Assembly: GCF_900099815.1 (NCBI RefSeq) | Contig: NZ_FNCW01000009.1 | Coordinates: 62,001 to 126,000, forward strand | Length of the DNA: 64,000 nucleotides | Reading direction: 5' to 3' | Source: Psychroflexus sediminis | Lineage (GTDB): Bacteria; Bacteroidota; Bacteroidia; Flavobacteriales; Flavobacteriaceae | Part shown: positions 1 to 64,000 of the stretch, piece after piece | Numbering within the stretch: position 1 is the first letter of the stretch | How the letters are laid out: each line of letters opens with the position of its first letter | Notes under the pieces: generated by a model | Databases searched by the model: none | Seen by the model: the letters and a program-made list of their open reading frames with translations, nothing else | Told to the model about the DNA's origin: nothing | Position numbers and translations under genes: made by a program

Positions 1-1
1 A

Positions 2-169
2 GATTCAAAGTTCAAAAACCTGATAAGAGGGGTTTTTATGGGACATTTCACTATTGCTGAGTACGAATTTTATCACGAAAATTCTTCAGAAGTCAATAAA
101 AGAATTATCAATCTGACCAAAGAACGTTTACAATCTCAACTTCACTATTTTGAAAAACAAAGTGCATAA
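2..169 (+). CDS. C-terminal end of an unidentified protein (partial)
   Basis: An open frame enters from the left edge and ends at a TAA at 167-169, giving the last 55 residues of a protein whose start lies outside the window. The visible tail contains GHFTIAEYEFYHENSS and ends in a charged, probably helical segment. I do not recognise the family from this fragment. It overlaps the start of corA by about 20 bases, so the two genes are probably co-transcribed. Confidence 0.5.
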   Translation, partial: DSKFKNLIRGVFMGHFTIAEYEFYHENSSEVNKRIINLTKERLQSQLHYFEKQSA

Positions 170-1259
170 TACCTTAAAACAATTACACTATCCTAAAGCT
201 TTAAAGCTGAAGCGTAAACCCATTCAGAACCAAATACCTGGAAAAATCACGTATGTTGGTGAAGAGACTTCGGAAGAAACGGTCATCAACGTCATCAGTT
301 ATAACGAAGAAAAAGTGGTGTACCATAACAATTGTTCTCTTGAAAAAGTACTTGATCTGGTCACTCATGAAAAAGAATTCCAACACTGGATAAATTTTAT
401 AGGGGTTCATGATGTTAAAAAACTGGCCGACCTTGGAAACTTACTGCAGATACATCCCCTTGTTTTAGAGGACATTGCCAACACCAAACAAAGACCAAAA
501 CTCGATGAATTTGAGGATTACGTATTCTTTGCCCTCAAAATGATTTTTCATAATGATGCGGGCTTATTGATTAAAAATCACTTCGGGATTGTATTCAATA
601 AATCGTATATCATTTCATTTCAACAGTCACAGGATAGCATTTTCAATTCCATTCGGGATCGAATTCACAACAAAGTGGGAAGAATTCGCATGCGAGGTAC
701 AGATTATCTATTTTACGCGCTTATTGATGCGGTGGTAGATAATTACTATAATGTGACTGAAACCATTGAGGAAAAAACCGAGAATCTTGAAGACAGGATT
801 CTCAAGGACGCGCATAATGCCTCTACCTCAGAAATTCAATTGTTGAAACGCGAAATTCTAAGTGTCCGTAAAGCCATTTTTCCTGCCAAAGAACTTATAA
901 GAAAGTTACAGATTTCAAAACACGAACTTTATGATCAGTCCACAAAAGCCTATTTAGCCGATTTATACGATCACATTTTGCAGGTTACCGAAAACGTTGA
1001 TATATACAGGGAGATTGTCTGGGGATTGATGGATATGTATATGAGTAGCTTAAGTAACAAAATGAATCAGGTGATGAAAGTACTTACCATCATGTCATCC
1101 ATTTTCATACCTCTCACCTTTATTGCCGGTGTTTACGGGATGAATTTCGAATTTATGCCTGAACTGGGTTATAGACCCGCGTATTTTATCGTGTGGGGCG
1201 TTATGCTAGTAATGACTTTAGCCTTAATCTACTTCTTCAAAAGAAAAAATTGGTTTTAA
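150..1259 (+). CDS. corA: CorA-family magnesium/cobalt transporter
   Basis: Inner-membrane Mg2+ (Co2+) channel of the CorA family. The 369-residue protein has the usual plan: a long cytoplasmic alpha/beta and helical N-terminal part (about 1-310), then two C-terminal membrane helices (about 316-336 and 345-364). The family signature YGMN is present in AGVYGMNFEFMPE just after the first helix, which is the ion-selectivity loop. The frame opens with TTG at 150; a GTG at 162 is another possible start and no ATG is available early in the frame, so the exact start is uncertain. It converges with the TruA-like gene, overlapping it by 4 bases at the stop codons. Confidence 0.93.
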   Translation: MKNKVHNTLKQLHYPKALKLKRKPIQNQIPGKITYVGEETSEETVINVISYNEEKVVYHNNCSLEKVLDLVTHEKEFQHWINFIGVHDVKKLADLGNLLQIHPLVLEDIANTKQRPKLDEFEDYVFFALKMIFHNDAGLLIKNHFGIVFNKSYIISFQQSQDSIFNSIRDRIHNKVGRIRMRGTDYLFYALIDAVVDNYYNVTETIEEKTENLEDRILKDAHNASTSEIQLLKREILSVRKAIFPAKELIRKLQISKHELYDQSTKAYLADLYDHILQVTENVDIYREIVWGLMDMYMSSLSNKMNQVMKVLTIMSSIFIPLTFIAGVYGMNFEFMPELGYRPAYFIVWGVMLVMTLALIYFFKRKNWF

Positions 1260-2041
1260 GAGGTTAAATCCACCCTATTCAAAATTAAGCCCGAAGCCTG
1301 AGCTATGTGTTCAAGTTTGATTTTATTTCGGCCATCGATTATTGTTCTGAGTTCTTCAAGATCATATTTATGTCGGCCAAGATCGATTAAAGCTCCCATC
1401 ATCAGTCGAATTTGCTGGCGTTTAAAGCCTTCTCCCACTACCTTTAAAACATAGCTTAACTCCGGGAAAAAATTAGCGGTATAAATTGAATTCTCACTGA
1501 GCTCGCAAACATCAATTTTTCCTTCGGTTTGAGTCTCAGGATTAGGACGAAACGCAAAAGAATAAAAGTCATGCTCTCCTTCAAATAAAGCGGCCCCTTG
1601 TTTCATGAGCTCAATGTCCAGGTCTTCCTGAAGATTCACCATAAAGGGGGCGCAAAACGGATGCATTTTCTCCTGTGTACAAAAGAAATAAAGGTATTCT
1701 TTGACTTTAGGATGCTGAATAATATTAAAATCGGCTGTAGTCTCTTCAATGGAAAGGCATTTGATGTCCTGGGGGAGATTTTTATTGAAGAGGTCCAGAA
1801 AAGTGTCCAAATCCAGCTCGTCTTCATAGATAAATAGCTCGGCATAAGTTTGGTTCACAGAAACCATGGCATCGGTTCTGCCAGCTGCAATAACCTTGAA
1901 ACGTTTACCTTCCAGGATATAATTCAAGGTCTTACTGAGCATATGCTCTACGGTGAGCACATCCGGCTGTTTTTGCCATCCATGGTAGCGAAACCCTAAA
2001 TACTGAAGCTGAATAAGGTAATAAAAACGTTTATACTGCAT
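1256..2041 (-). CDS. Divergent TruA-family tRNA pseudouridine synthase
   Basis: The 261-residue protein follows the TruA fold throughout: YLGFRYHGWQKQP at the N terminus, AAGRTDAMV with the presumed catalytic Asp57, KVKEYLYFF, GEHDFYSFAF, and VVGEGFKRQQIRLMMGAL near the C terminus. Canonical TruA has GRTDAGVHA; here the residues after the aspartate are MVSV, and the usual RxYxY motif is KVKEYLY. These changes suggest a paralogue with a different or reduced target rather than the enzyme for U38-40. It lies 15 bases downstream of hisIE on the same strand and could be read from the his operon. The orthodox truA would be expected elsewhere in the genome (inference). Confidence 0.8.
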   Translation of the reverse strand: MQYKRFYYLIQLQYLGFRYHGWQKQPDVLTVEHMLSKTLNYILEGKRFKVIAAGRTDAMVSVNQTYAELFIYEDELDLDTFLDLFNKNLPQDIKCLSIEETTADFNIIQHPKVKEYLYFFCTQEKMHPFCAPFMVNLQEDLDIELMKQGAALFEGEHDFYSFAFRPNPETQTEGKIDVCELSENSIYTANFFPELSYVLKVVGEGFKRQQIRLMMGALIDLGRHKYDLEELRTIIDGRNKIKLEHIAQASGLILNRVDLTS

Positions 2042-2056
2042 ACAGGCAGACTTTTT

Positions 2057-2659
2057 CTATTTCTTAATTCTAAACTTTAAAACATCTTCTACATCTTTAA
2101 GTTTGAAGCCTTTCTGCTGAAGTAAAATTAAGTAGTGAAACAACAAATCTGCGCTCTCATTCAAAAATAAATCATCGTTGTCATCTTTTGCTTCGATGAC
2201 TACCTCTACAGCCTCTTCCCCTACTTTTTGAGCAATTTTGTTGATGCCCTTTTCAAAAAGACTGGCCACATAACTTTCGTCTGGTTTTCCTTCCGCTTTG
2301 CGTTGCTGGATCGTGTTTTCCAGGTGGGTTAAAAATCCAAACGTCGTTTCATTATCTTCTTTCCAGCAGGTATCTGTTCCGGTGTGACAGGTAGGTCCGT
2401 TGGGATGAGCCTGAACGAGCAAGGTATCATTATCACAATCCACCTGGATATCAACAAGGTCTAATGTATTTCCGCTTTCTTCTCCTTTAGTCCACAGTCT
2501 GTTTTTGCTGCGGCTGTAAAAAGTGACCAGCTTTGTATCCACTGTTTTTTTATAGGCTTCTTCATTCATATAGCCTAGCATGAGAACATTTTTCGTCACC
2601 GCATCCTGAATAATTGCCGGAACTAAATTGTCTTTGTTTTTATTGAAATCTATGGTCAT
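2057..2659 (-). CDS. hisIE: Bifunctional phosphoribosyl-AMP cyclohydrolase / phosphoribosyl-ATP pyrophosphatase
   Basis: Catalyses steps 2 and 3 of histidine biosynthesis. The N-terminal half (about 1-105) is HisI, with LMLGYMNEEA, FYSRSKNRLWTKGEESGN, and the Asp/Cys metal-site motifs VDCDNDTLL and GPTCHTGTDTCW. The C-terminal half (about 110-200) is HisE, with the acidic NTP-pyrophosphatase motif KVGEEAVEVVIEAKD. At 200 residues the fusion has its normal length. It is the last his gene, separated from hisF by 263 bases that contain a repeat. Confidence 0.97.
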   Translation of the reverse strand: MTIDFNKNKDNLVPAIIQDAVTKNVLMLGYMNEEAYKKTVDTKLVTFYSRSKNRLWTKGEESGNTLDLVDIQVDCDNDTLLVQAHPNGPTCHTGTDTCWKEDNETTFGFLTHLENTIQQRKAEGKPDESYVASLFEKGINKIAQKVGEEAVEVVIEAKDDNDDLFLNESADLLFHYLILLQQKGFKLKDVEDVLKFRIKK

Positions 2660-2753
2660 AATTTTAATTTCTAGGATTTATTATTTATCGACTGCGCTAC
2701 CACTGAAGTTTTTATGTAAATTTTTGATAATCAAGTTCTTGTTTCAAGTTCGA

Positions 2754-2820
2754 GCCTGCCTTCCTAAGCGGAACGCAGGCAGGCGGAGTCGAGAACCATC
2801 CACATCTCGACTTCGCTCGA
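2754..2820. repeat. Intergenic inverted-repeat element
   Basis: This element lies in the 263-base gap between hisF and hisIE. GCCTGCCT at 2754-2761 is the inverted copy of AGGCAGGC at 2777-2784, and a second small hairpin-like motif, TCGACTTCGCTCGA, lies at 2807-2820. Its GC content is clearly above that of the surrounding AT-rich gap. This looks like a dispersed intergenic repeat rather than a terminator, since no T-run follows. I see no gene in the gap. Confidence 0.6.
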
Positions 2821-2922
2821 TGCTAAAACATATATAATCGTCACTTAACATTAAATTAAATCCCAAATTTCCTAAAGGTTGAAATGAATACATACCTATA
2901 ATAAATATAGAAATTCATACTA

Positions 2923-3678
2923 TTATATTCTGATTGAAATTCCGTTAGACTTCAATTCGTTTTTTAAGTCTGAAATTTCGATTTCCTTAAAGTGAAAAAC
3001 ACTTGCAGCCAGTGCTGCATCTGCCTTTCCAAGTTTAAACGTATCTTCAAAATGTTTTACATTTCCAGCACCCCCTGAAGCGATGATCGGAATGTGAAGT
3101 TCCTCTGATAATTTCGCCAGGGCTTCATTGGCAAAGCCGGCTTTGGTTCCGTCATGATCCATAGAGGTAAACAGGATTTCCCCTGCGCCCAGTTCCTGAA
3201 CTTCTTTTGCCCATTCAAATAAGTCGATGTCTGTAGGCTGCTTCCCGCCTACCAGATGTACTTTCCAGTTGCCTTCTATCTGCTTAGCATCAATCGCTAC
3301 CACCACACACTGAGATCCAAAACGCTTCGCCACTTCTGAAATTAATTTTGGATTTTTCACTGCCGCAGAATTAATGGACACCTTATCGGCCCCGGACTTC
3401 AAAAGCAGAGCTACATCTTCTACTGAAGAAATACCACCACCAACGGTAAAAGGAATATTGATATGCTTAGCGATCTCTTCAACTAATTTTGCCAGGGTTT
3501 TCCGACGTTCTTCAGTCGCAGAAATATCCAAAAACACCAATTCATCGGCATAATTGTCGGCATAGATTTTGGCTAATTCCACGGGATCACCTGCATCCCG
3601 AAGTTCAACAAAATTCACGCCCTTAACGGTACGGCCATTTTTGATATCCAAACAGGGTATAATTCTTTTTGTAAGCAA
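2923..3678 (-). CDS. hisF: Imidazole glycerol phosphate synthase, cyclase subunit HisF
   Basis: TIM-barrel cyclase that uses ammonia from HisH to convert PRFAR into imidazole glycerol phosphate and AICAR. The 251-residue protein starts [20 protein letters not shown], with the catalytic aspartate in CLDIKNG. The second catalytic region is [10 protein letters not shown], and the phosphate-binding loops FTVGGGISS and IIASGGAGN are intact. It follows hisA with a 10-base gap. Confidence 0.98.
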
Positions 3679-3688
3679 AGTCTTTTTT

Positions 3689-4414
3689 TTAGTGTTCTAA
3701 AATAAATGTTTCCAATTCCTTTAAGCTGATTCTATTTTCATAAATCGCTTTTCCTATGATAACGCCCTCACAGCCAATTTCGTAAACATCCTCTAAATCC
3801 TGTAAACCTGAAATTCCACCTGAGGCAATGAGTTTGAGATCAGGATTATTTTGAAGTATAGATGCATAAAGGTCTACCGAAGGTCCTTCTAACATGCCAT
3901 CTTTAGAAATATCTGTTGAAATGACGTATTCAATACCTTCATCAACGAAGTCCCTAATAAACTCTTCTATTTGAAGATCTGAAGATTCTTTCCAGCCTCC
4001 AGTGGCAATTTTTCCGTCTTTAGCGTCGGCTCCGAGAATGATTTTATGTGAACCAAATCTGGCCAACCAATCCAGAAACAGAGATTTGTTGGTGACAGCA
4101 ATACTTCCTCCAGTTATTTGCTGAGCCCCACTTTCAAATGCGATTTGAAGATCTTTATCGGACTTTAATCCACCCCCAAAATCAATTTTTAAGCTGGTAT
4201 GCGTAGCAATCTTTTCAAGTATCTTATGATTCACGATGTGTTTTGACTTCGCGCCGTCCAGATCCACAAGATGTAAATATTCGATGCCGCTGTCCTCAAA
4301 AGCCTTGGCGACTTCCAGTGGGTTTTCATTATACACTTTCTTGGTATCGTAGTCACCCTTGGAAAGTCTCACACACTGGCCCTCTATAATATCTATCGCA
4401 GGAATTATTCTCAT
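3689..4414 (-). CDS. hisA: ProFAR isomerase HisA
   Basis: TIM-barrel isomerase acting one step before HisF/HisH. The 241-residue protein begins [22 protein letters not shown] with the catalytic Asp in AIDI. The second catalytic Asp is in [13 protein letters not shown], and phosphate-binding loops IDFGGGLKS and IASGGISG are present. A 91-base spacer separates it from hisH. Confidence 0.98.
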
Positions 4415-4505
4415 TTTCTCGTTGTTCGTTTATTGCTATTCGTTGTTAGTTTACAGTAAGTTTCAGCGCTTTTTCTATGCTATAATTTCTTGTACTACGC
4501 ACATT
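4415..4505. other. hisH-hisA spacer with short repeated motif
   Basis: An AT-rich 91-base spacer between hisH and hisA. The heptamer CGTTGTT occurs twice within about 25 bases at its left end. No gene, terminator or strong promoter element is visible. Confidence 0.4.
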
Positions 4506-5096
4506 TTACTTATTACTATTGACTATAAAATTCTCCAAAACCTGTTCCCCTATTTTTCCAGACTTTTCAGGATGGAACTGAACGCCATAAAAATTATCTT
4601 TATGAAGGGCCACGCTATAATCTAAACCATAATCTGAAGTGGCTATGCTGTTTTTGTGAATTGGAACATAATAACTGTGAACCAGGTACATATAGGAGTT
4701 TTCCTCAACGGTCTTAAACAAATCTGACTTTAAGTTAAAAATTGTGTTCCATCCCACCTGAGGAACTTTTAAGTCGGTATTGAATTTGACCACATTCACA
4801 TCAAATATGCCTAAACCTTTCGTGTCGCCTTCTTCGCAATGGTTACACATCAGCTGCATACCAAGGCAAATGCCTAAAACTGGCTGCTTCAGACTAGGAA
4901 TAAGCCTGTCCAGTCCTGTGCTTTGCAGCATATGCATAGCACTGCTTGCTTCGCCAACACCCGGAAATATAACCCGATCTGCAGCTTTAATCGTATTTGC
5001 ATCACTGGTTAATTCAGATTCGAACCCTAAACGCTGTAATGCAAATTCAATGCTTTTTACATTTCCCGCTCCGTAATCTATAATGGCTATTTTCAT
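4506..5096 (-). CDS. hisH: Imidazole glycerol phosphate synthase, glutamine amidotransferase subunit HisH
   Basis: Class I glutamine amidotransferase that delivers ammonia to HisF. In the 196-residue protein the triad is visible: nucleophile Cys in LGICLGMQLM, and His and Glu in YGVQFHPEKSG near the C terminus. The N-terminal IAIIDYGAGNVKS is typical of the family. It begins directly beside the stop of hisB, indicating tight coupling. Confidence 0.98.
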   Translation of the reverse strand: MKIAIIDYGAGNVKSIEFALQRLGFESELTSDANTIKAADRVIFPGVGEASSAMHMLQSTGLDRLIPSLKQPVLGICLGMQLMCNHCEEGDTKGLGIFDVNVVKFNTDLKVPQVGWNTIFNLKSDLFKTVEENSYMYLVHSYYVPIHKNSIATSDYGLDYSVALHKDNFYGVQFHPEKSGKIGEQVLENFIVNSNK

Positions 5097-6230
5097 TTAA
5101 AGTTGTCCTTTTGTACTTGGTAAAATCATTTTTTCAGCATCGCGCTTAACTGCCATTTTAATCGACTTGGCAAATGCTTTGAAAATAGCTTCAATTTTAT
5201 GATGTTCATTATTGCCTTGAGCTTTTATGTTTAGATTACACTTCGCGCCATCAGTGAAGGATTTGAAAAAGTGCATAAACATTTCAGTAGGCATTTCACC
5301 GATTTTCTCTCGTTTAAATTCAGCATCCCAAACCAGCCAGCTTCTTCCGCCAAAGTCAATAGCCACCTGGGCTAAGCTGTCGTCCATCGGCAAGCAAAAT
5401 CCGTAGCGCTCAATGCCGAGTTTGTTGCCTATAGCTTTGGCAAAAACTTCACCCAAAACAATAGCGACGTCTTCTATCGTGTGATGTTCATCCACTTCAA
5501 GATCACCTTTGGCGATGAGTTTAATATCTATATGCCCGTGTCTGGCGATTTGATCTATCATATGATCAAAAAAATGAATTCCGGTAGAAATATCACTTTT
5601 ACCAGTACCATCCAGATTAATTCTGACCTTTATATCGGTTTCTTTGGTGGTTCGCTTTAGGCTTGCTGTCCTGGTTTCCAGTTTCAAAAAACTATAGATA
5701 GCCTTCCAGGAATCGGTTCTTAAAGCGATATAAGATTCCAGTTCAGATTGAGAATTTTCGGTTTCTCCTTCGCCTAAATTGGTTTTGTTATCGATAAAAA
5801 TACCTTTAGCCCCAAGGTTTTTAGCCAATTCTACGTCGGTCATTCGATCGCCTATGACAAATGAATTTTTAAGATCATAGTTAGATTCGAAATACTTGGT
5901 CAGCAGTCCCGTTTTAGGCTTTCGTGTAGGCGCATTATCTTCAGGAAAGGTTTTATCAATATACACATCTTCAAAGTGAACTCCTTCATTCTCAAAGGTG
6001 TGCATGATAAAGTTTTGAACCGGCCAGAAGGTGTTTTCGGGATAGACATCAGTCCCCAGGCCATCCTGATTGGTAATCATTACCAGTTCATAATCCAGTT
6101 CAGCAGCGATTTTACTCATATAAGTAAATACCTCCGGGTAAAAATCTAACTTTTCAAAGCTGTCGATTTGCTCATCGGCCGGTTCTTTGATAAGCGTTCC
6201 ATCTCTGTCTATAAATAAAACCTTTTTCAT
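5097..6230 (-). CDS. hisB: Bifunctional histidinol-phosphatase / imidazoleglycerol-phosphate dehydratase
   Basis: A fusion of two non-consecutive pathway enzymes. The N-terminal HAD-type phosphatase (about 1-165) has the nucleophile motif [19 protein letters not shown] and [14 protein letters not shown]. The C-terminal dehydratase (about 185-377) carries the paired metal-binding histidine motifs [17 protein letters not shown] and [12 protein letters not shown]. The 377-residue length fits the two-domain form. It sits between hisC and hisH. Confidence 0.98.
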
Positions 6231-6274
6231 GTGTAATTTTTATTGTTTTTAATGCCCTCATGTGAACTTGAACA

Positions 6275-7315
6275 CTACGAATCCAGCTGTTTTAAAACCT
6301 TGATCAAGGTTTGATTCTGCTCTGGCGTTCCAATTGTGAATCTCAAACAATTTTCACAAAGATGCTGATTTGTTCGATTCCTGACTACTATTTTTTGCTC
6401 TAATAGTTGTTTGTACCTGTAATTGGCATCATCAACTTTACAAAGCAAAAAGTTAGATTCTGAGGGATAAATATGTTGAATCCAGCTTATGGCTTCAAAG
6501 GCTTTAGAAAGCAGTTCTCGTTCAGATTTCACAATTTCTATCTGCAACAAGTAAGTTTCAAAGTTTTGAATAACCTCCAGGGCCTTACTTTGACTTAACT
6601 GATTGATATTGTAAGGGGGCTTTATTTTATTGAGTACGGAGATGATGCGTTCGCTGGCGAAGCACATTCCTACGCGTATACCAGCATGGGCAAGGGCTTT
6701 AGAAAACGTCTGCGTAATAATCAAATTGGGATAGTTGTTCAATTCTGAAATAAAAGAGCTATTCGCAGCAAAATCAATATAGGCTTCATCGATTACGACC
6801 AAACCTGAGAATTTACCAAGAATAGTTTTGACATCGTTGATCTGAAGTAGATTCCCGGAAGGATTGTTGGGCGAACAAATAAAAATCAATTTAGTCTGTT
6901 CAGTTATTGAAGAAAGAACAGAATCCACATCGATTTGAAAGCCTTTTTGCAGAGGTACTGAAACTGTTTTGATTGCATTTAGATTAGCCAGAACTTCATA
7001 CATCCCATATGTTGGTGGCATAATAATAACTTCGTCCTCTTTCGGCTCACAAAAAGCTCTAAAAATTAGATCCAAAACTTCATCACTCCCATTCCCTAGG
7101 ATAATATTCTCCTTTGGAATTTGTTTTATGTCAGAAATTGCGGTTTTAAGCTGATGTTGATAAGGATCGGGGTATCTGTTATAATCTGTATTGAAAGGAT
7201 TTTCATTGGCATCCAAAAACAGATAATTATTTTCATCAGCGTTAAATTCGTCCCGGGCAGAAGAATAGGCCGACATATTCTTCACATTTTCTCTTATCAG
7301 GTTATCTAAAATCAT
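6275..7315 (-). CDS. hisC: Histidinol-phosphate aminotransferase
   Basis: Pyridoxal-phosphate enzyme of fold type I that transaminates imidazole acetol phosphate. The 346-residue protein shows LDANENPF and YPDPYQHQL at the substrate end, NGSDEVLDLIFRAF at the cofactor phosphate site, CSPNNPSGN, VVIDEAYIDF, and the PLP-binding lysine region TQTFSKALAHAGIRVG. It lies 9 bases after hisD. Confidence 0.97.
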   Translation of the reverse strand: MILDNLIRENVKNMSAYSSARDEFNADENNYLFLDANENPFNTDYNRYPDPYQHQLKTAISDIKQIPKENIILGNGSDEVLDLIFRAFCEPKEDEVIIMPPTYGMYEVLANLNAIKTVSVPLQKGFQIDVDSVLSSITEQTKLIFICSPNNPSGNLLQINDVKTILGKFSGLVVIDEAYIDFAANSSFISELNNYPNLIITQTFSKALAHAGIRVGMCFASERIISVLNKIKPPYNINQLSQSKALEVIQNFETYLLQIEIVKSERELLSKAFEAISWIQHIYPSESNFLLCKVDDANYRYKQLLEQKIVVRNRTNQHLCENCLRFTIGTPEQNQTLIKVLKQLDS

Positions 7316-7324
7316 AGTCTTGTA

Positions 7325-8617
7325 TTATTTATTCTCAACCTCATTTCTTCGCAAGGTCATCGCGTTTTTGTGAGCCTGTAAACCTTCGGCTTCTGCCATC
7401 AGTTCAACCGCTTCACCTATATTCCTAATTCCTTCTTCTGTTATTTTTTGATAGGTAATCGCTTTGTTGAAACTATCCAGATTCACCCCGCTATATTGCT
7501 TTGCGTACCCATTAGTAGGCAAAGTATGGTTAGTACCCGAAGCGTAATCTCCGGCGCTTTCCGGTGTATACTTCCCTATAAACACAGAACCGGCATTATT
7601 GATATTTTCTACGTAATAATCATCGTTTTTTGTAGAAATGATAAAATGTTCTGGTCCATAAAAATCAATTAATTCCAAAGCTGAAGACTGATCTTTTACC
7701 AAAACAAATTTTGAATTTTCAATAGCTTTGGCAGCCATTTCCTTTCTGGGAAGCTCTTTCAATTGATTTTCAATGGCAACTTTTACTTTGTCAATCATAG
7801 GTTCATCAGTAGAGACTAAAACGACCTGAGAATCAAAACCGTGTTCTGCCTGACTCAAAAGATCTGAAGCTACAAATTCCGGATTTGCGGTTTCATCGGC
7901 AACGACCAAGAGTTCTGATGGTCCGGCGGGCATGTCAATAGCAACGTCAAAAGTAGTAGCCACTTGTTTCGCCACGGTCACATACTGGTTCCCCGGTCCG
8001 AAGATTTTATATACCTTGGGAATGGTTTCTGTTCCAAAAGTCATCGCACCAATGGCCTGTATACCGCCGACTTTAAATACTTTATCGATTCCACAAAGCT
8101 GAGCTGTATATAGAGTTACAGGATTGATTTTACCAAGTTTGTCTGGTGGAGTACACAATACAATTTCGCTACAACCCGCGATTTTGGCAGGAACAGCCAG
8201 CATAAGAATGGTGGAAAATAAAGGTGCCGTTCCTCCCGGGATATATAAGCCTACTTTTTGAATGGGTTTTTTGGCTTGCCAGCAGGTCACTCCCGGCTGC
8301 GTTTCCACTTTCACAGGCTCTGTTTTCTGAGCTTCATGAAATTTATGAATATTCGATTTAGCGAGTTGAATCGCCGACTTTAAGGGATCAGAAACCTGGC
8401 TTTGTGCCTGGTCGATTTCTTCAGCGCTAACTTCAAAGCTTTTTAAATCTACACCATCAAACATACTGGTGTACTTGAGGACAGCCTGATCTCCACCCTG
8501 CTGAATGTTTTTGAAAATATCATCTACAGTGGTTTCGATGTCTTTAAAGGTTCGGGTAGGTCTTTTCAGTAGTTCACCCCAGTCCTCCTTCTTCGGAAAT
8601 TGTATAGTTTTCATCAT
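7325..8617 (-). CDS. hisD: Histidinol dehydrogenase
   Basis: Zinc-dependent NAD+ enzyme that oxidises histidinol to histidine in two steps. The 430-residue protein has KVGLYIPGGTAPLFSTILM, the family signature near DMPAGPSELLVVAD, LLSQAEHGFDSQ with zinc-site residues, and YGPEHF with a catalytic Glu-His pair. It overlaps the end of hisG by 4 bases, implying translational coupling. Confidence 0.98.
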   Translation of the reverse strand: MMKTIQFPKKEDWGELLKRPTRTFKDIETTVDDIFKNIQQGGDQAVLKYTSMFDGVDLKSFEVSAEEIDQAQSQVSDPLKSAIQLAKSNIHKFHEAQKTEPVKVETQPGVTCWQAKKPIQKVGLYIPGGTAPLFSTILMLAVPAKIAGCSEIVLCTPPDKLGKINPVTLYTAQLCGIDKVFKVGGIQAIGAMTFGTETIPKVYKIFGPGNQYVTVAKQVATTFDVAIDMPAGPSELLVVADETANPEFVASDLLSQAEHGFDSQVVLVSTDEPMIDKVKVAIENQLKELPRKEMAAKAIENSKFVLVKDQSSALELIDFYGPEHFIISTKNDDYYVENINNAGSVFIGKYTPESAGDYASGTNHTLPTNGYAKQYSGVNLDSFNKAITYQKITEEGIRNIGEAVELMAEAEGLQAHKNAMTLRRNEVENK

Positions 8618-9471
8618 AAAATCATTTTTTCAATTGGACTGACAAGAATACTCTCAGCTCCTGCTGACTTCAGCTCATCTATTATTTCCCAGAATTTTTC
8701 CTGCTGAAGAACCGTGTGCACAGAACTCCAGTTGGTCTCTGCCAGAGGCATCACCGTTGGACTCTTCATCCCTGGTAAAATTTTGATAATTTCATCAAGT
8801 TTGTCATTAGGCGCATTCAGAAGCACATATTTCGAATTTTCGGCTCTCAAAACCGCATCAATTCTAAACAGGAGTTTGTCTAAAATCTGTTGCTTTTCAG
8901 CAGTTAAGCTTGGTGAACTCGCCAAAACAGCTTCACTATTTAAAATAACATCAGACTCTTTTAGATTGTTTTTGAAAAGGGTACTCCCACTGGATACGAT
9001 ATCACAAATAGCATCTGCCAAACCGATATTTGGAGCAATCTCTACAGAACCTGTAATCAAATGAATGTTTGCCTTAACGCTGTGTTTGTCCAGATACTTC
9101 TGAAGCGTGTTGGGATATGAGGTAGCGATTTGCTTGCCTTCAAGGTCTTTAACGCTTTTCATATCAGATTGCTTTGGAATGGCAAGAGAGACTTTGCATT
9201 TTGAAAATCCCAGCCTTTTCTGAATGATCAGGTCCTCCCCTTTCTCTTGGAGCAGATTCTCACCTACTATAGCCAGGTCTGCAATACCATCTCTTAAATA
9301 CTGAGGTATATCTCCGTTTCGCAAGTAGTAGATTTCAAGCGGAAAATTGGAAGCATCTACTTTCAATTGATCTCTCCCGTTATTGATAGAAATCCCGCAG
9401 TCTTTTAAAATCTTTAATGATTCCTCATTAAGTCGACCAGATTTTTGAATTGCAATTCTTAATTTTTCCAT
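8614..9471 (-). CDS. hisG: ATP phosphoribosyltransferase (long form)
   Basis: Commits ATP and PRPP to histidine synthesis. At 285 residues it is the long form, with a catalytic part (about 1-210) and a C-terminal ACT-like regulatory domain (about 211-285). Visible motifs are LRIAIQKSGRL at the start, GIADLAIVGENLL, and the PRPP-binding loop region ADAICDIVSSGSTLF. The long form is normally feedback-inhibited by histidine and needs no HisZ. It is the first structural gene of the operon, behind the attenuator. Confidence 0.97.
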   Translation of the reverse strand: MEKLRIAIQKSGRLNEESLKILKDCGISINNGRDQLKVDASNFPLEIYYLRNGDIPQYLRDGIADLAIVGENLLQEKGEDLIIQKRLGFSKCKVSLAIPKQSDMKSVKDLEGKQIATSYPNTLQKYLDKHSVKANIHLITGSVEIAPNIGLADAICDIVSSGSTLFKNNLKESDVILNSEAVLASSPSLTAEKQQILDKLLFRIDAVLRAENSKYVLLNAPNDKLDEIIKILPGMKSPTVMPLAETNWSSVHTVLQQEKFWEIIDELKSAGAESILVSPIEKMIL

Positions 9472-9492
9472 GTTAAATTCTTCAAATTTTTA

Positions 9493-9530
9493 AAATAAAA
9501 AACCCGTTAAAGCTTTTGGCTCAAACGGGT
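9493..9530 (-). terminator. Histidine operon attenuator terminator
   Basis: On the minus strand a stem is formed by the arms at 9524-9530 and 9502-9508 (AACGGGT against ACCCGTT, 7 pairs), with a possible inner AGC/GCT extension. It is followed by a T-rich run (9493-9501). It sits between the leader peptide and hisG. Its upstream part overlaps the segment 9519-9525 that can pair with the leader, so it can be disrupted by an antiterminator. Confidence 0.88.
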
Positions 9531-9578
9531 ATTGTATATGTTCTAAATTCTACATATTACATTCCAACCGCTTTGAGC
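9519..9578 (-). promoter_or_regulatory. his antiterminator pairing region
   Basis: The forward strand reads TTTGAGC at 9572-9578 and GCTCAAA at 9519-9525, so the two segments can pair over 7 bases in the transcript, with two further G-C pairs across a small internal loop. The first lies in the last codons of the leader peptide after the His codons; the second is in the terminator's upstream half. Pairing would exclude the terminator, so a ribosome stalled at the His codons would allow read-through. Confidence 0.75.
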
Positions 9579-9616
9579 GAGCTAGGTAAATAATGATGTA
9601 GAGTATGTAACTTCAT
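9557..9616 (-). CDS. hisL: his operon leader peptide
   Basis: A 19-codon frame ending in TAA at 9557-9559 reads MKLHTLHHYLPSSLKAVGM. Three of the first eight codons are His (positions 4, 7 and 8), including a tandem pair. Its place between a promoter element and a terminator ahead of hisG is that of a classical amino-acid attenuation leader. The peptide itself is not expected to have a function; its translation senses charged tRNA-His. Confidence 0.85.
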   Translation of the reverse strand: MKLHTLHHYLPSSLKAVGM

Positions 9617-9623
9617 TGCAGTG

Positions 9624-9631
9624 CAAATTTA
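9624..9631 (-). promoter_or_regulatory. his operon promoter -7 element
   Basis: TAAATTTG on the minus strand matches the Bacteroidota -7 consensus TAnnTTTG. It ends 7 bases before the leader ATG, so the transcript would have almost no untranslated leader ahead of the peptide. I see no good -33 TTTG at the usual spacing. Confidence 0.6.
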
Positions 9632-9678
9632 AACTAATTATTGAATTCTTAAAATGCTTTTAAGCTTTTAAGAGAAAA

Positions 9679-10494
9679 TTAATTGTTGCCTAAGATGATG
9701 GGCATTCCCTCATCTCCGGAACCTATCACAATAACTTTTGCATTTTCAGATTTTGATAATTCAATAGTGGCTTGAATTCCTTTTTCTCTTAAAATCATAT
9801 CCGTAAGAGAGGCATCTAAAATTTCATTAGCCCTGGCTTTACCTTCAGCTTCAATCTCCTGACGACGTTTCTCTTTGGTCGCTTTTTCCAGGCGGAATTC
9901 GTATTCTAAAGATTCCTGCTCCTGTTTCAGTTTTCTTTCAATGGCCTGCTTAATTGTAGGCGGCAATGAAACATCTCTGACAAGAATCCTGTTCACTTGA
10001 ACGTACTGATTTTTCAACAACTGTTGAGTTTCATCATACATTTCATTTTGAATGGACTCTCTTTTTTGTGCATATAGTTCTTCAGGCTTGTAACGCCCAA
10101 CAACAGTTCTTGTAGCAGATCTTACTGCAGGCTGAATCAACCTGGAGACATAATCTTCTCCTCTTTCCTTGTGTAATAAGCCTAGCTGGTCATAAGTTGG
10201 TTCAAACCAGATGGTAGCATCCAGTTTAATATCCAGTCCGTTTGAAGATAAGACTTGCATAGACTCATCTATGGTTTGCTGTCTTACAGAGTAAACAAAA
10301 ACAGTATTCCAGGGGGCTACAATATGAAAGCCTTCTTTCATAGGTGCTTCATCGGTAACAACACCTCCACCAAAACGTTTAAATAAAACTCCAGCTTCAC
10401 CCGAGTTGATATTTACAGTAGAGTTGGCAATAAAAATGATGGCGATAACAACAACTATTATAATTGGTACTATCGCTTTAGGTAATCTTTCCAT
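9679..10494 (-). CDS. Prohibitin / SPFH-domain membrane protein
   Basis: The 271-residue protein has one N-terminal membrane helix (about 8-27), an SPFH/prohibitin domain (about 30-200; GEAGVLFKRFGG, LIQPAVRSATRTVVGRY), and a charged helical coiled-coil region (about 180-235; RKLKQEQESLEYEFRLEKA). Family members form large ring-like membrane assemblies and often affect membrane proteases; the specific role here is unknown. It is the third gene of the fabG-VWA-SPFH unit, 11 bases after its neighbour. Confidence 0.88.
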   Translation of the reverse strand: MERLPKAIVPIIIVVVIAIIFIANSTVNINSGEAGVLFKRFGGGVVTDEAPMKEGFHIVAPWNTVFVYSVRQQTIDESMQVLSSNGLDIKLDATIWFEPTYDQLGLLHKERGEDYVSRLIQPAVRSATRTVVGRYKPEELYAQKRESIQNEMYDETQQLLKNQYVQVNRILVRDVSLPPTIKQAIERKLKQEQESLEYEFRLEKATKEKRRQEIEAEGKARANEILDASLTDMILREKGIQATIELSKSENAKVIVIGSGDEGMPIILGNN

Positions 10495-10505
10495 GATAAT
10501 AAAAT

Positions 10506-12521
10506 TTAAATTAGGCCTTTATATTTTCTAAAGAACCATTCTAAACTCAAAGTTAAGGCTAATAAAAGGATAAGCCATTCAAAATCAATTAAACTCTGTG
10601 ATTTTATAATAGATTTTTGAATTGGTTTAGGCTTCTGTGCTTTTAGAGTTGAAATCAATTTTGATCGGTTGGAAAAGGTAAATAACTTTTCAGCAGAAAC
10701 CAGTTTTCTAAGGCTTTGTATATCAGCATTCTCCAGCTGCATTTCACTTGAATACTTTAAAACCTGAAAACTTCCTTCTTTTGTTAATTTTAGTTCCGGA
10801 CTTTGAATTTTATACGAATAGTTTCCTGGCTCCAATTTTGACAGATCAAACATATAATCCTCCTCCCCTTTAAGTAATCTGAGAGCTTTAACTTCACCAG
10901 TTTCACTGTTTTCTAGTTTTATGTCAAAGTCAAATCGCGTATCACTTTCAAAGTTTTCATTGTAATACTTAACTTTCAAAAATTGGTTTTCTCCCGAATT
11001 TATGATGGGTTTCACATTAACTCTGATTGTATTTTTTGATTTTGACTGAGCTAAAAACTGAATAATTTTTTGAAAAGTTTGATCAAACTTGGTAAACGAG
11101 GAGTTTTCAACAAAATATTTTGCTCTCCATCTCCATATATTTTCACCAAATAAAATGGACTGCTTGGCGGTCTTGTCAATATTAAAAATCCATAAAGGAG
11201 ATTCTATCTCAATTCCGTTGAGCTGTTTTTTTAATAAGACTGAATAGTTTTGATTTAGCTGCACATCACCAAACTTATCTTTAAGTGGTGGATAGGAATT
11301 AAAATTCAGATTATTGACGAGAAATAAACTAAAATCGGGGTTTAATATGGGAGTATAGGCTTCTGTTGACAAAATCAGTTCTTTTTGAAAACCAAGATTT
11401 AAGCTGTTCAGCACGCTGTAGTCTGTATGGGAACCACCAATGATGAAATGATTTATTGAATTGTCCTTAGCTTGATTAATTAAATTCAGAGATGAAGCCT
11501 GAGGCTGATAAAAAATAACTAAATCATACTCTGAAATCTCATCAATTTCATCTGTGGATTTATAATCAAATTCTAAAGCTTTACTGGTTTCCAAAACTCT
11601 GTTAAAAAATCCGATATCCGGATGCAGCAGATCTGAAAGCAAGAGTATTTTGGATCTAGAATCTATGACCTCTAAAGCTGCTTTTTTATGATTATTGCTT
11701 TTGTTTTTTTCTTCTGAAAGCGGTTCTAACTCCACTTTCAAAACCTTTATCCCAACAGCATCAGCACTAAGAAGAAATTCAGTTCTTACTGAGCCTTTTG
11801 AAGGGATTTCTAGTGTTTTTTCTTTTATAATTTTACCATCCTGACTTACTTTCAAAGTTTGATTAGTCGATTCAGAAGAATTTTGGCTAACGAAAACTTC
11901 TACTGGAAATTTATTTTTTAAATAGGCGTAATTATTGACATTCACCAGGTCAATTTTAGTGTCCTTAAAAGAAGTTGTATCTCCGACAACCAGAATATTT
12001 GAAGAAAGTTTAGAGTTGAACGATTTGAAATTATAATCTTCGCCTAAAGTCTGATTTCCATCAGTTATCAAAGCAAATGTGGTTTCAGGTTTTTCTAAAG
12101 TATTAGCGTAAGTTATGGCTTTAGAAATATTTGTGGAGGTTTCATTAAAAGACAAGGTGTCGGAAAGAGGCTTCAAATCCGAACCGAATTTGATAAAATC
12201 CATATCGTAACTCTCATTTAATTCTTTATCCTGTCTTAGTTGCTCAACAAATGAGTTGATTTCGGATGGATCTGATAAGTGTTTTATGGATTCTGAATTG
12301 TCGACAGCAAAAACCAATTTCGGTTTTTCGAGACTATAGCTGGTAACTTCTATTTCCGGATTGATGAGCAATAATCCTAACAAAAAAAAAGACAAAAATC
12401 TAAAGAGTGCGAGGACTCTTTGAATTTTGTCTTTGAGAATATTTCTATATAAAATAAGGGTCAAAGCTAATGCACATGCAAAATTTAGAAAAAGCAAGAG
12501 CAAAAGTTGACTGGTCATCAT
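10506..12521 (-). CDS. Large VWA-like membrane protein
   Basis: A 671-residue protein with two N-terminal membrane helices (about 5-23 and 37-57), a large extracytoplasmic part, and a C-terminal membrane helix (about 650-668). Just after the second helix, KLVFAVDNSESIKHL contains a DxSxS metal-site motif of von Willebrand A domains, followed by FALITDGNQT. The plan resembles BatA-type proteins and is also seen in the protein at 54564-56486. The function is unknown; VWA domains usually mediate protein interactions. It overlaps no neighbour but is 6 bases from fabG. Confidence 0.8.
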   Translation of the reverse strand: MMTSQLLLLLFLNFACALALTLILYRNILKDKIQRVLALFRFLSFFLLGLLLINPEIEVTSYSLEKPKLVFAVDNSESIKHLSDPSEINSFVEQLRQDKELNESYDMDFIKFGSDLKPLSDTLSFNETSTNISKAITYANTLEKPETTFALITDGNQTLGEDYNFKSFNSKLSSNILVVGDTTSFKDTKIDLVNVNNYAYLKNKFPVEVFVSQNSSESTNQTLKVSQDGKIIKEKTLEIPSKGSVRTEFLLSADAVGIKVLKVELEPLSEEKNKSNNHKKAALEVIDSRSKILLLSDLLHPDIGFFNRVLETSKALEFDYKSTDEIDEISEYDLVIFYQPQASSLNLINQAKDNSINHFIIGGSHTDYSVLNSLNLGFQKELILSTEAYTPILNPDFSLFLVNNLNFNSYPPLKDKFGDVQLNQNYSVLLKKQLNGIEIESPLWIFNIDKTAKQSILFGENIWRWRAKYFVENSSFTKFDQTFQKIIQFLAQSKSKNTIRVNVKPIINSGENQFLKVKYYNENFESDTRFDFDIKLENSETGEVKALRLLKGEEDYMFDLSKLEPGNYSYKIQSPELKLTKEGSFQVLKYSSEMQLENADIQSLRKLVSAEKLFTFSNRSKLISTLKAQKPKPIQKSIIKSQSLIDFEWLILLLALTLSLEWFFRKYKGLI

Positions 12522-12527
12522 TTATTA

Positions 12528-13274
12528 TTAGGTTAGCATTCCACCATCCACGCTTAAGGTTTGACCTGTGATATAAGAACTCATGTCACTTGCTAAGAAT
12601 ACACAAGCGTTAGCGATATCATCTGGCTGCCCACCGCGCTTTAAAGGGATGGCTTGTCTCCAGCTTTCTACAGTTTTTTCGTCAAGTTTTTCTGTCATTT
12701 CGGTTTCAATAAAACCAGGAGCGACCACATTGGAGCGAATATTTCTGGAACCCAGTTCTAAAGCAACAGATTTTGAAAACCCAATAATCCCAGCTTTAGA
12801 AGCAGAATAGTTCGCCTGGCCAGCATTACCTTTAATACCAACAACAGAACTTATATTTATAATGCTGCCGTGTCTTTGCTTCAGCATCGGTCTTAAAACA
12901 GCTTTGGTCAAGTTGAAAACGGAGTTCAAATTAACTTTGATCACTTGGTCAAAATCGTCTTCACTCATTCTCATCAACAAATTATCTTTGGTAATTCCTG
13001 CATTGTTTATCAATACATCGATGCTGCCAAAATCTTTGATAATATCATCGGCCAGTTTCTGAGCCTGATTAAAGTCTGAAGCGTCAGATTGGTAGGCTTT
13101 AGCTTTTACACCAAAGGTTTTTAAATGATCTTCTAGTTCATGTGCAGAACTGGAAGACGAATTATAAGTAAACGCAACATTAGCTCCGTGCTTTGCAAAA
13201 ACTTCAGCAATACCTTTACCTATTCCACGGCTACCTCCTGTAATAATTACATTTTTTGAGTTTAATAATTTCAT
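12528..13274 (-). CDS. fabG: 3-oxoacyl-[acyl-carrier-protein] reductase
   Basis: NADPH-dependent short-chain reductase of fatty acid elongation. The 248-residue protein has the nucleotide-binding glycine motif TGGSRGIGKGIAEVF, NNAG at the fourth strand, the catalytic Ser in INISSVVGIKGN, the YxxxK pair in ANYSASKAG, and a C-terminal GQTLSVDGGM. All catalytic residues are intact and the length is standard. It starts a three-gene unit behind its own promoter element. Confidence 0.93.
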   Translation of the reverse strand: MKLLNSKNVIITGGSRGIGKGIAEVFAKHGANVAFTYNSSSSSAHELEDHLKTFGVKAKAYQSDASDFNQAQKLADDIIKDFGSIDVLINNAGITKDNLLMRMSEDDFDQVIKVNLNSVFNLTKAVLRPMLKQRHGSIINISSVVGIKGNAGQANYSASKAGIIGFSKSVALELGSRNIRSNVVAPGFIETEMTEKLDEKTVESWRQAIPLKRGGQPDDIANACVFLASDMSSYITGQTLSVDGGMLT

Positions 13275-13281
13275 ATAGCTT

Positions 13282-13289
13282 CAAATTTA
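13282..13289 (-). promoter_or_regulatory. fabG promoter -7 element
   Basis: TAAATTTG on the minus strand matches TAnnTTTG exactly. It lies between the sucD terminator and fabG and ends 7 bases before the ATG, so the transcript would be nearly leaderless. Confidence 0.55.
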
Positions 13290-13292
13290 TAT

Positions 13293-13327
13293 ATAAAAAA
13301 AGCCCTTGATTTATAACCAAAGGCTTT
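13293..13327 (-). terminator. Terminator downstream of sucD
   Basis: On the minus strand a 10-pair stem (13318-13327 with 13299-13308, one G-U pair) surrounds a 9-base loop and is followed by a run of T (13294-13298 and the stem end). It separates sucD from fabG. Confidence 0.85.
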
Positions 13328-13338
13328 TCAATAAAATA

Positions 13339-14214
13339 TTATTTAGATAAAACTTCTGCTACTTTTTTTCCGATTTCAGCAGGTGAATCCACAACGTGTA
13401 TTCCAGAATCTTTAAGAATTTTTTTCTTGGCCTGAGCAGTGTCTTCACTTCCCCCTACAATAGCACCAGCATGTCCCATAGTTCTTCCAGCAGGAGCAGT
13501 CTCGCCAGCGATAAAACCAATAACAGGCTTTTTGCTACCACTCTCCTTATACCACTTTGCAGCCTCGGCTTCCAATTGACCACCAATTTCTCCAATCATA
13601 ACGACACATTCAGTATCTGGATCATTAACCAGCAATTCAACTGCATCTTTGGTTGTGGTTCCAATAATAGGATCTCCGCCAATTCCAATAGCTGTTGTGA
13701 TGCCAAATCCTTCTTTCACCACCTGGTCAGCAGCTTCATAAGTCAATGTTCCGGATTTGGAAACAATACCTACTTTACCTTTTTTGAAAACAAAACCTGG
13801 CATAATACCAACTTTAGCTTCACCCGGAGTAATTACACCAGGACAGTTAGGGCCTATAAGTCTGCAGTCTTTGCTTTTAATGTAATTTGAAGCCTTGATC
13901 ATGTCCTTCACTGGAATTCCTTCAGTAATGGTTATAATGACTTTGATACCAGCATCTGCAGCTTCCATAATGGCATCTGCAGCAAAAGCCGGTGGTACAA
14001 AAATAATCGTAGTATCTGCATCTACTTTTTCAACTGCATCTGCAACTGTATTGAAAACTGGCTTTCCTAAATGTTCAGTTCCACCTTTTCCTGGAGTTAC
14101 ACCACCAACGATGTTAGTTCCATAATCAATCATTTGTTCAGCATGAAAAGAGCCTTCACTCCCTGTAAATCCTTGAACAATTATTTTTGAATCTTTATTG
14201 ACTAAAACGCTCAT
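13339..14214 (-). CDS. sucD: Succinate-CoA ligase, alpha subunit
   Basis: Alpha subunit of the TCA-cycle enzyme that couples succinyl-CoA to NTP synthesis. The 291-residue protein has the CoA-binding N terminus ([18 protein letters not shown]), [28 protein letters not shown], and the phosphorylated histidine in [13 protein letters not shown]. The beta subunit gene is not next to it. It has its own promoter element and terminator, so it is probably expressed alone. Confidence 0.98.
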
Positions 14215-14227
14215 AAGTTTGTTTAAT

Positions 14228-14245
14228 TTTTGTTGAACAAAAGTA
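14228..14245 (-). promoter_or_regulatory. sucD promoter element overlapping an inverted repeat
   Basis: On the minus strand TACTTTTG (14238-14245) fits TAnnTTTG. It overlaps the palindrome formed by 14228-14234 and 14236-14242 (TTTTGTT-C-AACAAAA on this strand). The element ends 23 bases before the sucD ATG. The same arrangement occurs ahead of msrA. Confidence 0.55.
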
Positions 14246-14288
14246 ATTTTTTAAGACGAGCCCTAAAAATTATTAAGTATTAAATTGT

Positions 14289-14699
14289 CTAATTATGGTC
14301 ATTAATAAAGGATAATATTCCTTCCAAACCGTCATCACATGGTTGAGACATAATATATCCTCTGTAAAGTTGATTATCTTTTATCTCCCAAACACTAAAA
14401 AAATCGGCTAAACCGATAAGATCCTGAGATTCCATGGTCTCTACATTATAGGTGAATCTGGCACAGACCTTATTGTTTTCTTCTATAAGGTGAGAAAATT
14501 CCGGTGACATATTTTCAAAAGATTTACCCATTTCCTGGGACATCGATTTAAATTTATCATAATCAAACTGAAAAAAACCTTTACTGCTGTTCCAGTTAAT
14601 CTTTATTTTAGGATGGATATATTTATCGAAATCAGCTGTATTTTTATAGTATTTTGACGTAAAAAAATTTGTAACTAATGTTTTATTATCGGGTATCAT
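14289..14699 (-). CDS. NTF2-like (SnoaL-type) protein
   Basis: A 136-residue soluble protein with the alpha+beta pattern of the NTF2/SnoaL superfamily: an N-terminal helix (KTLVTNFFTSKYYKN), a central IHPKIKINWNSSKGFF segment, and a C-terminal sheet (VCARFTYNV, FSVWEIKDNQLYRGYIMSQP). The family includes small ligand-binding proteins and enzymes; no catalytic residues can be assigned. It overlaps the start of the LpxD-like gene by 4 bases, so it is the last gene of the lpx unit. Confidence 0.7.
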   Translation of the reverse strand: MIPDNKTLVTNFFTSKYYKNTADFDKYIHPKIKINWNSSKGFFQFDYDKFKSMSQEMGKSFENMSPEFSHLIEENNKVCARFTYNVETMESQDLIGLADFFSVWEIKDNQLYRGYIMSQPCDDGLEGILSFINDHN

Positions 14700-15631
14700 A
14701 AATTTTTCAATTTTTGGATAATGTCTGGTATTCTATTAATATAAGCTAATTCTCTATATTTCTTTTTAATATCATCTGCTGGAGTCCCAAAATAGGTTGT
14801 ATTAGGTTTTAAGTTTTTGCTTATCCCGGATTGAGCATATATAATTGCCTTCTTACCTATCGTCAATCCGCTTGCAATACCAACCTGACCCCAAATTGTT
14901 ACTTCATCTTCAATTACAACACAACCAGCAATACCAGTTTGAGAGGCAATAAGACATTTTTTTCCAATCACAGTATCATGACCCACCTGGACTTGATTAT
15001 CAATTTTGGTTCCTTCACCTATCCTCGTTATACCCGATACACCTTTGTCAATAGTGCAGAGCGCACCGATTTCAACATGATCTTCAATCTTAATGCTACC
15101 GCCTGAAAGAAGCTTGTCATGATGGGTTGAGCGGTTTTTATAATAAAAGGCATCGGCTCCTAAAACAGTCCCAGCATGAATCTGAACATTATTTCCGATT
15201 TCAACGCCATCATAAATCGAAACATTGCTATGTATAATACAATTATCACCAATTTTCACATGATTACCTATAAACACATTAGGTTGTATAATTGTAGATT
15301 TACCAATTTTTGCTGAATTTGATTTCGCTTCAGCTGATGATTCAAACGGTGAAAAATGAGCGGTGATTTTATTAAAATCAGTAAAAGGATCTTCTGAAAT
15401 CAAAAGTGCTTTGCCCTCGGGGCAATCCACTTTTTTATTGATCAGCACAACGCTAGCCTTGGATTTTAGAGCTTTATCGTAATATTTGGGATGATCTACA
15501 AATACAATATCGCCATGCTCTACCACATGAATCTCATTAATTCCTAAAATTTCAAAATCGGGTTTACCAACAAATTCAGCATCGATGAGCTGAGAAATCT
15601 GTCTAAGACTCTGTGGTTGTGGAAACTTCAT
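14696..15631 (-). CDS. LpxD-like left-handed beta-helix acyltransferase
   Basis: A 311-residue paralogue of LpxD. It has an LpxD-type N-terminal domain (about 1-100; FEILGINEIHVVEHGDIVFV), then hexapeptide repeats of a left-handed beta-helix (about 105-270) and a C-terminal helix. The region corresponding to the LpxD catalytic histidine is kept (KIDNQVQVGHDTVIG), but GADGFGF of the standard enzyme is GADAFYY here. It may transfer an acyl group to a sugar nucleotide of a different kind from LpxD; this is inference. It lies between efp and the NTF2-like gene. Confidence 0.78.
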   Translation of the reverse strand: MKFPQPQSLRQISQLIDAEFVGKPDFEILGINEIHVVEHGDIVFVDHPKYYDKALKSKASVVLINKKVDCPEGKALLISEDPFTDFNKITAHFSPFESSAEAKSNSAKIGKSTIIQPNVFIGNHVKIGDNCIIHSNVSIYDGVEIGNNVQIHAGTVLGADAFYYKNRSTHHDKLLSGGSIKIEDHVEIGALCTIDKGVSGITRIGEGTKIDNQVQVGHDTVIGKKCLIASQTGIAGCVVIEDEVTIWGQVGIASGLTIGKKAIIYAQSGISKNLKPNTTYFGTPADDIKKKYRELAYINRIPDIIQKLKNL

Positions 15632-15641
15632 TTATGTTAAC

Positions 15642-16208
15642 TTATTCTTTGATTCGCTCCTTGTAAGTCCCCTTATCAGTTTCCACTTTTACCTTATCTC
15701 CTTCATTGATGAACAAAGGAACGTTAACTTCTGCACCAGTTTCAAGGGTTGCAGGTTTAGTTGCATTGGTAGCCGTATTACCTTTAACTCCAGGTTCAGT
15801 TTGAGTTACTTCCAAAACAACATGTGGAGGCATGTCTACCGATAGTGGTAAATTATCTTCAGTATTGATTAAGATGGTCACTACTTCACCTTCTTTCAGC
15901 AGATTGGGCATATCAAGAGCAGCTTCAAGAAGTCTGATCTGCGTGTAGTCATCGACGTTCATAAAGTGGTAAAATTCTCCTTCCTGATATAAAAACTGAT
16001 ATTTATGAGTTTCCACTCTAACTTCTTCAATTTTATGACCTGCAGAAAAGGTGTTGTCAATGACTTTTCCTGTGGTTACACTTTTGAGTTTCGTTCTCAC
16101 GAAAGCTGGCCCTTTACCGGGTTTGACGTGTAAAAACTCAGTAACTTTAAATATATCGTGATTGTATCTTATACACAATCCATTCCTGATGTCGCTTGTT
16201 GTAGCCAT
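15642..16208 (-). CDS. efp: Elongation factor P
   Basis: Translation factor that relieves ribosome stalling at polyproline stretches. The 188-residue protein has the three-domain plan of the family and the lysine-bearing loop KPGKGPAFVRTKL, where Lys32 corresponds to the lysine modified in other bacteria. The C-terminal LFINEGDKVKVETDKGTYKERIKE is typical. No dedicated modification gene is seen nearby. It lies inside the lpx gene unit. Confidence 0.97.
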   Translation of the reverse strand: MATTSDIRNGLCIRYNHDIFKVTEFLHVKPGKGPAFVRTKLKSVTTGKVIDNTFSAGHKIEEVRVETHKYQFLYQEGEFYHFMNVDDYTQIRLLEAALDMPNLLKEGEVVTILINTEDNLPLSVDMPPHVVLEVTQTEPGVKGNTATNATKPATLETGAEVNVPLFINEGDKVKVETDKGTYKERIKE

Positions 16209-16214
16209 AATTTT

Positions 16215-16997
16215 TTAATTTGAAAAATATCCTTTCATGATTCCTCTTTGTGAATCTTTAATAAACTGAAGTATTTCGTCACGTTCCGGAGTTGCTTCCA
16301 TTTCAGCTTCTATAATTGAAACCGCCTGACTGTTGTTGTAATTTTTCTGATAAAGAATTCTATAAATATTCTGAATTTCACTTATTTTGTCGGTGTCAAA
16401 GCCCCTACGTCTCAATCCTACCGAATTTATTCCGACATAAGACAGGGGTTCCCTACCCGCTTTCACAAAGGGAGGAACATCTTTTCTAACCAAGGAACCC
16501 CCTGTTATAAAAGCGTGTCTTCCGATACTGCAAAATTGCTGAACAGCGGCCATTCCTGCAAGTACAGCATAATCTCCAACTACAATGTGACCTGCAAGAG
16601 TACTATTATTGGAAAACACACAATTGTCACCCACAATACAATCGTGAGCAATGTGACAATAAGCCATTATCCAGCAATTTCTCCCGACTTTGGTTTTCAT
16701 TTTGTCACTTGTCCCTCTGTTGATAGTGACACATTCTCTAATCGTGGTATTATCCCCAATTTCGGTGATGGTGTCTTCGTCTTCAAATTTTTTATCTTGA
16801 GGAACAGCGGAAATTACTGAACCAGGAAAAATACTTACGTTTTTACCTATACGAGCACCTTCCATAATGGTAACATTAGAACCAATCCAAGTACCTTCTC
16901 CAATTTCAACATTGTTATGGATAGTCGTAAAAGGTTCTATCACCACATTTTTGGCAATTTTTGCACCAGGGTGAACGTATGCTAAGGGTTGATTCAT
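16215..16997 (-). CDS. lpxA: Acyl-ACP-UDP-N-acetylglucosamine O-acyltransferase
   Basis: First step of lipid A synthesis. The 260-residue protein is a left-handed beta-helix of hexapeptide repeats (about 5-190), then a helical C-terminal domain. It starts with AYVHPGAKIAKNVVIEPF; IAHDCIVGDNCVFSNNSTLAGHI contains the catalytic histidine region, and GINSVGLRRRGF is a signature of the C-terminal part. It is 1 base from the end of lpxC/fabZ, so translation is coupled. Confidence 0.96.
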   Translation of the reverse strand: MNQPLAYVHPGAKIAKNVVIEPFTTIHNNVEIGEGTWIGSNVTIMEGARIGKNVSIFPGSVISAVPQDKKFEDEDTITEIGDNTTIRECVTINRGTSDKMKTKVGRNCWIMAYCHIAHDCIVGDNCVFSNNSTLAGHIVVGDYAVLAGMAAVQQFCSIGRHAFITGGSLVRKDVPPFVKAGREPLSYVGINSVGLRRRGFDTDKISEIQNIYRILYQKNYNNSQAVSIIEAEMEATPERDEILQFIKDSQRGIMKGYFSN

Positions 16998-16998
16998 G

Positions 16999-18393
16999 TT
17001 ATTTTGATTTTACAATTTGCGCCATGAGTTCTGCTTCACAAGCTAATTTATCATTTGCATAAGCATAACCCTGCATATGACAAATTCCACGGCGTATTGG
17101 AGATATAAGTTCTAATTTAAATATAAGTGTATCTCCTGGAACCACTTGCTGTTTAAACTTAACATTATCGATTTTGATAAAATAGGTCAAATAATTTTCA
17201 GGATCTTCTACTGTGCTTAATGCTAAAATCCCTCCGGTTTGAGCCATAGCCTCAATCTGAAGAACACCAGGCATTACAGGCTTTCCAGGAAAATGCCCTA
17301 CAAAAAAAGGTTCATTCATGGTCACGTTTTTTGTGCCGATAACCGAGCTATCCGTCAATTCAAATATCTTGTCCACAAGCAAAAAGGGAGGCCTGTGAGG
17401 CAATCTGTTCATGATTTCTGTTACATCATAAAGCGGAGGCTTATTGAGATCGAACTTAGGAACTTTATTTCGTTTTTCAGTTTTTATAATTTTTGCAAGT
17501 TTTTTTGCAAACTGGGTATTTATGGAATGCCCCGGCTTGTTTGCTATGACTTTCCCTCGGATGTGAGTTCCAACTAAAGCTAAATCTCCTATGACATCCA
17601 GTAATTTATGTCTTGCTGCCTCATTGGGATAATGCAAAGTAAGATTATCTAAAATTCCATTAGTTTTTACTGAGATTTCATTTTTACCAAAGGCCTTTTT
17701 TAAACTTTCCATTGTTTCAGGGGATAGTTCTTTATCCACATAAACAATAGCGTTATTTAAATCGCCTCCTTTTATAAGACCATTGGCAAGCATAGCTTCT
17801 AGCTCATGGAGAAAACTGAAGGTTCTAGAATCTGAAATTTCTTCCTTGAAATCGTCCATGGTGTTCAAATAGGCATTCTGAGTTCCCAGTACCTTAGTGC
17901 CAAAATCTACCATGGTAGTTACCTGATACTCATTAGCTGGCATGACAATGATTTCAGATCCAGTTTCTTCATCTTTAAAGGAAATTACATCCTTAACGAT
18001 AAATTCATCCCTGGGAGCATCTTGTTCTTCCAGACCAGCTTTTTCTAGGGCTTCAACGAAAAATTTAGATGAACCATCCATTATTGGTGGTTCTGAAGCA
18101 TTCAATTCTAAAAGTATATTGTCAATACCTAAGCCAACACATGCTGCAAGTACATGTTCTGAAGTTTGGATGACAACTCCATTTTTTTCAAGACTTGTTC
18201 CTCTATCCGTATTTGTAACTAAAGCTGCATCTGCTGGAATGAAAGGCTCTCCTTCCAAATCTATTCTTTTGAAAGCAAAACCATGATTTATTGGAGCAGG
18301 TTTGAAAGTCAGCGTTACATTCTGGCCAGTATGAAGTCCTACCCCATGCAGGGAAACTTCTTTCTTAATGGTAGTTTGATTATTTATTTTCAT
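16999..18393 (-). CDS. lpxC/fabZ: LpxC-FabZ fusion: UDP-acyl-GlcNAc deacetylase / hydroxyacyl-ACP dehydratase
   Basis: A two-enzyme fusion typical of Bacteroidota. The N-terminal LpxC (about 1-310) has GVGLHTGQNV, the zinc-site histidine in TSEHVLAACVG and the second zinc motif HKLLDVIGDLALVG. The C-terminal FabZ (about 315-464) has LPHRPPFLLVDKI and the catalytic region GHFPGKPVMPGVLQIEAMAQ. I chose the internal ATG at 18393 (MKINNQTTIKKEVSLHG) because homologues start about here; a longer start at 18414 is possible. Either start overlaps the end of lpxD. Confidence 0.96.
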   Translation of the reverse strand: MKINNQTTIKKEVSLHGVGLHTGQNVTLTFKPAPINHGFAFKRIDLEGEPFIPADAALVTNTDRGTSLEKNGVVIQTSEHVLAACVGLGIDNILLELNASEPPIMDGSSKFFVEALEKAGLEEQDAPRDEFIVKDVISFKDEETGSEIIVMPANEYQVTTMVDFGTKVLGTQNAYLNTMDDFKEEISDSRTFSFLHELEAMLANGLIKGGDLNNAIVYVDKELSPETMESLKKAFGKNEISVKTNGILDNLTLHYPNEAARHKLLDVIGDLALVGTHIRGKVIANKPGHSINTQFAKKLAKIIKTEKRNKVPKFDLNKPPLYDVTEIMNRLPHRPPFLLVDKIFELTDSSVIGTKNVTMNEPFFVGHFPGKPVMPGVLQIEAMAQTGGILALSTVEDPENYLTYFIKIDNVKFKQQVVPGDTLIFKLELISPIRRGICHMQGYAYANDKLACEAELMAQIVKSK

Positions 18394-19414
18394 TCTTAGG
18401 AAGTTGTTTTTCAATATTGTCTATTCGACTTATAATTTTCGGGAAGTTTCTAAAATGAACATAAGACTTATTGAAATCACTATATCCAAAAGCTGGTGAT
18501 CCCTGAATAGCTTCACCATCCTTTATATTTCTCCCTACACCAGTCTGAGCCTGTATTTTTACGCGGTCGCCTATTTTTATATGTCCTGCAATTCCTACCT
18601 GACCACCGATAAGGCAATTTTTACCGATCTTGGTAGATCCCGCAACACCGGTTTGTGCAGCTATTGCAGTATGTTCACCAATTTCAACATTATGAGCAAT
18701 CTGAATCTGATTGTCCAATTTCACACCTTTCCTGATAATAGTTGAGCCTAAAGTTGCCCTGTCTATCGTTGTTGCAGCGCCAATATCTACATTATCTTCT
18801 ATAATCACGTTACCAATTTGTGGGATTTTTGAATATTCACCCTTATCTGAGGGCGAAAAACCAAATCCATCGGCACCAATAATCACCCCGCTGTGGAATG
18901 TACAATGGTTTCCGATTTGTGTTTCAGAATAAATCTTACTGCCGGCAAATATGGTTACATGATCACCGATGATCACATTGTCACCTATATAAACGTTTGG
19001 ATATATTTTTACATGGTCACCAATGATAACGTTTTCTCCAATATAAGCAAAAGCTCCGACATAAGGCTCTTTTCCCAGCTTAGCAGAATCTGATATTGAA
19101 CTGGGAGTTTCGATTCCTTTTTTATCTAACTTAATCTGATTGTAAACTTCTAAAAGTTTGGAAAAAGCTTCGTAAGAATCTTCAACTTTAATCAAGGTTG
19201 TAGACAAGTTCTGATTTTTTTCAAAACTTTTATTCACTATACAAATACTAGCCTCAGTTTCATAAATATATGAAGTATACTTAGGATTAGATAAAAAAGT
19301 AAGTGACCCCGCTTTGCCTTCCTCTATCTTCGAAAGCTTATCGACTTCGGCATCAGGATTACCCACAATGTCTCCATCAAGTATGTCTGCAATTTGTTGC
19401 GCTGTAAATTTCAT
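18380..19414 (-). CDS. lpxD: UDP-3-O-acylglucosamine N-acyltransferase
   Basis: Third step of lipid A synthesis: N-acylation of UDP-3-O-acyl-glucosamine. The 344-residue protein has the N-terminal uridine-binding domain (about 1-105), a long left-handed beta-helix (about 110-310), and a C-terminal helix. The catalytic histidine region is LDNQIQIAHNVEIG, and GADGFGFSPSDKG is present. It follows the HD phosphohydrolase by 24 bases. Confidence 0.97.
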   Translation of the reverse strand: MKFTAQQIADILDGDIVGNPDAEVDKLSKIEEGKAGSLTFLSNPKYTSYIYETEASICIVNKSFEKNQNLSTTLIKVEDSYEAFSKLLEVYNQIKLDKKGIETPSSISDSAKLGKEPYVGAFAYIGENVIIGDHVKIYPNVYIGDNVIIGDHVTIFAGSKIYSETQIGNHCTFHSGVIIGADGFGFSPSDKGEYSKIPQIGNVIIEDNVDIGAATTIDRATLGSTIIRKGVKLDNQIQIAHNVEIGEHTAIAAQTGVAGSTKIGKNCLIGGQVGIAGHIKIGDRVKIQAQTGVGRNIKDGEAIQGSPAFGYSDFNKSYVHFRNFPKIISRIDNIEKQLPKNENK

Positions 19415-19438
19415 CGTGGCAAAAATAGAAAAAAACGG

Positions 19439-20668
19439 TTAATTATAGGATTTTGGATAACATATGTAATATTTGATAACTGTTTTAGACAGTGCCTTAA
19501 GGTTTAATTGATCTGAAGCCGAAGACACATCTTTAATCTTACCATTTTTATACCACATATTAATATGTTCTTTATCAGGTTGGTAAGCAAGATTTGAGGT
19601 GGATCCTTCAAAAACAAAATATTCTGCCTCAGACCTGGAAATCTTGAAACTCTCTTGAACTCTTTTCAAATACTCATCAATTTTTGAGGATTCGACAGGC
19701 TCGTTTTTTAACTTAACTTTTAGTAAATCTCTGTTCAAAATCATCTGGCTAAGTTTACTCAACACAAAATCTTCATGATGCTGCCAGACTTTCAAAGCAG
19801 AAATAATATCGTAATCATCTAACTTGGAAAACAGTTCTAAAGTGATTTCATCAAAATTTTCTGAATCAATTTTGTGTCTTAAAAAATAATTCAAAGTAGA
19901 ATTTTCAATAATCTCTTCCGTAGTCTCGAAAACAAACTTCGCTCTAAGCAAAAGTCTAATTAAAATTTGCTCTGCACACAAACTTGTTTTATGCAAATAA
20001 ACCTGCCAGTACATAAGCCTTCTGGCGACAAGAAACTTTTCGATGGAATAAATTCCCTTTTCTTCTACCACAAGTTCATCATCAACCACATTGAGCATAT
20101 TGATGAGTCGCTCACTATTGATATTTCCTTCAGCAACGCCGGTGTAGAAACTATCCCGTTTCAAATAATCCAGCCGGTCTATATCCAACTGGCTTGAGAT
20201 GAGCTGGCAGAGGAATTTTTTGTGATGATTCCCTCTAAAAATGTCAATTGCAAGATTTAATTGCCCCTCAAATTCTGAGTTTAATCTGTTCATAAATTCC
20301 AGGGACAAATATTCATGAGACAAATCATTTACTATGGAATGTTCTAAGGCATGGGAAAACGGACCGTGACCAATATCATGAAGTAAAATAGCAATAAGAA
20401 CCGCTTCTTCTTCCTCCTCCGTAATTTCAATGCCTTTTGATTTTAAAATGTCTAAGGTTTTCTTCATGAGATGAAGACAACCTAAAGCATGATGAAATCT
20501 GGTATGGTTGGCTCCGGGATATACCAAATGAGAGAGTCCCATCTGAGTAATCCGCCTCAATCTTTGAAAATAAGGATGCTCAATAAGATCAAAAATTAAG
20601 GGACTGGGTATGGTAATAAATCCATAAATTGGATCGTTTATTATCTTAAGTTTGTTCCTTTGGTTCAA
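19439..20668 (-). CDS. HD-domain phosphohydrolase
   Basis: A 409-residue protein with an N-terminal HD domain. HTRFHHALGC supplies Arg58 and His60, and the HD pair is His97-Asp98 in LLHDIGHGPFSHALEH, so the metal site looks intact. Family members include dGTP triphosphohydrolases and related nucleotide phosphohydrolases; the substrate cannot be read from the sequence. The start is a TTG at 20668, the only early option that keeps the conserved KLKIINDPIYGFI N terminus. It heads the lpx unit and is divergent from porX. Confidence 0.9.
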   Translation of the reverse strand: MNQRNKLKIINDPIYGFITIPSPLIFDLIEHPYFQRLRRITQMGLSHLVYPGANHTRFHHALGCLHLMKKTLDILKSKGIEITEEEEEAVLIAILLHDIGHGPFSHALEHSIVNDLSHEYLSLEFMNRLNSEFEGQLNLAIDIFRGNHHKKFLCQLISSQLDIDRLDYLKRDSFYTGVAEGNINSERLINMLNVVDDELVVEEKGIYSIEKFLVARRLMYWQVYLHKTSLCAEQILIRLLLRAKFVFETTEEIIENSTLNYFLRHKIDSENFDEITLELFSKLDDYDIISALKVWQHHEDFVLSKLSQMILNRDLLKVKLKNEPVESSKIDEYLKRVQESFKISRSEAEYFVFEGSTSNLAYQPDKEHINMWYKNGKIKDVSSASDQLNLKALSKTVIKYYICYPKSYN

Positions 20669-20687
20669 TTTTAAAATTTTTAAAACA

Positions 20688-20695
20688 CAAATATA
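20688..20695 (-). promoter_or_regulatory. Promoter -7 element for the HD-lpx unit
   Basis: TATATTTG on the minus strand matches TAnnTTTG exactly. It ends 19 bases before the TTG start of the HD gene, in the 36-base divergent gap with porX. No well-spaced -33 element is visible. Confidence 0.5.
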
Positions 20696-20704
20696 CAGCT
20701 ATAT

Positions 20705-22255
20705 ATGTCAAAGATAAAAGTACTCTGGGTGGATGATGAGATAGATTTGCTAAAGCCGCATATTTTGTTTTTAGAGAAGAAATCCTATGAAGTGACCACT
20801 TGCCAAAGTGGTACAGAAGCGATAGATGAAGTTTCCAAAACAAATTTTGACATCGTTTTTTTAGATGAAAATATGCCCGGTCTTACGGGTTTGGAAACAC
20901 TGAATGAATTAAAAGCTATCCGTAGTGATCTTCCTGTCATCATGATTACCAAAAGTGAAGAAGAATATATTATGGAGGAAGCCATCGGCTCTAAAATAGC
21001 AGATTACCTTATAAAGCCTGTCAATCCCAATCAAATCCTTCTGAGTCTAAAGAAGAATTTAGACCATTCTAGATTAATTTCTGAAAAAACAACTTTGAAT
21101 TATCAGCAGGAGTTTAGTAAGATTTCTATGGAATTGACCAACGTGAATTCTTATCAGGAATGGGTAGATTTATATTTAAAATTGATTTATTGGGAAATAG
21201 AACTGGAAACCGTTGAAGATAGTGGGATGTTTGAAATCCTTGAATCTCAAAAAAACGAGGCTAATATTCAATTCTGTAAATTTATAGATAAACATTATCC
21301 CACATGGTTCGAAAAAAACTCAGACTCTCCTACTTTATCTCATACGCTTTTCAAATCCAAAATATTACCCGAACTTTCCAAAGAGCAGCCAACGCTACTA
21401 GTCGTGGTGGATAATTTAAGATACGACCAATGGAAATCCTTCGAATCTACTATAGCCAACCATTACAAAAAAAAGAAGGAAGAGCCCTATTTTAGCATTT
21501 TACCTACTGCAACTCAATACGCCAGAAATGCCATATTTTCAGGATTGACTCCTGCCGACATGGAAAAAATTTATCCAGAATATTGGTTAAACGACACCGA
21601 TGAAGGGGGGAAAAATCAATTTGAAGAAGACTTTTTAAGATCTCAACTTAGCAGACTTGGGAAAGATTATAAAACCCAATATCATAAAATAACAAATGTT
21701 GCGAAGGGAAGAAAATTAGCTGAAAATTTCAGGAGCCAAAAAAACAATGACTTAACCGTTTTGGTTTACAACTTTGTGGATATGCTATCGCATTCCAAAA
21801 CCGAACTGGAAGTGATTAAAGAGTTAGCTTCCAATGACAAATCCTACAGATCCTTAACCCAAAGCTGGTTTAAAAACTCGCCTTTGCTGGATATCATTCA
21901 GCAAGCTCAGAGTTTGGGTTTTAAACTGATTATGACCACAGACCATGGCACAATAAATGTAAAACATCCGTCTAAAGTGGTTGGAGATAAGAATACAAGT
22001 TTAAATCTGAGATACAAAACCGGCAAAAGCCTTACTTATAACGAAAAAGATGTGGTTGTGGCTAAAGATCCCAAAAAAATCCATTTGCCCAGTATCAATA
22101 TGTCAAGTTCGTTTATTTTTGCCAAAGAAAATTATTTTCTAGCTTATCCCAATAATTACAACTATTACGTGAACTACTACAGAAACTCATACCAACACGG
22201 TGGAATATCTCTTGAAGAAATGATCATCCCCTTTGTCGTAATGGAACCCAGATAA
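20705..22255 (+). CDS. porX: PorX: response regulator with PglZ phosphatase domain
   Basis: Two-component regulator of the type IX secretion system. The N-terminal receiver domain (about 1-120) is intact: acidic pocket Asp10/Asp11, phosphoacceptor Asp54 in VFLDENMPG, Thr82 and Lys104. The C-terminal PglZ/alkaline-phosphatase-like domain (about 220-516) has TLLVVVDNLRYDQW, a catalytic Thr region in ILPTATQYARNA, and MTTDHG with metal ligands. In characterised species PorX pairs with the kinase PorY and acts with the sigma factor SigP; PorY is not in this window. tsaE follows after 4 bases. Confidence 0.96.
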   Translation: MSKIKVLWVDDEIDLLKPHILFLEKKSYEVTTCQSGTEAIDEVSKTNFDIVFLDENMPGLTGLETLNELKAIRSDLPVIMITKSEEEYIMEEAIGSKIADYLIKPVNPNQILLSLKKNLDHSRLISEKTTLNYQQEFSKISMELTNVNSYQEWVDLYLKLIYWEIELETVEDSGMFEILESQKNEANIQFCKFIDKHYPTWFEKNSDSPTLSHTLFKSKILPELSKEQPTLLVVVDNLRYDQWKSFESTIANHYKKKKEEPYFSILPTATQYARNAIFSGLTPADMEKIYPEYWLNDTDEGGKNQFEEDFLRSQLSRLGKDYKTQYHKITNVAKGRKLAENFRSQKNNDLTVLVYNFVDMLSHSKTELEVIKELASNDKSYRSLTQSWFKNSPLLDIIQQAQSLGFKLIMTTDHGTINVKHPSKVVGDKNTSLNLRYKTGKSLTYNEKDVVVAKDPKKIHLPSINMSSSFIFAKENYFLAYPNNYNYYVNYYRNSYQHGGISLEEMIIPFVVMEPR

Positions 22256-22259
22256 AATC

Positions 22260-22670
22260 ATGCAGTTAACTTATAAATTAGAGGATCTTGATAAGATAGC
22301 AGCTCAAATCTTAGAAAAAGCAAATTCAAAATATATGTTATTTTCTGGAGAAATGGGTGTTGGTAAAACGACACTCATCAAAGAACTTGTCAAACAATTA
22401 GGCAGTACGGATCAGGTTTCTAGCCCTACTTTTTCCCTGGTTAACGAATATGAAGCTGAAAATACAGCTATCTACCATTTTGATTTTTACAGGATTGAAG
22501 ATGAAGCTGAAGCCTTTGATATGGGGTTTGAAGATTATCTGAATGATTCACATTATGTAGTTATAGAGTGGCCTGAAAAAATCTCAAATCTTTGGCCCGA
22601 ACACTATACTTTAATTGAACTCAGTGAAGATGAAGACCAATTGCGCACATTGACTTTGACTGAGTTTTAA
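22260..22670 (+). CDS. tsaE: tRNA threonylcarbamoyladenosine biosynthesis ATPase TsaE
   Basis: Small P-loop ATPase that supports the TsaBD complex in making t6A at position 37 of ANN-decoding tRNAs. The 136-residue protein has the Walker A motif GEMGVGKTTLIK, SSPTFSLVNEY, and a Walker-B-like segment HFDFYRI; VVIEWPEK is a family signature. It sits between porX and ald. Confidence 0.96.
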   Translation: MQLTYKLEDLDKIAAQILEKANSKYMLFSGEMGVGKTTLIKELVKQLGSTDQVSSPTFSLVNEYEAENTAIYHFDFYRIEDEAEAFDMGFEDYLNDSHYVVIEWPEKISNLWPEHYTLIELSEDEDQLRTLTLTEF

Positions 22671-22727
22671 TCAAATAAGAAGAGTTTCCGATTAATTTTA
22701 ATTATTTTCGCTTAACTAATTTTTTCA

Positions 22728-23933
22728 ATGAATCCACACTCTTCAAAATCACCTTTTTCAACTTCAGAATTACTTCCACAAGAAGAAATGCTTGAGATTC
22801 AGCGTTCTAAAGGAGAATTGTTTATTGGTCTTCCTAAAGAAACCTCCTATCAGGAAAAACGCGTTTGCCTTACTCCGGATGCAGTCAATGCCTTAAGTCA
22901 AAACGGTCATAGAGTTTTAATCGAAAGCGGTGCCGGACTTCAAGCCAATTTCAGTGATAAAGATTACAGTGAAGCCGGCGGAGAAGTTACAAAAGACACA
23001 AGCAAAGTTTTTTCTTGTCCTGTCATTTTAAAAGTTGCTCCTCCATCTGAAGAAGAGCTTACTTTAATAAAGCCTCAAGCTATATTAATATCGGCTTTAC
23101 AGCTTAAAACAAGGAAAAAATCATATTTTGAAACGCTTTCCAAAAAAAGAATTACGGCGCTTGCCTTTGAGTTTATTAAAGATGAGTTTGGGGCTTATCC
23201 TGCCGTCAGAGCTTTAAGTGAAATCGCTGGGACTTCGTCAATTTTAATCGCTGCTGAACTTTTATCGAACATGTCCGGAGGAAATGGACTTATGTTTGGT
23301 AATATAAGTGGAGTTCCTCCGGTAGAGGTTGTCATTCTCGGTGCTGGAACTGTTGGTGAATTTGCGACGAGAAGTGCTTTAGGACTTGGAGCCGGCGTCA
23401 AAGTATTTGACAGTTCTCTTACCAAATTGCGCTGTTTGCAAAGCAATATTGGCCGTACTTTATTTACGTCTACACTGCAGCCAAAAATACTTTTAAAAGC
23501 TTTAAAAAGAGCCGATGTAATTGTAGGTGGAGCAAAAGGAAAAAACAGAGCCCCAGTAATTGTCTCTGAGGAAATGGTGAAGAAAATGAAAAAAGGGTCT
23601 GTTATCATCGATGTTAGCATAGATATGGGAGGTTGTATAGAGTCTTCTGTGATAACCACTCACGACAGCCCAACATTTATAAAACACGATGTGATTCATT
23701 ATTGTGTTCCTAATATACCCTCCAGATATTCCAGAACGGCCTCTTTATCTTTAAGCAACATCTTCACTCCTTATTTACTTCACATTGGCGAGGAAGGCGG
23801 CCTGGAACCAGCCTTGAGAATTGATTCCGGGTTAAGAAATGGACTTTATTTTTACCATGGTATCCTGACCAATAAATCCGTTGCAGAATGGTTTGATCTC
23901 AATCACAGAGACCCTAATTTACTTATCTTTTAA
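22728..23933 (+). CDS. ald: Alanine dehydrogenase
   Basis: NAD+-dependent enzyme that interconverts alanine with pyruvate and ammonia. The 401-residue protein has the N-terminal AlaDH/PNT substrate domain (IGLPKETSYQEKRVCLTPD), the Rossmann glycine motif VVILGAGTVGEFATRSALG, and a C-terminal part with HYCVPNIPSRYSRTAS. It is slightly longer at the N terminus than classical alanine dehydrogenase, and a related transhydrogenase-type function is the main alternative. Confidence 0.88.
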   Translation: MNPHSSKSPFSTSELLPQEEMLEIQRSKGELFIGLPKETSYQEKRVCLTPDAVNALSQNGHRVLIESGAGLQANFSDKDYSEAGGEVTKDTSKVFSCPVILKVAPPSEEELTLIKPQAILISALQLKTRKKSYFETLSKKRITALAFEFIKDEFGAYPAVRALSEIAGTSSILIAAELLSNMSGGNGLMFGNISGVPPVEVVILGAGTVGEFATRSALGLGAGVKVFDSSLTKLRCLQSNIGRTLFTSTLQPKILLKALKRADVIVGGAKGKNRAPVIVSEEMVKKMKKGSVIIDVSIDMGGCIESSVITTHDSPTFIKHDVIHYCVPNIPSRYSRTASLSLSNIFTPYLLHIGEEGGLEPALRIDSGLRNGLYFYHGILTNKSVAEWFDLNHRDPNLLIF

Positions 23934-23942
23934 AACTATTTC

Positions 23943-24317
23943 ATGAAATTTATTCATAGACTCGGCTATTATCTGTCTGGATTTGTTGTAGGAATCATTA
24001 TGCTCATGTTTTTTCTGGGTGGTAAAAAAACATCCTGTGACTGGGGCCTGGATGCCCGAGTTTTAAAAAACATCAGAAATAAAGAGCGTATCCTTTCTGA
24101 GGAAGCATTGGTTTTTTTTAAAGACAAACAAATAGACACCTCCTCTATTTCTTATATCTTGGAAGCAGGAGATGTCAATTTCAAAAAAAGTAATATTGAA
24201 GCAAAACCTTGTAAAACTTATCAGGTTGAAGGTGAAGCTGAGGAACAAAAGTTAGGCTTGATTTTTGAAAATTGTGATTCTACCGCAGTTTTGAAAAGAG
24301 TTTTTATTTTAAAATAA
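23943..24317 (+). CDS. DUF4258-like membrane-anchored protein
   Basis: A 124-residue protein with an N-terminal membrane helix (about 8-27), then a soluble domain with CDWGLDARVLKNIRNKERILSEEAL and a C-terminal beta-rich part (TYQVEGEAEEQKLGLIFENCDS). It resembles the DUF4258 family, whose function is unknown. It begins 9 bases after ald and is probably co-transcribed with it. Confidence 0.7.
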   Translation: MKFIHRLGYYLSGFVVGIIMLMFFLGGKKTSCDWGLDARVLKNIRNKERILSEEALVFFKDKQIDTSSISYILEAGDVNFKKSNIEAKPCKTYQVEGEAEEQKLGLIFENCDSTAVLKRVFILK

Positions 24318-24345
24318 ATTTGTTTTTTTATGTGAACTTTTATTT

Positions 24346-24366
24346 TATGTTTGTTAGAGACAAACA
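24346..24366 (+). promoter_or_regulatory. Promoter element overlapping an inverted repeat
   Basis: TATGTTTG (24346-24353) fits TAnnTTTG, ahead of the ATG at 24376. It overlaps a perfect 7-base inverted repeat, TGTTTGT at 24348-24354 and ACAAACA at 24360-24366, with a 5-base spacer. A TTTG at 24319-24322 is slightly too far upstream (23 bases) to be a regular -33 element. Confidence 0.5.
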
Positions 24367-24375
24367 CAATTTAGA

Positions 24376-24672
24376 ATGAAACGCATCATTATTGATTACA
24401 AAAAACTTACTCCTGAAATACTTTCAATGCTTGTCCAAAAATATCCTGATGGTTACGATGATCGTGATGTTTTGGTCTTCAAAAATTCAAAAAATGAAAC
24501 CGTTGAAGCCGTTGAAGTCAAAACAGAAGACACCATTTATCTTGTTAAAATTAGCACCAGACTGGAAGATACAATGACCAAATTCGACGTTGAAGACTTT
24601 GAAGATGAAGAAATGGACATGAATTATGTGGATTTGCCCCAAAGTAGTGATGAAGACAACCCGGAAGATTAA
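24376..24672 (+). CDS. Small acidic protein of unknown function
   Basis: A 98-residue soluble protein. The N-terminal two thirds look folded (MKRIIIDYKKLTPEILSMLV, YLVKISTRLEDTM), and the C-terminal 30 residues are very acidic (FEDEEMDMNYVDLPQSSDED), so probably disordered. I do not recognise a family with a known function. It has its own promoter element and is followed by a terminator, so it is likely a single-gene unit. Confidence 0.7.
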   Translation: MKRIIIDYKKLTPEILSMLVQKYPDGYDDRDVLVFKNSKNETVEAVEVKTEDTIYLVKISTRLEDTMTKFDVEDFEDEEMDMNYVDLPQSSDEDNPED

Positions 24673-24701
24673 ATAGTTAACAATCAAATCATTATAATTA
24701 T

Positions 24702-24730
24702 AAAGCCAGCCAAGTCTGGCTTTTCTATTT
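24702..24730 (+). terminator. Terminator after the small acidic protein
   Basis: AAAGCCAG at 24702-24709 pairs with CTGGCTTT at 24716-24723 around a 6-base loop, and a T-rich run follows. It ends the transcript of the small acidic gene. Confidence 0.85.
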
Positions 24731-24798
24731 TTAAAACCTTAAGAAATTCTTTCGATGCACTAAAGTAATTGCTATATTGAAAATTATAATATACCGAT

Positions 24799-26226
24799 AT
24801 GAAAAAAATTCTATTCCTATTTTCGATAATAATCCTGAGTTGTCAAACCAATACGAACACAGATAAAGGCGCTGATAAAAACGCCGAAAAGTTTTCCAGG
24901 GATTTAGATAAAATAAAAGAAAGCGGAGTTTTAAAAGCGCTAACCGTCTATTCTGGAACTACTTATTTTTTGTACAAAGGCAGACCCATGGGTTTTGAAT
25001 ATGAGTTATTGGAAAGACTTGCTGAAGACCTTGATGTAGAGCTTGAAATGATTGTTGCCAAAGATGAAAACAGGCTGATTGAATTGTTACAAGATGGTGA
25101 GGGTGACCTACTAGCTTATGGTTATACCATCACTGAATCTAGAAAAAAACGCATCAATTTCACAACCCCTCTTTACTTATCACATCAAGTTTTGATTCAA
25201 AGAAAACCTGAGAGTTGGAGACGCATGAAATTACATGAAATCAAAGATTATCTCGTAACTAATCCTATAGAATTAATTGGAGATACAATTTCAGTAAAAC
25301 GAAATTCCTCGTATGCTTCACGAGTAGAAAATTTATCCAATGAGCTGGGGGGTAAAATTTTTATAGACACCCTCAAAGGCACACTTTCTACTGATAAAAT
25401 TATTAAGAAGGTCGCCGATGGAGACATTAAATATACGATTGCCGATGAGAACATCGCTTTTATTAATTCATCCTACTATCCTATTCTAGATATAGGTACT
25501 TCTTTAAGTTTATCACAACGCATAGGATGGGCTGTAAGAAAAAGAGATACCCAACTGCTGGCTACCGTAAATCAATGGTTAGAAAACGCTAAAAAAACTA
25601 CTGATTATCATGTTATTTACAACAAATATTTCAAGAATAAAAGACTGTATAAGAAAAGGGTAAAAAGCGATTTTTATAGCATTAATGAAAACAAAATTAG
25701 CCCCTACGATGCTATGATCAAAAAGAACGCAGCACTTATCAATTGGGATTGGAGACTATTAGCTTCAGTAACTTATCAAGAATCTCAATTTCAGCCACAA
25801 AGCAATTCCTGGGCAGGTGCTAGCGGACTTATGCAAATCATGCCGGCAACCGCAAGGGAACTGGGTGTTACAGATCCTTATAATCCTGAGCAAAGCCTGA
25901 AAGCTGGAGCAATATACCTGGATCAAATGATGAAAAGTCATGAGAACATAACCGATAGTATTCAACGAATAAAATTTGCACTTGGTTCTTACAATAGCGG
26001 ACTCTACCATGTAAAAGATGCTCAAAAACTAGCTGAAAAACAAGGTTTAGATCCTCTGGTCTGGGATAATAACGTAGAACTTGCTTTACTTGACTTGAGT
26101 TTTCCAGAGCATTATAACAAATCATTTATAAAATATGGTTACGTAAGAGGAGAAGAACCTTTCAATTACGTAAGAGATATCTTTAAAAGATATGATCATT
26201 ATAGACAGTTTATTGAATTTAAATAG
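24799..26226 (+). CDS. MltF-like lipoprotein: solute-binding domain plus lytic transglycosylase
   Basis: A 475-residue lipoprotein (lipobox ending at Cys15, LSC). The N-terminal part (about 40-280) is a solute-binding-protein domain (GVLKALTVYSGTTYFLYKG, GRPMGFEYELLERLAED). The C-terminal SLT domain (about 305-430) has the catalytic Glu328 in SVTYQESQFQP, then SGLMQIMPATA and YNSGLYHVKDAQ. This matches membrane-bound lytic transglycosylase F, which cleaves peptidoglycan and is allosterically controlled by muropeptides. Its 3' end overlaps the convergent lipoprotein gene by 8 bases. Confidence 0.9.
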   Translation: MKKILFLFSIIILSCQTNTNTDKGADKNAEKFSRDLDKIKESGVLKALTVYSGTTYFLYKGRPMGFEYELLERLAEDLDVELEMIVAKDENRLIELLQDGEGDLLAYGYTITESRKKRINFTTPLYLSHQVLIQRKPESWRRMKLHEIKDYLVTNPIELIGDTISVKRNSSYASRVENLSNELGGKIFIDTLKGTLSTDKIIKKVADGDIKYTIADENIAFINSSYYPILDIGTSLSLSQRIGWAVRKRDTQLLATVNQWLENAKKTTDYHVIYNKYFKNKRLYKKRVKSDFYSINENKISPYDAMIKKNAALINWDWRLLASVTYQESQFQPQSNSWAGASGLMQIMPATARELGVTDPYNPEQSLKAGAIYLDQMMKSHENITDSIQRIKFALGSYNSGLYHVKDAQKLAEKQGLDPLVWDNNVELALLDLSFPEHYNKSFIKYGYVRGEEPFNYVRDIFKRYDHYRQFIEFK

Positions 26227-27397
26227 ACTGCTGTTGTTTAAGTATAGTCTTTAATTTAGATTTTATGTCTTCAGAAGCATCAATCAGCATTTGATTATCC
26301 GGAGGATATTTGACAGGTCTTCCTCTAAGCAGATAAATTTCATCCTTGTTTAAGATTCTTTGATCTCCTTCAAAACTTGCAAATCTATTTTCAAAAACAA
26401 AAGTGCTTTCTAATGGATATGAATTTATTTTTTGCTCTGTGTTTAAATCAAAATAATTCACTTCGGCAATTACACTAACTTCTTTACTTTGAACAGTCTC
26501 AGATAAAATACCTTCTTTTGAAATAATAATATCCTCTTTGATCTTGTTTCCGTTTTCATCTAAAACATAATTATTTCTGCTATCTGTTTTATATCTCCAC
26601 CCGTCAAGGATTTCTCTTTCTATTGGAATTTGCCTTTCCAGAAGTCGTTCAGGTGAAAATTGAATTGATGTGAAATAAATTTCAATGGAATAATCATAGT
26701 TTACATTTTCTCTTTCGTTGATATGATACTCGGTCCAAAGATCATTTACATTGAAAATGCTAAAATTTAATAGCCTCTCCTCTACCTGAACCGGAATCAC
26801 TTGCTTTGTATCATTATACAGTGAAACAAGAATCAGGTCAATTCCATTTAAATATGCTTCTCTTTTGAGCTCGGATGTATTTCTATATCCAGGTGCAAGT
26901 TTTTCTAACTCAACAAAGCTATTGTAGGCCAAGCGTTTATCAATTTTATCTTTTGATCTTAAGAATTCACTGGCTTTGGTGTATAAATAGTTTGCATAAT
27001 TTTCTTTCTCAACCAAAAGATTATCGGTAACATCATAAAATTCAAAAGCAACAACTTCTCCGGTTTCAAGTTTTAGGGGTAAAAGTGGTTTTATTCTATT
27101 TTGAATGCTTTGAAGGCTTACATAAGACTCATATATGGCCTTGGAGTTATCCCTTAAGGTTTCTCTCTCCATAAAGCTGATCTGATTTATAGTTCGCTCT
27201 CTGTATTTATCATAAGATTGTTTGAGTAAATCAACGTAAATAGCACTTTTGTTACTGTATTTATTATTCTGAAGCTGTTCTACAGATTCATTTATAGCTT
27301 TTATATAATCTCCGGAATTAAGTGCTCGCTGAGTCTTCTTAACCGAACTACAGGATGTGAGTATTATTAAAGCAAGAAGACTTATAGATATTTTCAT
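26219..27397 (-). CDS. Lipoprotein of unknown function
   Basis: A 392-residue lipoprotein with signal peptide and lipobox ending at the Cys in ILTSCSSVKK. The mature part starts with TQRALNSGDYIKAINESVEQLQNNK, which looks like a TPR-type helical hairpin, and continues mixed helix and strand without recognised catalytic motifs. A glycine-free helical segment with YREIVWGLM-like features is absent; it is probably a cell-envelope structural or assembly protein (inference). It is 14 bases downstream of the protease gene and may share its transcript. Confidence 0.65.
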   Translation of the reverse strand: MKISISLLALIILTSCSSVKKTQRALNSGDYIKAINESVEQLQNNKYSNKSAIYVDLLKQSYDKYRERTINQISFMERETLRDNSKAIYESYVSLQSIQNRIKPLLPLKLETGEVVAFEFYDVTDNLLVEKENYANYLYTKASEFLRSKDKIDKRLAYNSFVELEKLAPGYRNTSELKREAYLNGIDLILVSLYNDTKQVIPVQVEERLLNFSIFNVNDLWTEYHINERENVNYDYSIEIYFTSIQFSPERLLERQIPIEREILDGWRYKTDSRNNYVLDENGNKIKEDIIISKEGILSETVQSKEVSVIAEVNYFDLNTEQKINSYPLESTFVFENRFASFEGDQRILNKDEIYLLRGRPVKYPPDNQMLIDASEDIKSKLKTILKQQQSI

Positions 27398-27411
27398 AAT
27401 TATGATTTGAT

Positions 27412-29685
27412 TTAGAGCTTTATTATTTTTTTGGTGATGGATTTTACTCCGTTATTGATTTTTAGAAAATACATGCCAGATGAAATTGCTTCAAGATCAA
27501 TTGTTTTGTTTTCACTCATTTTTACTGAATAAATTTGTTTGCCTCTTATGTCAAACAAACTAAGATTGAGTTCATCAGTTGAGTTGGTCTCAACCGTCAA
27601 AGATGAAGAAACAGGGTTCGGATAGACACTTAATTCTGCAAAACTAGAGTCATCAGAAGATAAATTTTCAGAGGTCCTAAAACTTGAAACCTCTATGGAA
27701 CCAAACGCGCCGTTTTCACTTATAATCTCACCGTTGCCGGTCTCCAGTTTATAAGAACCTGTCCCGAAATCACAGCAAATACCATCACCTGCAGAATCTA
27801 AAATAACAAATTCATAACAGCTATCCGGATTTAAATTAAAGACTTCAGTATAAGTCGTTTGATCGGTTAATGTGCCTTGAGATTCTTGAATTAGAGTGCC
27901 ATTTTGATCGTAAAATTGCCAGGAAGTTTCATTGGCATAATCATCTGTTTTTAAAGTTAAAGTGACGGTTTCAGCTGTGTAGGTATCATTTTTGTAATTA
28001 TCTATTGTTGAAGTAAATGTGTTATTGTCTGGAAAATCATCGGTTTTATCCTTAATTTCGATTGAAGCTGTCAACCTATTCTCAGTGCTAAGATCGAAAA
28101 CGGGAGATGCGATTACTTCTCTTTCAAGATAAGTAAGTGAGCCTGTCCATTCAACTGTTTGAGGAGCCTGTGAGCCAAATTGATAGGTTAAAGTTGCAGC
28201 AGTTACTTGAGTATTACCTCTGTTTTGCAAACTAAATACAGGGGTCACCTCATCTCCACAAATCTGATTATCTATATTGTCTACTATAATTGCTATATCA
28301 TCATTAAAAATTTGTGCAGGTGGATATTGATTTAATGTAAATCTGCCTGTAGCTGCAGGGTCTAACCATTCTTTCAAACGGGATGAAGGTGTATCTCCAA
28401 AATCCCAGGACACATCGAATCGTCCATAAAAATCAAAAGCACCATTATTTTCGGTACCGTTACATGCAGCAGCTCCACCGGCAAGCTGACCTATTATTCT
28501 TCCGTTCTCATCAAAGAGTGGTGAGCCTGAAGACCCTTCTTCAGTAACTCCCAATTCCCAGTTATACAGATACCAGTTTTCCATATTATCATTACCATTG
28601 AATATTCTTGAATTTTTCACTGGTGAATTATCATCTCTCGAAACTTTCATGATATCACCTCGGGGATGATGAATTCCAACGCTAAAGTCAGGAATAACAC
28701 CAGATCTGTCCCACCCCGCCCAGACTAGGTCCCAGTCATCCGGGAGTGGAGCATCAATTTCCAGTAAGGCAAAATCTGATTTAGAATTATTCGCTAAAAG
28801 CGTTGCTCCACTTACAGTTTGATTGAAGCTAGCATCAGTTGAGTTGGAAGTAGTAGAACATGAGGGATTCTGACTTATCCAGTTAAACCGAAACGCCCAG
28901 GTAGAGGTTGAACTTGTCAAACAATGATTGGCTGTTAAGAAATACTGGCTGCGGTCATTGTTGGTGTTATTGATTAAAGAACCAGAGCAAAACCCACTTG
29001 ACCCCACAACTATCATCGCTACAGCTTTCTTAAGCTGATCTTTTAAAGTATCAAAATCTGAACCTACAGGGCAATTTACATCTTGATTACATGAACCGGA
29101 GTCATTTAGTGCTTTTTTCAAAGCTGGTATATCGGAGACGCTTCTATACCCATGAACAACTTTTGAAATGTGTAATTGTCCATTAAATTCAGCCTGAGCA
29201 GGTTCAAAATATTCGATCCATACATTATCTCCGTTGATTAACCAAGTACCGAATTCCATATCATCTCGGTTTTGCGATGCTGTATAAGCGCCTAAAAGAT
29301 CTGTTTTATCATTATTGTAAAAATATAATTTAGCACCCTCAGGTATATAAAACTCATCAAATAAGAAATTCAAGGTCTTAGCTCCTTTGGATCGGACATT
29401 AAGCAACCAGACTCTATCACCATTTTTCAGCCTGTTCCACTTTCCATCCTCAAAACTTAGACTTACCTGGTGCTCATAACCAAATCTATAGGGCTGATTC
29501 TCTTTTTTATCATTGATTATATCTTCCTTCTGTAAAGTCTTTAGATCAAAACTAGGCATCGAAATAGTTTCGACTGAATTTAGTGTTAATTGCCAGCTTT
29601 TAGGCTGCCCCTCATTTGTTACTTGTGCTCCTGCATAATAAAAAAAGAGTAGAAACGAGAAAATAAATGAATACCTGATCTTCAT
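27412..29685 (-). CDS. Secreted trypsin-like serine protease with type IX sorting domain
   Basis: A 757-residue secreted protein. After the signal peptide (about 1-20) comes a propeptide-like region, then a trypsin-like domain (about 210-460) with the triad visible as TANHCL, SDFALLEID and EGSSGSPLF; the pattern resembles lysyl-endopeptidase-like enzymes. CARDB-like and other beta-sandwich regions follow (about 470-670), with DSAGDGICCDFGTGSY. The last 70 residues are a T9SS type A sorting domain (VYPNPVSSSLTVE, ISSGMYFLKIN). It would be exported through the system regulated by PorX. Confidence 0.9.
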   Translation of the reverse strand: MKIRYSFIFSFLLFFYYAGAQVTNEGQPKSWQLTLNSVETISMPSFDLKTLQKEDIINDKKENQPYRFGYEHQVSLSFEDGKWNRLKNGDRVWLLNVRSKGAKTLNFLFDEFYIPEGAKLYFYNNDKTDLLGAYTASQNRDDMEFGTWLINGDNVWIEYFEPAQAEFNGQLHISKVVHGYRSVSDIPALKKALNDSGSCNQDVNCPVGSDFDTLKDQLKKAVAMIVVGSSGFCSGSLINNTNNDRSQYFLTANHCLTSSTSTWAFRFNWISQNPSCSTTSNSTDASFNQTVSGATLLANNSKSDFALLEIDAPLPDDWDLVWAGWDRSGVIPDFSVGIHHPRGDIMKVSRDDNSPVKNSRIFNGNDNMENWYLYNWELGVTEEGSSGSPLFDENGRIIGQLAGGAAACNGTENNGAFDFYGRFDVSWDFGDTPSSRLKEWLDPAATGRFTLNQYPPAQIFNDDIAIIVDNIDNQICGDEVTPVFSLQNRGNTQVTAATLTYQFGSQAPQTVEWTGSLTYLEREVIASPVFDLSTENRLTASIEIKDKTDDFPDNNTFTSTIDNYKNDTYTAETVTLTLKTDDYANETSWQFYDQNGTLIQESQGTLTDQTTYTEVFNLNPDSCYEFVILDSAGDGICCDFGTGSYKLETGNGEIISENGAFGSIEVSSFRTSENLSSDDSSFAELSVYPNPVSSSLTVETNSTDELNLSLFDIRGKQIYSVKMSENKTIDLEAISSGMYFLKINNGVKSITKKIIKL

Positions 29686-29856
29686 TTTAAAATGATTTTA
29701 TCAAATATATGCTGAACTTTTTAAATAAATATTGAAACTCCTAAGAATTTGATATTAAAAACTGACAAAATGCTGGTTTTTTAGTTGCTTTAAGCTGTCA
29801 TAATGGCATTTATGCAGTTGGGTATAAGAATTGAAATCTATTATAAAAAATAAATA

Positions 29857-32442
29857 ATGGATTTTAAAAACTTTACTATAAAAACACAAGAAGCTGTCCA
29901 AAAGGCTCAGCTAATTGCTCAGGAAATGGGACATCAACACATAGAAAATGAGCATTTGTTTAAAGCTATTTCTGAAGTGGATGAAAATGTAACGCCCTTT
30001 ATTCTTAAAAAATTAAACATTAATTCTCAACTCTTTCTTCAAATAGTAGATAAGAATCTTAAAAGCCTGCCTAAAGTTTCTGGAGGTGATATCATGCTAT
30101 CAAGAGAAACGGGGAAGACTTTGAATGAAGCAAGTATTGTAGCCAAAAAAATGAAGGATGAATATGTTTCTATTGAACATCTTATCCTAGCGATCTTTAA
30201 AAGTAAGAGTAAAATCGCTCAAGTTTTAAAAGACCAAGGTGCAACTGAAAAGGCATTAGAGGCAGCAATTCAAGAATTAAGAAATGGAGATCGTGTAACT
30301 TCTCAAAGCGCAGAAGAAAATTACAACTCCTTAGATAAGTATGCCAATAACCTAAATAAAATGGCAGAAGAGGGAAAATTGGACCCTGTAATTGGAAGAG
30401 ATGAAGAAATTAGAAGAATACTTCAAATTCTCTCTAGAAGAACTAAAAATAATCCTATGCTGGTCGGTGAACCTGGTACTGGTAAAACGGCCATTGCAGA
30501 AGGTCTTGCTCATAGGATAATTAGTGGAGACGTTCCTGAGAACCTAAAGTCTAAAAAGATATATAGTTTAGATATGGGTGCTCTGATTGCAGGAGCAAAA
30601 TATAAAGGTGAATTTGAAGAGCGTTTAAAATCAGTAATTAAAGAAGTTACAACTAGCGATGGAAATATTGTTTTATTTATCGATGAAATTCATACACTTG
30701 TTGGCGCTGGTGGCGGAGAAGGTGCTATGGACGCCGCTAATATCTTAAAACCTGCACTGGCCAGAGGAGAACTGAGAGCTATAGGGGCAACCACTTTGGA
30801 TGAATTTCAGAAATATTTTGAAAAGGATAAGGCTCTGGAAAGACGTTTTCAAAAAGTAACTGTCAATGAACCCGATACAGAAAGTGCCGTTTCGATTTTA
30901 CGAGGAATCAAGGAAAAATATGAAACTCACCATAAAGTCAGAATTAAAGATGAAGCTATTATAGGGGCGGTAGAACTTTCACAGCGTTATATTACCAACC
31001 GATTTCTTCCAGATAAAGCCATCGACTTGATGGACGAAGCAGCCTCTAAGCTTAGAATGGAAATCAATTCTAAGCCTGAGGAACTCGATGTTTTAGATAG
31101 AAAAGTCATGCAGCTGGAAATTGAGATTGAAGCTATCAAACGAGAAAAAGATGATATTAAATTAAAATCATTACGAGCAGATTTGGCAGATCTTAAAGAA
31201 GAACGAAACACCTTACATGCACGCTGGAAAAATGAAAAGGATATTGTGGATAATATTCAAAAGATTAAAACTGATATCGAAAATTATAAACTCGAGGCAG
31301 AACGGGCAGAGCGAGAAGGTGATTACGGAAAAGTAGCTGAGATTCGATATGGCAAAATTAAGGAGGCACAGGAAAGCCTTGAAAAACTTCAAAATGAAGT
31401 AGAAAATCAGAAGTCTGAAAACACCCTGATTAAAGAAGAGGTGAATTATGAGGATATTGCTGAAGTTGTTGCCAAATGGACAGGAATTCCCGTAACCAAG
31501 ATGTTACAGTCGGATCGCGAAAAACTTCTTAAGCTTGAGGATGAATTACATCATAGAGTTGTGGGTCAAGATGAGGCCATACAAGCTGTTTCTGATGCAG
31601 TAAGAAGGAGCCGGGCTGGATTACAAGACCAAAACAGGCCCATTGGTTCGTTCTTATTTCTTGGTACAACAGGAGTTGGTAAAACTGAATTGGCCAAGGC
31701 ACTCGCGGAATATATGTTTGATGATGAAAGCTCAATGACCCGAATAGATATGAGTGAATATCAAGAACGGCATTCGGTAAGTCGCCTTGTTGGGGCACCT
31801 CCTGGATATGTAGGCTATGAAGAAGGGGGACAACTGACTGAAGCTGTGAGAAGAAAACCTTATTCTGTAATTTTACTTGATGAGATTGAAAAGGCGCATC
31901 CAGATACTTTCAATATTTTATTGCAGGTTCTGGATGAAGGCCGGTTAACTGATAATAAAGGAAGATTAGCTGACTTTAAAAATTCAATTATCGTGATGAC
32001 ATCCAATATTGGAAGTCATATCATTCAGGAGAAATATGATGCATCAACCGATGTTGAAACCACTATGGAAAGTGCTAAAGTTGAAGTGCTGGGACTTTTG
32101 AAGCAGAGTGTAAGACCTGAGTTTCTGAATAGAATTGATGATGTTGTGATGTTCACACCACTCTCTAAAGACGATATCAAAGAGATTGTAGAACTACAGC
32201 TCGACAACTTGAAAAAAATGTTGATGAAACAAGGCATTACTATAGATGCTACAGATGAAGCTATAGATTACTTAGCGAGAATAGGTTTTGATCCTCAATA
32301 TGGAGCAAGACCTGTAAAGAGAACCATTCAAAAAGAAGTTTTAAACAGTCTTTCAAAACAGATTTTAGCTGAGAAAATAAAAACAGACAGCATCATTCTA
32401 TTGGATCAGTTTGATGGAAAACTGGTTTTCAGAAATCAATAA
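29857..32442 (+). CDS. clpB: ATP-dependent disaggregase ClpB
   Basis: Hsp104-type AAA+ chaperone that, with DnaK, rescues aggregated proteins. The 861-residue protein has the Clp N-domain, AAA1 with Walker A GEPGTGKTA and Walker B VLFIDEIHTLVG, the long coiled-coil middle domain (about 400-530), and AAA2 with GTTGVGKTE. The C terminus has FDPQYGARPVKRTIQ. Length and order are standard. No CIRCE element (TTAGCACTC-type) is visible upstream; a weak -24/-12-like TGG-N8-TTGC at 29773-29787 is discussed under findings. Confidence 0.98.
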   Translation: MDFKNFTIKTQEAVQKAQLIAQEMGHQHIENEHLFKAISEVDENVTPFILKKLNINSQLFLQIVDKNLKSLPKVSGGDIMLSRETGKTLNEASIVAKKMKDEYVSIEHLILAIFKSKSKIAQVLKDQGATEKALEAAIQELRNGDRVTSQSAEENYNSLDKYANNLNKMAEEGKLDPVIGRDEEIRRILQILSRRTKNNPMLVGEPGTGKTAIAEGLAHRIISGDVPENLKSKKIYSLDMGALIAGAKYKGEFEERLKSVIKEVTTSDGNIVLFIDEIHTLVGAGGGEGAMDAANILKPALARGELRAIGATTLDEFQKYFEKDKALERRFQKVTVNEPDTESAVSILRGIKEKYETHHKVRIKDEAIIGAVELSQRYITNRFLPDKAIDLMDEAASKLRMEINSKPEELDVLDRKVMQLEIEIEAIKREKDDIKLKSLRADLADLKEERNTLHARWKNEKDIVDNIQKIKTDIENYKLEAERAEREGDYGKVAEIRYGKIKEAQESLEKLQNEVENQKSENTLIKEEVNYEDIAEVVAKWTGIPVTKMLQSDREKLLKLEDELHHRVVGQDEAIQAVSDAVRRSRAGLQDQNRPIGSFLFLGTTGVGKTELAKALAEYMFDDESSMTRIDMSEYQERHSVSRLVGAPPGYVGYEEGGQLTEAVRRKPYSVILLDEIEKAHPDTFNILLQVLDEGRLTDNKGRLADFKNSIIVMTSNIGSHIIQEKYDASTDVETTMESAKVEVLGLLKQSVRPEFLNRIDDVVMFTPLSKDDIKEIVELQLDNLKKMLMKQGITIDATDEAIDYLARIGFDPQYGARPVKRTIQKEVLNSLSKQILAEKIKTDSIILLDQFDGKLVFRNQ

Positions 32443-32456
32443 GCAACTTATTATAA

Positions 32457-32495
32457 ATCAAAAACCCCGTTTCGATATATTGAAACGGGGTTTTT
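32457..32495. terminator. Bidirectional terminator between clpB and the carbonic anhydrase gene
   Basis: A 12-pair stem (32462-32473 with 32482-32493) around an 8-base loop, flanked by A-rich and T-rich runs on the two sides. It can end transcription of clpB (plus) and of the gamma carbonic anhydrase unit (minus). Confidence 0.92.
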
Positions 32496-32515
32496 GATTT
32501 ACTCTACTGTTATAA

Positions 32516-33025
32516 TTAATCGATCCAGGTTTTATAAAGCGTATAATTTTTTGCAGTTCGTTTTATCATTTCCAAATTCTCATTAGAAACAGCTTTCAGC
32601 CTTTTGGCTGGAATGCCAGCATAAATGGAATTAGCTTCAACCCGGGTACCCGCTGTAACTATTGCTCCCGCAGCTACTATACTTCCGCTCTCAATAACAG
32701 CATGATCCATGACAATGGCTCCCATCCCTATCAAGACATCATCCTGTATTGTACAGCCATGGATAATGGCTTTATGGCCTATAGAAACTCGGTTTCCAAT
32801 TCTGGTAGCAGCCTTTTGATAGGTGCAATGAACAACTGCAGCATCTTGGATATTTGTATCATTTCCAATTTCTATGGAATTAACATCACCGCGAATCACT
32901 GCATTATACCAAACACTGCAATTTTCACCTAGCTTGACTTGACCTACAAGACTTGAATTTTCTGCCAAAAAGCAAGAAGAATGTACGCTCGGTGCTATTC
33001 CTTTTATAGATTGAATCAAAGCCAT
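32516..33025 (-). CDS. Gamma-class carbonic anhydrase family protein
   Basis: A 169-residue left-handed beta-helix protein of hexapeptide repeats. The three metal-site histidines of the gamma class can be read: one in VVHCTYQKAATRIG and two in VSIGHKAIIHGC. Proteins of this type are annotated as carbonic anhydrases or as acyltransferase-like PaaY proteins, and the sequence alone does not decide. It follows carB with a 1-base gap. Confidence 0.88.
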   Translation of the reverse strand: MALIQSIKGIAPSVHSSCFLAENSSLVGQVKLGENCSVWYNAVIRGDVNSIEIGNDTNIQDAAVVHCTYQKAATRIGNRVSIGHKAIIHGCTIQDDVLIGMGAIVMDHAVIESGSIVAAGAIVTAGTRVEANSIYAGIPAKRLKAVSNENLEMIKRTAKNYTLYKTWID

Positions 33026-33026
33026 A

Positions 33027-35879
33027 TTATTTGCTTAAATACATTTTACGTCTTCCGTACAACTCATAAAAAGTGTCATCCCTTAAACTATCGATAAATA
33101 AAATGCTTTCACCTGTACTCTTCATTTCAGGCCCCAACTGTTTGTTGACGTTATGAAACTTGTCAAAAGAGAATACCGGTTGTTTTATAGCATAACCTTC
33201 TAGTTGTGGATTAAAAGTGAAGTCATTTAATTTATTTTCACCAAGCATGATTTTGGTTGCATAATTTACATACGGTTCTTTATAAGCTTTAGCTATAAAT
33301 GGAACTGTTCTAGAAGCTCTAGGATTGGCTTCAATGATATACACATGATCATCCTTTATAGCAAATTGAACGTTGAGTAAACCAACGGTATTTAGAGCCA
33401 AGGCAATTTTCCTGGTATGGTCTTTAATTTGTTCTAAAACCAGGTCTCCTAGATTAAAAGGAGGAAGCATCGCATTTGAATCTCCAGAATGAACCCCACA
33501 AGGCTCAATATGCTCCATAATCCCAACGATGTAAACATCTTCACCATCACATATAGCATCTGCTTCTGCTTCTATTGCACCGTCAAGATAATGATCCAAT
33601 AGCAATTTATTGTTCGGTATTTTTCTCAACAAATCAACAACATGCGTTTCTAAGTCTTTCTTATTGATAACAATTTTCATCCCCTGTCCGCCAAGAACAT
33701 AAGAGGGTCTTACAAGAAGTGGAAAATCCAACTTTTCTGCGAGCGCTAAAGCTTCATCGGCTGTTTCTGCAACTCCAAATTCTGGATAAGGAATATTATT
33801 GTCCTGTAATAATTTTGAAAAGCTTCCTCTGTCTTCTGCAAGATCAAGCGACTCGTAGCTGGTTCCTAAAATCTTAATCCCATATCTGTTTAGCTTTTCT
33901 GCAAGTTTTAAGGCCGTTTGTCCACCGAGCTGAACAATTACACCTTCGGGCTTCTCATGTTTGATGATATCGTAAATATGTTCCCAAAAGACAGGTTCAA
34001 AATAGAGTTTATCTGCTGTATCAAAATCAGTGGAAACCGTTTCAGGATTACAGTTGATCATGATGGTTTCATAACCACACTCCGCTGCTGCCAAAACTCC
34101 ATGAACACAACAATAGTCAAATTCTATCCCTTGACCAATTCTGTTTGGTCCAGATCCCAGAACGATCACTTTTTTCTTTGAGGTAACTATGCTTTCATTT
34201 GTATTTATAATTTCCCCGTCTTTATTTTCTACATCAGCTTCAAAAGTAGAATAGTAATAAGGGGTGTGGGCCTCAAATTCTGCGGCACAGGTATCAACCA
34301 ATTTGTAGATTCTGTTCACATTCAATTCTTCGCGCTTAGCATATACTTCACTTTCCAGACATTTCAACATATGCGCGATCTGACGATCAGCAAAACCTTT
34401 TTGTTTTGCTTCAAGCATCAAATCCTTACTGATGTTTTGAATTGAATACTTTGAAATTTCCTTTTCTAAATTGAAAAGCTCCTCATATTGCTTAAGGAAC
34501 CACATGTCAATTTTGGTAATTTCGTGGATTCTGCTTAGCGGTATTCCAAGCTGAATGGCATCGTAAATTACAAAAACCCTGTCCCAGCTAGCAAATTCAA
34601 GCTTACTTAAAATCTGATTATAGTCTGTATAACTTTTACCGTCTGCCCCTAGCCCATTTCTTTTAATTTCTAAGGACTGAGTTGCTTTGTGCAGGGCTTC
34701 TTGAAAAGAACGGCCTATTCCCATGACCTCACCTACAGATTTCATCTGTAGCCCCAAGGTTCTGTCTGAACCTTCAAACTTATCGAAGTTCCATCTTGGA
34801 ATTTTAACGATAACATAATCGAGAGTAGGTTCAAAAAATGCCGATGTAGTTTGGGTGATTTGGTTTTGAAGTTCATCTAGATGGTAACCGATTGCTAATT
34901 TAGATGCAATTTTGGCGATAGGGTAACCGGTGGCTTTAGAAGCCAGGGCTGAAGACCTGGACACTCTGGGATTTATCTCTATGGCGATAATATCTTCTTT
35001 TTCATCTGGACTTACAGCAAACTGAACATTACAGCCTCCTGCAAAATCTCCGATACTTCTCATCATTTTTATAGCCATGTCCCTCATCTTTTGATATGTT
35101 CGATCACTTAAAGTCATGGCAGGAGCCACGGTTATAGAGTCCCCTGTATGAATTCCCATGGGATCCATATTTTCGATACTACATATAATCGTCACGTTAT
35201 CATTTCGATCTCTAAGCAATTCCAATTCAAATTCTTTCCAGCCTAACAGAGCTTTATCTATTATCACTTCATGAATTGGAGATGCTTCCAGACCTCTGGT
35301 GAGCAACTCTTCGAACTGATCTTCTGCATAAACTATAGAAGCTCCACTTCCACCCAGGGTAAAAGAGGCCCTGATTACCAAAGGAAATCCAAAAACCTGA
35401 GCGACTTCTTTTCCCTGTAAAAAAGAAGTCACCGTTTTGGAAGGAGCTACTCCTACTCCAATATCTTGCATCAGTTTTCTGAATTTCTCTCTGTCTTCTG
35501 TGATGTTAATAGCATCAATATCGACTCCAATAATGTTTACTTTAAAATCTTCCCAAATGCCTTTATCGTCTGCTTCAATACAAAGATTTAAAGCAGTTTG
35601 ACCACCCATGGTTGGCAAAACAGCATCTATTTCTGGATGATCCGTGAGGATTTCAACAATCGACTTCGTTGTCAAGGGTTTTAAATACACGTGATCTGCC
35701 ATGGAAGGATCGGTCATGATCGTTGCAGGATTACTGTTGATGAGAATTGTTTTAATTCCTTCTTCTCGAAGCGATCTCAAAGATTGAGAACCTGCATAAT
35801 CAAACTCACAGGCCTGGCCTATAACAATAGGACCTGAACCGATGATAAGAATGGTTTTGATGGAGTTGTTTTTTGGCAT
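33027..35879 (-). CDS. carB: Carbamoyl-phosphate synthase, large subunit
   Basis: Makes carbamoyl phosphate for arginine and pyrimidines. The 950-residue protein contains two homologous ATP-grasp synthetase halves, starting at SIKTILIIGSGPIVIGQ and KKKVIVLGSGPNRIGQGIEFD, each with FIIEANPRASR-type ATP motifs. It ends after the second half, so the C-terminal allosteric MGS-like domain of the 1070-residue enterobacterial enzyme is missing. I set the start at 35879 (MPKNNSIK): an upstream in-frame ATG at 35939 would lie in the rpmH terminator. carA is not adjacent. Confidence 0.96.
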   Translation of the reverse strand: MPKNNSIKTILIIGSGPIVIGQACEFDYAGSQSLRSLREEGIKTILINSNPATIMTDPSMADHVYLKPLTTKSIVEILTDHPEIDAVLPTMGGQTALNLCIEADDKGIWEDFKVNIIGVDIDAINITEDREKFRKLMQDIGVGVAPSKTVTSFLQGKEVAQVFGFPLVIRASFTLGGSGASIVYAEDQFEELLTRGLEASPIHEVIIDKALLGWKEFELELLRDRNDNVTIICSIENMDPMGIHTGDSITVAPAMTLSDRTYQKMRDMAIKMMRSIGDFAGGCNVQFAVSPDEKEDIIAIEINPRVSRSSALASKATGYPIAKIASKLAIGYHLDELQNQITQTTSAFFEPTLDYVIVKIPRWNFDKFEGSDRTLGLQMKSVGEVMGIGRSFQEALHKATQSLEIKRNGLGADGKSYTDYNQILSKLEFASWDRVFVIYDAIQLGIPLSRIHEITKIDMWFLKQYEELFNLEKEISKYSIQNISKDLMLEAKQKGFADRQIAHMLKCLESEVYAKREELNVNRIYKLVDTCAAEFEAHTPYYYSTFEADVENKDGEIINTNESIVTSKKKVIVLGSGPNRIGQGIEFDYCCVHGVLAAAECGYETIMINCNPETVSTDFDTADKLYFEPVFWEHIYDIIKHEKPEGVIVQLGGQTALKLAEKLNRYGIKILGTSYESLDLAEDRGSFSKLLQDNNIPYPEFGVAETADEALALAEKLDFPLLVRPSYVLGGQGMKIVINKKDLETHVVDLLRKIPNNKLLLDHYLDGAIEAEADAICDGEDVYIVGIMEHIEPCGVHSGDSNAMLPPFNLGDLVLEQIKDHTRKIALALNTVGLLNVQFAIKDDHVYIIEANPRASRTVPFIAKAYKEPYVNYATKIMLGENKLNDFTFNPQLEGYAIKQPVFSFDKFHNVNKQLGPEMKSTGESILFIDSLRDDTFYELYGRRKMYLSK

Positions 35880-35912
35880 ACTAGGTTTTTTAAAAATGAA
35901 ACTATTGGATAT

Positions 35913-35940
35913 AAAAAAAGGCGTTGCAAAATGCAACACC
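35913..35940 (-). terminator. Terminator downstream of rpmH
   Basis: On the minus strand a 9-pair stem (35932-35940 with 35920-35928, one G-U pair) around a 3-base loop is followed by seven T (35913-35919). It lies between rpmH and carB, which argues against the longer carB start. Confidence 0.88.
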
Positions 35941-35967
35941 TTAATATTTTGAAATTAATCAATCATT

Positions 35968-36129
35968 TTATCTTTTTCTTAAACTCATTTCAGAAGAAAC
36001 ACTCAATTTTTTTCTTCCTTTAGCTCTTCTTCTCTTAAGAACTTTACGACCGCTTACAGATGACATTCTCTCTCTGAATCCGTGTTTATTCTTTCTTTTT
36101 TTATTAGAAGGTTGAAAAGTTCTTTTCAT
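35968..36129 (-). CDS. rpmH: 50S ribosomal protein L34
   Basis: A 53-residue, very basic protein starting [20 protein letters not shown] and ending [11 protein letters not shown], which matches the bacterial L34 family ([24 protein letters not shown]). It has a well-formed promoter upstream and a terminator downstream, so it is expressed on its own. In many bacteria rpmH is near rnpA and the origin; neither is seen here. Confidence 0.97.
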
Positions 36130-36174
36130 TTTTTTATGACTTTAAATGTATTATCTCTTTTTAAAAACTGCGTG

Positions 36175-36205
36175 CAAATATACGATTCATTTTCAGTTTT
36201 ACAAG
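36175..36205 (-). promoter_or_regulatory. rpmH promoter
   Basis: The best promoter in the window: TATATTTG at 36175-36182 (minus strand, exact TAnnTTTG), and a -33 CTTG at 36202-36205, 19 bases away, which is the normal Bacteroidota spacing. The untranslated leader would be about 40 bases. Confidence 0.75.
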
Positions 36206-36262
36206 CCTTGGGGCAAAGTTTTTTCCATTTGTTTTTGCTAGATTTGCAAGAAAAAAACGAAC

Positions 36263-36778
36263 ATGTTTAATAAAAACTTCAAACTCATTATCGCAGGGCT
36301 TATCATAGCTTTTGGGATTTATCAAATCATAGAAAGCAACCTTGGTAACGGTATAGCGCTTATACTGTTCTCTGGAATTTTTATTTTTCTTTATTTTAAA
36401 AATGAAATGATTTTATTAGCATTTCTTCGATTGAGAAAGCAAGACTTTGAGGGGGCCAAAAAATGGCTGGATAAAATTAAAAATCCTGAAACTGCACTTA
36501 CTCAAAAACAACAGGGTTACTATAATTATATCCACGGATTATTACTGTCGCAAACCAACATGACCAAGGCCGAAAAATATTTTAAAAGAGCTATAAAGTT
36601 AGGATTATCCATGAAACAAGACCTTGCTATGGCTAAATTAAACTTGGCTGGAATAGCAATGACGAAAAGAAGAAAACGAGAGGCTCAACTTCTACTGAAG
36701 GAAGCTAAAACACTGGACAAGCACGGAATGCTAAACGAGCAAATACAGATGATGAAACAGCAAATGAAACGTTTTTAA
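36263..36778 (+). CDS. Small membrane protein with TPR-like region
   Basis: A 171-residue protein with two N-terminal membrane helices (about 8-25 and 30-46) and a cytoplasmic TPR-like part (about 55-165; AKKWLDKIKNPETALTQKQQGYYNYIHGLLLSQ broken over two repeats, then AEKYFKRAIKLGLSMKQDLAM). TPR-like repeats usually bind other proteins; the partner is unknown. It is divergent from rpmH and ends 5 bases from the convergent response regulator. Confidence 0.75.
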   Translation: MFNKNFKLIIAGLIIAFGIYQIIESNLGNGIALILFSGIFIFLYFKNEMILLAFLRLRKQDFEGAKKWLDKIKNPETALTQKQQGYYNYIHGLLLSQTNMTKAEKYFKRAIKLGLSMKQDLAMAKLNLAGIAMTKRRKREAQLLLKEAKTLDKHGMLNEQIQMMKQQMKRF

Positions 36779-36783
36779 GCTAT

Positions 36784-37536
36784 TTATCTACAGTATTTTT
36801 TTCTGAAATGAGACGGAGATACTCCTGAGTGTTTAACAAAAGCATTTGTAAAACTTGAATTGGATGTGTATCCAAGGTCAAAAGCAATCTCCTTAACAGA
36901 CTGGTACGTGTTTTTCAACTTTGAAGACGCCAATTTCATCTTTTGGTCGAATATATACTGGTAAGGCGTTACGCCTACTTCCTTTGCAAATTCTCTTATA
37001 AAATGAAACTTACTCCATCCGGAAACCCGTATTAACTCTTCCGTTTTAATCTCTTGATTGATGTTAGTGTCAATGTACTCCAAAGCTCTTTTAATAGGTT
37101 TGGAATACTTGCTTTCCTCAAGCTCAAGCTCTGCTGTAGTGCCATTACCGTTAATGCCATCCAATTTTGCCTTTTTATTATATAAAGCAAGCTCAATATT
37201 ATTGATGATGTCTATTTCTCTAAAGGGCTTTGAGAGATAACCCACAGGCTTTGTTGTTTGTATGCGCTTTAAAGTTTCTATATCTGTATAACCGGTGATA
37301 TAGATGAAGGGGAGATCGCATTTCGAGTTAAGGTAAGAACCTATCTGAATACCTTCATATTTTTTACTTAAGTCTATATCCAGTAAAATAAGTTCGGGTT
37401 TAAAAGTATCAAGGTTTTTAATGCAATTGGTATAGCTGTCGCATATATTGACATCAAACCCATTTTTATCCAAAATGGTTTTGATTTCATATGAAACAAG
37501 CTTGTCGTCTTCTACTACTAGTATTTTTGTTTTCAT
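36784..37536 (-). CDS. Response regulator with AraC-type DNA-binding domain
   Basis: A 250-residue regulator. The receiver domain (about 1-125) is intact: acidic pocket Glu9-Asp10-Asp11, phosphoacceptor Asp53 in LILLDIDL, Thr81 and Lys103. The C-terminal AraC domain (about 150-250) has two helix-turn-helix units, including FAKEVGVTPYQYI and ELGYTSNSSFTNAF-like IAFDLGYTSNSSFTNAFVK. It overlaps its partner at 37533-38135 by 4 bases (ATGA), so the pair is translated together. Targets are unknown. Confidence 0.88.
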   Translation of the reverse strand: MKTKILVVEDDKLVSYEIKTILDKNGFDVNICDSYTNCIKNLDTFKPELILLDIDLSKKYEGIQIGSYLNSKCDLPFIYITGYTDIETLKRIQTTKPVGYLSKPFREIDIINNIELALYNKKAKLDGINGNGTTAELELEESKYSKPIKRALEYIDTNINQEIKTEELIRVSGWSKFHFIREFAKEVGVTPYQYIFDQKMKLASSKLKNTYQSVKEIAFDLGYTSNSSFTNAFVKHSGVSPSHFRKKYCR

Positions 37537-38135
37537 AGGATTGGGAATGATAGTCTTACAAATTTCTTTTTATAATCAAATTTACCTTTAAGCTGCATGA
37601 CCATTAGATCAAAAATCTTGTATTGATCTTTAAAAAGCTCATGAAATTTTTGATGATCTTCTATACTTGAAAAAGAGAATTTCAAATGAACTTTTTTCTC
37701 TTTATGTTCAATTTCCAATAAAAGATTATCATCAAGACTTTTTCTGAAGTCATTGATCTCTATAATTATATAGCTTAAGAGTAATAAGTCATCAAGCTCT
37801 ACATTTATTTCAGACATATCATGGAGTTCATAATCAATTTTCGTTGTTGAACTTTTGATATATTGAAAAAATTGAAGCAAAAATGATTGCAGAGATATTC
37901 GAGAATCTTTTGGAAAGTATTCGTCTTTATTGCTTCTGTAATACAAATCATAAATATGAGTAAGCGCAAAAACTCTATCAACGATCACCTTTTTGTCATC
38001 AAAATAAGACCGATTTGTAGAGGTCTGAATATTCATCAAACTAAGTTGAGTTTGTAAATTATTTTTAAATCTGTGAAGAGTTTTACCTAGGACTTCCCTT
38101 AATTGATCTTGACCTTCCTGGATTTCGCTTGACAT
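37533..38135 (-). CDS. Histidine-kinase-like protein lacking ATP-binding motifs
   Basis: A 200-residue soluble protein. Near the N terminus LHRFKNNLQTQLSLMNIQ matches the H box of the HisKA_2/HWE kinase group, with phosphoacceptor candidate His21. The C-terminal half has the spacing of a GHKL domain, but I see no N box of the usual form and no glycine-rich DxGxG motifs. It may be a histidine phosphotransfer protein serving the adjacent regulator rather than an active kinase (inference). No sensor domain is present. Confidence 0.65.
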   Translation of the reverse strand: MSSEIQEGQDQLREVLGKTLHRFKNNLQTQLSLMNIQTSTNRSYFDDKKVIVDRVFALTHIYDLYYRSNKDEYFPKDSRISLQSFLLQFFQYIKSSTTKIDYELHDMSEINVELDDLLLLSYIIIEINDFRKSLDDNLLLEIEHKEKKVHLKFSFSSIEDHQKFHELFKDQYKIFDLMVMQLKGKFDYKKKFVRLSFPIL

Positions 38136-38164
38136 ATAATTAATTTCTAAATAGTTGGTTACAA

Positions 38165-38172
38165 CAAATATA
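38165..38172 (-). promoter_or_regulatory. Promoter -7 element for the kinase-like/regulator pair
   Basis: TATATTTG on the minus strand matches TAnnTTTG exactly and ends 29 bases before the ATG at 38135. The -33 element is not clear. Confidence 0.5.
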
Positions 38173-38181
38173 ATATATTCT

Positions 38182-38227
38182 AATCAATCTATTTATAATT
38201 ATTGCTAAATAGACAGAAAGATTGATT
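38182..38227. repeat. Nested inverted repeat in a divergent intergenic region
   Basis: AATCAATCT at 38182-38190 is inverted at 38219-38227, and inside it TCTATTTA at 38188-38195 is inverted at 38206-38213. Both arms match perfectly. The site lies between the kinase-like/regulator operon and the thioredoxin-like gene and could be an operator for the adjacent AraC-type regulator or form a cruciform. Confidence 0.5.
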
Positions 38228-38283
38228 AAGTAATTCGCAATTAATTTACTTAATTTTAAAAATTAACAAATATTCATAGAATA

Positions 38284-38955
38284 TTGAAGAATTTTTTGCT
38301 GTTTATTTTTTTATCTATTTCGGTTTTTTCTCAAGATAAGAAAGAAATCGACAGCATTCTTTTTTCTGAAAGTTTAGCAATAAACCATTCAGAATTCGAA
38401 AGAAAATCCTCTTTAAATTTTTATCGGGGTAATCGTAAGGCTTCCGAAAGATTTTTTGATTCATTGGTTGAACAAAAACTTGAAGGTTCAATCCTGGACA
38501 ATTTTAAAGTGCATGGTCTTAATCAAAAAATAAATTTTATTTATGAGTTTGAAAAACCGATGTATCTGATGAGCTATGCCTCCTGGTGTGTTCCTAGTAA
38601 TGGAGAATTAGAAGCCCTGCAAATCTTGGTTGAAGAACACTCTGATTGGATGAATTTTGTTTTGATTTTATGGGATAAAAAAGAAGACGCTGCAAAATTT
38701 GCAAGACAATTCCCTAATAAAATAAAGGTTTTATATGTAAACGAATTAGATAATACGGGAGCAAGAACTATAAAAATAATTAAGCATAAGCTGGGAGTAC
38801 CCGTATCATTAACCGTCAGTAGTAATAAAATCATACTTAATATCAGGCAAAACACCCAAGTTCACCCTTCCATAGAAAAAGAGTTGGCTACTAAAAAATG
38901 CTATGAAGATATCGCAGGAGATATTGCTTTGCTACAGCAATATGAAAGCCTATGA
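38284..38955 (+). CDS. Secreted thioredoxin-like protein with a single active-site cysteine
   Basis: A 223-residue protein with a signal peptide (about 1-16) and a thioredoxin-like fold (about 75-190; YLMSYASWCVPSNGELEAL). The usual CxxC is replaced by CVPS (Cys102, Ser105), so it cannot form the standard redox disulphide within the motif. It starts at TTG 38284, the only start that keeps a signal peptide. The role may be isomerase-like or non-redox (inference). It is divergent from the kinase-like/regulator pair and separated by the inverted repeat. Confidence 0.68.
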   Translation: MKNFLLFIFLSISVFSQDKKEIDSILFSESLAINHSEFERKSSLNFYRGNRKASERFFDSLVEQKLEGSILDNFKVHGLNQKINFIYEFEKPMYLMSYASWCVPSNGELEALQILVEEHSDWMNFVLILWDKKEDAAKFARQFPNKIKVLYVNELDNTGARTIKIIKHKLGVPVSLTVSSNKIILNIRQNTQVHPSIEKELATKKCYEDIAGDIALLQQYESL

Positions 38956-39325
38956 TTATTTATTAAGGAAGGCTTTGAAATCAAATAAGACAAATACCAC
39001 CGCAAAAATTAGACGCAGTAATTTTTCATTCAAACTGACAGGTAATTTTAAACCTTACCTCCTTCTATATCAAACCTAAAGACTATGACCATAGCATTCT
39101 AACAAATAAGGCTGCTATCTCGATCATACTTATAAGCTGTTGCCAATGTGACTGGCAATGCTTAAACAGCTAAACCTTTTTCTAGGGCTTGATGCTGAGA
39201 AACTTTTAAAAAAGTATCGGATAACATAAGAGCACCCTCCTACTATATCTAACACCTCACTCAAAAATCCAGCAAATAATCCAATTACATCAAAGCTAAT
39301 CGTAAAAGCAGAACTACAAAAGAAA
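38956..39325. other. 370-base gap without an intact gene
   Basis: No reading frame on either strand is convincing. Short open stretches, interrupted by stops, occur on both strands (for example CQSHWQQLISMIEIAALFVRML on the minus strand around 39090-39150). It could be the decayed remains of a gene, but I cannot identify which. No terminator with a T-run is evident. Confidence 0.4.
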
Positions 39326-40261
39326 TTATTTTAAGACTTTAATGCTATAAACTTTTTTTGAATAGTTATCTAAATGTTTATCTCTAAGCCAGGGATTATG
39401 GATTTTAAGCGTCTTATAATTCATGTTGAATTTTTCAGCAAATCTCACAAAATCTGTTACGGCTGTATCCACCTCTACAGTCTTAAGGGGTTGGATTTCA
39501 TAAAGATCTTTTTCTTCAAAGTGAAAACCAAACTCTTTAGGATTGGACAAAATATGTTTTAAGGCTATAATTCTGAACACATATCTGGATGTTTCAGGGT
39601 TAAGGAGTAAATCGTAATAATTTTCAACTTCTTGACGATTCATCTCCTTAGAAATACCATAATTGCCGGCATTATATGCTGCTGCAGCTAAGGTCCAACT
39701 GCCAAAACGCTCTTTAGATTTTTTCAAATATTCACAAGCCACTCTAGTAGCTTTTTCGATATGATATCGCTCATCTACATTGTCGTTTACTTCCAGACCA
39801 TATTCTTGGGCTGTTGCTTCCATGATTTGCCAAAAGCCTGTAGCGCCTGCATGAGAAACGACCTGTTCCAAACCACTCTCAGCCACTGCCAGATATTTAA
39901 AATCCTCTGGAATTTCATACTCTTTCAGGATAGGCTCTATAATTGGAAAGTACTTATGAGATCTTTTAATCAATAATAAAGCATTGGACTGCCAATAGGT
40001 ATTGACTAATAATTCTTTGTCCAACCGCTCTTTGATATCTGTAATTTCCAAAGGGGTGCGTTCTCCGGCAAAATCGACTTCCTCAGGCAGGTCTATGGCA
40101 AAAATATTATAATCATTTTTAAAGCTTTTCTCCGGAGTTATAGTTGTGTTTTCATTTTTTTCTGTAGCCATGAAACTAGAAATAGTAAAGTAAGTACCAA
40201 GGGTGAGGCTTACTATTCCCAGTGTAAATATTATCTTTTTAAAAAAAGTATCAAGTTTCAT
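39326..40261 (-). CDS. MltD-like lytic transglycosylase
   Basis: A 311-residue envelope protein with a single N-terminal membrane helix (about 9-28). The SLT domain (about 95-240) has catalytic Glu128 in LAVAESGLEQ, and ATGFWQIMEATAQEYGL and AAAAYNAG motifs. The last 45 residues (FVRFAEKFNMNYKTLKIHNPWLR) look like a single peptidoglycan-binding LysM-type module. It cleaves the glycan strands of peptidoglycan. It starts 9 bases after the hydrolase. Confidence 0.9.
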   Translation of the reverse strand: MKLDTFFKKIIFTLGIVSLTLGTYFTISSFMATEKNENTTITPEKSFKNDYNIFAIDLPEEVDFAGERTPLEITDIKERLDKELLVNTYWQSNALLLIKRSHKYFPIIEPILKEYEIPEDFKYLAVAESGLEQVVSHAGATGFWQIMEATAQEYGLEVNDNVDERYHIEKATRVACEYLKKSKERFGSWTLAAAAYNAGNYGISKEMNRQEVENYYDLLLNPETSRYVFRIIALKHILSNPKEFGFHFEEKDLYEIQPLKTVEVDTAVTDFVRFAEKFNMNYKTLKIHNPWLRDKHLDNYSKKVYSIKVLK

Positions 40262-40270
40262 AGTTGTCTG

Positions 40271-40951
40271 TTATAATTGTGAGCTGATTTTTCCTTCTGA
40301 TATCAATTCAGGTAAGTGTTTATTGAACCACTTGTATTTAACTAGAATCATTATATGAGTTCCTTTTGGAATAACAATGCTATTTTCAATATTTTTAATA
40401 GGAAATACTAAATCTTCATCTCCATGTATATGTATTATATTCTCAATGGGTTTATCCTGATTCCAACATAGCATTTCTTTTATTGCCCAATTCAAATATT
40501 CTTTATCATTAATGGATAAATATTGTTGATATAACTTCAAACGCTTTCTGATCAAATCCCCCAGAGGAAGTTTTTCGATGTGAGTGATGTAATCTAGCAA
40601 ACCTGTGGGTAAAACTTTGTAAACCCCTGTGTCTCTGGCAAATTTCATTCGCTTAGGTAATTCGTGTTTGGTTTTTACACTCGAAATAATGATTAGCCGC
40701 TTAAGGTTTAAGTATTTGCTCATTTCTTGCACCAAAACCCCTCCAAAAGATACTCCAATTAGCACGACGGCCTCACGTGTTGTCACCTCTTCTGTCATGC
40801 GTTTAGCATAGTCAGTAAGAGACTCCTCTTTTTTGGGGATTTTCCAAGTTAACCAAATGATTTTAAATTCTTTTTCGGGTAATTCTATCCTCTCAAATAC
40901 TGTTGGATTCGCCGCCATGCCTGGCATCATGTAAACCTTAATCACTTCCAC
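40271..40951 (-). CDS. Alpha/beta-hydrolase
   Basis: A 226-residue hydrolase with the nucleophile elbow GVSFGG (Ser68), a YMMPGMAANP oxyanion-type loop, and a late HGDEDLVFP and GTHIMIL that supply the acid and the histidine. The substrate cannot be predicted. A second ATG at 40930 (MMPGM) is possible. It leads the transglycosylase gene, and a promoter element lies upstream. Confidence 0.85.
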   Translation of the reverse strand: MEVIKVYMMPGMAANPTVFERIELPEKEFKIIWLTWKIPKKEESLTDYAKRMTEEVTTREAVVLIGVSFGGVLVQEMSKYLNLKRLIIISSVKTKHELPKRMKFARDTGVYKVLPTGLLDYITHIEKLPLGDLIRKRLKLYQQYLSINDKEYLNWAIKEMLCWNQDKPIENIIHIHGDEDLVFPIKNIENSIVIPKGTHIMILVKYKWFNKHLPELISEGKISSQL

Positions 40952-40975
40952 TTAGATTTTCATATAACTTAAGTA

Positions 40976-40983
40976 CAAAAATA
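40976..40983 (-). promoter_or_regulatory. Promoter -7 element for the hydrolase/transglycosylase unit
   Basis: TATTTTTG on the minus strand fits TAnnTTTG and ends 24 bases before the hydrolase ATG. It faces away from the plus-strand element at 41002. Confidence 0.45.
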
Positions 40984-41001
40984 GGTTTTAAATTTATTGT
41001 T

Positions 41002-41009
41002 TACCTTTG
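41002..41009 (+). promoter_or_regulatory. Promoter -7 element for the GNAT-like gene
   Basis: TACCTTTG fits TAnnTTTG. It would give a 5' untranslated region of about 70 bases, which contains a perfect inverted repeat. Confidence 0.45.
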
Positions 41010-41023
41010 TTGTCCAATATATT

Positions 41024-41053
41024 AATTTACAAATCAGTTCATCTTTGTAAATT
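41024..41053 (+). repeat. Perfect inverted repeat in the 5' region of the GNAT-like gene
   Basis: AATTTACAAA at 41024-41033 and TTTGTAAATT at 41044-41053 are perfect inverted copies with a 10-base spacer. A further partial copy (ATTACAAATC) occurs near 41067. It lies between the promoter element and the ATG, so it may be an operator or an mRNA hairpin. Confidence 0.55.
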
Positions 41054-41084
41054 ACCCTATACTTAAATTACAAATCTTTGAAAT

Positions 41085-41384
41085 ATGGAAAAAGACTTTG
41101 AAGTAACTAAAAATGAGTTTCAAAGACAATACGAAACCAAAATTGGTGGAGAACTTCTTGCTGTTGAATTTTCGGAACACGATAGAAAAGTATTTCTTAC
41201 CAAACTTACAATTCCAGAAAAATTTATTGATTCTGAAACACAGAATCAGTTTATCTCTAAAATATTAGACAGTTTTAAAGATACCCGCTTCAAAGTAATG
41301 CCCACTTCTCCCGAAATTGCGAAGTTTTTTAGAAAAAACAGAATTAAATACAAGGATTTGCTTCCTGCTGGTATTAGTATTTAA
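41085..41384 (+). CDS. Small YidJ/Gcn5-related acetyltransferase-like protein
   Basis: A 99-residue soluble protein. The C-terminal FKVMPTSPEIAKFFRKNRIKYKDLL aligns in pattern with the end of small Gcn5-related N-acetyltransferase proteins (PxCPFxxxxxxxHPEYxDLL). The family's acetyl-CoA motif is not well conserved, so activity is doubtful. It is 117 bases upstream of uvrA, on the same strand. Confidence 0.62.
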   Translation: MEKDFEVTKNEFQRQYETKIGGELLAVEFSEHDRKVFLTKLTIPEKFIDSETQNQFISKILDSFKDTRFKVMPTSPEIAKFFRKNRIKYKDLLPAGISI

Positions 41385-41501
41385 GGCCTCTGTTTAATTT
41401 ATAATTTGTATCTTTTTTTTGGCTTTCAACAATTGATAAGCAAATGGGATTATATCATATAATATCATTTAGATTACTTAAATTCGCGCGTTGAAATTGC
41501 T

Positions 41502-44339
41502 ATGAGAAAAAAAGAAGAATTTATTGAAGTCCTAGGGGCTAGAGTCCATAATTTAAAAGATATTGACGTAAAAATACCCAGAAATAAGCTGGTGGTCATC
41601 ACAGGTTTATCCGGCTCAGGTAAATCGTCTCTTGCCTTTGATACTGTTTATGCGGAAGGGCGACGCCGTTATATTGAAACCTTTTCTGCCTATGCCAGAC
41701 AATTTCTTGGAGGTTTGGAGCGTCCCGATGTCGATAAAATTGACGGGCTTTCTCCAGTCATCGCTATAGAACAAAAAACAACATCCAAGAGTCCCAGAAG
41801 TACTGTGGGTACCATCACGGAGATTTACGATTTCCTCAGACTTCTCTATGCCAGAGTTGGAACTGCCTACAGTTATAAAACTGGTGAAAAAATGGTAAGT
41901 TTTACCGATGAGCAAATTCAGAATAAAATCAAAGAAGATTTTGAAGGAAAGAGAGTCAATATTTTAGCACCAGTCATACGCTCCAGAAAAGGACACTACC
42001 GGGAACTTTTTGAACAAATTGCTAAACAAGGCTTCCTCAAGGTAAGAATTGACGGCGAAATAAAAGACATTGAAAAAGGAATGAAAGTGGATCGCTATAA
42101 AATCCACGATATTGAAATTGTTGTAGATCGTCTTAAAATCAATGATGATATCAACACGAATAAGCGTCTTAGTGAAAGTATTGCTACCGCAATGAAGCAG
42201 GGCAATAACGTGATGATGATTCTGGAACAGGATAAAAAAGACCCTAAGTTTTTTAGTAGAAATTTAATGTGCCCTACGACGGGGATCTCCTACCCCAACC
42301 CCGAACCCAATAATTTTTCCTTCAATTCTCCAAAAGGAGCTTGTCCAAAATGCAATGGTCTTGGAGAAGTTTATGAAATCAATCTCGATCGAATCATCCC
42401 AGACCCTACTTTATCAATCAAAGCAGGTGGGATTGAACCTCACGGGAAAGAAAAGAAAAACAACTGGGTATTCAAACAACTTCGATCTATAGCCGAACAT
42501 TTTGATTTTTCACTGACAGATCCGATTGAAAGCATTTCAAAAGAAGCGCTGGAAGTCATTCTTCATGGTGGGCAAGCTAGATTTGAGAAGTATAGCGAAA
42601 CCTCTAAAGTAAATAAAAGCTTAAGCTATAACTTTGAAGGTGTTGCCAAATTCATCGAAGACACATTTCATCAAAAAGAATCTTCCGCTGCTCTTAAACG
42701 CTGGGCTAAAAAGTACATGGACAAGAAAGCCTGCGAAACCTGCGATGGTAGCCGTTTGAAAAAAGAATCTCTATATTATAAAATCGACGAGAAAAATATT
42801 GGGGATATTGTCAATATGGATGTGGATGAACTGGTCAATTTTTTTAAGGATTTGCTAAAAAGACTGGGGAAAAGCGAACAGAAAATTGCAGAAGGAATTA
42901 TAAAAGAAATAAAAACCAGACTTTCGTTTTTAGAAGATGTTGGGCTTAATTACCTCAATTTGAATCGAGGTTCCAAAACCCTTTCTGGTGGCGAAGCTCA
43001 ACGTATTCGCCTAGCGACTCAAATCGGTTCTCAGCTCGTTGGAGTTTTATATATTTTGGACGAACCTAGCATTGGCCTTCATCAGCGGGACAATGAAAAA
43101 CTCATCAATTCATTAGTGGCTTTAAGAGATGTTGGGAATTCAATTATTGTTGTAGAACACGATAAAGACATGATAGAAAGAGCAGATCATGTCATAGATA
43201 TTGGTCCGCATGCCGGAAAAAATGGAGGAAGAATCATAAGCGAAGGAGATCCTGAAACCATCTTGCAGCATGATACTTTAACGGCAGATTACCTTTCAGG
43301 AAAAAGAAAAATTGAAATTCCTGAGTCACGTAGAAAAGGAAATGGTAAGCATTTGCATCTGATGAATGCTACCGGGAACAATTTGAAAGATGTTTCCATC
43401 AAAATACCACTTGGAAAGCTCATTGTCGTTACCGGAGTTTCCGGAAGTGGTAAATCAACGCTTATAAACGACACGCTTTATCCCGTTCTGAATAATCATT
43501 TTTTCAACGGGAAAATGGAGGCCCTTCCCCACAAAACCGTGAGAGGTCTGAAGCATTTGGATAAAGTCATAGACATCAATCAATCTCCTATTGGAAGAAC
43601 ACCACGCTCCAATCCTGCGACTTATACTGGTGTTTTTGGTGAAATTCGGAGTTTATTTGCCAAGACGCCAGAAGCCCTTATCAGAGGGTATAAACCTGGC
43701 AGATTCAGTTTCAATGTAAAAGGTGGGCGTTGTGAAAGTTGTGGTGGAGCTGGAGTTAAAGTGATAGAAATGAATTTTTTACCTGACGTTTACGTAGAGT
43801 GTGAAACTTGTATGGGTAAACGCTTTAACCGTGAAACTTTAGAAATCCGTTACAAAGGAAAGTCTATAAGCGATGTTTTGGAAATGACTATAAATGAAGC
43901 CACTTCTTTTTTTGAGCCTATTCCGAAAATTTATAGAAAACTGAAAACCATACAGGATGTTGGTTTAGGATATATAACTTTGGGTCAGCAGAGTACAACT
44001 TTATCTGGTGGTGAAGCACAAAGAATTAAGCTTGCTACGGAATTATCAAAAATCAGTACCGGAAACACGTTTTATATTTTAGATGAGCCCACAACTGGCC
44101 TTCATTTTGAAGATATTCGCGTCTTGATGGAAGTGCTGCAAAAATTAGTTGATAAAGGAAATACAGTTTTGGTAATTGAACATAATATGGATGTGATTAA
44201 ACTTGCAGACTATATTTTTGACATCGGTTATGAAGGAGGAAAAAAAGGAGGAGAACTGGTTGCTAAAGGAACTCCTGAACAACTCATTAAAAATAAAAAA
44301 AGCTACACGGCGGAGTATTTAAAGAAAGAATTAAAATAA
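41502..44339 (+). CDS. uvrA: Excinuclease ABC subunit A
   Basis: DNA-damage recognition ATPase of nucleotide excision repair. The 945-residue protein has two ABC ATPase modules (Walker A GLSGSGKSS and GVSGSGKST; signatures LSGGEAQRIRLA and LSGGEAQRIKLA) and CxxC zinc-binding motifs (CPKCNGLGE, CETCDGSR, CESCGGAG, CETCMGKR). Length and order are standard. The LOG-family gene follows after 10 bases. Confidence 0.99.
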   Translation: MRKKEEFIEVLGARVHNLKDIDVKIPRNKLVVITGLSGSGKSSLAFDTVYAEGRRRYIETFSAYARQFLGGLERPDVDKIDGLSPVIAIEQKTTSKSPRSTVGTITEIYDFLRLLYARVGTAYSYKTGEKMVSFTDEQIQNKIKEDFEGKRVNILAPVIRSRKGHYRELFEQIAKQGFLKVRIDGEIKDIEKGMKVDRYKIHDIEIVVDRLKINDDINTNKRLSESIATAMKQGNNVMMILEQDKKDPKFFSRNLMCPTTGISYPNPEPNNFSFNSPKGACPKCNGLGEVYEINLDRIIPDPTLSIKAGGIEPHGKEKKNNWVFKQLRSIAEHFDFSLTDPIESISKEALEVILHGGQARFEKYSETSKVNKSLSYNFEGVAKFIEDTFHQKESSAALKRWAKKYMDKKACETCDGSRLKKESLYYKIDEKNIGDIVNMDVDELVNFFKDLLKRLGKSEQKIAEGIIKEIKTRLSFLEDVGLNYLNLNRGSKTLSGGEAQRIRLATQIGSQLVGVLYILDEPSIGLHQRDNEKLINSLVALRDVGNSIIVVEHDKDMIERADHVIDIGPHAGKNGGRIISEGDPETILQHDTLTADYLSGKRKIEIPESRRKGNGKHLHLMNATGNNLKDVSIKIPLGKLIVVTGVSGSGKSTLINDTLYPVLNNHFFNGKMEALPHKTVRGLKHLDKVIDINQSPIGRTPRSNPATYTGVFGEIRSLFAKTPEALIRGYKPGRFSFNVKGGRCESCGGAGVKVIEMNFLPDVYVECETCMGKRFNRETLEIRYKGKSISDVLEMTINEATSFFEPIPKIYRKLKTIQDVGLGYITLGQQSTTLSGGEAQRIKLATELSKISTGNTFYILDEPTTGLHFEDIRVLMEVLQKLVDKGNTVLVIEHNMDVIKLADYIFDIGYEGGKKGGELVAKGTPEQLIKNKKSYTAEYLKKELK

Positions 44340-44349
44340 CAATTAAAGC

Positions 44350-45036
44350 ATGGTAGATAAACATCCAAAAAACTGGAATGAGATAAAAACTAATGACAGC
44401 TGGGCCCTGTTCAAAATCATGAGTGAGTTTGTTTATGGTTATGAACGCCTAAGTGAAATAGGTCCCTGTGTCTCTATTTTTGGTTCTGCAAGAACAAAAC
44501 CGGGCGAAAAATATTATGAACTTGCTGTTAAAGTAGCTCATAAAATTGTAGACCAAGGTTATGGCATTATTACTGGCGGCGGACCTGGCATCATGGAAGC
44601 GGGTAACAAAGGTGCTAATCTTGGAGGTGGCACCTCTGTCGGTCTCAATATTGATTTACCTTTTGAACAACACGATAACCCATATATCGATGCTAATAAA
44701 AGCCTTGATTTTGATTACTTTTTTGTTCGAAAAGTCATGTTTGTAAAGTATTCTCAGGGATTTGTGGTGATGCCAGGAGGTTTTGGAACATTAGACGAAC
44801 TTTTTGAAGCCATAACACTCATCCAAACCCGGAAAATTGATAAATTTCCTATTATTTTAGTAGGGACTGAGTTTTGGGGAGGATTACTGGATTGGATCAA
44901 GAATACCCTGGCTGAAAGACTTAGAACGGTAAGTATTGAAGATCTTGATCTGATTGAACTGGTTGATACCGAGGATGAAGTCGTCGAGATTTTAGATAGA
45001 TTTTATAATCAATATGATTTAAGTCCTAATTTTTAA
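44350..45036 (+). CDS. LOG-family protein (TIGR00730)
   Basis: A 228-residue Rossmann-like protein with GGGPGIMEAGNKGA and the family motif PGGFGTLDELFEA. Related proteins are nucleoside 5'-monophosphate phosphoribohydrolases (cytokinin-activating LOG in plants) and were often called lysine decarboxylase-like. The exact substrate in this organism is unknown. It lies between uvrA and the secreted nuclease. Confidence 0.92.
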   Translation: MVDKHPKNWNEIKTNDSWALFKIMSEFVYGYERLSEIGPCVSIFGSARTKPGEKYYELAVKVAHKIVDQGYGIITGGGPGIMEAGNKGANLGGGTSVGLNIDLPFEQHDNPYIDANKSLDFDYFFVRKVMFVKYSQGFVVMPGGFGTLDELFEAITLIQTRKIDKFPIILVGTEFWGGLLDWIKNTLAERLRTVSIEDLDLIELVDTEDEVVEILDRFYNQYDLSPNF

Positions 45037-45046
45037 TTTTTAATTT

Positions 45047-46270
45047 ATGAATAAACTAATACTTCTGTTTCTTGTTTTTTTAAGTTCACATTTTAGTTAT
45101 GGACAAACAGAAATCAAAACCATGTTTTACAATGTCTTGAATTTTTCCAGCGCTCCGCCAAGAGAACGTTTAGATATTTTAAATTCCATATTGAATACTT
45201 ATGAACCAGATCTGTTCATGGTAAGCGAAGTCGAATCCGCATCAGACGCTCAAAATATTCTAGACGAGTCATTTCGCTATACTACTGCAAATATAGTACA
45301 AGCTCCTTTCTTACCTAATCCAGGAGCTTATATCAATCAAACGGCTTATTATAATGCCGATAAATTCAAATTGAATTCTACAGCTCAGATAGAAACCAAT
45401 TACAGGAGTATAAACCATTACAGCTTTGAGCTTAAGACAAATTCTAAAATTGCGTTTGAAGTTTTTGTCGCTCATTTTAAGGCTTCAAGCGGTCAATTCA
45501 ATGAAAATGAACGCTTATATGAAGCCCAGCAGTTCATCAAATATATCGAGGGGTTTCCTTCAGGTACAAATATTATGCTTGCCGGTGATTTTAATATGTA
45601 TTCTTCATCGGAGCCAGCTTTTCAGACTTTATTAAACGGGACAAACACTATAAACATGCTGGATCCTATCAATTCTTTAGGAGACTGGCACAACAACTTA
45701 AATTTTACTGGTATTCATACCCAAAGTACTCGCTTAAGCAATGTGGATTTTGCAGATTATGGAGCTGGAGGGGGTTTGGATGATAGATTCGATATGATGT
45801 TGATTTCAGACGCATTAAACTCACCAACAAACAGCATTAGTTTTATTCAGGGTTCTTATAAAGCCTGGGGAAACAACGGCAATTGCTTTAATGATAACAT
45901 CAATAGTATAGATTGTGCTGGAACATTTGATCAGGAATTAAGAGGATGGCTTTATATGATGAGTGATCACCTGCCGGTAGTGATGAGTTTGAATGTAAAA
46001 GAAGAATTATTATCCACAAATGAATTTGTTGCGGAAAGCCCGGTAAAACTGACTAATGGAAACCTTGTTTCAGATCGCTTAGCCTTAAAATTTTCTCCGA
46101 ATCTTCTTTCCGAAAAGGTCATCATTTACAATACCCTGGGACAAGAAATTTACTCTTTTAAGGTTTCAAGCTTAGAATTTGCAGTTGATGTTTCTACTTT
46201 ATCCAGTGGATTGTATTTCTTAAAAGTAAATCAAACCCCTATTACTCAAAAATTTTACATAAACCATTGA
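45047..46270 (+). CDS. Secreted endonuclease/exonuclease/phosphatase-family protein with type IX sorting domain
   Basis: A 407-residue secreted protein with a signal peptide (about 1-19). The EEP domain (about 22-315) is recognisable by TMFYNVLNFS, SEVESA, MLAGDFNMYSSSE, and MSDHLPVVMSL, which holds the catalytic histidine. The last 70 residues resemble a T9SS type A sorting domain (KVIIYNTLGQEIYSFKVS, LSSGLYFLKVN). It probably hydrolyses extracellular nucleic acid or phosphoesters. The next gene starts inside its stop codon. Confidence 0.85.
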   Translation: MNKLILLFLVFLSSHFSYGQTEIKTMFYNVLNFSSAPPRERLDILNSILNTYEPDLFMVSEVESASDAQNILDESFRYTTANIVQAPFLPNPGAYINQTAYYNADKFKLNSTAQIETNYRSINHYSFELKTNSKIAFEVFVAHFKASSGQFNENERLYEAQQFIKYIEGFPSGTNIMLAGDFNMYSSSEPAFQTLLNGTNTINMLDPINSLGDWHNNLNFTGIHTQSTRLSNVDFADYGAGGGLDDRFDMMLISDALNSPTNSISFIQGSYKAWGNNGNCFNDNINSIDCAGTFDQELRGWLYMMSDHLPVVMSLNVKEELLSTNEFVAESPVKLTNGNLVSDRLALKFSPNLLSEKVIIYNTLGQEIYSFKVSSLEFAVDVSTLSSGLYFLKVNQTPITQKFYINH

Positions 46271-49074
46271 ATCAAAAATATTTTTACTTCAGCTTTTTTT
46301 TAATTTCTTTTTTGAGTTTTTCTCAAAACAGGATAACAGCTGATATTCTGACTTCAGATGATTTAAAAACGCTAAGCATCACCCAAACCATCCGTTTTAA
46401 AAACACAAGTGATCAGGCTTTGGAGTCGATATATTTATACAATTGGTTAAACGCCTTTTCCGATAAAGAGAGTCCTCTGGCAAAACGCTATGCGGAAGAA
46501 TACGTACGCAGATTTCACTTCGCATCAGATTATGAAAGAGGTGGAACAACTATACATTCTTTATCTACAGAATTTACTGATTCCAATTGGAATCTCGTCC
46601 AGGGACATCCCGATTTAATTCAAGTTAAACTTGATAAAGCTTTACCCCAAGGTCAAAGCCTTGATATACATCTGAATTATACACTTGTTGTTCCTGATCA
46701 GAAATTTACCGGGTTTGGCTGGAATAACCGTGAGCTGAACTTGAAGCAATGGCTTATTTCTCCTGCTGTTTACAATGAAGGCTGGATTTTGTATAGCCAT
46801 AAAGATCTCAACGATTATCCTTTACAGAGAATGGATTACGACCTATTTCTCGAATTTCCAAATACTTATATCATAAAATCAAGTTTTGAGCAATCAAATT
46901 CAGAAAGCCATCTGACGACTTATAGGAAAGTAGAGCTTAGAGGTGAGAATTTGGCAGGGACTACATTATACGTTAAGCAGGTAAATGATTTTGAATCTGT
47001 ACAGACAGATCATGTTACTTTAATTACCAATCTAAAGGATAGTGAATTAAGACCTGAGATTGAAGCGCTTATTTTGGACAGAATTGTCTATTTTTTGGAA
47101 GGTCGTTTTGGTGATTTTGAATTCAAATCCATGGTAATTACTGAAGAAGATTACAACACCTCTCCAGTATACGGACTCAATCAATTACCTAGTTTTATAA
47201 GACCTTTTCCTGATGGATTTCAATATGACATAAAAGTTCTTAAAACCATTACAGACCAGTACTTAAGACGCTCTCTGCTTACAGATACAAGAGAAAACCA
47301 ATGGTTTCTCGATGCCATACTGGTGAAAGTTATGATGGATTATGTTGAAACTTATTACCCTGATGTCAACTTACTTGGCTCGTTTTCAAATTTTATTGGA
47401 GTGCGGTGGTTTCATGCCGCAGATTTAAAGTTTAATGATAGGTATAACTTTATTCACCAAACGACAATCCGACAGAATTTAGGACAGCCCGTTGATTTTC
47501 CTCAAGATAGTCTCCTCAAGTTTAATCAAAAGCTCTCCAATCCCTATAAAGGGGGGTTGGGATTCAAATATTTAGAAGATTATTTAGGAAAAGACATCAT
47601 TAATCAGAGCTTAAAAATTTACTTTAATAAACATAGGTCAAAACGCTCAAAACCAGATGATTATTTCAAAATACTAGCTTCATTAACAGATAAAGATATC
47701 TCCTGGTTTTACACAAATTATTTAGGAAGTTCAAAAGATATTGATTTTAAAATTAAGAAGGTAAAAAAAATATCAGACTCTCTGGAAATCAAAATTATCA
47801 ATAAAACCAGGAATGCAATGCCGATTGCTGTTTACCAGTTAAAAGAGGATAACATACTTTCGAAGCAATGGGTGAATGCTTTTAAAAGGGATACCACAGT
47901 TTACCTTAAGGACCTAGGAAGTGATCAAATTGCAGTGAATTACGAGCAAGTAATTCCTGAGATAAATCCTAGAAACAACTACAAAAGCAGGGGTAAAATT
48001 CTAAATAAACCCTTTCAATTCAGACTTCTTGAAGATATAGAAGACCCCAAGTATAATCAGTTATTTATTACTCCTGAGTTTACTTACAACCTTTATGATG
48101 GACTAGCCTTAGGTCCAAAATTATATAACACCTCCCTTCTCCCGAAACAACTAAGTTTTAAAATCAATCCGAAGTATGGCCTTACAAGTAACGCCTTGGT
48201 TGGTGGAGCTTCTATAGATTATACTCATTTTTTGAAAGAAGAAGATCTGTTTCAAGTGCGATATGGATTGACAGGCTCCAGGTTTTCATATAATGTAGAT
48301 TTGTTTTATAGGCGTTATTCCGGTTATATAGGGATGACCTATAGGCCTCAGGATTTACGAGATAATGCCAGACACAACCTCTTTGTGAGGACAGTCAATG
48401 TCGATCAAGATATAAATGAATTTGTAGAAACAGAAGAGCCCAATTATAATATTTTCAACATACGGTATAATTTTTCAAATAAAAATCTGGATCGATTTTT
48501 TACGACGTCAATTGATTATCAAATTTCACAAAAATTCTCTAAGGTTTCTTCTACCTTTAGTTTTAGAAAACTTTTCAATAATAACCGGCAAATAAATGCA
48601 AGGTTTTATGGTGGTTTGTTTTTATATAATGACGCCAAAGATTCAGATTTCTTCAGCTTTGCTCTGGATAGACCTACCGATTATTTATTTGATTACAATT
48701 ACTATGGGAGAAGTGAAGAAAGCGGCTTATTTAGTCAGCAGTTTATTATGGCAGAAGGCGGTTTCAAGTCTCAATTTGATCAAAGATTTGCAGACAGTTG
48801 GATAGCTTCTACCAATGTAAGCACAACCATATGGAACTGGATTTTTGCTTATGGAGATGCAGGTTTTTTTAAAAATAGTGGCGCAAATCCACAGTTCGTT
48901 TACGACTCTGGAATAAGACTAAGTTTCGTCGAGGATTATTTTGAGCTTTATCTACCAGTTTATTCAAGTAAAGGCTGGGAAATAGGTCAAGATAACTATG
49001 ACCAGCGCGTAAGATTTATAGTTTCCCTGGATTTATCAACTATTTTCAAGTTATTTACGAGAAAATGGTATTAA
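46267..49074 (+). CDS. M1-peptidase-like envelope protein without the HExxH zinc site
   Basis: A 935-residue protein with a signal peptide (about 1-20). The first 500 residues follow the M1 aminopeptidase plan, but the region where HExxH-x18-E should lie (about 326-360) reads TDQYLRRSLLTDTRENQWFLDA, so no zinc ligands remain. The rest (about 560-935) is rich in alternating beta strands with aromatic ends (YSGYIGMTYRPQD, FSFRKLFNN) and looks like an outer-membrane beta-barrel. It starts at TTG 46267, overlapping the previous stop (TTGA). The function is unknown. Confidence 0.7.
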   Translation: MNQKYFYFSFFLISFLSFSQNRITADILTSDDLKTLSITQTIRFKNTSDQALESIYLYNWLNAFSDKESPLAKRYAEEYVRRFHFASDYERGGTTIHSLSTEFTDSNWNLVQGHPDLIQVKLDKALPQGQSLDIHLNYTLVVPDQKFTGFGWNNRELNLKQWLISPAVYNEGWILYSHKDLNDYPLQRMDYDLFLEFPNTYIIKSSFEQSNSESHLTTYRKVELRGENLAGTTLYVKQVNDFESVQTDHVTLITNLKDSELRPEIEALILDRIVYFLEGRFGDFEFKSMVITEEDYNTSPVYGLNQLPSFIRPFPDGFQYDIKVLKTITDQYLRRSLLTDTRENQWFLDAILVKVMMDYVETYYPDVNLLGSFSNFIGVRWFHAADLKFNDRYNFIHQTTIRQNLGQPVDFPQDSLLKFNQKLSNPYKGGLGFKYLEDYLGKDIINQSLKIYFNKHRSKRSKPDDYFKILASLTDKDISWFYTNYLGSSKDIDFKIKKVKKISDSLEIKIINKTRNAMPIAVYQLKEDNILSKQWVNAFKRDTTVYLKDLGSDQIAVNYEQVIPEINPRNNYKSRGKILNKPFQFRLLEDIEDPKYNQLFITPEFTYNLYDGLALGPKLYNTSLLPKQLSFKINPKYGLTSNALVGGASIDYTHFLKEEDLFQVRYGLTGSRFSYNVDLFYRRYSGYIGMTYRPQDLRDNARHNLFVRTVNVDQDINEFVETEEPNYNIFNIRYNFSNKNLDRFFTTSIDYQISQKFSKVSSTFSFRKLFNNNRQINARFYGGLFLYNDAKDSDFFSFALDRPTDYLFDYNYYGRSEESGLFSQQFIMAEGGFKSQFDQRFADSWIASTNVSTTIWNWIFAYGDAGFFKNSGANPQFVYDSGIRLSFVEDYFELYLPVYSSKGWEIGQDNYDQRVRFIVSLDLSTIFKLFTRKWY

Positions 49075-49308
49075 TGCCAAATAACCATTTAATGACGTAT
49101 TTAATTAGTTCATTTGCCGCTCTATGTCGTCCTAATTAATTCTATACCAAATCTTTGGCTTGGTAATCCTTGGCTTAGTCTGAACTCTTAGTTTTAAGAG
49201 TTGGATTCAAGTTTGAAAAGATGAGAAATAAATTTAATGGTTTATGGTCGTTATTCGATCCTTATATTGTTTCCCTGTTTTCATCTTATATGTATAAAAA
49301 GATAAAAA
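49075..49308. other. Intergenic gap downstream of the M1-like gene
   Basis: I see no gene. An 8-base inverted repeat (AACTCTTA at 49183-49190, TAAGAGTT at 49195-49202) is present but is not followed by a T-run, so it is not clearly a terminator. Confidence 0.5.
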
Positions 49309-49328
49309 GGTTAAATTTTAATTTAACC
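49297..49328 (-). terminator. Terminator downstream of the cysteine-rich lipoprotein locus
   Basis: A perfect 9-pair inverted repeat (49309-49317 and 49320-49328) with a 2-base centre is followed on the minus strand by TTTTTATC and more T-rich sequence. It is placed to end the minus-strand transcript that includes the 49359 reading frame. Confidence 0.7.
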
Positions 49329-49358
49329 CCATTTCTGAAATTTTCATTTCGAGACTTT

Positions 49359-49529
49359 TTACCATCTCATAGTACATGATGTACAATCACCAGCAACACA
49401 AGAATAGCCAACTGTTATTAAATTTCTTTTAATTTTCTTGAGAGAACATCCTGAAGATCCACTACTACAACTACATGAAATATCATCACCTTCCTCTAAA
49501 ACTTCAGTTGATTTTTTTATAATTTTCAA
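49359..49529 (-). CDS. Cysteine-rich frame, alternative 3' extension of the lipoprotein
   Basis: A 56-codon frame starting at TTG 49529 and ending at TAA 49359-49361, in a different frame from the gene at 49504-50232 but overlapping its end. It has seven cysteines (SCSCSSGSSGCS, YSCVAGDCTSCT), echoing the cysteine cluster of that lipoprotein. The overlap contains an A7 run on the coding strand (49512-49518); loss of one A, or slippage, joins the two frames into one 290-residue protein. It may be a separate small gene, an extension made by slippage, or evidence of a true frameshift. Confidence 0.45.
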   Translation of the reverse strand: MKIIKKSTEVLEEGDDISCSCSSGSSGCSLKKIKRNLITVGYSCVAGDCTSCTMRW

Positions 49530-50232
49530 GTGGAATTAAAAGAGATATTGTTTGTCCATAAAAATCAACTAAAACTGCTTTTGAATTTTTATTGTTAGGG
49601 GAATTTCCATCCCATAATTTATCGTAAAACCTTTTAAATTCAGATTCAAATTTTGGGAGTTTCATTAAAACATCAAAGCTGGGAACATTTTTATTTGAAT
49701 TTTCCCTTTTTGAAGAATCTGTCATAAAATTAATGCCACTTTCAAGATTAATTAAACCTCCTCTTTGCCCATCTCCAATTTGATGAGTAAAAGAAGACTT
49801 GTTCTCTTCGATTGTTTCTTTTCCTCTGGAACCGGTACAAGATTCTGTACTACCTTCAGGACAGGCAGAACAACCAACAACTTTTCCTAATTTTACAACA
49901 TCACAACCACCACTACAAGTGCTTTCGCATGTGTAACTACCACGATTTGCTATAAATGCTTTCCCATTAGCATCTGTTGCAATATAAATATAATTTTCAG
50001 GTAACTTAAAATCTAATCTCGAGCCATTATCACTAATTCGAGATTTTGTTCCTCTTGGTAAAACAATAGAACCAAATTTAATTCCTCCCATATCATAAGG
50101 TATCTTGGTAGATTCTAATAATTCATTTTGATTATCACCATTATTTAAATTATTTTCATCATTCGTACAAGCAACAAATGAAAAACTAAAAAACAAAATA
50201 ATTAGCGCGAATAAAAGCTTAAATTTTTTCAT
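49504..50232 (-). CDS. Cysteine-rich lipoprotein of unknown function
   Basis: A 242-residue lipoprotein (lipobox ending at Cys22 in FSFVACTNDENN). The acidic residues after the cysteine resemble export signals of Bacteroidota surface lipoproteins (inference). Residues 100-135 contain a cysteine cluster (Cys102, 106, 110, 121, 124 and 132 in YTCESTCSGGCD and VGCSACPEGSTESC). No family with known function is recognised. Its stop comes just after an A7 run, and a reading frame with a similar cysteine cluster continues in another frame; see the next frame downstream. Neighbouring genes do not suggest a role. Confidence 0.75.
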   Translation of the reverse strand: MKKFKLLFALIILFFSFSFVACTNDENNLNNGDNQNELLESTKIPYDMGGIKFGSIVLPRGTKSRISDNGSRLDFKLPENYIYIATDANGKAFIANRGSYTCESTCSGGCDVVKLGKVVGCSACPEGSTESCTGSRGKETIEENKSSFTHQIGDGQRGGLINLESGINFMTDSSKRENSNKNVPSFDVLMKLPKFESEFKRFYDKLWDGNSPNNKNSKAVLVDFYGQTISLLIPLENYKKIN

Positions 50233-50529
50233 AACAAATATTTTATAAATTAATGTATGTAAATTAATTAATATTTAATTATACTTAAGGTTTTACTTTT
50301 ATTTTATATTCTTTTTAAGAAATAAATTGTGAATTTCTCAAGGATTGCTCAATTAATTTATGATCCTAGGATGAGGCTTACTTTTGTTGAAGAATTTTTG
50401 AACTCTACCAGCCCGTATATTTTAGTAATGGCTGAGAAATTGGCGAAGAAAATTATGATAAACGCATTCGCTTCATTGTTTTACTGGATCTATCTATACT
50501 CTTTAAGTTATTCACTATAAAATGGTATT
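50233..50529. other. Intergenic gap upstream of the cysteine-rich lipoprotein
   Basis: An AT-rich region. A 63-codon frame at 50329-50520 (GTG start, plus strand) is open but shows no recognisable domain and has no clear ribosome binding or promoter element, so I do not call it a gene. Confidence 0.45.
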
Positions 50530-50563
50530 AAAAAAGCATATCCTATTTTGAATATGCTTTTTT
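50530..50563. terminator. Bidirectional terminator downstream of folE
   Basis: A perfect 12-base inverted repeat: AAAAAAGCATAT at 50530-50541 and ATATGCTTTTTT at 50552-50563. It can end transcription from either side; on the minus strand it follows folE by 19 bases. Confidence 0.9.
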
Positions 50564-50581
50564 AAAATATCAGTTTAGATT

Positions 50582-51166
50582 TTAACTTATCAGCTTAAGA
50601 AATTCATTTCGGGTTTCCTGATTTCTAAAAGCACCTCTAAATCCTGAAGTCGTGGTGGCAGAATTTTGCTTCTGCACACCTCTCATCATCATACACATAT
50701 GCTGAGCTTCAATAACTATCGCCACTCCTTTAGGTTGTAAGGTGTTGTTAATACATTCCAGAATATCACGGGTCAATCGCTCCTGAACCTGCAGACGTCT
50801 AGCGAAAACATCTACCACTCTAGGAATTTTACTGAGACCAACAATTTTGCCATTTGGAATGTATGCAATATGGACTTTACCAAAAAAAGGAAGCATATGG
50901 TGTTCACAAAGGGAATACAGTTCAATATCTTTTATCAAGACCATATCATCATAATCTTCTTCAAACATAGCTCCCAGCAAAATTTTCTGAGGATCCATCT
51001 CATAACCTTGAGTCAAAAACTGCATGGCTTTCGCAGCCCGTTCCGGTGTTTTTAAAATACCGCTTCTTGAAGGATCTTCTCCAATATTTTCTAAAATCGA
51101 TAAATAATTTGATTTTATTTCCCCAACAAAAGGTTGGGTATATTCTTCGTAAGTTTTGTAAGACAT
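50582..51166 (-). CDS. folE: GTP cyclohydrolase I
   Basis: Makes dihydroneopterin triphosphate from GTP, the first step of tetrahydrofolate and pterin synthesis. The 194-residue protein has the zinc-binding Cys and His residues in [18 protein letters not shown] and the second cysteine in [14 protein letters not shown]. Other conserved parts are [15 protein letters not shown] and RGAFR. It follows msrA with a 3-base gap. Confidence 0.98.
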
Positions 51167-51169
51167 GAG

Positions 51170-51715
51170 TTATGATTTGAGTTGATGGCTAAACTTTTTT
51201 CTTAAGGTGGCTAGTTTTGGTTCAATAACCAATTGACAATACCTGTTTTCAGTAAAATTGTTATAAAAATTCTGGTGTTCTTCTTCAGCTGAATAAAACT
51301 CTGAAGCCTGAGATAGCTTAGTCACAATTTTATCTTCAAATATTTTTTCGTACTCCAGTTCTTGAATGACAGCAATTGCCGTTTCTTTTTGTGATTCTGT
51401 ATGGTAGAATATTTCACTTCTATATTGTTCCCCTACATCGTAACCTTGCCTGTTTAATGTTGTAGGATCATGAGTGGAAAAGAATACATATAACAGGGTT
51501 TTATAATCCACAACTTCTGGATTATAAGAAATTTGTATCGCTTCTGCATGACCTGTTCTACCCATCACCACTTCTCTATACGGTGGGTTTTTGATACGTC
51601 CGCCCGTAAAACCGGATTTTACCTCCTCTACGCCTTCAAGTCTTTGAAAAACAGCCTCCGTACACCAAAAACATCCGTTGGCAAACGTGGCTAATTGTAA
51701 ATTTTGTTCTGACAT
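51170..51715 (-). CDS. msrA: Peptide methionine sulfoxide reductase A
   Basis: Reduces the S-epimer of oxidised methionine. The 181-residue protein has the catalytic cysteine Cys15 in NGCFWCTEAVFQRLEGV, and GFTGG, GHAEAIQISYNP and FSTHDPTTLNRQGYDVGEQYRS, which are family signatures. It heads the msrA-folE unit behind a promoter element. Confidence 0.97.
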   Translation of the reverse strand: MSEQNLQLATFANGCFWCTEAVFQRLEGVEEVKSGFTGGRIKNPPYREVVMGRTGHAEAIQISYNPEVVDYKTLLYVFFSTHDPTTLNRQGYDVGEQYRSEIFYHTESQKETAIAVIQELEYEKIFEDKIVTKLSQASEFYSAEEEHQNFYNNFTENRYCQLVIEPKLATLRKKFSHQLKS

Positions 51716-51724
51716 AAATTATAT

Positions 51725-51741
51725 TTTGTTGAACAAATCTA
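51725..51741 (-). promoter_or_regulatory. msrA promoter element overlapping an inverted repeat
   Basis: TAGATTTG on the minus strand (51734-51741) fits TAnnTTTG and overlaps a palindrome, TTTGTT at 51725-51730 and AACAAA at 51732-51737, one base apart. The element ends 18 bases before the msrA ATG. The arrangement matches that upstream of sucD. Confidence 0.55.
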
Positions 51742-51844
51742 CGTATATATTAAACATTATATTTTGATTTAAGGAAATATTAGTAGCTGATGACTTTTTT
51801 TTAATTCAGATTTTATTCTGACTTTTGAAGTTCAATTCCAATTC

Positions 51845-52504
51845 ATGATAAAGGCCAGGCACATCAGCAAACATTACGGAGAGCTGAAAGTACTAAACAA
51901 CATAAATCTAGAGATTCAACAGAAAGAAATTATTTCTATTGTTGGTCCCTCAGGAGTAGGAAAAACAACCTTGCTTCAAATTTTAGGTACTCTGGAACAA
52001 CCGGATACCGAGAATAATTCAAGTATAGAGATTGCTGGTCAACAAATAAACGGGCTCAAGAAAAAGGCATTAGCCAGGTTTAGAAATCAAAATATCGGCT
52101 TTATATTTCAATTTCATCAATTGCTTCCAGAATTTTCTGCTTTAGAAAATATCTGTATACCCGCTTTTATTCATGGCACCTCGAGATGTGAAGCTGAAAA
52201 GCGAGCCAAAGAATTGCTTGGTTATTTAGATCTTGGCCACAGAGCAAATCACAAACCCAATGAACTCAGCGGAGGAGAACAACAGCGTGTAGCAGTGGCA
52301 AGAGCACTCATCAACCAGCCAAAAGTCATTTTTGCCGATGAACCTTCAGGAAATTTAGATTCTGCTTCTGCAGATAAACTTCATCAATTGTTTTTGAATT
52401 TAAGAGATGAATTTGATCAAACCTTTGTGATTGTCACTCACAACGATGAATTAGCAGACATGGCCGATCGAAAATTAGAGATGAGAGATGGCCAATTCGT
52501 CTAA
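51845..52504 (+). CDS. LolD-like ABC transporter ATPase
   Basis: A 219-residue ABC ATPase with Walker [16 protein letters not shown], signature [12 protein letters not shown], Walker [13 protein letters not shown], and the switch His in FVIVTHND. Such proteins work with FtsX-like permeases, as in the LolCDE lipoprotein system and the MacB/FtsEX group; no permease is adjacent. Its end overlaps the next gene by 17 bases. Confidence 0.88.
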
Positions 52505-53264
52505 AATCTTAGATTTAAAATCCTTTTTAGATGAAAAAGCTGAATTGTATAATCAGTTTAAGTTTATAGCTACCGATCCCATCTCCATACCCCATAAATT
52601 TCAGAAAAAAAAAGACATTGAAATTATCGGATTTTTAATAGCCACTATTGCCTGGGGTAATCGAAAAAGCATCCTCAATAACGGGGAAAAGCTATGTAAG
52701 ATTTTACAATTTGAACCTTTTGACTTCATTCTAAACCACTCGGAAAAAGACCTTAAAGCCTGTGAAGGATTTGTACATAGAACCTTTAATGCCGAAGATT
52801 TAAAATATTTTATCAGAGCCTTAAAGTTTATTTACGTACAATATAATGGCTTAGAGTCTGTTTTTTCTACCTATCAAACTCAAAATTCTTTACAGCCAGC
52901 TATTCATCACTTTAAGTCTATTTTTTTTCAACTTGATCATAAAAAAAGAACCGAAAAGCATGTAAGCGACCCCGAAAAAAATTCAGCGGCAAAACGCATT
53001 AATATGTTTCTGCGCTGGATGGTGAGAAAGGATCAAAATGGTGTAGATTTTGGAATATGGGAGGCTTTGTCGCCATCCCTTTTATCTTGTCCGCTGGATG
53101 TGCATTCAGGAAGAATAGCCAGGGAACTCGGACTTCTTCACAGGAAACAAAACGATGCGAAAGCAGTGAAAGAACTGGATGAAAATTTAAGACTTCTGGA
53201 CCCTAATGACCCTGTCAAGTATGATTTTGCGCTCTTTGGATTAGGTGCTTTTGAAAGTTTTTAA
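52488..53264 (+). CDS. TIGR02757 (DUF2400) family protein
   Basis: A 258-residue soluble protein. Signature parts include [34 protein letters not shown] (broken over the motif) and the final [10 protein letters not shown]. The family is widespread in Bacteroidota; no function is established. The start overlaps the end of the ABC ATPase, so they are likely translated together. Confidence 0.88.
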
Positions 53265-53342
53265 GAGTAAGCCTTCAGCTTTAATTTTTTGTATATTGCA
53301 GGTCGAATATATTTAGAATTAGTTTTATAAAATAAAACTTGA

Positions 53343-54560
53343 ATGGAAACCAATCCCAAAAATGAATCCCAAAGACTAGAAGCCTTGAGGTCCTTGAATA
53401 TCCTGGATACTTTACCTGAGCAGGAATATGACCAAATCACCAAGTTGGTAGCTTCTATCTGTGACACACCTATTGCTTTGATTTCATTACTTGATGAAGA
53501 CAGGCAGTGGTTCAAATCTAAAATTGGAGTAGATTACTGCGAGACCAACAAGAAATATGCGTTTTGCAATCTTGCTATACAAGCCGACGATGAATTAATG
53601 GAAGTTTCCGATACTCGAAAAGATGAAAGATTTCATGAAAATCCTCTTGTTAACGGCAAAGATCAAATAATTTTTTATGCAGGAGTTCCTCTTAGAGATA
53701 AATATGGTTACGCCTTAGGAACCCTTTGCGTTTTAGATCACCAGCCGAGAACTCTATCGCCCCAGCAAAGAGAAGGCATTTTATCTTTGGCCAACCAGGT
53801 TATCAAATTATTTGAGCTTCATGCCATCAATAGAGGTTTAAAAAAGACTCAAAAACAATTAAAAGAAAAAAACGCCCAACTAAGGAATTTTGCTGGCGTA
53901 GTCTCTCATGATATGAAAATGCCTTTGGCCAATATGATTGTGACTATAGATGTTTTGAAAGCAAAATACAAAGGCAAACTAGACGAAGCGGGCTTAGACT
54001 ATCTCAATAATTTGAAAAAATCCTCTTTTCAGTTAAGTGACTATATCTCTAATATTCTCACGCATTACGAAAGTGACTCCATCACCAATAATGAAGACGC
54101 TCTTGAGAAATTTGATTTTCATACGCTTGTGGAGGATATTGTTGAAATGCTGGATATCGGTGATGATTGTGATATCACTTTTCCAGAAGATAGCGATAAG
54201 ATTTACACCAACAGGATCGCTTTGGAGCAAATTCTACTCAATTTGATAGGGAATAGCTTAAAATACAACGATAAAGATAAAATTGAGATTCATATCGATT
54301 TCAGGAAAGAACCTCATTTTTATCGTTTTTTCGTCAAAGACAATGGTATTGGCATCCCAAAAGACAAACAAAAAGAAATTTTTAATTTGTTTTCAACCGC
54401 TGCAGACAATGACAGAAAAGGCAATAAGGGAAATGGTATCGGATTGTCTACCGTGAAGAAAATGATACATAATTTGGGGGGTAAAATATCAGTAAATTCT
54501 GTAGAAGGACAAGAAACCACCTTTGAGTTTACTATAGAACGCACTAAAAAAGTGAATTAA
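53343..54560 (+). CDS. GAF-domain sensor histidine kinase
   Basis: A 405-residue soluble kinase. A GAF domain (about 25-165; ICDTPIALISLLDEDRQWFKS) is followed by a dimerisation/phosphoacceptor domain with the H box VVSHDMKMPLANM (about His188). The ATPase part has the N box LLNLIGNSLKYND, G1 DNGIGIP and G2 GNGIGLS. It lacks membrane helices, so the signal is cytoplasmic. No response regulator is adjacent. Confidence 0.9.
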   Translation: METNPKNESQRLEALRSLNILDTLPEQEYDQITKLVASICDTPIALISLLDEDRQWFKSKIGVDYCETNKKYAFCNLAIQADDELMEVSDTRKDERFHENPLVNGKDQIIFYAGVPLRDKYGYALGTLCVLDHQPRTLSPQQREGILSLANQVIKLFELHAINRGLKKTQKQLKEKNAQLRNFAGVVSHDMKMPLANMIVTIDVLKAKYKGKLDEAGLDYLNNLKKSSFQLSDYISNILTHYESDSITNNEDALEKFDFHTLVEDIVEMLDIGDDCDITFPEDSDKIYTNRIALEQILLNLIGNSLKYNDKDKIEIHIDFRKEPHFYRFFVKDNGIGIPKDKQKEIFNLFSTAADNDRKGNKGNGIGLSTVKKMIHNLGGKISVNSVEGQETTFEFTIERTKKVN

Positions 54561-54563
54561 ACT

Positions 54564-56486
54564 ATGATTTTTGAAAATCCCGAGGTTCTTTACTTTTTAT
54601 TTTTGCTTCTCATCCCTCTTTTAGTTCATTTATTTCAGCTCAGGAAATACAAAACTACTAAATTTAGCAACGTTGCCCTTCTGGAACGTATTAAGTTGCA
54701 GTCCAGAAAAAGCTCCACGATCAAAAAATGGTTAATCCTTTCCACCAGACTTTTAGGTCTGGTTTTTTTAGTTTTGGCCTTTGCCAAGCCTTTTATTCCC
54801 TCCACCGAAACCGCCTTAAAAGATAACGAAATCGTCATCTATCTGGACAACTCTTTTTCTATGGAATTACAGGGCGAGCGTATGACATTACTCGAAGAAG
54901 CCAAGCAAAATTTATGGAATCAACTCGGTAAGGAGCAGAGGTTTTCATTATTTACAAACGACAAGAGTTGGAAAAATGTCACGAAGAGCTCGATCAAAGC
55001 AGATTTTTTTTCTATTGATTTTGCTCCCGTTCAACTAAGTTTTGAAAACATAGTGCTTCAAGCGGAGTCTTTGTTTCAAAAACCCGAGTCTAATCATAGT
55101 TTATTTATGATATCAGATGCGCTTAACTTTGAAGATGGCGTTCGCCTGAAGTCTCCTGGAAATCTGGAATTATTTCTAATCCTTGAACAAGCTTTTTCGC
55201 TTGAAAATTTCAGTATTGATTCTGCTAAGTTAAGAACCAGTAACAGCACTAAAATTATACAAGCAGAAATCAGATCAAATGCTCAAACAGGACAGGATAT
55301 TACAGTATCACTTTACGATAACAATGAACTCATAGCAAAAACAAAAGCAATTTTTGAAGAATCTTTATCTGCACAAGTGGATTTTAATTTGTCTACCAGG
55401 GATTTTAAAAATGGAAAGTTAGAAATAGAAAGCGACGTTATGTCCTATGACAATGTTTTGTTTTTCAGCTTAAATAAAGAAAAAAGGATTAAGGTCTTAG
55501 CTTTGAATGGGCAATCCAGTGCTTATAAATCCTTTCTGCCTTCCATTTATCAAACAGATTTGTTTGATTTTGATGAGTATTCGATTAATAGTTTTGATTA
55601 TTCTAAAATTTCAGAAGCAAGCCTTGTTATTTTAAATGAACTTGAGAATATCAATCCTATCCTCATCAGTCGATTAAGAGACTTTCAAAATAATGGCGGC
55701 ACTTTGGTTATCATTCCCCACGTATCTACAACTCCAGGATACTTTAAGCAGCTTGAGGGCCTTCCAAATATTTATGAAAATTCAACAACTACATCAAGAG
55801 AAGTTACAGGCATCAATTTTGAACATCCTTTGTTTGAAAATGTATTTTCAGAGAAGATTCAAAATTTTGATTATCCATCTTCTTCTTTAGTTTTGGACAT
55901 TCATCCCTCCTTCACGCCTATTTTAAAATTTAGTAATGGGCAAGCCTTCTTAGCAGAAAAGAATCAGGTTTATAGTTTTGCTTCCCCCCTAAATACTGAC
56001 ATATCCAATTTCATCAATTCGCCATTAATAGTTCCTGTATTTTATAATATAGCCCTGCAAAGTAGTCCAAGCCCTCAACTCTATTCTATTATTGGTCAAA
56101 AAAACCTTATCAAGGTAAAAGCGAATCTTGGAAAAGATGAGGTTTTAAAACTCAAAAACGAGAATCAACAAGTGATTCCTCAACAAACCCGAATCGGGAA
56201 TTCTATCCAAATCAACACGCAGTATCAACCAAAATCGCCCGGACATTATCAACTTAGTCAAGACGACTCGGTTTTAATGAACTTAAGTTTTAATCACGAC
56301 CGTAACGAAAGTCAACTCAACCCGTTAGATTTGAGTTCTTTAGAAACCAAAAGCTTTTCTTCTATTCCAGAAGCCTTTAATTCTTTTACAGAAGAACGAA
56401 AAATCCTTGAGCTTTGGGTTTGGATGCTTATTTTTGCATTTGGTTTCTTTCTAGTGGAACTTTTAATTCTAAGATTTTTAAAATAA
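54564..56486 (+). CDS. BatA-type membrane protein with VWA domain
   Basis: A 640-residue protein with the N-terminal two-helix BatA-type domain (TIGR02226-like; YFLFLLLIPLLVHLFQLRKY, then FLVLAFAKPFIP). A VWA domain follows, with the DxSxS metal motif in IYLDNSFSMELQGE, and a C-terminal membrane helix (about 620-638). Bat proteins were linked to oxygen tolerance in other bacteria; the role here is unknown. The stop codon overlaps the following ATG by one base (TAATG). Confidence 0.85.
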   Translation: MIFENPEVLYFLFLLLIPLLVHLFQLRKYKTTKFSNVALLERIKLQSRKSSTIKKWLILSTRLLGLVFLVLAFAKPFIPSTETALKDNEIVIYLDNSFSMELQGERMTLLEEAKQNLWNQLGKEQRFSLFTNDKSWKNVTKSSIKADFFSIDFAPVQLSFENIVLQAESLFQKPESNHSLFMISDALNFEDGVRLKSPGNLELFLILEQAFSLENFSIDSAKLRTSNSTKIIQAEIRSNAQTGQDITVSLYDNNELIAKTKAIFEESLSAQVDFNLSTRDFKNGKLEIESDVMSYDNVLFFSLNKEKRIKVLALNGQSSAYKSFLPSIYQTDLFDFDEYSINSFDYSKISEASLVILNELENINPILISRLRDFQNNGGTLVIIPHVSTTPGYFKQLEGLPNIYENSTTTSREVTGINFEHPLFENVFSEKIQNFDYPSSSLVLDIHPSFTPILKFSNGQAFLAEKNQVYSFASPLNTDISNFINSPLIVPVFYNIALQSSPSPQLYSIIGQKNLIKVKANLGKDEVLKLKNENQQVIPQQTRIGNSIQINTQYQPKSPGHYQLSQDDSVLMNLSFNHDRNESQLNPLDLSSLETKSFSSIPEAFNSFTEERKILELWVWMLIFAFGFFLVELLILRFLK

Positions 56487-57742
56487 TGCCTATGTCTTCC
56501 CTGCTTTTAAAATCTGCTAAAATTCTTGACTCAGAGAGTCCTTATCATTTGAAAACCAAGGATATTTTCATAGAACATGGAGTAATCACCAAAATTGAAG
56601 ACAAACTAGAAAAAGCTGATAGGATTATAAGTTTTGAAGACTTACATGTCTCCGGTGGATTTTTTGATAGTTCTGTTTCATTTGGCGAGCCAGGTTTTGA
56701 AGAACGAGAAACCCTCAGTAACGGAGTTGTTACAGCGAGAAAATCCGGTTTCACAAGTTTTTTGTTAAACCCAAATCTCAATCCCATAACCGATACAAAT
56801 TCATCGGTTAAGTTTTTACAGCAGCAAATTGACAAGCAGCTCATAGACATCAAGCCGCTTGGTGCCTTAACCAAAGGCTTCGACGGGAAGAATCTTGCAG
56901 AACTTTATGACATGCAAATGGCAGGTGCAGTTGGATTTTATGACTTCAAAACACCTGTCGCAGATGCAAACTTATTTAAAATAGCTTTGCAATATGTGAA
57001 GGCTTTTGACGGTTTAGTTTTTTCTTATCCTCAGGACAAATCCATAGCCGGAAAAGCACAAGTGAATGAAGATGAACTGACTACTTACATCGGTTTAAAA
57101 GGCATGCCAAATCTAGCTGAAGAACTTCAAATCGCAAGAGATCTCTATATTTTAGACTATACAGGTGGAAGATTACATATTCCAAACGTCTCCACTAAAG
57201 CTTCTGTTCAGCTGATAAAAAAAGCGAAAGCCAGAGGACTCAAAGTGACTTGTAGTGTGGCTTTACCACATTTATTCTTTACCAGTGAAAAGCTTGAAAC
57301 CTTTGACAGTAAGTACAAAATCTTTCCTCCTTTACGAACCCGGGAAGATCTTAAGGCTTTAAAAAAGGCTGTAAGGGACGGAATTATCGATATGCTGACC
57401 TGTGACCACGAACCTATGGACGAAGAGCACAAAGCGCTCGAATTTGAAAATGCCAGCTATGGCAGTATTGGTCTAGAATCGGCATTTTCAGTAGTGAATA
57501 CTTTATTTGGTGTCGAAAAAGCTTCAGCATTACTTTCTAAACCCAAGACGAAATTTGGACTGGAGACCTCAAAAATTGAAGTTAACCAACGGGCAGATTT
57601 AAGCTTATTCAACCCAAATTCAAAATATACATTTCAAAAACAGCATATATTTTCTAAATCCAAAAACAGTATATTTCTTGGCGAAAGCCTTACAGGAAAA
57701 GTTTTTGGAAGTATTTATAACGATTCGTTCTATGAAAATTAA
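56486..57742 (+). CDS. Dihydroorotase-like protein without the HxH metal site
   Basis: A 418-residue protein of the cyclic amidohydrolase family, similar to type I dihydroorotases. The first metal motif, normally HVHFREPG, is DSSVSFGEPG (residues 61-70), and the later His in HCED and HVST are YPQD and NVST, so a metal centre is unlikely. The CDHEP near the C terminus is kept. The ATG at 56486 is adopted because the upstream gene ends exactly there; an ATG at 56492 is an alternative. It may be a structural pseudoenzyme, and the true pyrC would be elsewhere (inference). Confidence 0.85.
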   Translation: MPMSSLLLKSAKILDSESPYHLKTKDIFIEHGVITKIEDKLEKADRIISFEDLHVSGGFFDSSVSFGEPGFEERETLSNGVVTARKSGFTSFLLNPNLNPITDTNSSVKFLQQQIDKQLIDIKPLGALTKGFDGKNLAELYDMQMAGAVGFYDFKTPVADANLFKIALQYVKAFDGLVFSYPQDKSIAGKAQVNEDELTTYIGLKGMPNLAEELQIARDLYILDYTGGRLHIPNVSTKASVQLIKKAKARGLKVTCSVALPHLFFTSEKLETFDSKYKIFPPLRTREDLKALKKAVRDGIIDMLTCDHEPMDEEHKALEFENASYGSIGLESAFSVVNTLFGVEKASALLSKPKTKFGLETSKIEVNQRADLSLFNPNSKYTFQKQHIFSKSKNSIFLGESLTGKVFGSIYNDSFYEN

Positions 57743-58085
57743 AAAGGAAAGAAGCGGAAAAACCGCTGCTATTGTGGCCTATTTCACCATATTTGGAAGT
57801 ATTTTGGCCCTATTTCTCAATGCCGATGAAAACAAGCATGAGTTTGCAAGTTTTCATATCAGACAGGCTTTGGGCATAAATTTACTTATCATTTTATTTG
57901 GTGTGTTCATCAATGGATTGTACGATAGCTTGACTGAATTACAAAATATGATGGTGGGCTCTGCTTTTTATTTGGCTTATTTTATCCTTTGGATTTACGG
58001 ATTTATTGGGGCCGTTTCTGGAAAAGAAAACAAAGTGCCACTGATTGGAAACCTGTGCCAAACCATTTTTAAAAAACTAACCTAA
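57732..58085 (+). CDS. Tic20-like (DUF4870-type) membrane protein
   Basis: A 117-residue membrane protein with three hydrophobic segments (about 10-30, 45-65 and 75-97) and the typical HEFASFHIRQALGINLL. Related proteins are called chloroplast import component-like, although no import function is shown in bacteria. I chose ATG 57732 because it starts within the previous stop region with an 11-base overlap; a longer frame would overlap even more. Confidence 0.72.
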   Translation: MKIKKERSGKTAAIVAYFTIFGSILALFLNADENKHEFASFHIRQALGINLLIILFGVFINGLYDSLTELQNMMVGSAFYLAYFILWIYGFIGAVSGKENKVPLIGNLCQTIFKKLT

Positions 58086-58744
58086 TGACAACTAAAGATT
58101 TATCTCTGACCCACCTCATAAGACCTTCTAGCTTATCTGGAAATGCGCCACTCCTACTCATGCTTCACGGTTACGGAAGCGACGAAAATGATTTGTTTTC
58201 ATTTGCTGGCGAATTGCCTGATGAATACTTGATTATTTCTCTGAAAGCTCCACATTCTTTACAACCGATGGGAAATGCATGGTATGCCATTAATTTTGAT
58301 GCGCAACAAGGAAAATTTAGTGATGTGGAACAGGCGATAGAGTCTAGAGAACTGGTCAAGACATTTATTGAAGAAGCGCTTAATGCCTATCCCATTGATC
58401 CTGAAAACATCACCCTGCTAGGTTTTAGCCAGGGTACCATTTTAAGCTTTGCTTTAGGACTTTCCTATCCTCACCTGTTGAAAAATATCATAGGCCTTTC
58501 TGGATACGTGGATCCCAACATGCTTAAAGCGGGATATGAGACGAACGATTTCAGCCGGTTAAAAATTTATAATTCTCATGGAAAAGTGGACCAGGTCATC
58601 CCTGTAGAGTGGGCTAGAAATAATAAGCCATTTCTAGAACAATTGGATATCGACTTAACCTATGAAGAATATCCTGTGGGTCATGGTATCAATCCACAAA
58701 ATTTCCAAAGTTTCAAAAACTGGCTAGAAAAACAAAACAACTAA
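58085..58744 (+). CDS. Alpha/beta-hydrolase, phospholipase/carboxylesterase type
   Basis: A 219-residue hydrolase with LLMLHGYGSDENDLF at the oxyanion loop, the nucleophile Ser in LGFSQGTILS, and a catalytic Asp and His in NSHGKVDQVIPVEW and YPVGHGINPQ. It belongs to the YpfH/carboxylesterase group; the substrate is unknown. It begins exactly at the end of the previous gene (TAATG overlap). Confidence 0.9.
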   Translation: MTTKDLSLTHLIRPSSLSGNAPLLLMLHGYGSDENDLFSFAGELPDEYLIISLKAPHSLQPMGNAWYAINFDAQQGKFSDVEQAIESRELVKTFIEEALNAYPIDPENITLLGFSQGTILSFALGLSYPHLLKNIIGLSGYVDPNMLKAGYETNDFSRLKIYNSHGKVDQVIPVEWARNNKPFLEQLDIDLTYEEYPVGHGINPQNFQSFKNWLEKQNN

Positions 58745-58763
58745 TTTTTTATACGTATTAATT

Positions 58764-59372
58764 ATGCTCATTATTGGCATTGCTGGGGGAACTGGAAGTG
58801 GTAAAACTACTGTGGTGAACCAAATTATAAACGAATTACAACACGATGAAGTCGATGTGATTTATCAAGATTCTTATTACAAGGATTTGTCGCATTTGTC
58901 TATGGAGGAGCGTAAAGAAATCAATTTTGATCATCCAAAGTCTATTGATTTTGATCTTTTTGTAGAACATTTAAAAATCTTGAAATCAGGTGAATCTATC
59001 CAGCAGCCTGTATATTCCTTCAAAGAACACAATAGAACCCAAGAGACCATCACTACAAAACCCAGAAAAGTGATGATTGTAGAGGGAATTTTGATTTTTA
59101 CACATCCTGATATCAGGGAGATGTTTGATATTAAGATTTTTGTTCATGCCGATAGTGACGAACGACTGATGAGACGTCTCAAGCGAGACATCTCTGAACG
59201 TGGAAGGAATCTCGATGAAGTTTTGAATCGTTACAAAAGAACTTTAAAACCCATGCATCAGCAGTTTATAGAGCCTACCAAGGAATATGCCGACATCATC
59301 ATCCCAAATAATCGCTTCAATACAGTGGCTATAGATATAGTTCAAACTATAATAAAGGAAAGACTCCTGTAA
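58764..59372 (+). CDS. udk: Uridine kinase
   Basis: Phosphorylates uridine and cytidine in pyrimidine salvage. The 202-residue protein has Walker A GGTGSGKTTVVNQII, YQDSYYKDLSHLS, the substrate region NFDHPKSIDFDL, and RRLKRDISERGRN of the lid. The length is standard. Confidence 0.95.
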   Translation: MLIIGIAGGTGSGKTTVVNQIINELQHDEVDVIYQDSYYKDLSHLSMEERKEINFDHPKSIDFDLFVEHLKILKSGESIQQPVYSFKEHNRTQETITTKPRKVMIVEGILIFTHPDIREMFDIKIFVHADSDERLMRRLKRDISERGRNLDEVLNRYKRTLKPMHQQFIEPTKEYADIIIPNNRFNTVAIDIVQTIIKERLL

Positions 59373-59390
59373 TTTTAGTAACTTACAGCT

Positions 59391-59723
59391 ATGAAATATA
59401 AAGACCTGAAGAAAAAACCCTGGTTCAAATTTATGAGCAACAAATATGTGCTGGTGCTCACGGTCTTTATCATCTGGATGCTGTTTTTAGACAGTAATTC
59501 TTGGCTGGTTCACAGAGAACTAAACCAAGAAATTGATAAAATTGAAGCCAACAAATTATATTATGAAAATGAAATCCAAAAGGATAAACGGATTCTAAAA
59601 GAACTGGATGATAGTATTGAGATAGAACGATTCGCCAGAGAAACCTATTTCATGAAGCGATCAAATGAAGATATTTACATTATTGAATACGAGGATAGCT
59701 TAAACACCGATAAAGATGAGTAA
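59391..59723 (+). CDS. DivIC/FtsB-like septum formation initiator
   Basis: A 110-residue bitopic membrane protein: a short basic cytoplasmic N terminus, one membrane helix (about 18-36), and a periplasmic coiled coil (about 40-75; REINQEIDKIEANKLYYENE-like). The conserved DDSIEIERFARETYFMKRSNED resembles the end of the FtsB/DivIC family, which recruits late division proteins. It overlaps the mutA start by 8 bases. Confidence 0.88.
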   Translation: MKYKDLKKKPWFKFMSNKYVLVLTVFIIWMLFLDSNSWLVHRELNQEIDKIEANKLYYENEIQKDKRILKELDDSIEIERFARETYFMKRSNEDIYIIEYEDSLNTDKDE

Positions 59724-61119
59724 GAGATTATTTGATGAATTTGATTCCGTTTCGGCTAAAGCCTGGAAGCAAAAAATACAAGTTGATTTAAAAGGAGCTG
59801 ATTATAATGAAACCCTTGTCAATTCTACCGATGAAGGCATAGATATAAAACCTTTTTATCATGCAGATCATCACGATTACGAATTTTCACTTCCAGATTC
59901 ACCAGCCTGGTATGTGACTGAAAAGCTTTATCTGGAAAATGTTGATATCACCATAGAAAATGCCAAAGATGTTATAGAGCGAGGTGCAGAAAGTCTGTGG
60001 ATCATCGTTCCTGAAGCTGACGGTAAAAAATTAGAGTTTTTTGAAGCTTTAAAAGATGATAAAACACCTCTCTATGTAGAGGTTTTGTTTCAAGATCTTG
60101 AATTTTTAAAGAAATTAAACCACGTCCTTGACAATCAAAACAAGAAAGTTTGGGCAGGTTTCGATCCTGTGCATCAGTTGGCTTCCTCTGGAAACTGGTT
60201 TAAAAATCAAAAAACAGATTTTGAAGTTTTTTTAAAAACAGCAAAATTTTCAAGCTTTAAAAATCAGATTAATGTTGATGCCAGGCTATATCAAAATTCC
60301 GGCGGACTTATCATTCAACAGCTTGCCTATGGACTGGCTCATCTCAACGAGTATTTAAATGTTTTGCACCAAGACGATTCGAAATGGACTGCCTTAAATG
60401 TCAATTTCGTTATAAGTCTAGGGTCTAATTACTTTTTTGAAATAGCAAAATTGAAAGCCTTCCGACTTTTGGTCAGTAATTTAGCCAGCGTGTATGAAGT
60501 AGATATTGAACTCAACATCATCGCAGAGCCCAGCAAGCGCAATCACAGCATTTATGATTACAATATGAATATGCTGCGAACCACTACTGAGTGTATGAGT
60601 GGTATTTTGGGTGGAGCCGACTGGGTTAACAACCTGGCTTACGATGAAGTTTTTCATAAACGCAACGAATTCGGCGAACGCATTTCCAGAAATCAGCTGC
60701 TGATTCTGAAACAGGAAAGCTATTTTGATAAGGTCTTAAATCCTGTGGATGGGACCTATTATATTGAAAGTTTAACCAGGGAACTGGCAGAAAAAGCCTT
60801 AGGCATTTTTAAAACGATTGAAGCTGGTCAGGGCTTCATTCATCAGTTATTCGAAGGGAAAATTCAAAAGAAGATAAGGGAAAGTGCTGAAAAAGAACAA
60901 GCCAAGGTCAATTCCGGGGAATTCACCCTGCTTGGACTCAACAAGTATAAAAACCTGGAAGATCGTATGTCCCAGAACTTAGAGCTTTTTCCATTTCTTA
61001 AGCAACATCAGCGAAAAACACTTATAGAGCCTATTCTTGAGAAGCGACTGGCCGAACCCCTTGAAAAAGAAAGGCTGGATAAAGAAAAAACCCATCCATC
61101 TTCAAAATCGAATGCGTAG
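59716..61119 (+). CDS. mutA: Methylmalonyl-CoA mutase, small subunit
   Basis: Small subunit of the B12-dependent mutase that connects propionyl-CoA to succinyl-CoA. The 467-residue protein has the TIM-barrel part ([27 protein letters not shown]), but I see no cobalamin-binding DxHxxG motif, as expected for the non-catalytic subunit. The start overlaps the DivIC-like gene by 8 bases, and mutB begins 1 base after its stop. Confidence 0.95.
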
Positions 61120-61120
61120 T

Positions 61121-63247
61121 ATGGAAAGAAAAGATATACAGCAGATCACTTTAAAGTCGGCTTCTCGCAAGCCGCAGGAAGAAATCACTAAATTTAAAAC
61201 TGCAGAGCAGATCAAATTAAAATCGACTTATGCTCAAGACGATTTAGAGAAGGTAGAACATCGGGATTTTGTAGCTGGACTGGCTCCTTATTTGCGCGGG
61301 CCCTACTCAACCATGTACGTCAGAAGACCCTGGACCATACGACAATACGCCGGGTTTTCTACTGCAGAGGAAAGCAATGCCTTTTACAGGAGAAATCTTG
61401 CTGCCGGACAAAAAGGGCTTTCAGTAGCCTTCGATTTGCCAACCCACAGGGGGTATGACAGTGATCATGAACGCGTCGTTGGCGATGTCGGTAAAGCCGG
61501 AGTAGCCATCGATACCATCGAAGATATGAAGGTATTGTTCGATCAGATTCCTTTGGATAAAATGTCGGTTTCTATGACCATGAATGGTGCCGTTTTACCT
61601 ATAATGGCATTTTATATCGCCGCTGCTGAAGAAACCGGTGTTGAGCAGGAACAACTTTCAGGAACGATTCAAAATGACATTTTGAAGGAGTTTATGGTAA
61701 GAAATACCTACATCTACCCTCCCACACCATCGATGAAAATCATATCCGATATTTTTGAGTTTACATCTCAAAATATGCCCAAATTCAACAGCATCAGTAT
61801 TTCGGGATATCACATGCAGGAGGCCGGAGCTACAGCAGATATTGAATTGGCTTACACCCTTGCAGACGGACTAGAATACATCAAAAAAGGACTGGATGCG
61901 GGCATGGACATCGATACTTTTGCACCACGACTTTCCTTTTTTTGGGGCGTGGGCATGAATCATTTTATGGAGATTGCCAAAATGAGAGCAGCCAGAATGC
62001 TTTGGGCCAAACTGGTAAAACGCTTTAACCCCAAAAATCCAAAATCCTTAGCACTTAGAACCCACTCACAGACCAGTGGATGGACACTTACCGAGCAAGA
62101 CCCCTTCAATAATGTGGCAAGAACCTGCATAGAAGCTACTGCTGCTGTGTTTGGCGGAACGCAAAGCTTACATACCAACGCCCTTGACGAAGCTATAGCC
62201 CTCCCGACTGACTTTTCTGCACGCATAGCAAGAAACACACAAATTTACCTTCAGGAAGAAACGGGAATCACCAATACTGTAGATCCCTGGGCTGGCAGTT
62301 ATTATGTTGAAAAACTGACACACGACATTGCTCAACAGGCCTGGAAACACATTGAAGAAGTGGAAGAGCTTGGAGGCATGACCAAGGCTATAGAAGCTGG
62401 AATTCCTAAACTGAGAATAGAACAGGCCGCAGCTAAAAAGCAGGCCAGAATCGATAGCGGGACCGATAAAATCATCGGTATCAATGCCTATAGACTGAAA
62501 AAGGAAGATCCTATTGTCACCCTGGAGGTGGATAACCAAACCGTGAGAAGACAACAACTTGAAAAACTTTCTAAAATAAAAGCGGAGCGCGATGATAAGA
62601 AAGTTAAACACACTCTGAACGAGCTCACCCGAATCGCTAAAGAAGAAAACGGCAATCTTTTAGAAGCAGCCGTCATAGCTGCCAGAGAAAGAGCCACTCT
62701 GGGCGAAATAAGCGATGCTTTGGAAGAAGTCTATGGCAGACATCAAGCCAAAATACAATCCTTTAGTGGTGTTTATAGCAAAGAGATGAAAACAGATGAA
62801 TCCTTTAGTAAAGCGCAAGCCTTAGCCGATGAGTTTGCTGAAAAAGAAGGCCGCCGACCAAGAATCATGATTGCCAAAATGGGACAGGATGGTCACGACA
62901 GAGGTGCCAAAGTGGTAGCGACAGGCTATGCCGATGTTGGTTTTGACGTGGATATAGGTCCGCTGTTTCAAACCCCGCAGGAAGCGGCCAGACAGGCCGT
63001 AGAAAACGATGTGCATATTCTTGGTGTGTCTTCCCTGGCTGCTGGACATAAAACATTGGTTCCCGAGGTTATTGCTGAACTCAAAAAACTGGGCAGAGAA
63101 GATATTATGGTAATCGTAGGTGGGGTCATCCCTTCAGCGGATTATAAATTTCTCTTCGATGCAGGTGCTGTAGCGGTTTTTGGACCAGGAAGCAAAATCA
63201 GTGATGCTGCGATTCAGATTTTAGAGATCTTAAATGATAGTTTTTAA
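61121..63247 (+). CDS. mutB: Methylmalonyl-CoA mutase, large catalytic subunit
   Basis: Catalytic subunit of the mutase. The 708-residue protein has the TIM-barrel CoA-binding domain (about 50-400; [38 protein letters not shown]-type ending [15 protein letters not shown]) and a C-terminal B12-binding domain (about 570-700) with DGHDRGAKV around residue 590. I set the start at ATG 61121 (MERKDIQQ); a longer frame would overlap mutA by 80 bases. sucD elsewhere in this window acts on the product. Confidence 0.97.
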
Positions 63248-63317
63248 ACAATTTTAAGCTTAAATTCAGAATAAAAAAAAGACATTGTTTTAGCTTAGCG
63301 TAAAAACTTATCCAGTC

Positions 63318-64000
63318 ATGGCTATCCTAGGAAATATCATAAAAGGCGTTATCAATCTCAGGAATTCTATTTCTTCCGAAACCGATCACGTTGATAATCA
63401 GAAAGAAACCTTTAAATTTTTACTTGAAAAAGCTAAGCATACAGAATTTGGACAACACTTTGAGTTTTCCAAAATTTTAAAATCTGAAGTTCCCTACAAA
63501 GAATTTAAATCCACTATTCCTTACTTTAGTTATGATAAAATCCATAACGATTGGTGGCATAAGCTTCACGAAGGAAAAGATAATGTCACCTGGCCTGGTC
63601 ATCCAAGTTATTTTGCATTGAGTTCAGGAACCACCGGAAAAACCAGCAAGCGGATTCCCGTGACCGATGATATGATTGAGGCTATTAAAAATGCCGGAAT
63701 CAAACAGGTTTTGGCGATGGAAAACTTTGATTTGCCCGCCGATTTCTTTGAAAAAGAAATCATGATGCTGGGAAGTTCTACAAATCTTGAAAAAAACAAC
63801 GAGCATGTAGAAGGAGAAATCAGTGGGATAAGCGCCAGCCGAATTCCGTTTTGGTTTCGAGGGTTTTATAAGCCTGGTGAAGAAATTTCTAAAATTGATG
63901 ACTGGGATGAACGCGTCCAGAAAATTGCTGAACATGCCAAAAAATGGGATATTGGTGCTTTAAGCGGTATCCCCTCCTGGATGGAACTGATGATGGAAAA
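63318..64000 (+). CDS. GH3-family protein (partial)
   Basis: The frame starts with MAILGNIIKGVINLRNSIS and continues in frame to the right edge, giving the first 227 residues. LSSGTTGKTSKRIPVT is the ATP/AMP-binding motif of the GH3 acyl-acid-amido synthetase family, and VPYKEFKSTIPYFSYDKI matches the usual N terminus. Bacterial members have no established substrate. The gene begins 70 bases after mutB; no terminator is seen between them. Confidence 0.88.
   Translation, partial: MAILGNIIKGVINLRNSISSETDHVDNQKETFKFLLEKAKHTEFGQHFEFSKILKSEVPYKEFKSTIPYFSYDKIHNDWWHKLHEGKDNVTWPGHPSYFALSSGTTGKTSKRIPVTDDMIEAIKNAGIKQVLAMENFDLPADFFEKEIMMLGSSTNLEKNNEHVEGEISGISASRIPFWFRGFYKPGEEISKIDDWDERVQKIAEHAKKWDIGALSGIPSWMELMME

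Follow-up and report, generated by a model that had tools for sequence, protein, structure and literature searches.

Frameshift pseudogenes and singletons at poly-A/T sites of prokaryotes are treated in a survey of frame transitions in 1106 genomes (PMC3711429); its accessible part names conservation of the frameshift site as one feature of programmed frameshift clusters. A broken gene can also be rescued: in Citrobacter rodentium, transcriptional slippage at an A11 run restores the frame of tssM1 at about 20–25% (PMC4256274, in the available excerpt). According to the accessible part of PMC5574713, transcriptional slippage at A/T runs rises exponentially with run length, and in Buchnera 151 of 157 insertions lay in runs compared with 16 of 57 deletions.

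The locus that we report here resembles the first two of these systems. As in frameshift pseudogenes and singletons, a gene is split by one base at a poly-A run, and the site is unconserved in the homologues found; the differences, as far as the accessible part of PMC3711429 goes, are that no Pfam/NCBIfam model was found for the family and that the downstream frame is undecayed. As in tssM1, a stop lies close behind the poly-A run and the lost domain lies downstream in another frame. However, the tssM1 run is A11 and the rescue inserts A's (PMC4256274, same excerpt), whereas the run here is A7, the change needed is a net −1 or +2, and the case is known from sequence alone.

Two frames at an A7 run

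The locus lies in the window, that is, the whole 64,000-nucleotide stretch of Psychroflexus sediminis DNA that was analysed. Its features are given below; profile A5 was made from seven of the nine unbroken, distant homologues described in the next section.

49504..50232, minus strand: lipoprotein frame 1, 242 amino acids (ORF list; profile A5, E 1.5e-28, model positions 2–237)
49837..49929, minus strand: module 1, with Cys102, 106, 110, 121, 124 and 132 (sequence, module profiles)
49512..49518, minus strand: A7 run, the meeting point of both frames (sequence)
49359..49511, minus strand: frame 2, 50 more codons and a stop, with a second six-cysteine module (profile A5, E 7.1e-10, model positions 226–291)
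49374..49475, minus strand: module 2, six cysteines, in frame 2 (sequence, module profiles)
49307..49330, minus strand: AT-rich hairpin followed by a U-rich stretch, a possible terminator (shuffle test, z −2.17)

The first-pass annotation of this DNA had described a 242-residue ORF ending just past an A7 run, and both were found at these positions. Frame 1 consists of a putative signal peptide with a lipobox cysteine (FVAC22; both read by eye), module 1 and a middle region, and its TGA is the third codon past the two lysines of the A7 run. The two frames differ by +1, and frame 2 is entered when one base fewer or two more are read. Skipping one A, as the annotation had proposed, does give an open overlapping frame down to 49359, with a joined product of 290 residues (240 through the shared lysines and 50 from frame 2). 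The extension holds six cysteines, one fewer than had been counted. In the third frame, the sequence after the A7 run reads NQLKF and then stops.

A TTG at 49529 opens a 56-residue ORF in frame 2, and the extension could be read as a separate small gene that starts there, an option that the annotation had left standing. However, its product (MKIIKKSTEV...) would have no signal peptide, whereas an export signal was seen by eye in eight of nine relatives, and in all nine unbroken relatives the homologous stretch forms the C-terminal end of a single, longer protein. We give this option practically no credence.

A terminator had also been claimed beyond the extended frame. A 10-pair hairpin with a U-rich stretch does lie past the longer frame, and 4 of 200 shuffles were equally stable, but a consensus terminator scanner listed only one site, on the plus strand, and not this hairpin. 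Since both stops come before the hairpin, its position hardly helps to tell which of them is used.

Relatives that carry both modules in one frame

Direct searches with the 242-residue frame gave weak, N-terminal matches and one real relative, itself a weak match (G056, E 0.0026; 60 relatives), and the 53-residue extension query alone found a relative in G045 (E 3.2e-5; 196 genomes of the order). The G045 and G056 loci encode unbroken proteins of 283 and 338 residues with both cysteine clusters, and G184 encodes an unbroken family protein of 306 residues. With a three-sequence profile, a member came up in G315 (order, 395 genomes), and further members in G584, in G768 and, as two copies, in G460 (class, 395 genomes); a search of 395 genomes of the phylum with the seven-sequence profile A5 then yielded G878 and G1066. 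The sets of genomes drawn for these searches overlap, and the profiles were made from two-module proteins, by which members lacking module 2 could be missed. In total, the family comprises 11 loci in 10 genomes: nine are unbroken (eight genomes), and one uninterrupted reading frame is absent only from the window locus and G768.

Profile A5 aligned colinearly with the window: its model positions 2 to 237 matched frame 1, and positions 226 to 291 matched frame 2. Profile comparison thus shows both halves of the locus to be homologous to, and colinear with, unbroken single-frame proteins. The extension is almost certainly an authentic part of the twin-module family; against a module-2 profile from which it had been left out, it scored 39.1 bits, compared with 20.6 bits for the best of 5000 shuffles. 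The annotation had suggested comparing relatives for the joined or split form and for retention of the stop, and all nine unbroken relatives read on in one frame through the second six-cysteine module. Since they do so, the extension is best regarded as coding, and the split as the result of a frameshift. A frame spotted by eye in raw sequence thus corresponds to a real conserved domain.

The nine unbroken members, which have not been named, share with the window protein a putative lipobox signal peptide (eight of nine, by eye), module 1, a middle region and a module 2 close to the C-terminus, but they are read in one frame. Each carries two modules of six cysteines, with a seventh grouped to module 1 in G1066. 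The usual module pattern is CxC, a third C 4 to 7 residues further on, another C, and finally CxxC, and in eight of the nine module 1 begins with CxC. A variant module 1 is common to the window and the second G460 copy: CxxxCxxxC, ten residues, CxxC, six or seven residues, and C. Counted from the last cysteine of module 1 to the first of module 2, the modules are separated by about 120 residues in the window and by some 110 to 160 in the relatives. The profiles of modules 1 and 2 aligned with each other (probability 93.8, E 1.7e-7), which indicates a true internal repeat, and the echo between the two cysteine clusters that the annotation had remarked on therefore holds at the level of the family.

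As called, protein P0009 has no lipobox signal, and P0013 and P0014 as listed begin upstream of the signal, at TTG. The G584 member (L025:1438-2274, minus strand) as called lacks a signal peptide at its beginning, perhaps through a misplaced start or a loss of export. G460 carries two unbroken members (L024:1456-2376 and L028:1438-2280, plus strand) that differ in module 1 spacing.

No Pfam/NCBIfam match above the curated cut-off was obtained for either frame of the window, for seven unbroken relatives or for frame 2 of G768, with P0011, P0013 and P0014 left out of these scans; the best sub-threshold match was DUF4969 (E 0.0013, residues 1–35 of the window protein). The family profile matched no solved structure at E 1. 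The AlphaFold model of the G056 protein was of low confidence (mean pLDDT 58.2), and for this reason we make no claim about the fold. The intact protein would probably be exported and lipid-anchored, with its modules as small disulfide-stapled domains for binding or display at the envelope; the stapling idea follows from the even cysteine numbers of the exported modules.

The distribution of the family is patchy. Profile A5 matched none of the other 26 searched genomes of the window's genus (some incomplete), so that the gene occurs in 1 of 27, and it occurs in 1 of 38 genomes of the family to which G768 belongs. A module-only profile over 80 relatives gave no placeable new protein, and viral contigs scanned with one relative as query gave nothing. 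Of two contig scans, the first returned none and the second two records, both with members already found, namely proteins identical to those of G184 and G045. Two candidate rows were dropped on reading their ORFs: the one in G455 encodes a 161-residue protein unlike the family, presumably DUF1573-like, and the one in G240 a 384-residue protein that we take to be serine-hydrolase-like. What emerges is a small, patchy family with duplicated six-cysteine modules and no Pfam/NCBIfam model in the members scanned.

Origin of the frame break

We consider it probable that a recent homopolymer indel truncates an inserted twin-module lipoprotein gene, which lies beside a decayed duplicate of the 3′ end of its neighbour. 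The locus would be one gene for a secreted, lipid-anchored protein with its two six-cysteine modules about 120 residues apart, and a one-base change in the length of the A run would have split it into two overlapping frames. In the genome, this change would be a recent indel caused by replication slippage. What is mainly made would then be a truncated lipoprotein with module 1, ending just after the A run, and module 2 would be translated rarely or not at all.

The frameshift is probably an ordinary one rather than a deliberate switch of reading frame. None of the nine unbroken members has an A run of at least 7 (two of the nine have T7), and within the family such A runs are confined to the two split members. 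In the window, by comparison, 57 A/T runs of at least 7 lie inside 55 conserved genes.

The same runs bear on whether the split exists in the cell at all. The gene could be intact, with the break arising from an error of sequencing or assembly in the homopolymer. An intact, family-like extension is what such an error would predict, and according to the accessible part of PMC3711429 most singletons confirmed by homology should be sequencing errors and not genuine indels. However, the 57 equal or longer runs show no frame break against one congener, and the assembly, in 36 contigs, has a listed completeness of 99.95%. The comparison was between the window and 100 kb of congener G013, using ORF matches at at least 60% identity. 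None of the 72 congener ORFs matched the window in two frames, nor in reverse did any of the 68 window ORFs (E 1e-10), in a test that kept shadow ORFs and could miss short second pieces. A second test takes care of such pieces: in 54 of 55 orthologue pairs the alignment reaches both C-termini to within 20 residues, the lone exception being cut by the window end. Together, the missing two-frame matches and the C-terminal alignments indicate that frame errors at such runs are not noticeably frequent here. We therefore regard an error at this one run as unlikely, while still leaving it some weight.

The annotation had also offered productive slippage: some full-length protein would be made beside the short form when the polymerase or the ribosome slips at the A run. 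Frame 2 is intact, the tssM1 case shows that a run can rescue a broken gene, transcriptional deletions in runs of Buchnera also rise with run length (PMC5574713, accessible part), and the split in G768 has a frame relation that fits a single-A insertion. The direction at the window locus is wrong for the commonest kind of slippage, however. The frames are +1 apart, and the RNA must lose one A or gain two, whereas what is inserted at A/T runs is mostly a single base, and few deletions are associated with runs (PMC5574713, accessible part). An inserted A, or a −1 ribosomal slip, would lead into the third frame and its early stop. The run is also short of nine, at which length a large share of genomes show selection against such runs (PMC1088944, in the available excerpt), and A7 is unconserved in homologues while equally long runs are common in intact genes nearby. 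Programmed slippage at the A7 run is thus unlikely, and for slippage that yields useful full-length protein in any form we see very little room.

The other split member offers a comparison. In G768 (L026:1028-1830, minus strand), the gene is split into two overlapping frames at an A8 run directly behind module 1, and the other frame holds module 2 intact. This break lies far from the window's position and has the opposite frame relation (starts 299 versus 703 bases apart; 2 versus 1 modulo 3).

Two of the 11 family loci are thus split at their own longest A run, which could hint at tolerated or reversible switching. One form of this would be phase variation, with A-run length changing between generations and module 2 turned on or off. 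An envelope-type lipoprotein would suit it, as would the position of the two splits at longest runs. However, the two splits affect different parts of the protein, A runs of at least 7 are absent from the unbroken members, and an A7 run is short for a contingency locus; phase variation strikes us as improbable. In a broader form, A runs would act as switches of the family at places that differ among genomes, and a change in run length or slippage would set whether one or two envelope modules are made. The window's A7 and the A8 of G768 would then both have been caught in the one-module state with the second module intact. We hold this to be doubtful, with a small chance of being right; further members split at A runs with intact second halves would make the idea testable.

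Setting and age of the proposed insertion

The recent-indel reading also draws on the surroundings of the gene, for which two further features are needed.

48939..49074, plus strand: 3′ end of the intact neighbour gene (46267–49074), the reference copy of a direct repeat (repeat comparison)
50396..50531, plus strand: decayed duplicate of the neighbour's 3′ end, between the lipoprotein gene and the gene at 50582–51166 (repeat and protein match)

The lipoprotein gene sits between the neighbour gene and the gene at 50582–51166, which we take to be folE, and between the two repeat copies. The remnant matches the neighbour's 3′ end with 56% identity over 68 residues, and as a direct repeat at 73% over 136 nucleotides; read by eye, it contains a one-base gap and a TGA replacing TGG. 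Among 15 congener loci with the gene at 50582–51166, seven have the neighbour gene within about 100 bases and no lipoprotein gene between, and the other eight are uninformative, the neighbour gene not being found in the available flank. Judged by eye, the spacer that follows the remnant is similar to the native one in L034 and L035, which suggests that the remnant sits at the native position. We infer that an insertion took place here and duplicated the 3′ end of the neighbour.

In a tree of the 204-nucleotide ends, the remnant had a branch of 0.45 substitutions per site, a length resting on about 204 columns, and did not group with the live copy. Neutral decay simulations left both frames open in 0 of 2000 runs at 0.45 and in 0.1% of 2000 at 0.2; over a distance as short as 0.05, however, neutral sequence would often remain open, the extension being open with six cysteines in 34%. 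Because the frames are open against this simulated decay, selection probably acted on the gene until recently and the indel is probably young, a dating that assumes that gene and duplication arrived together. The annotation had listed an old frameshift as one option: the unbroken relatives support the frameshift, but its great age is doubtful, as the six module cysteines are kept and no stop has appeared.

Just past the stop of the gene at 50582–51166, at 50531–50562, lies a hairpin-like inverted sequence (AAAAAGCATAT...ATATGCTTTTT; by eye) that may be the terminator of that gene.
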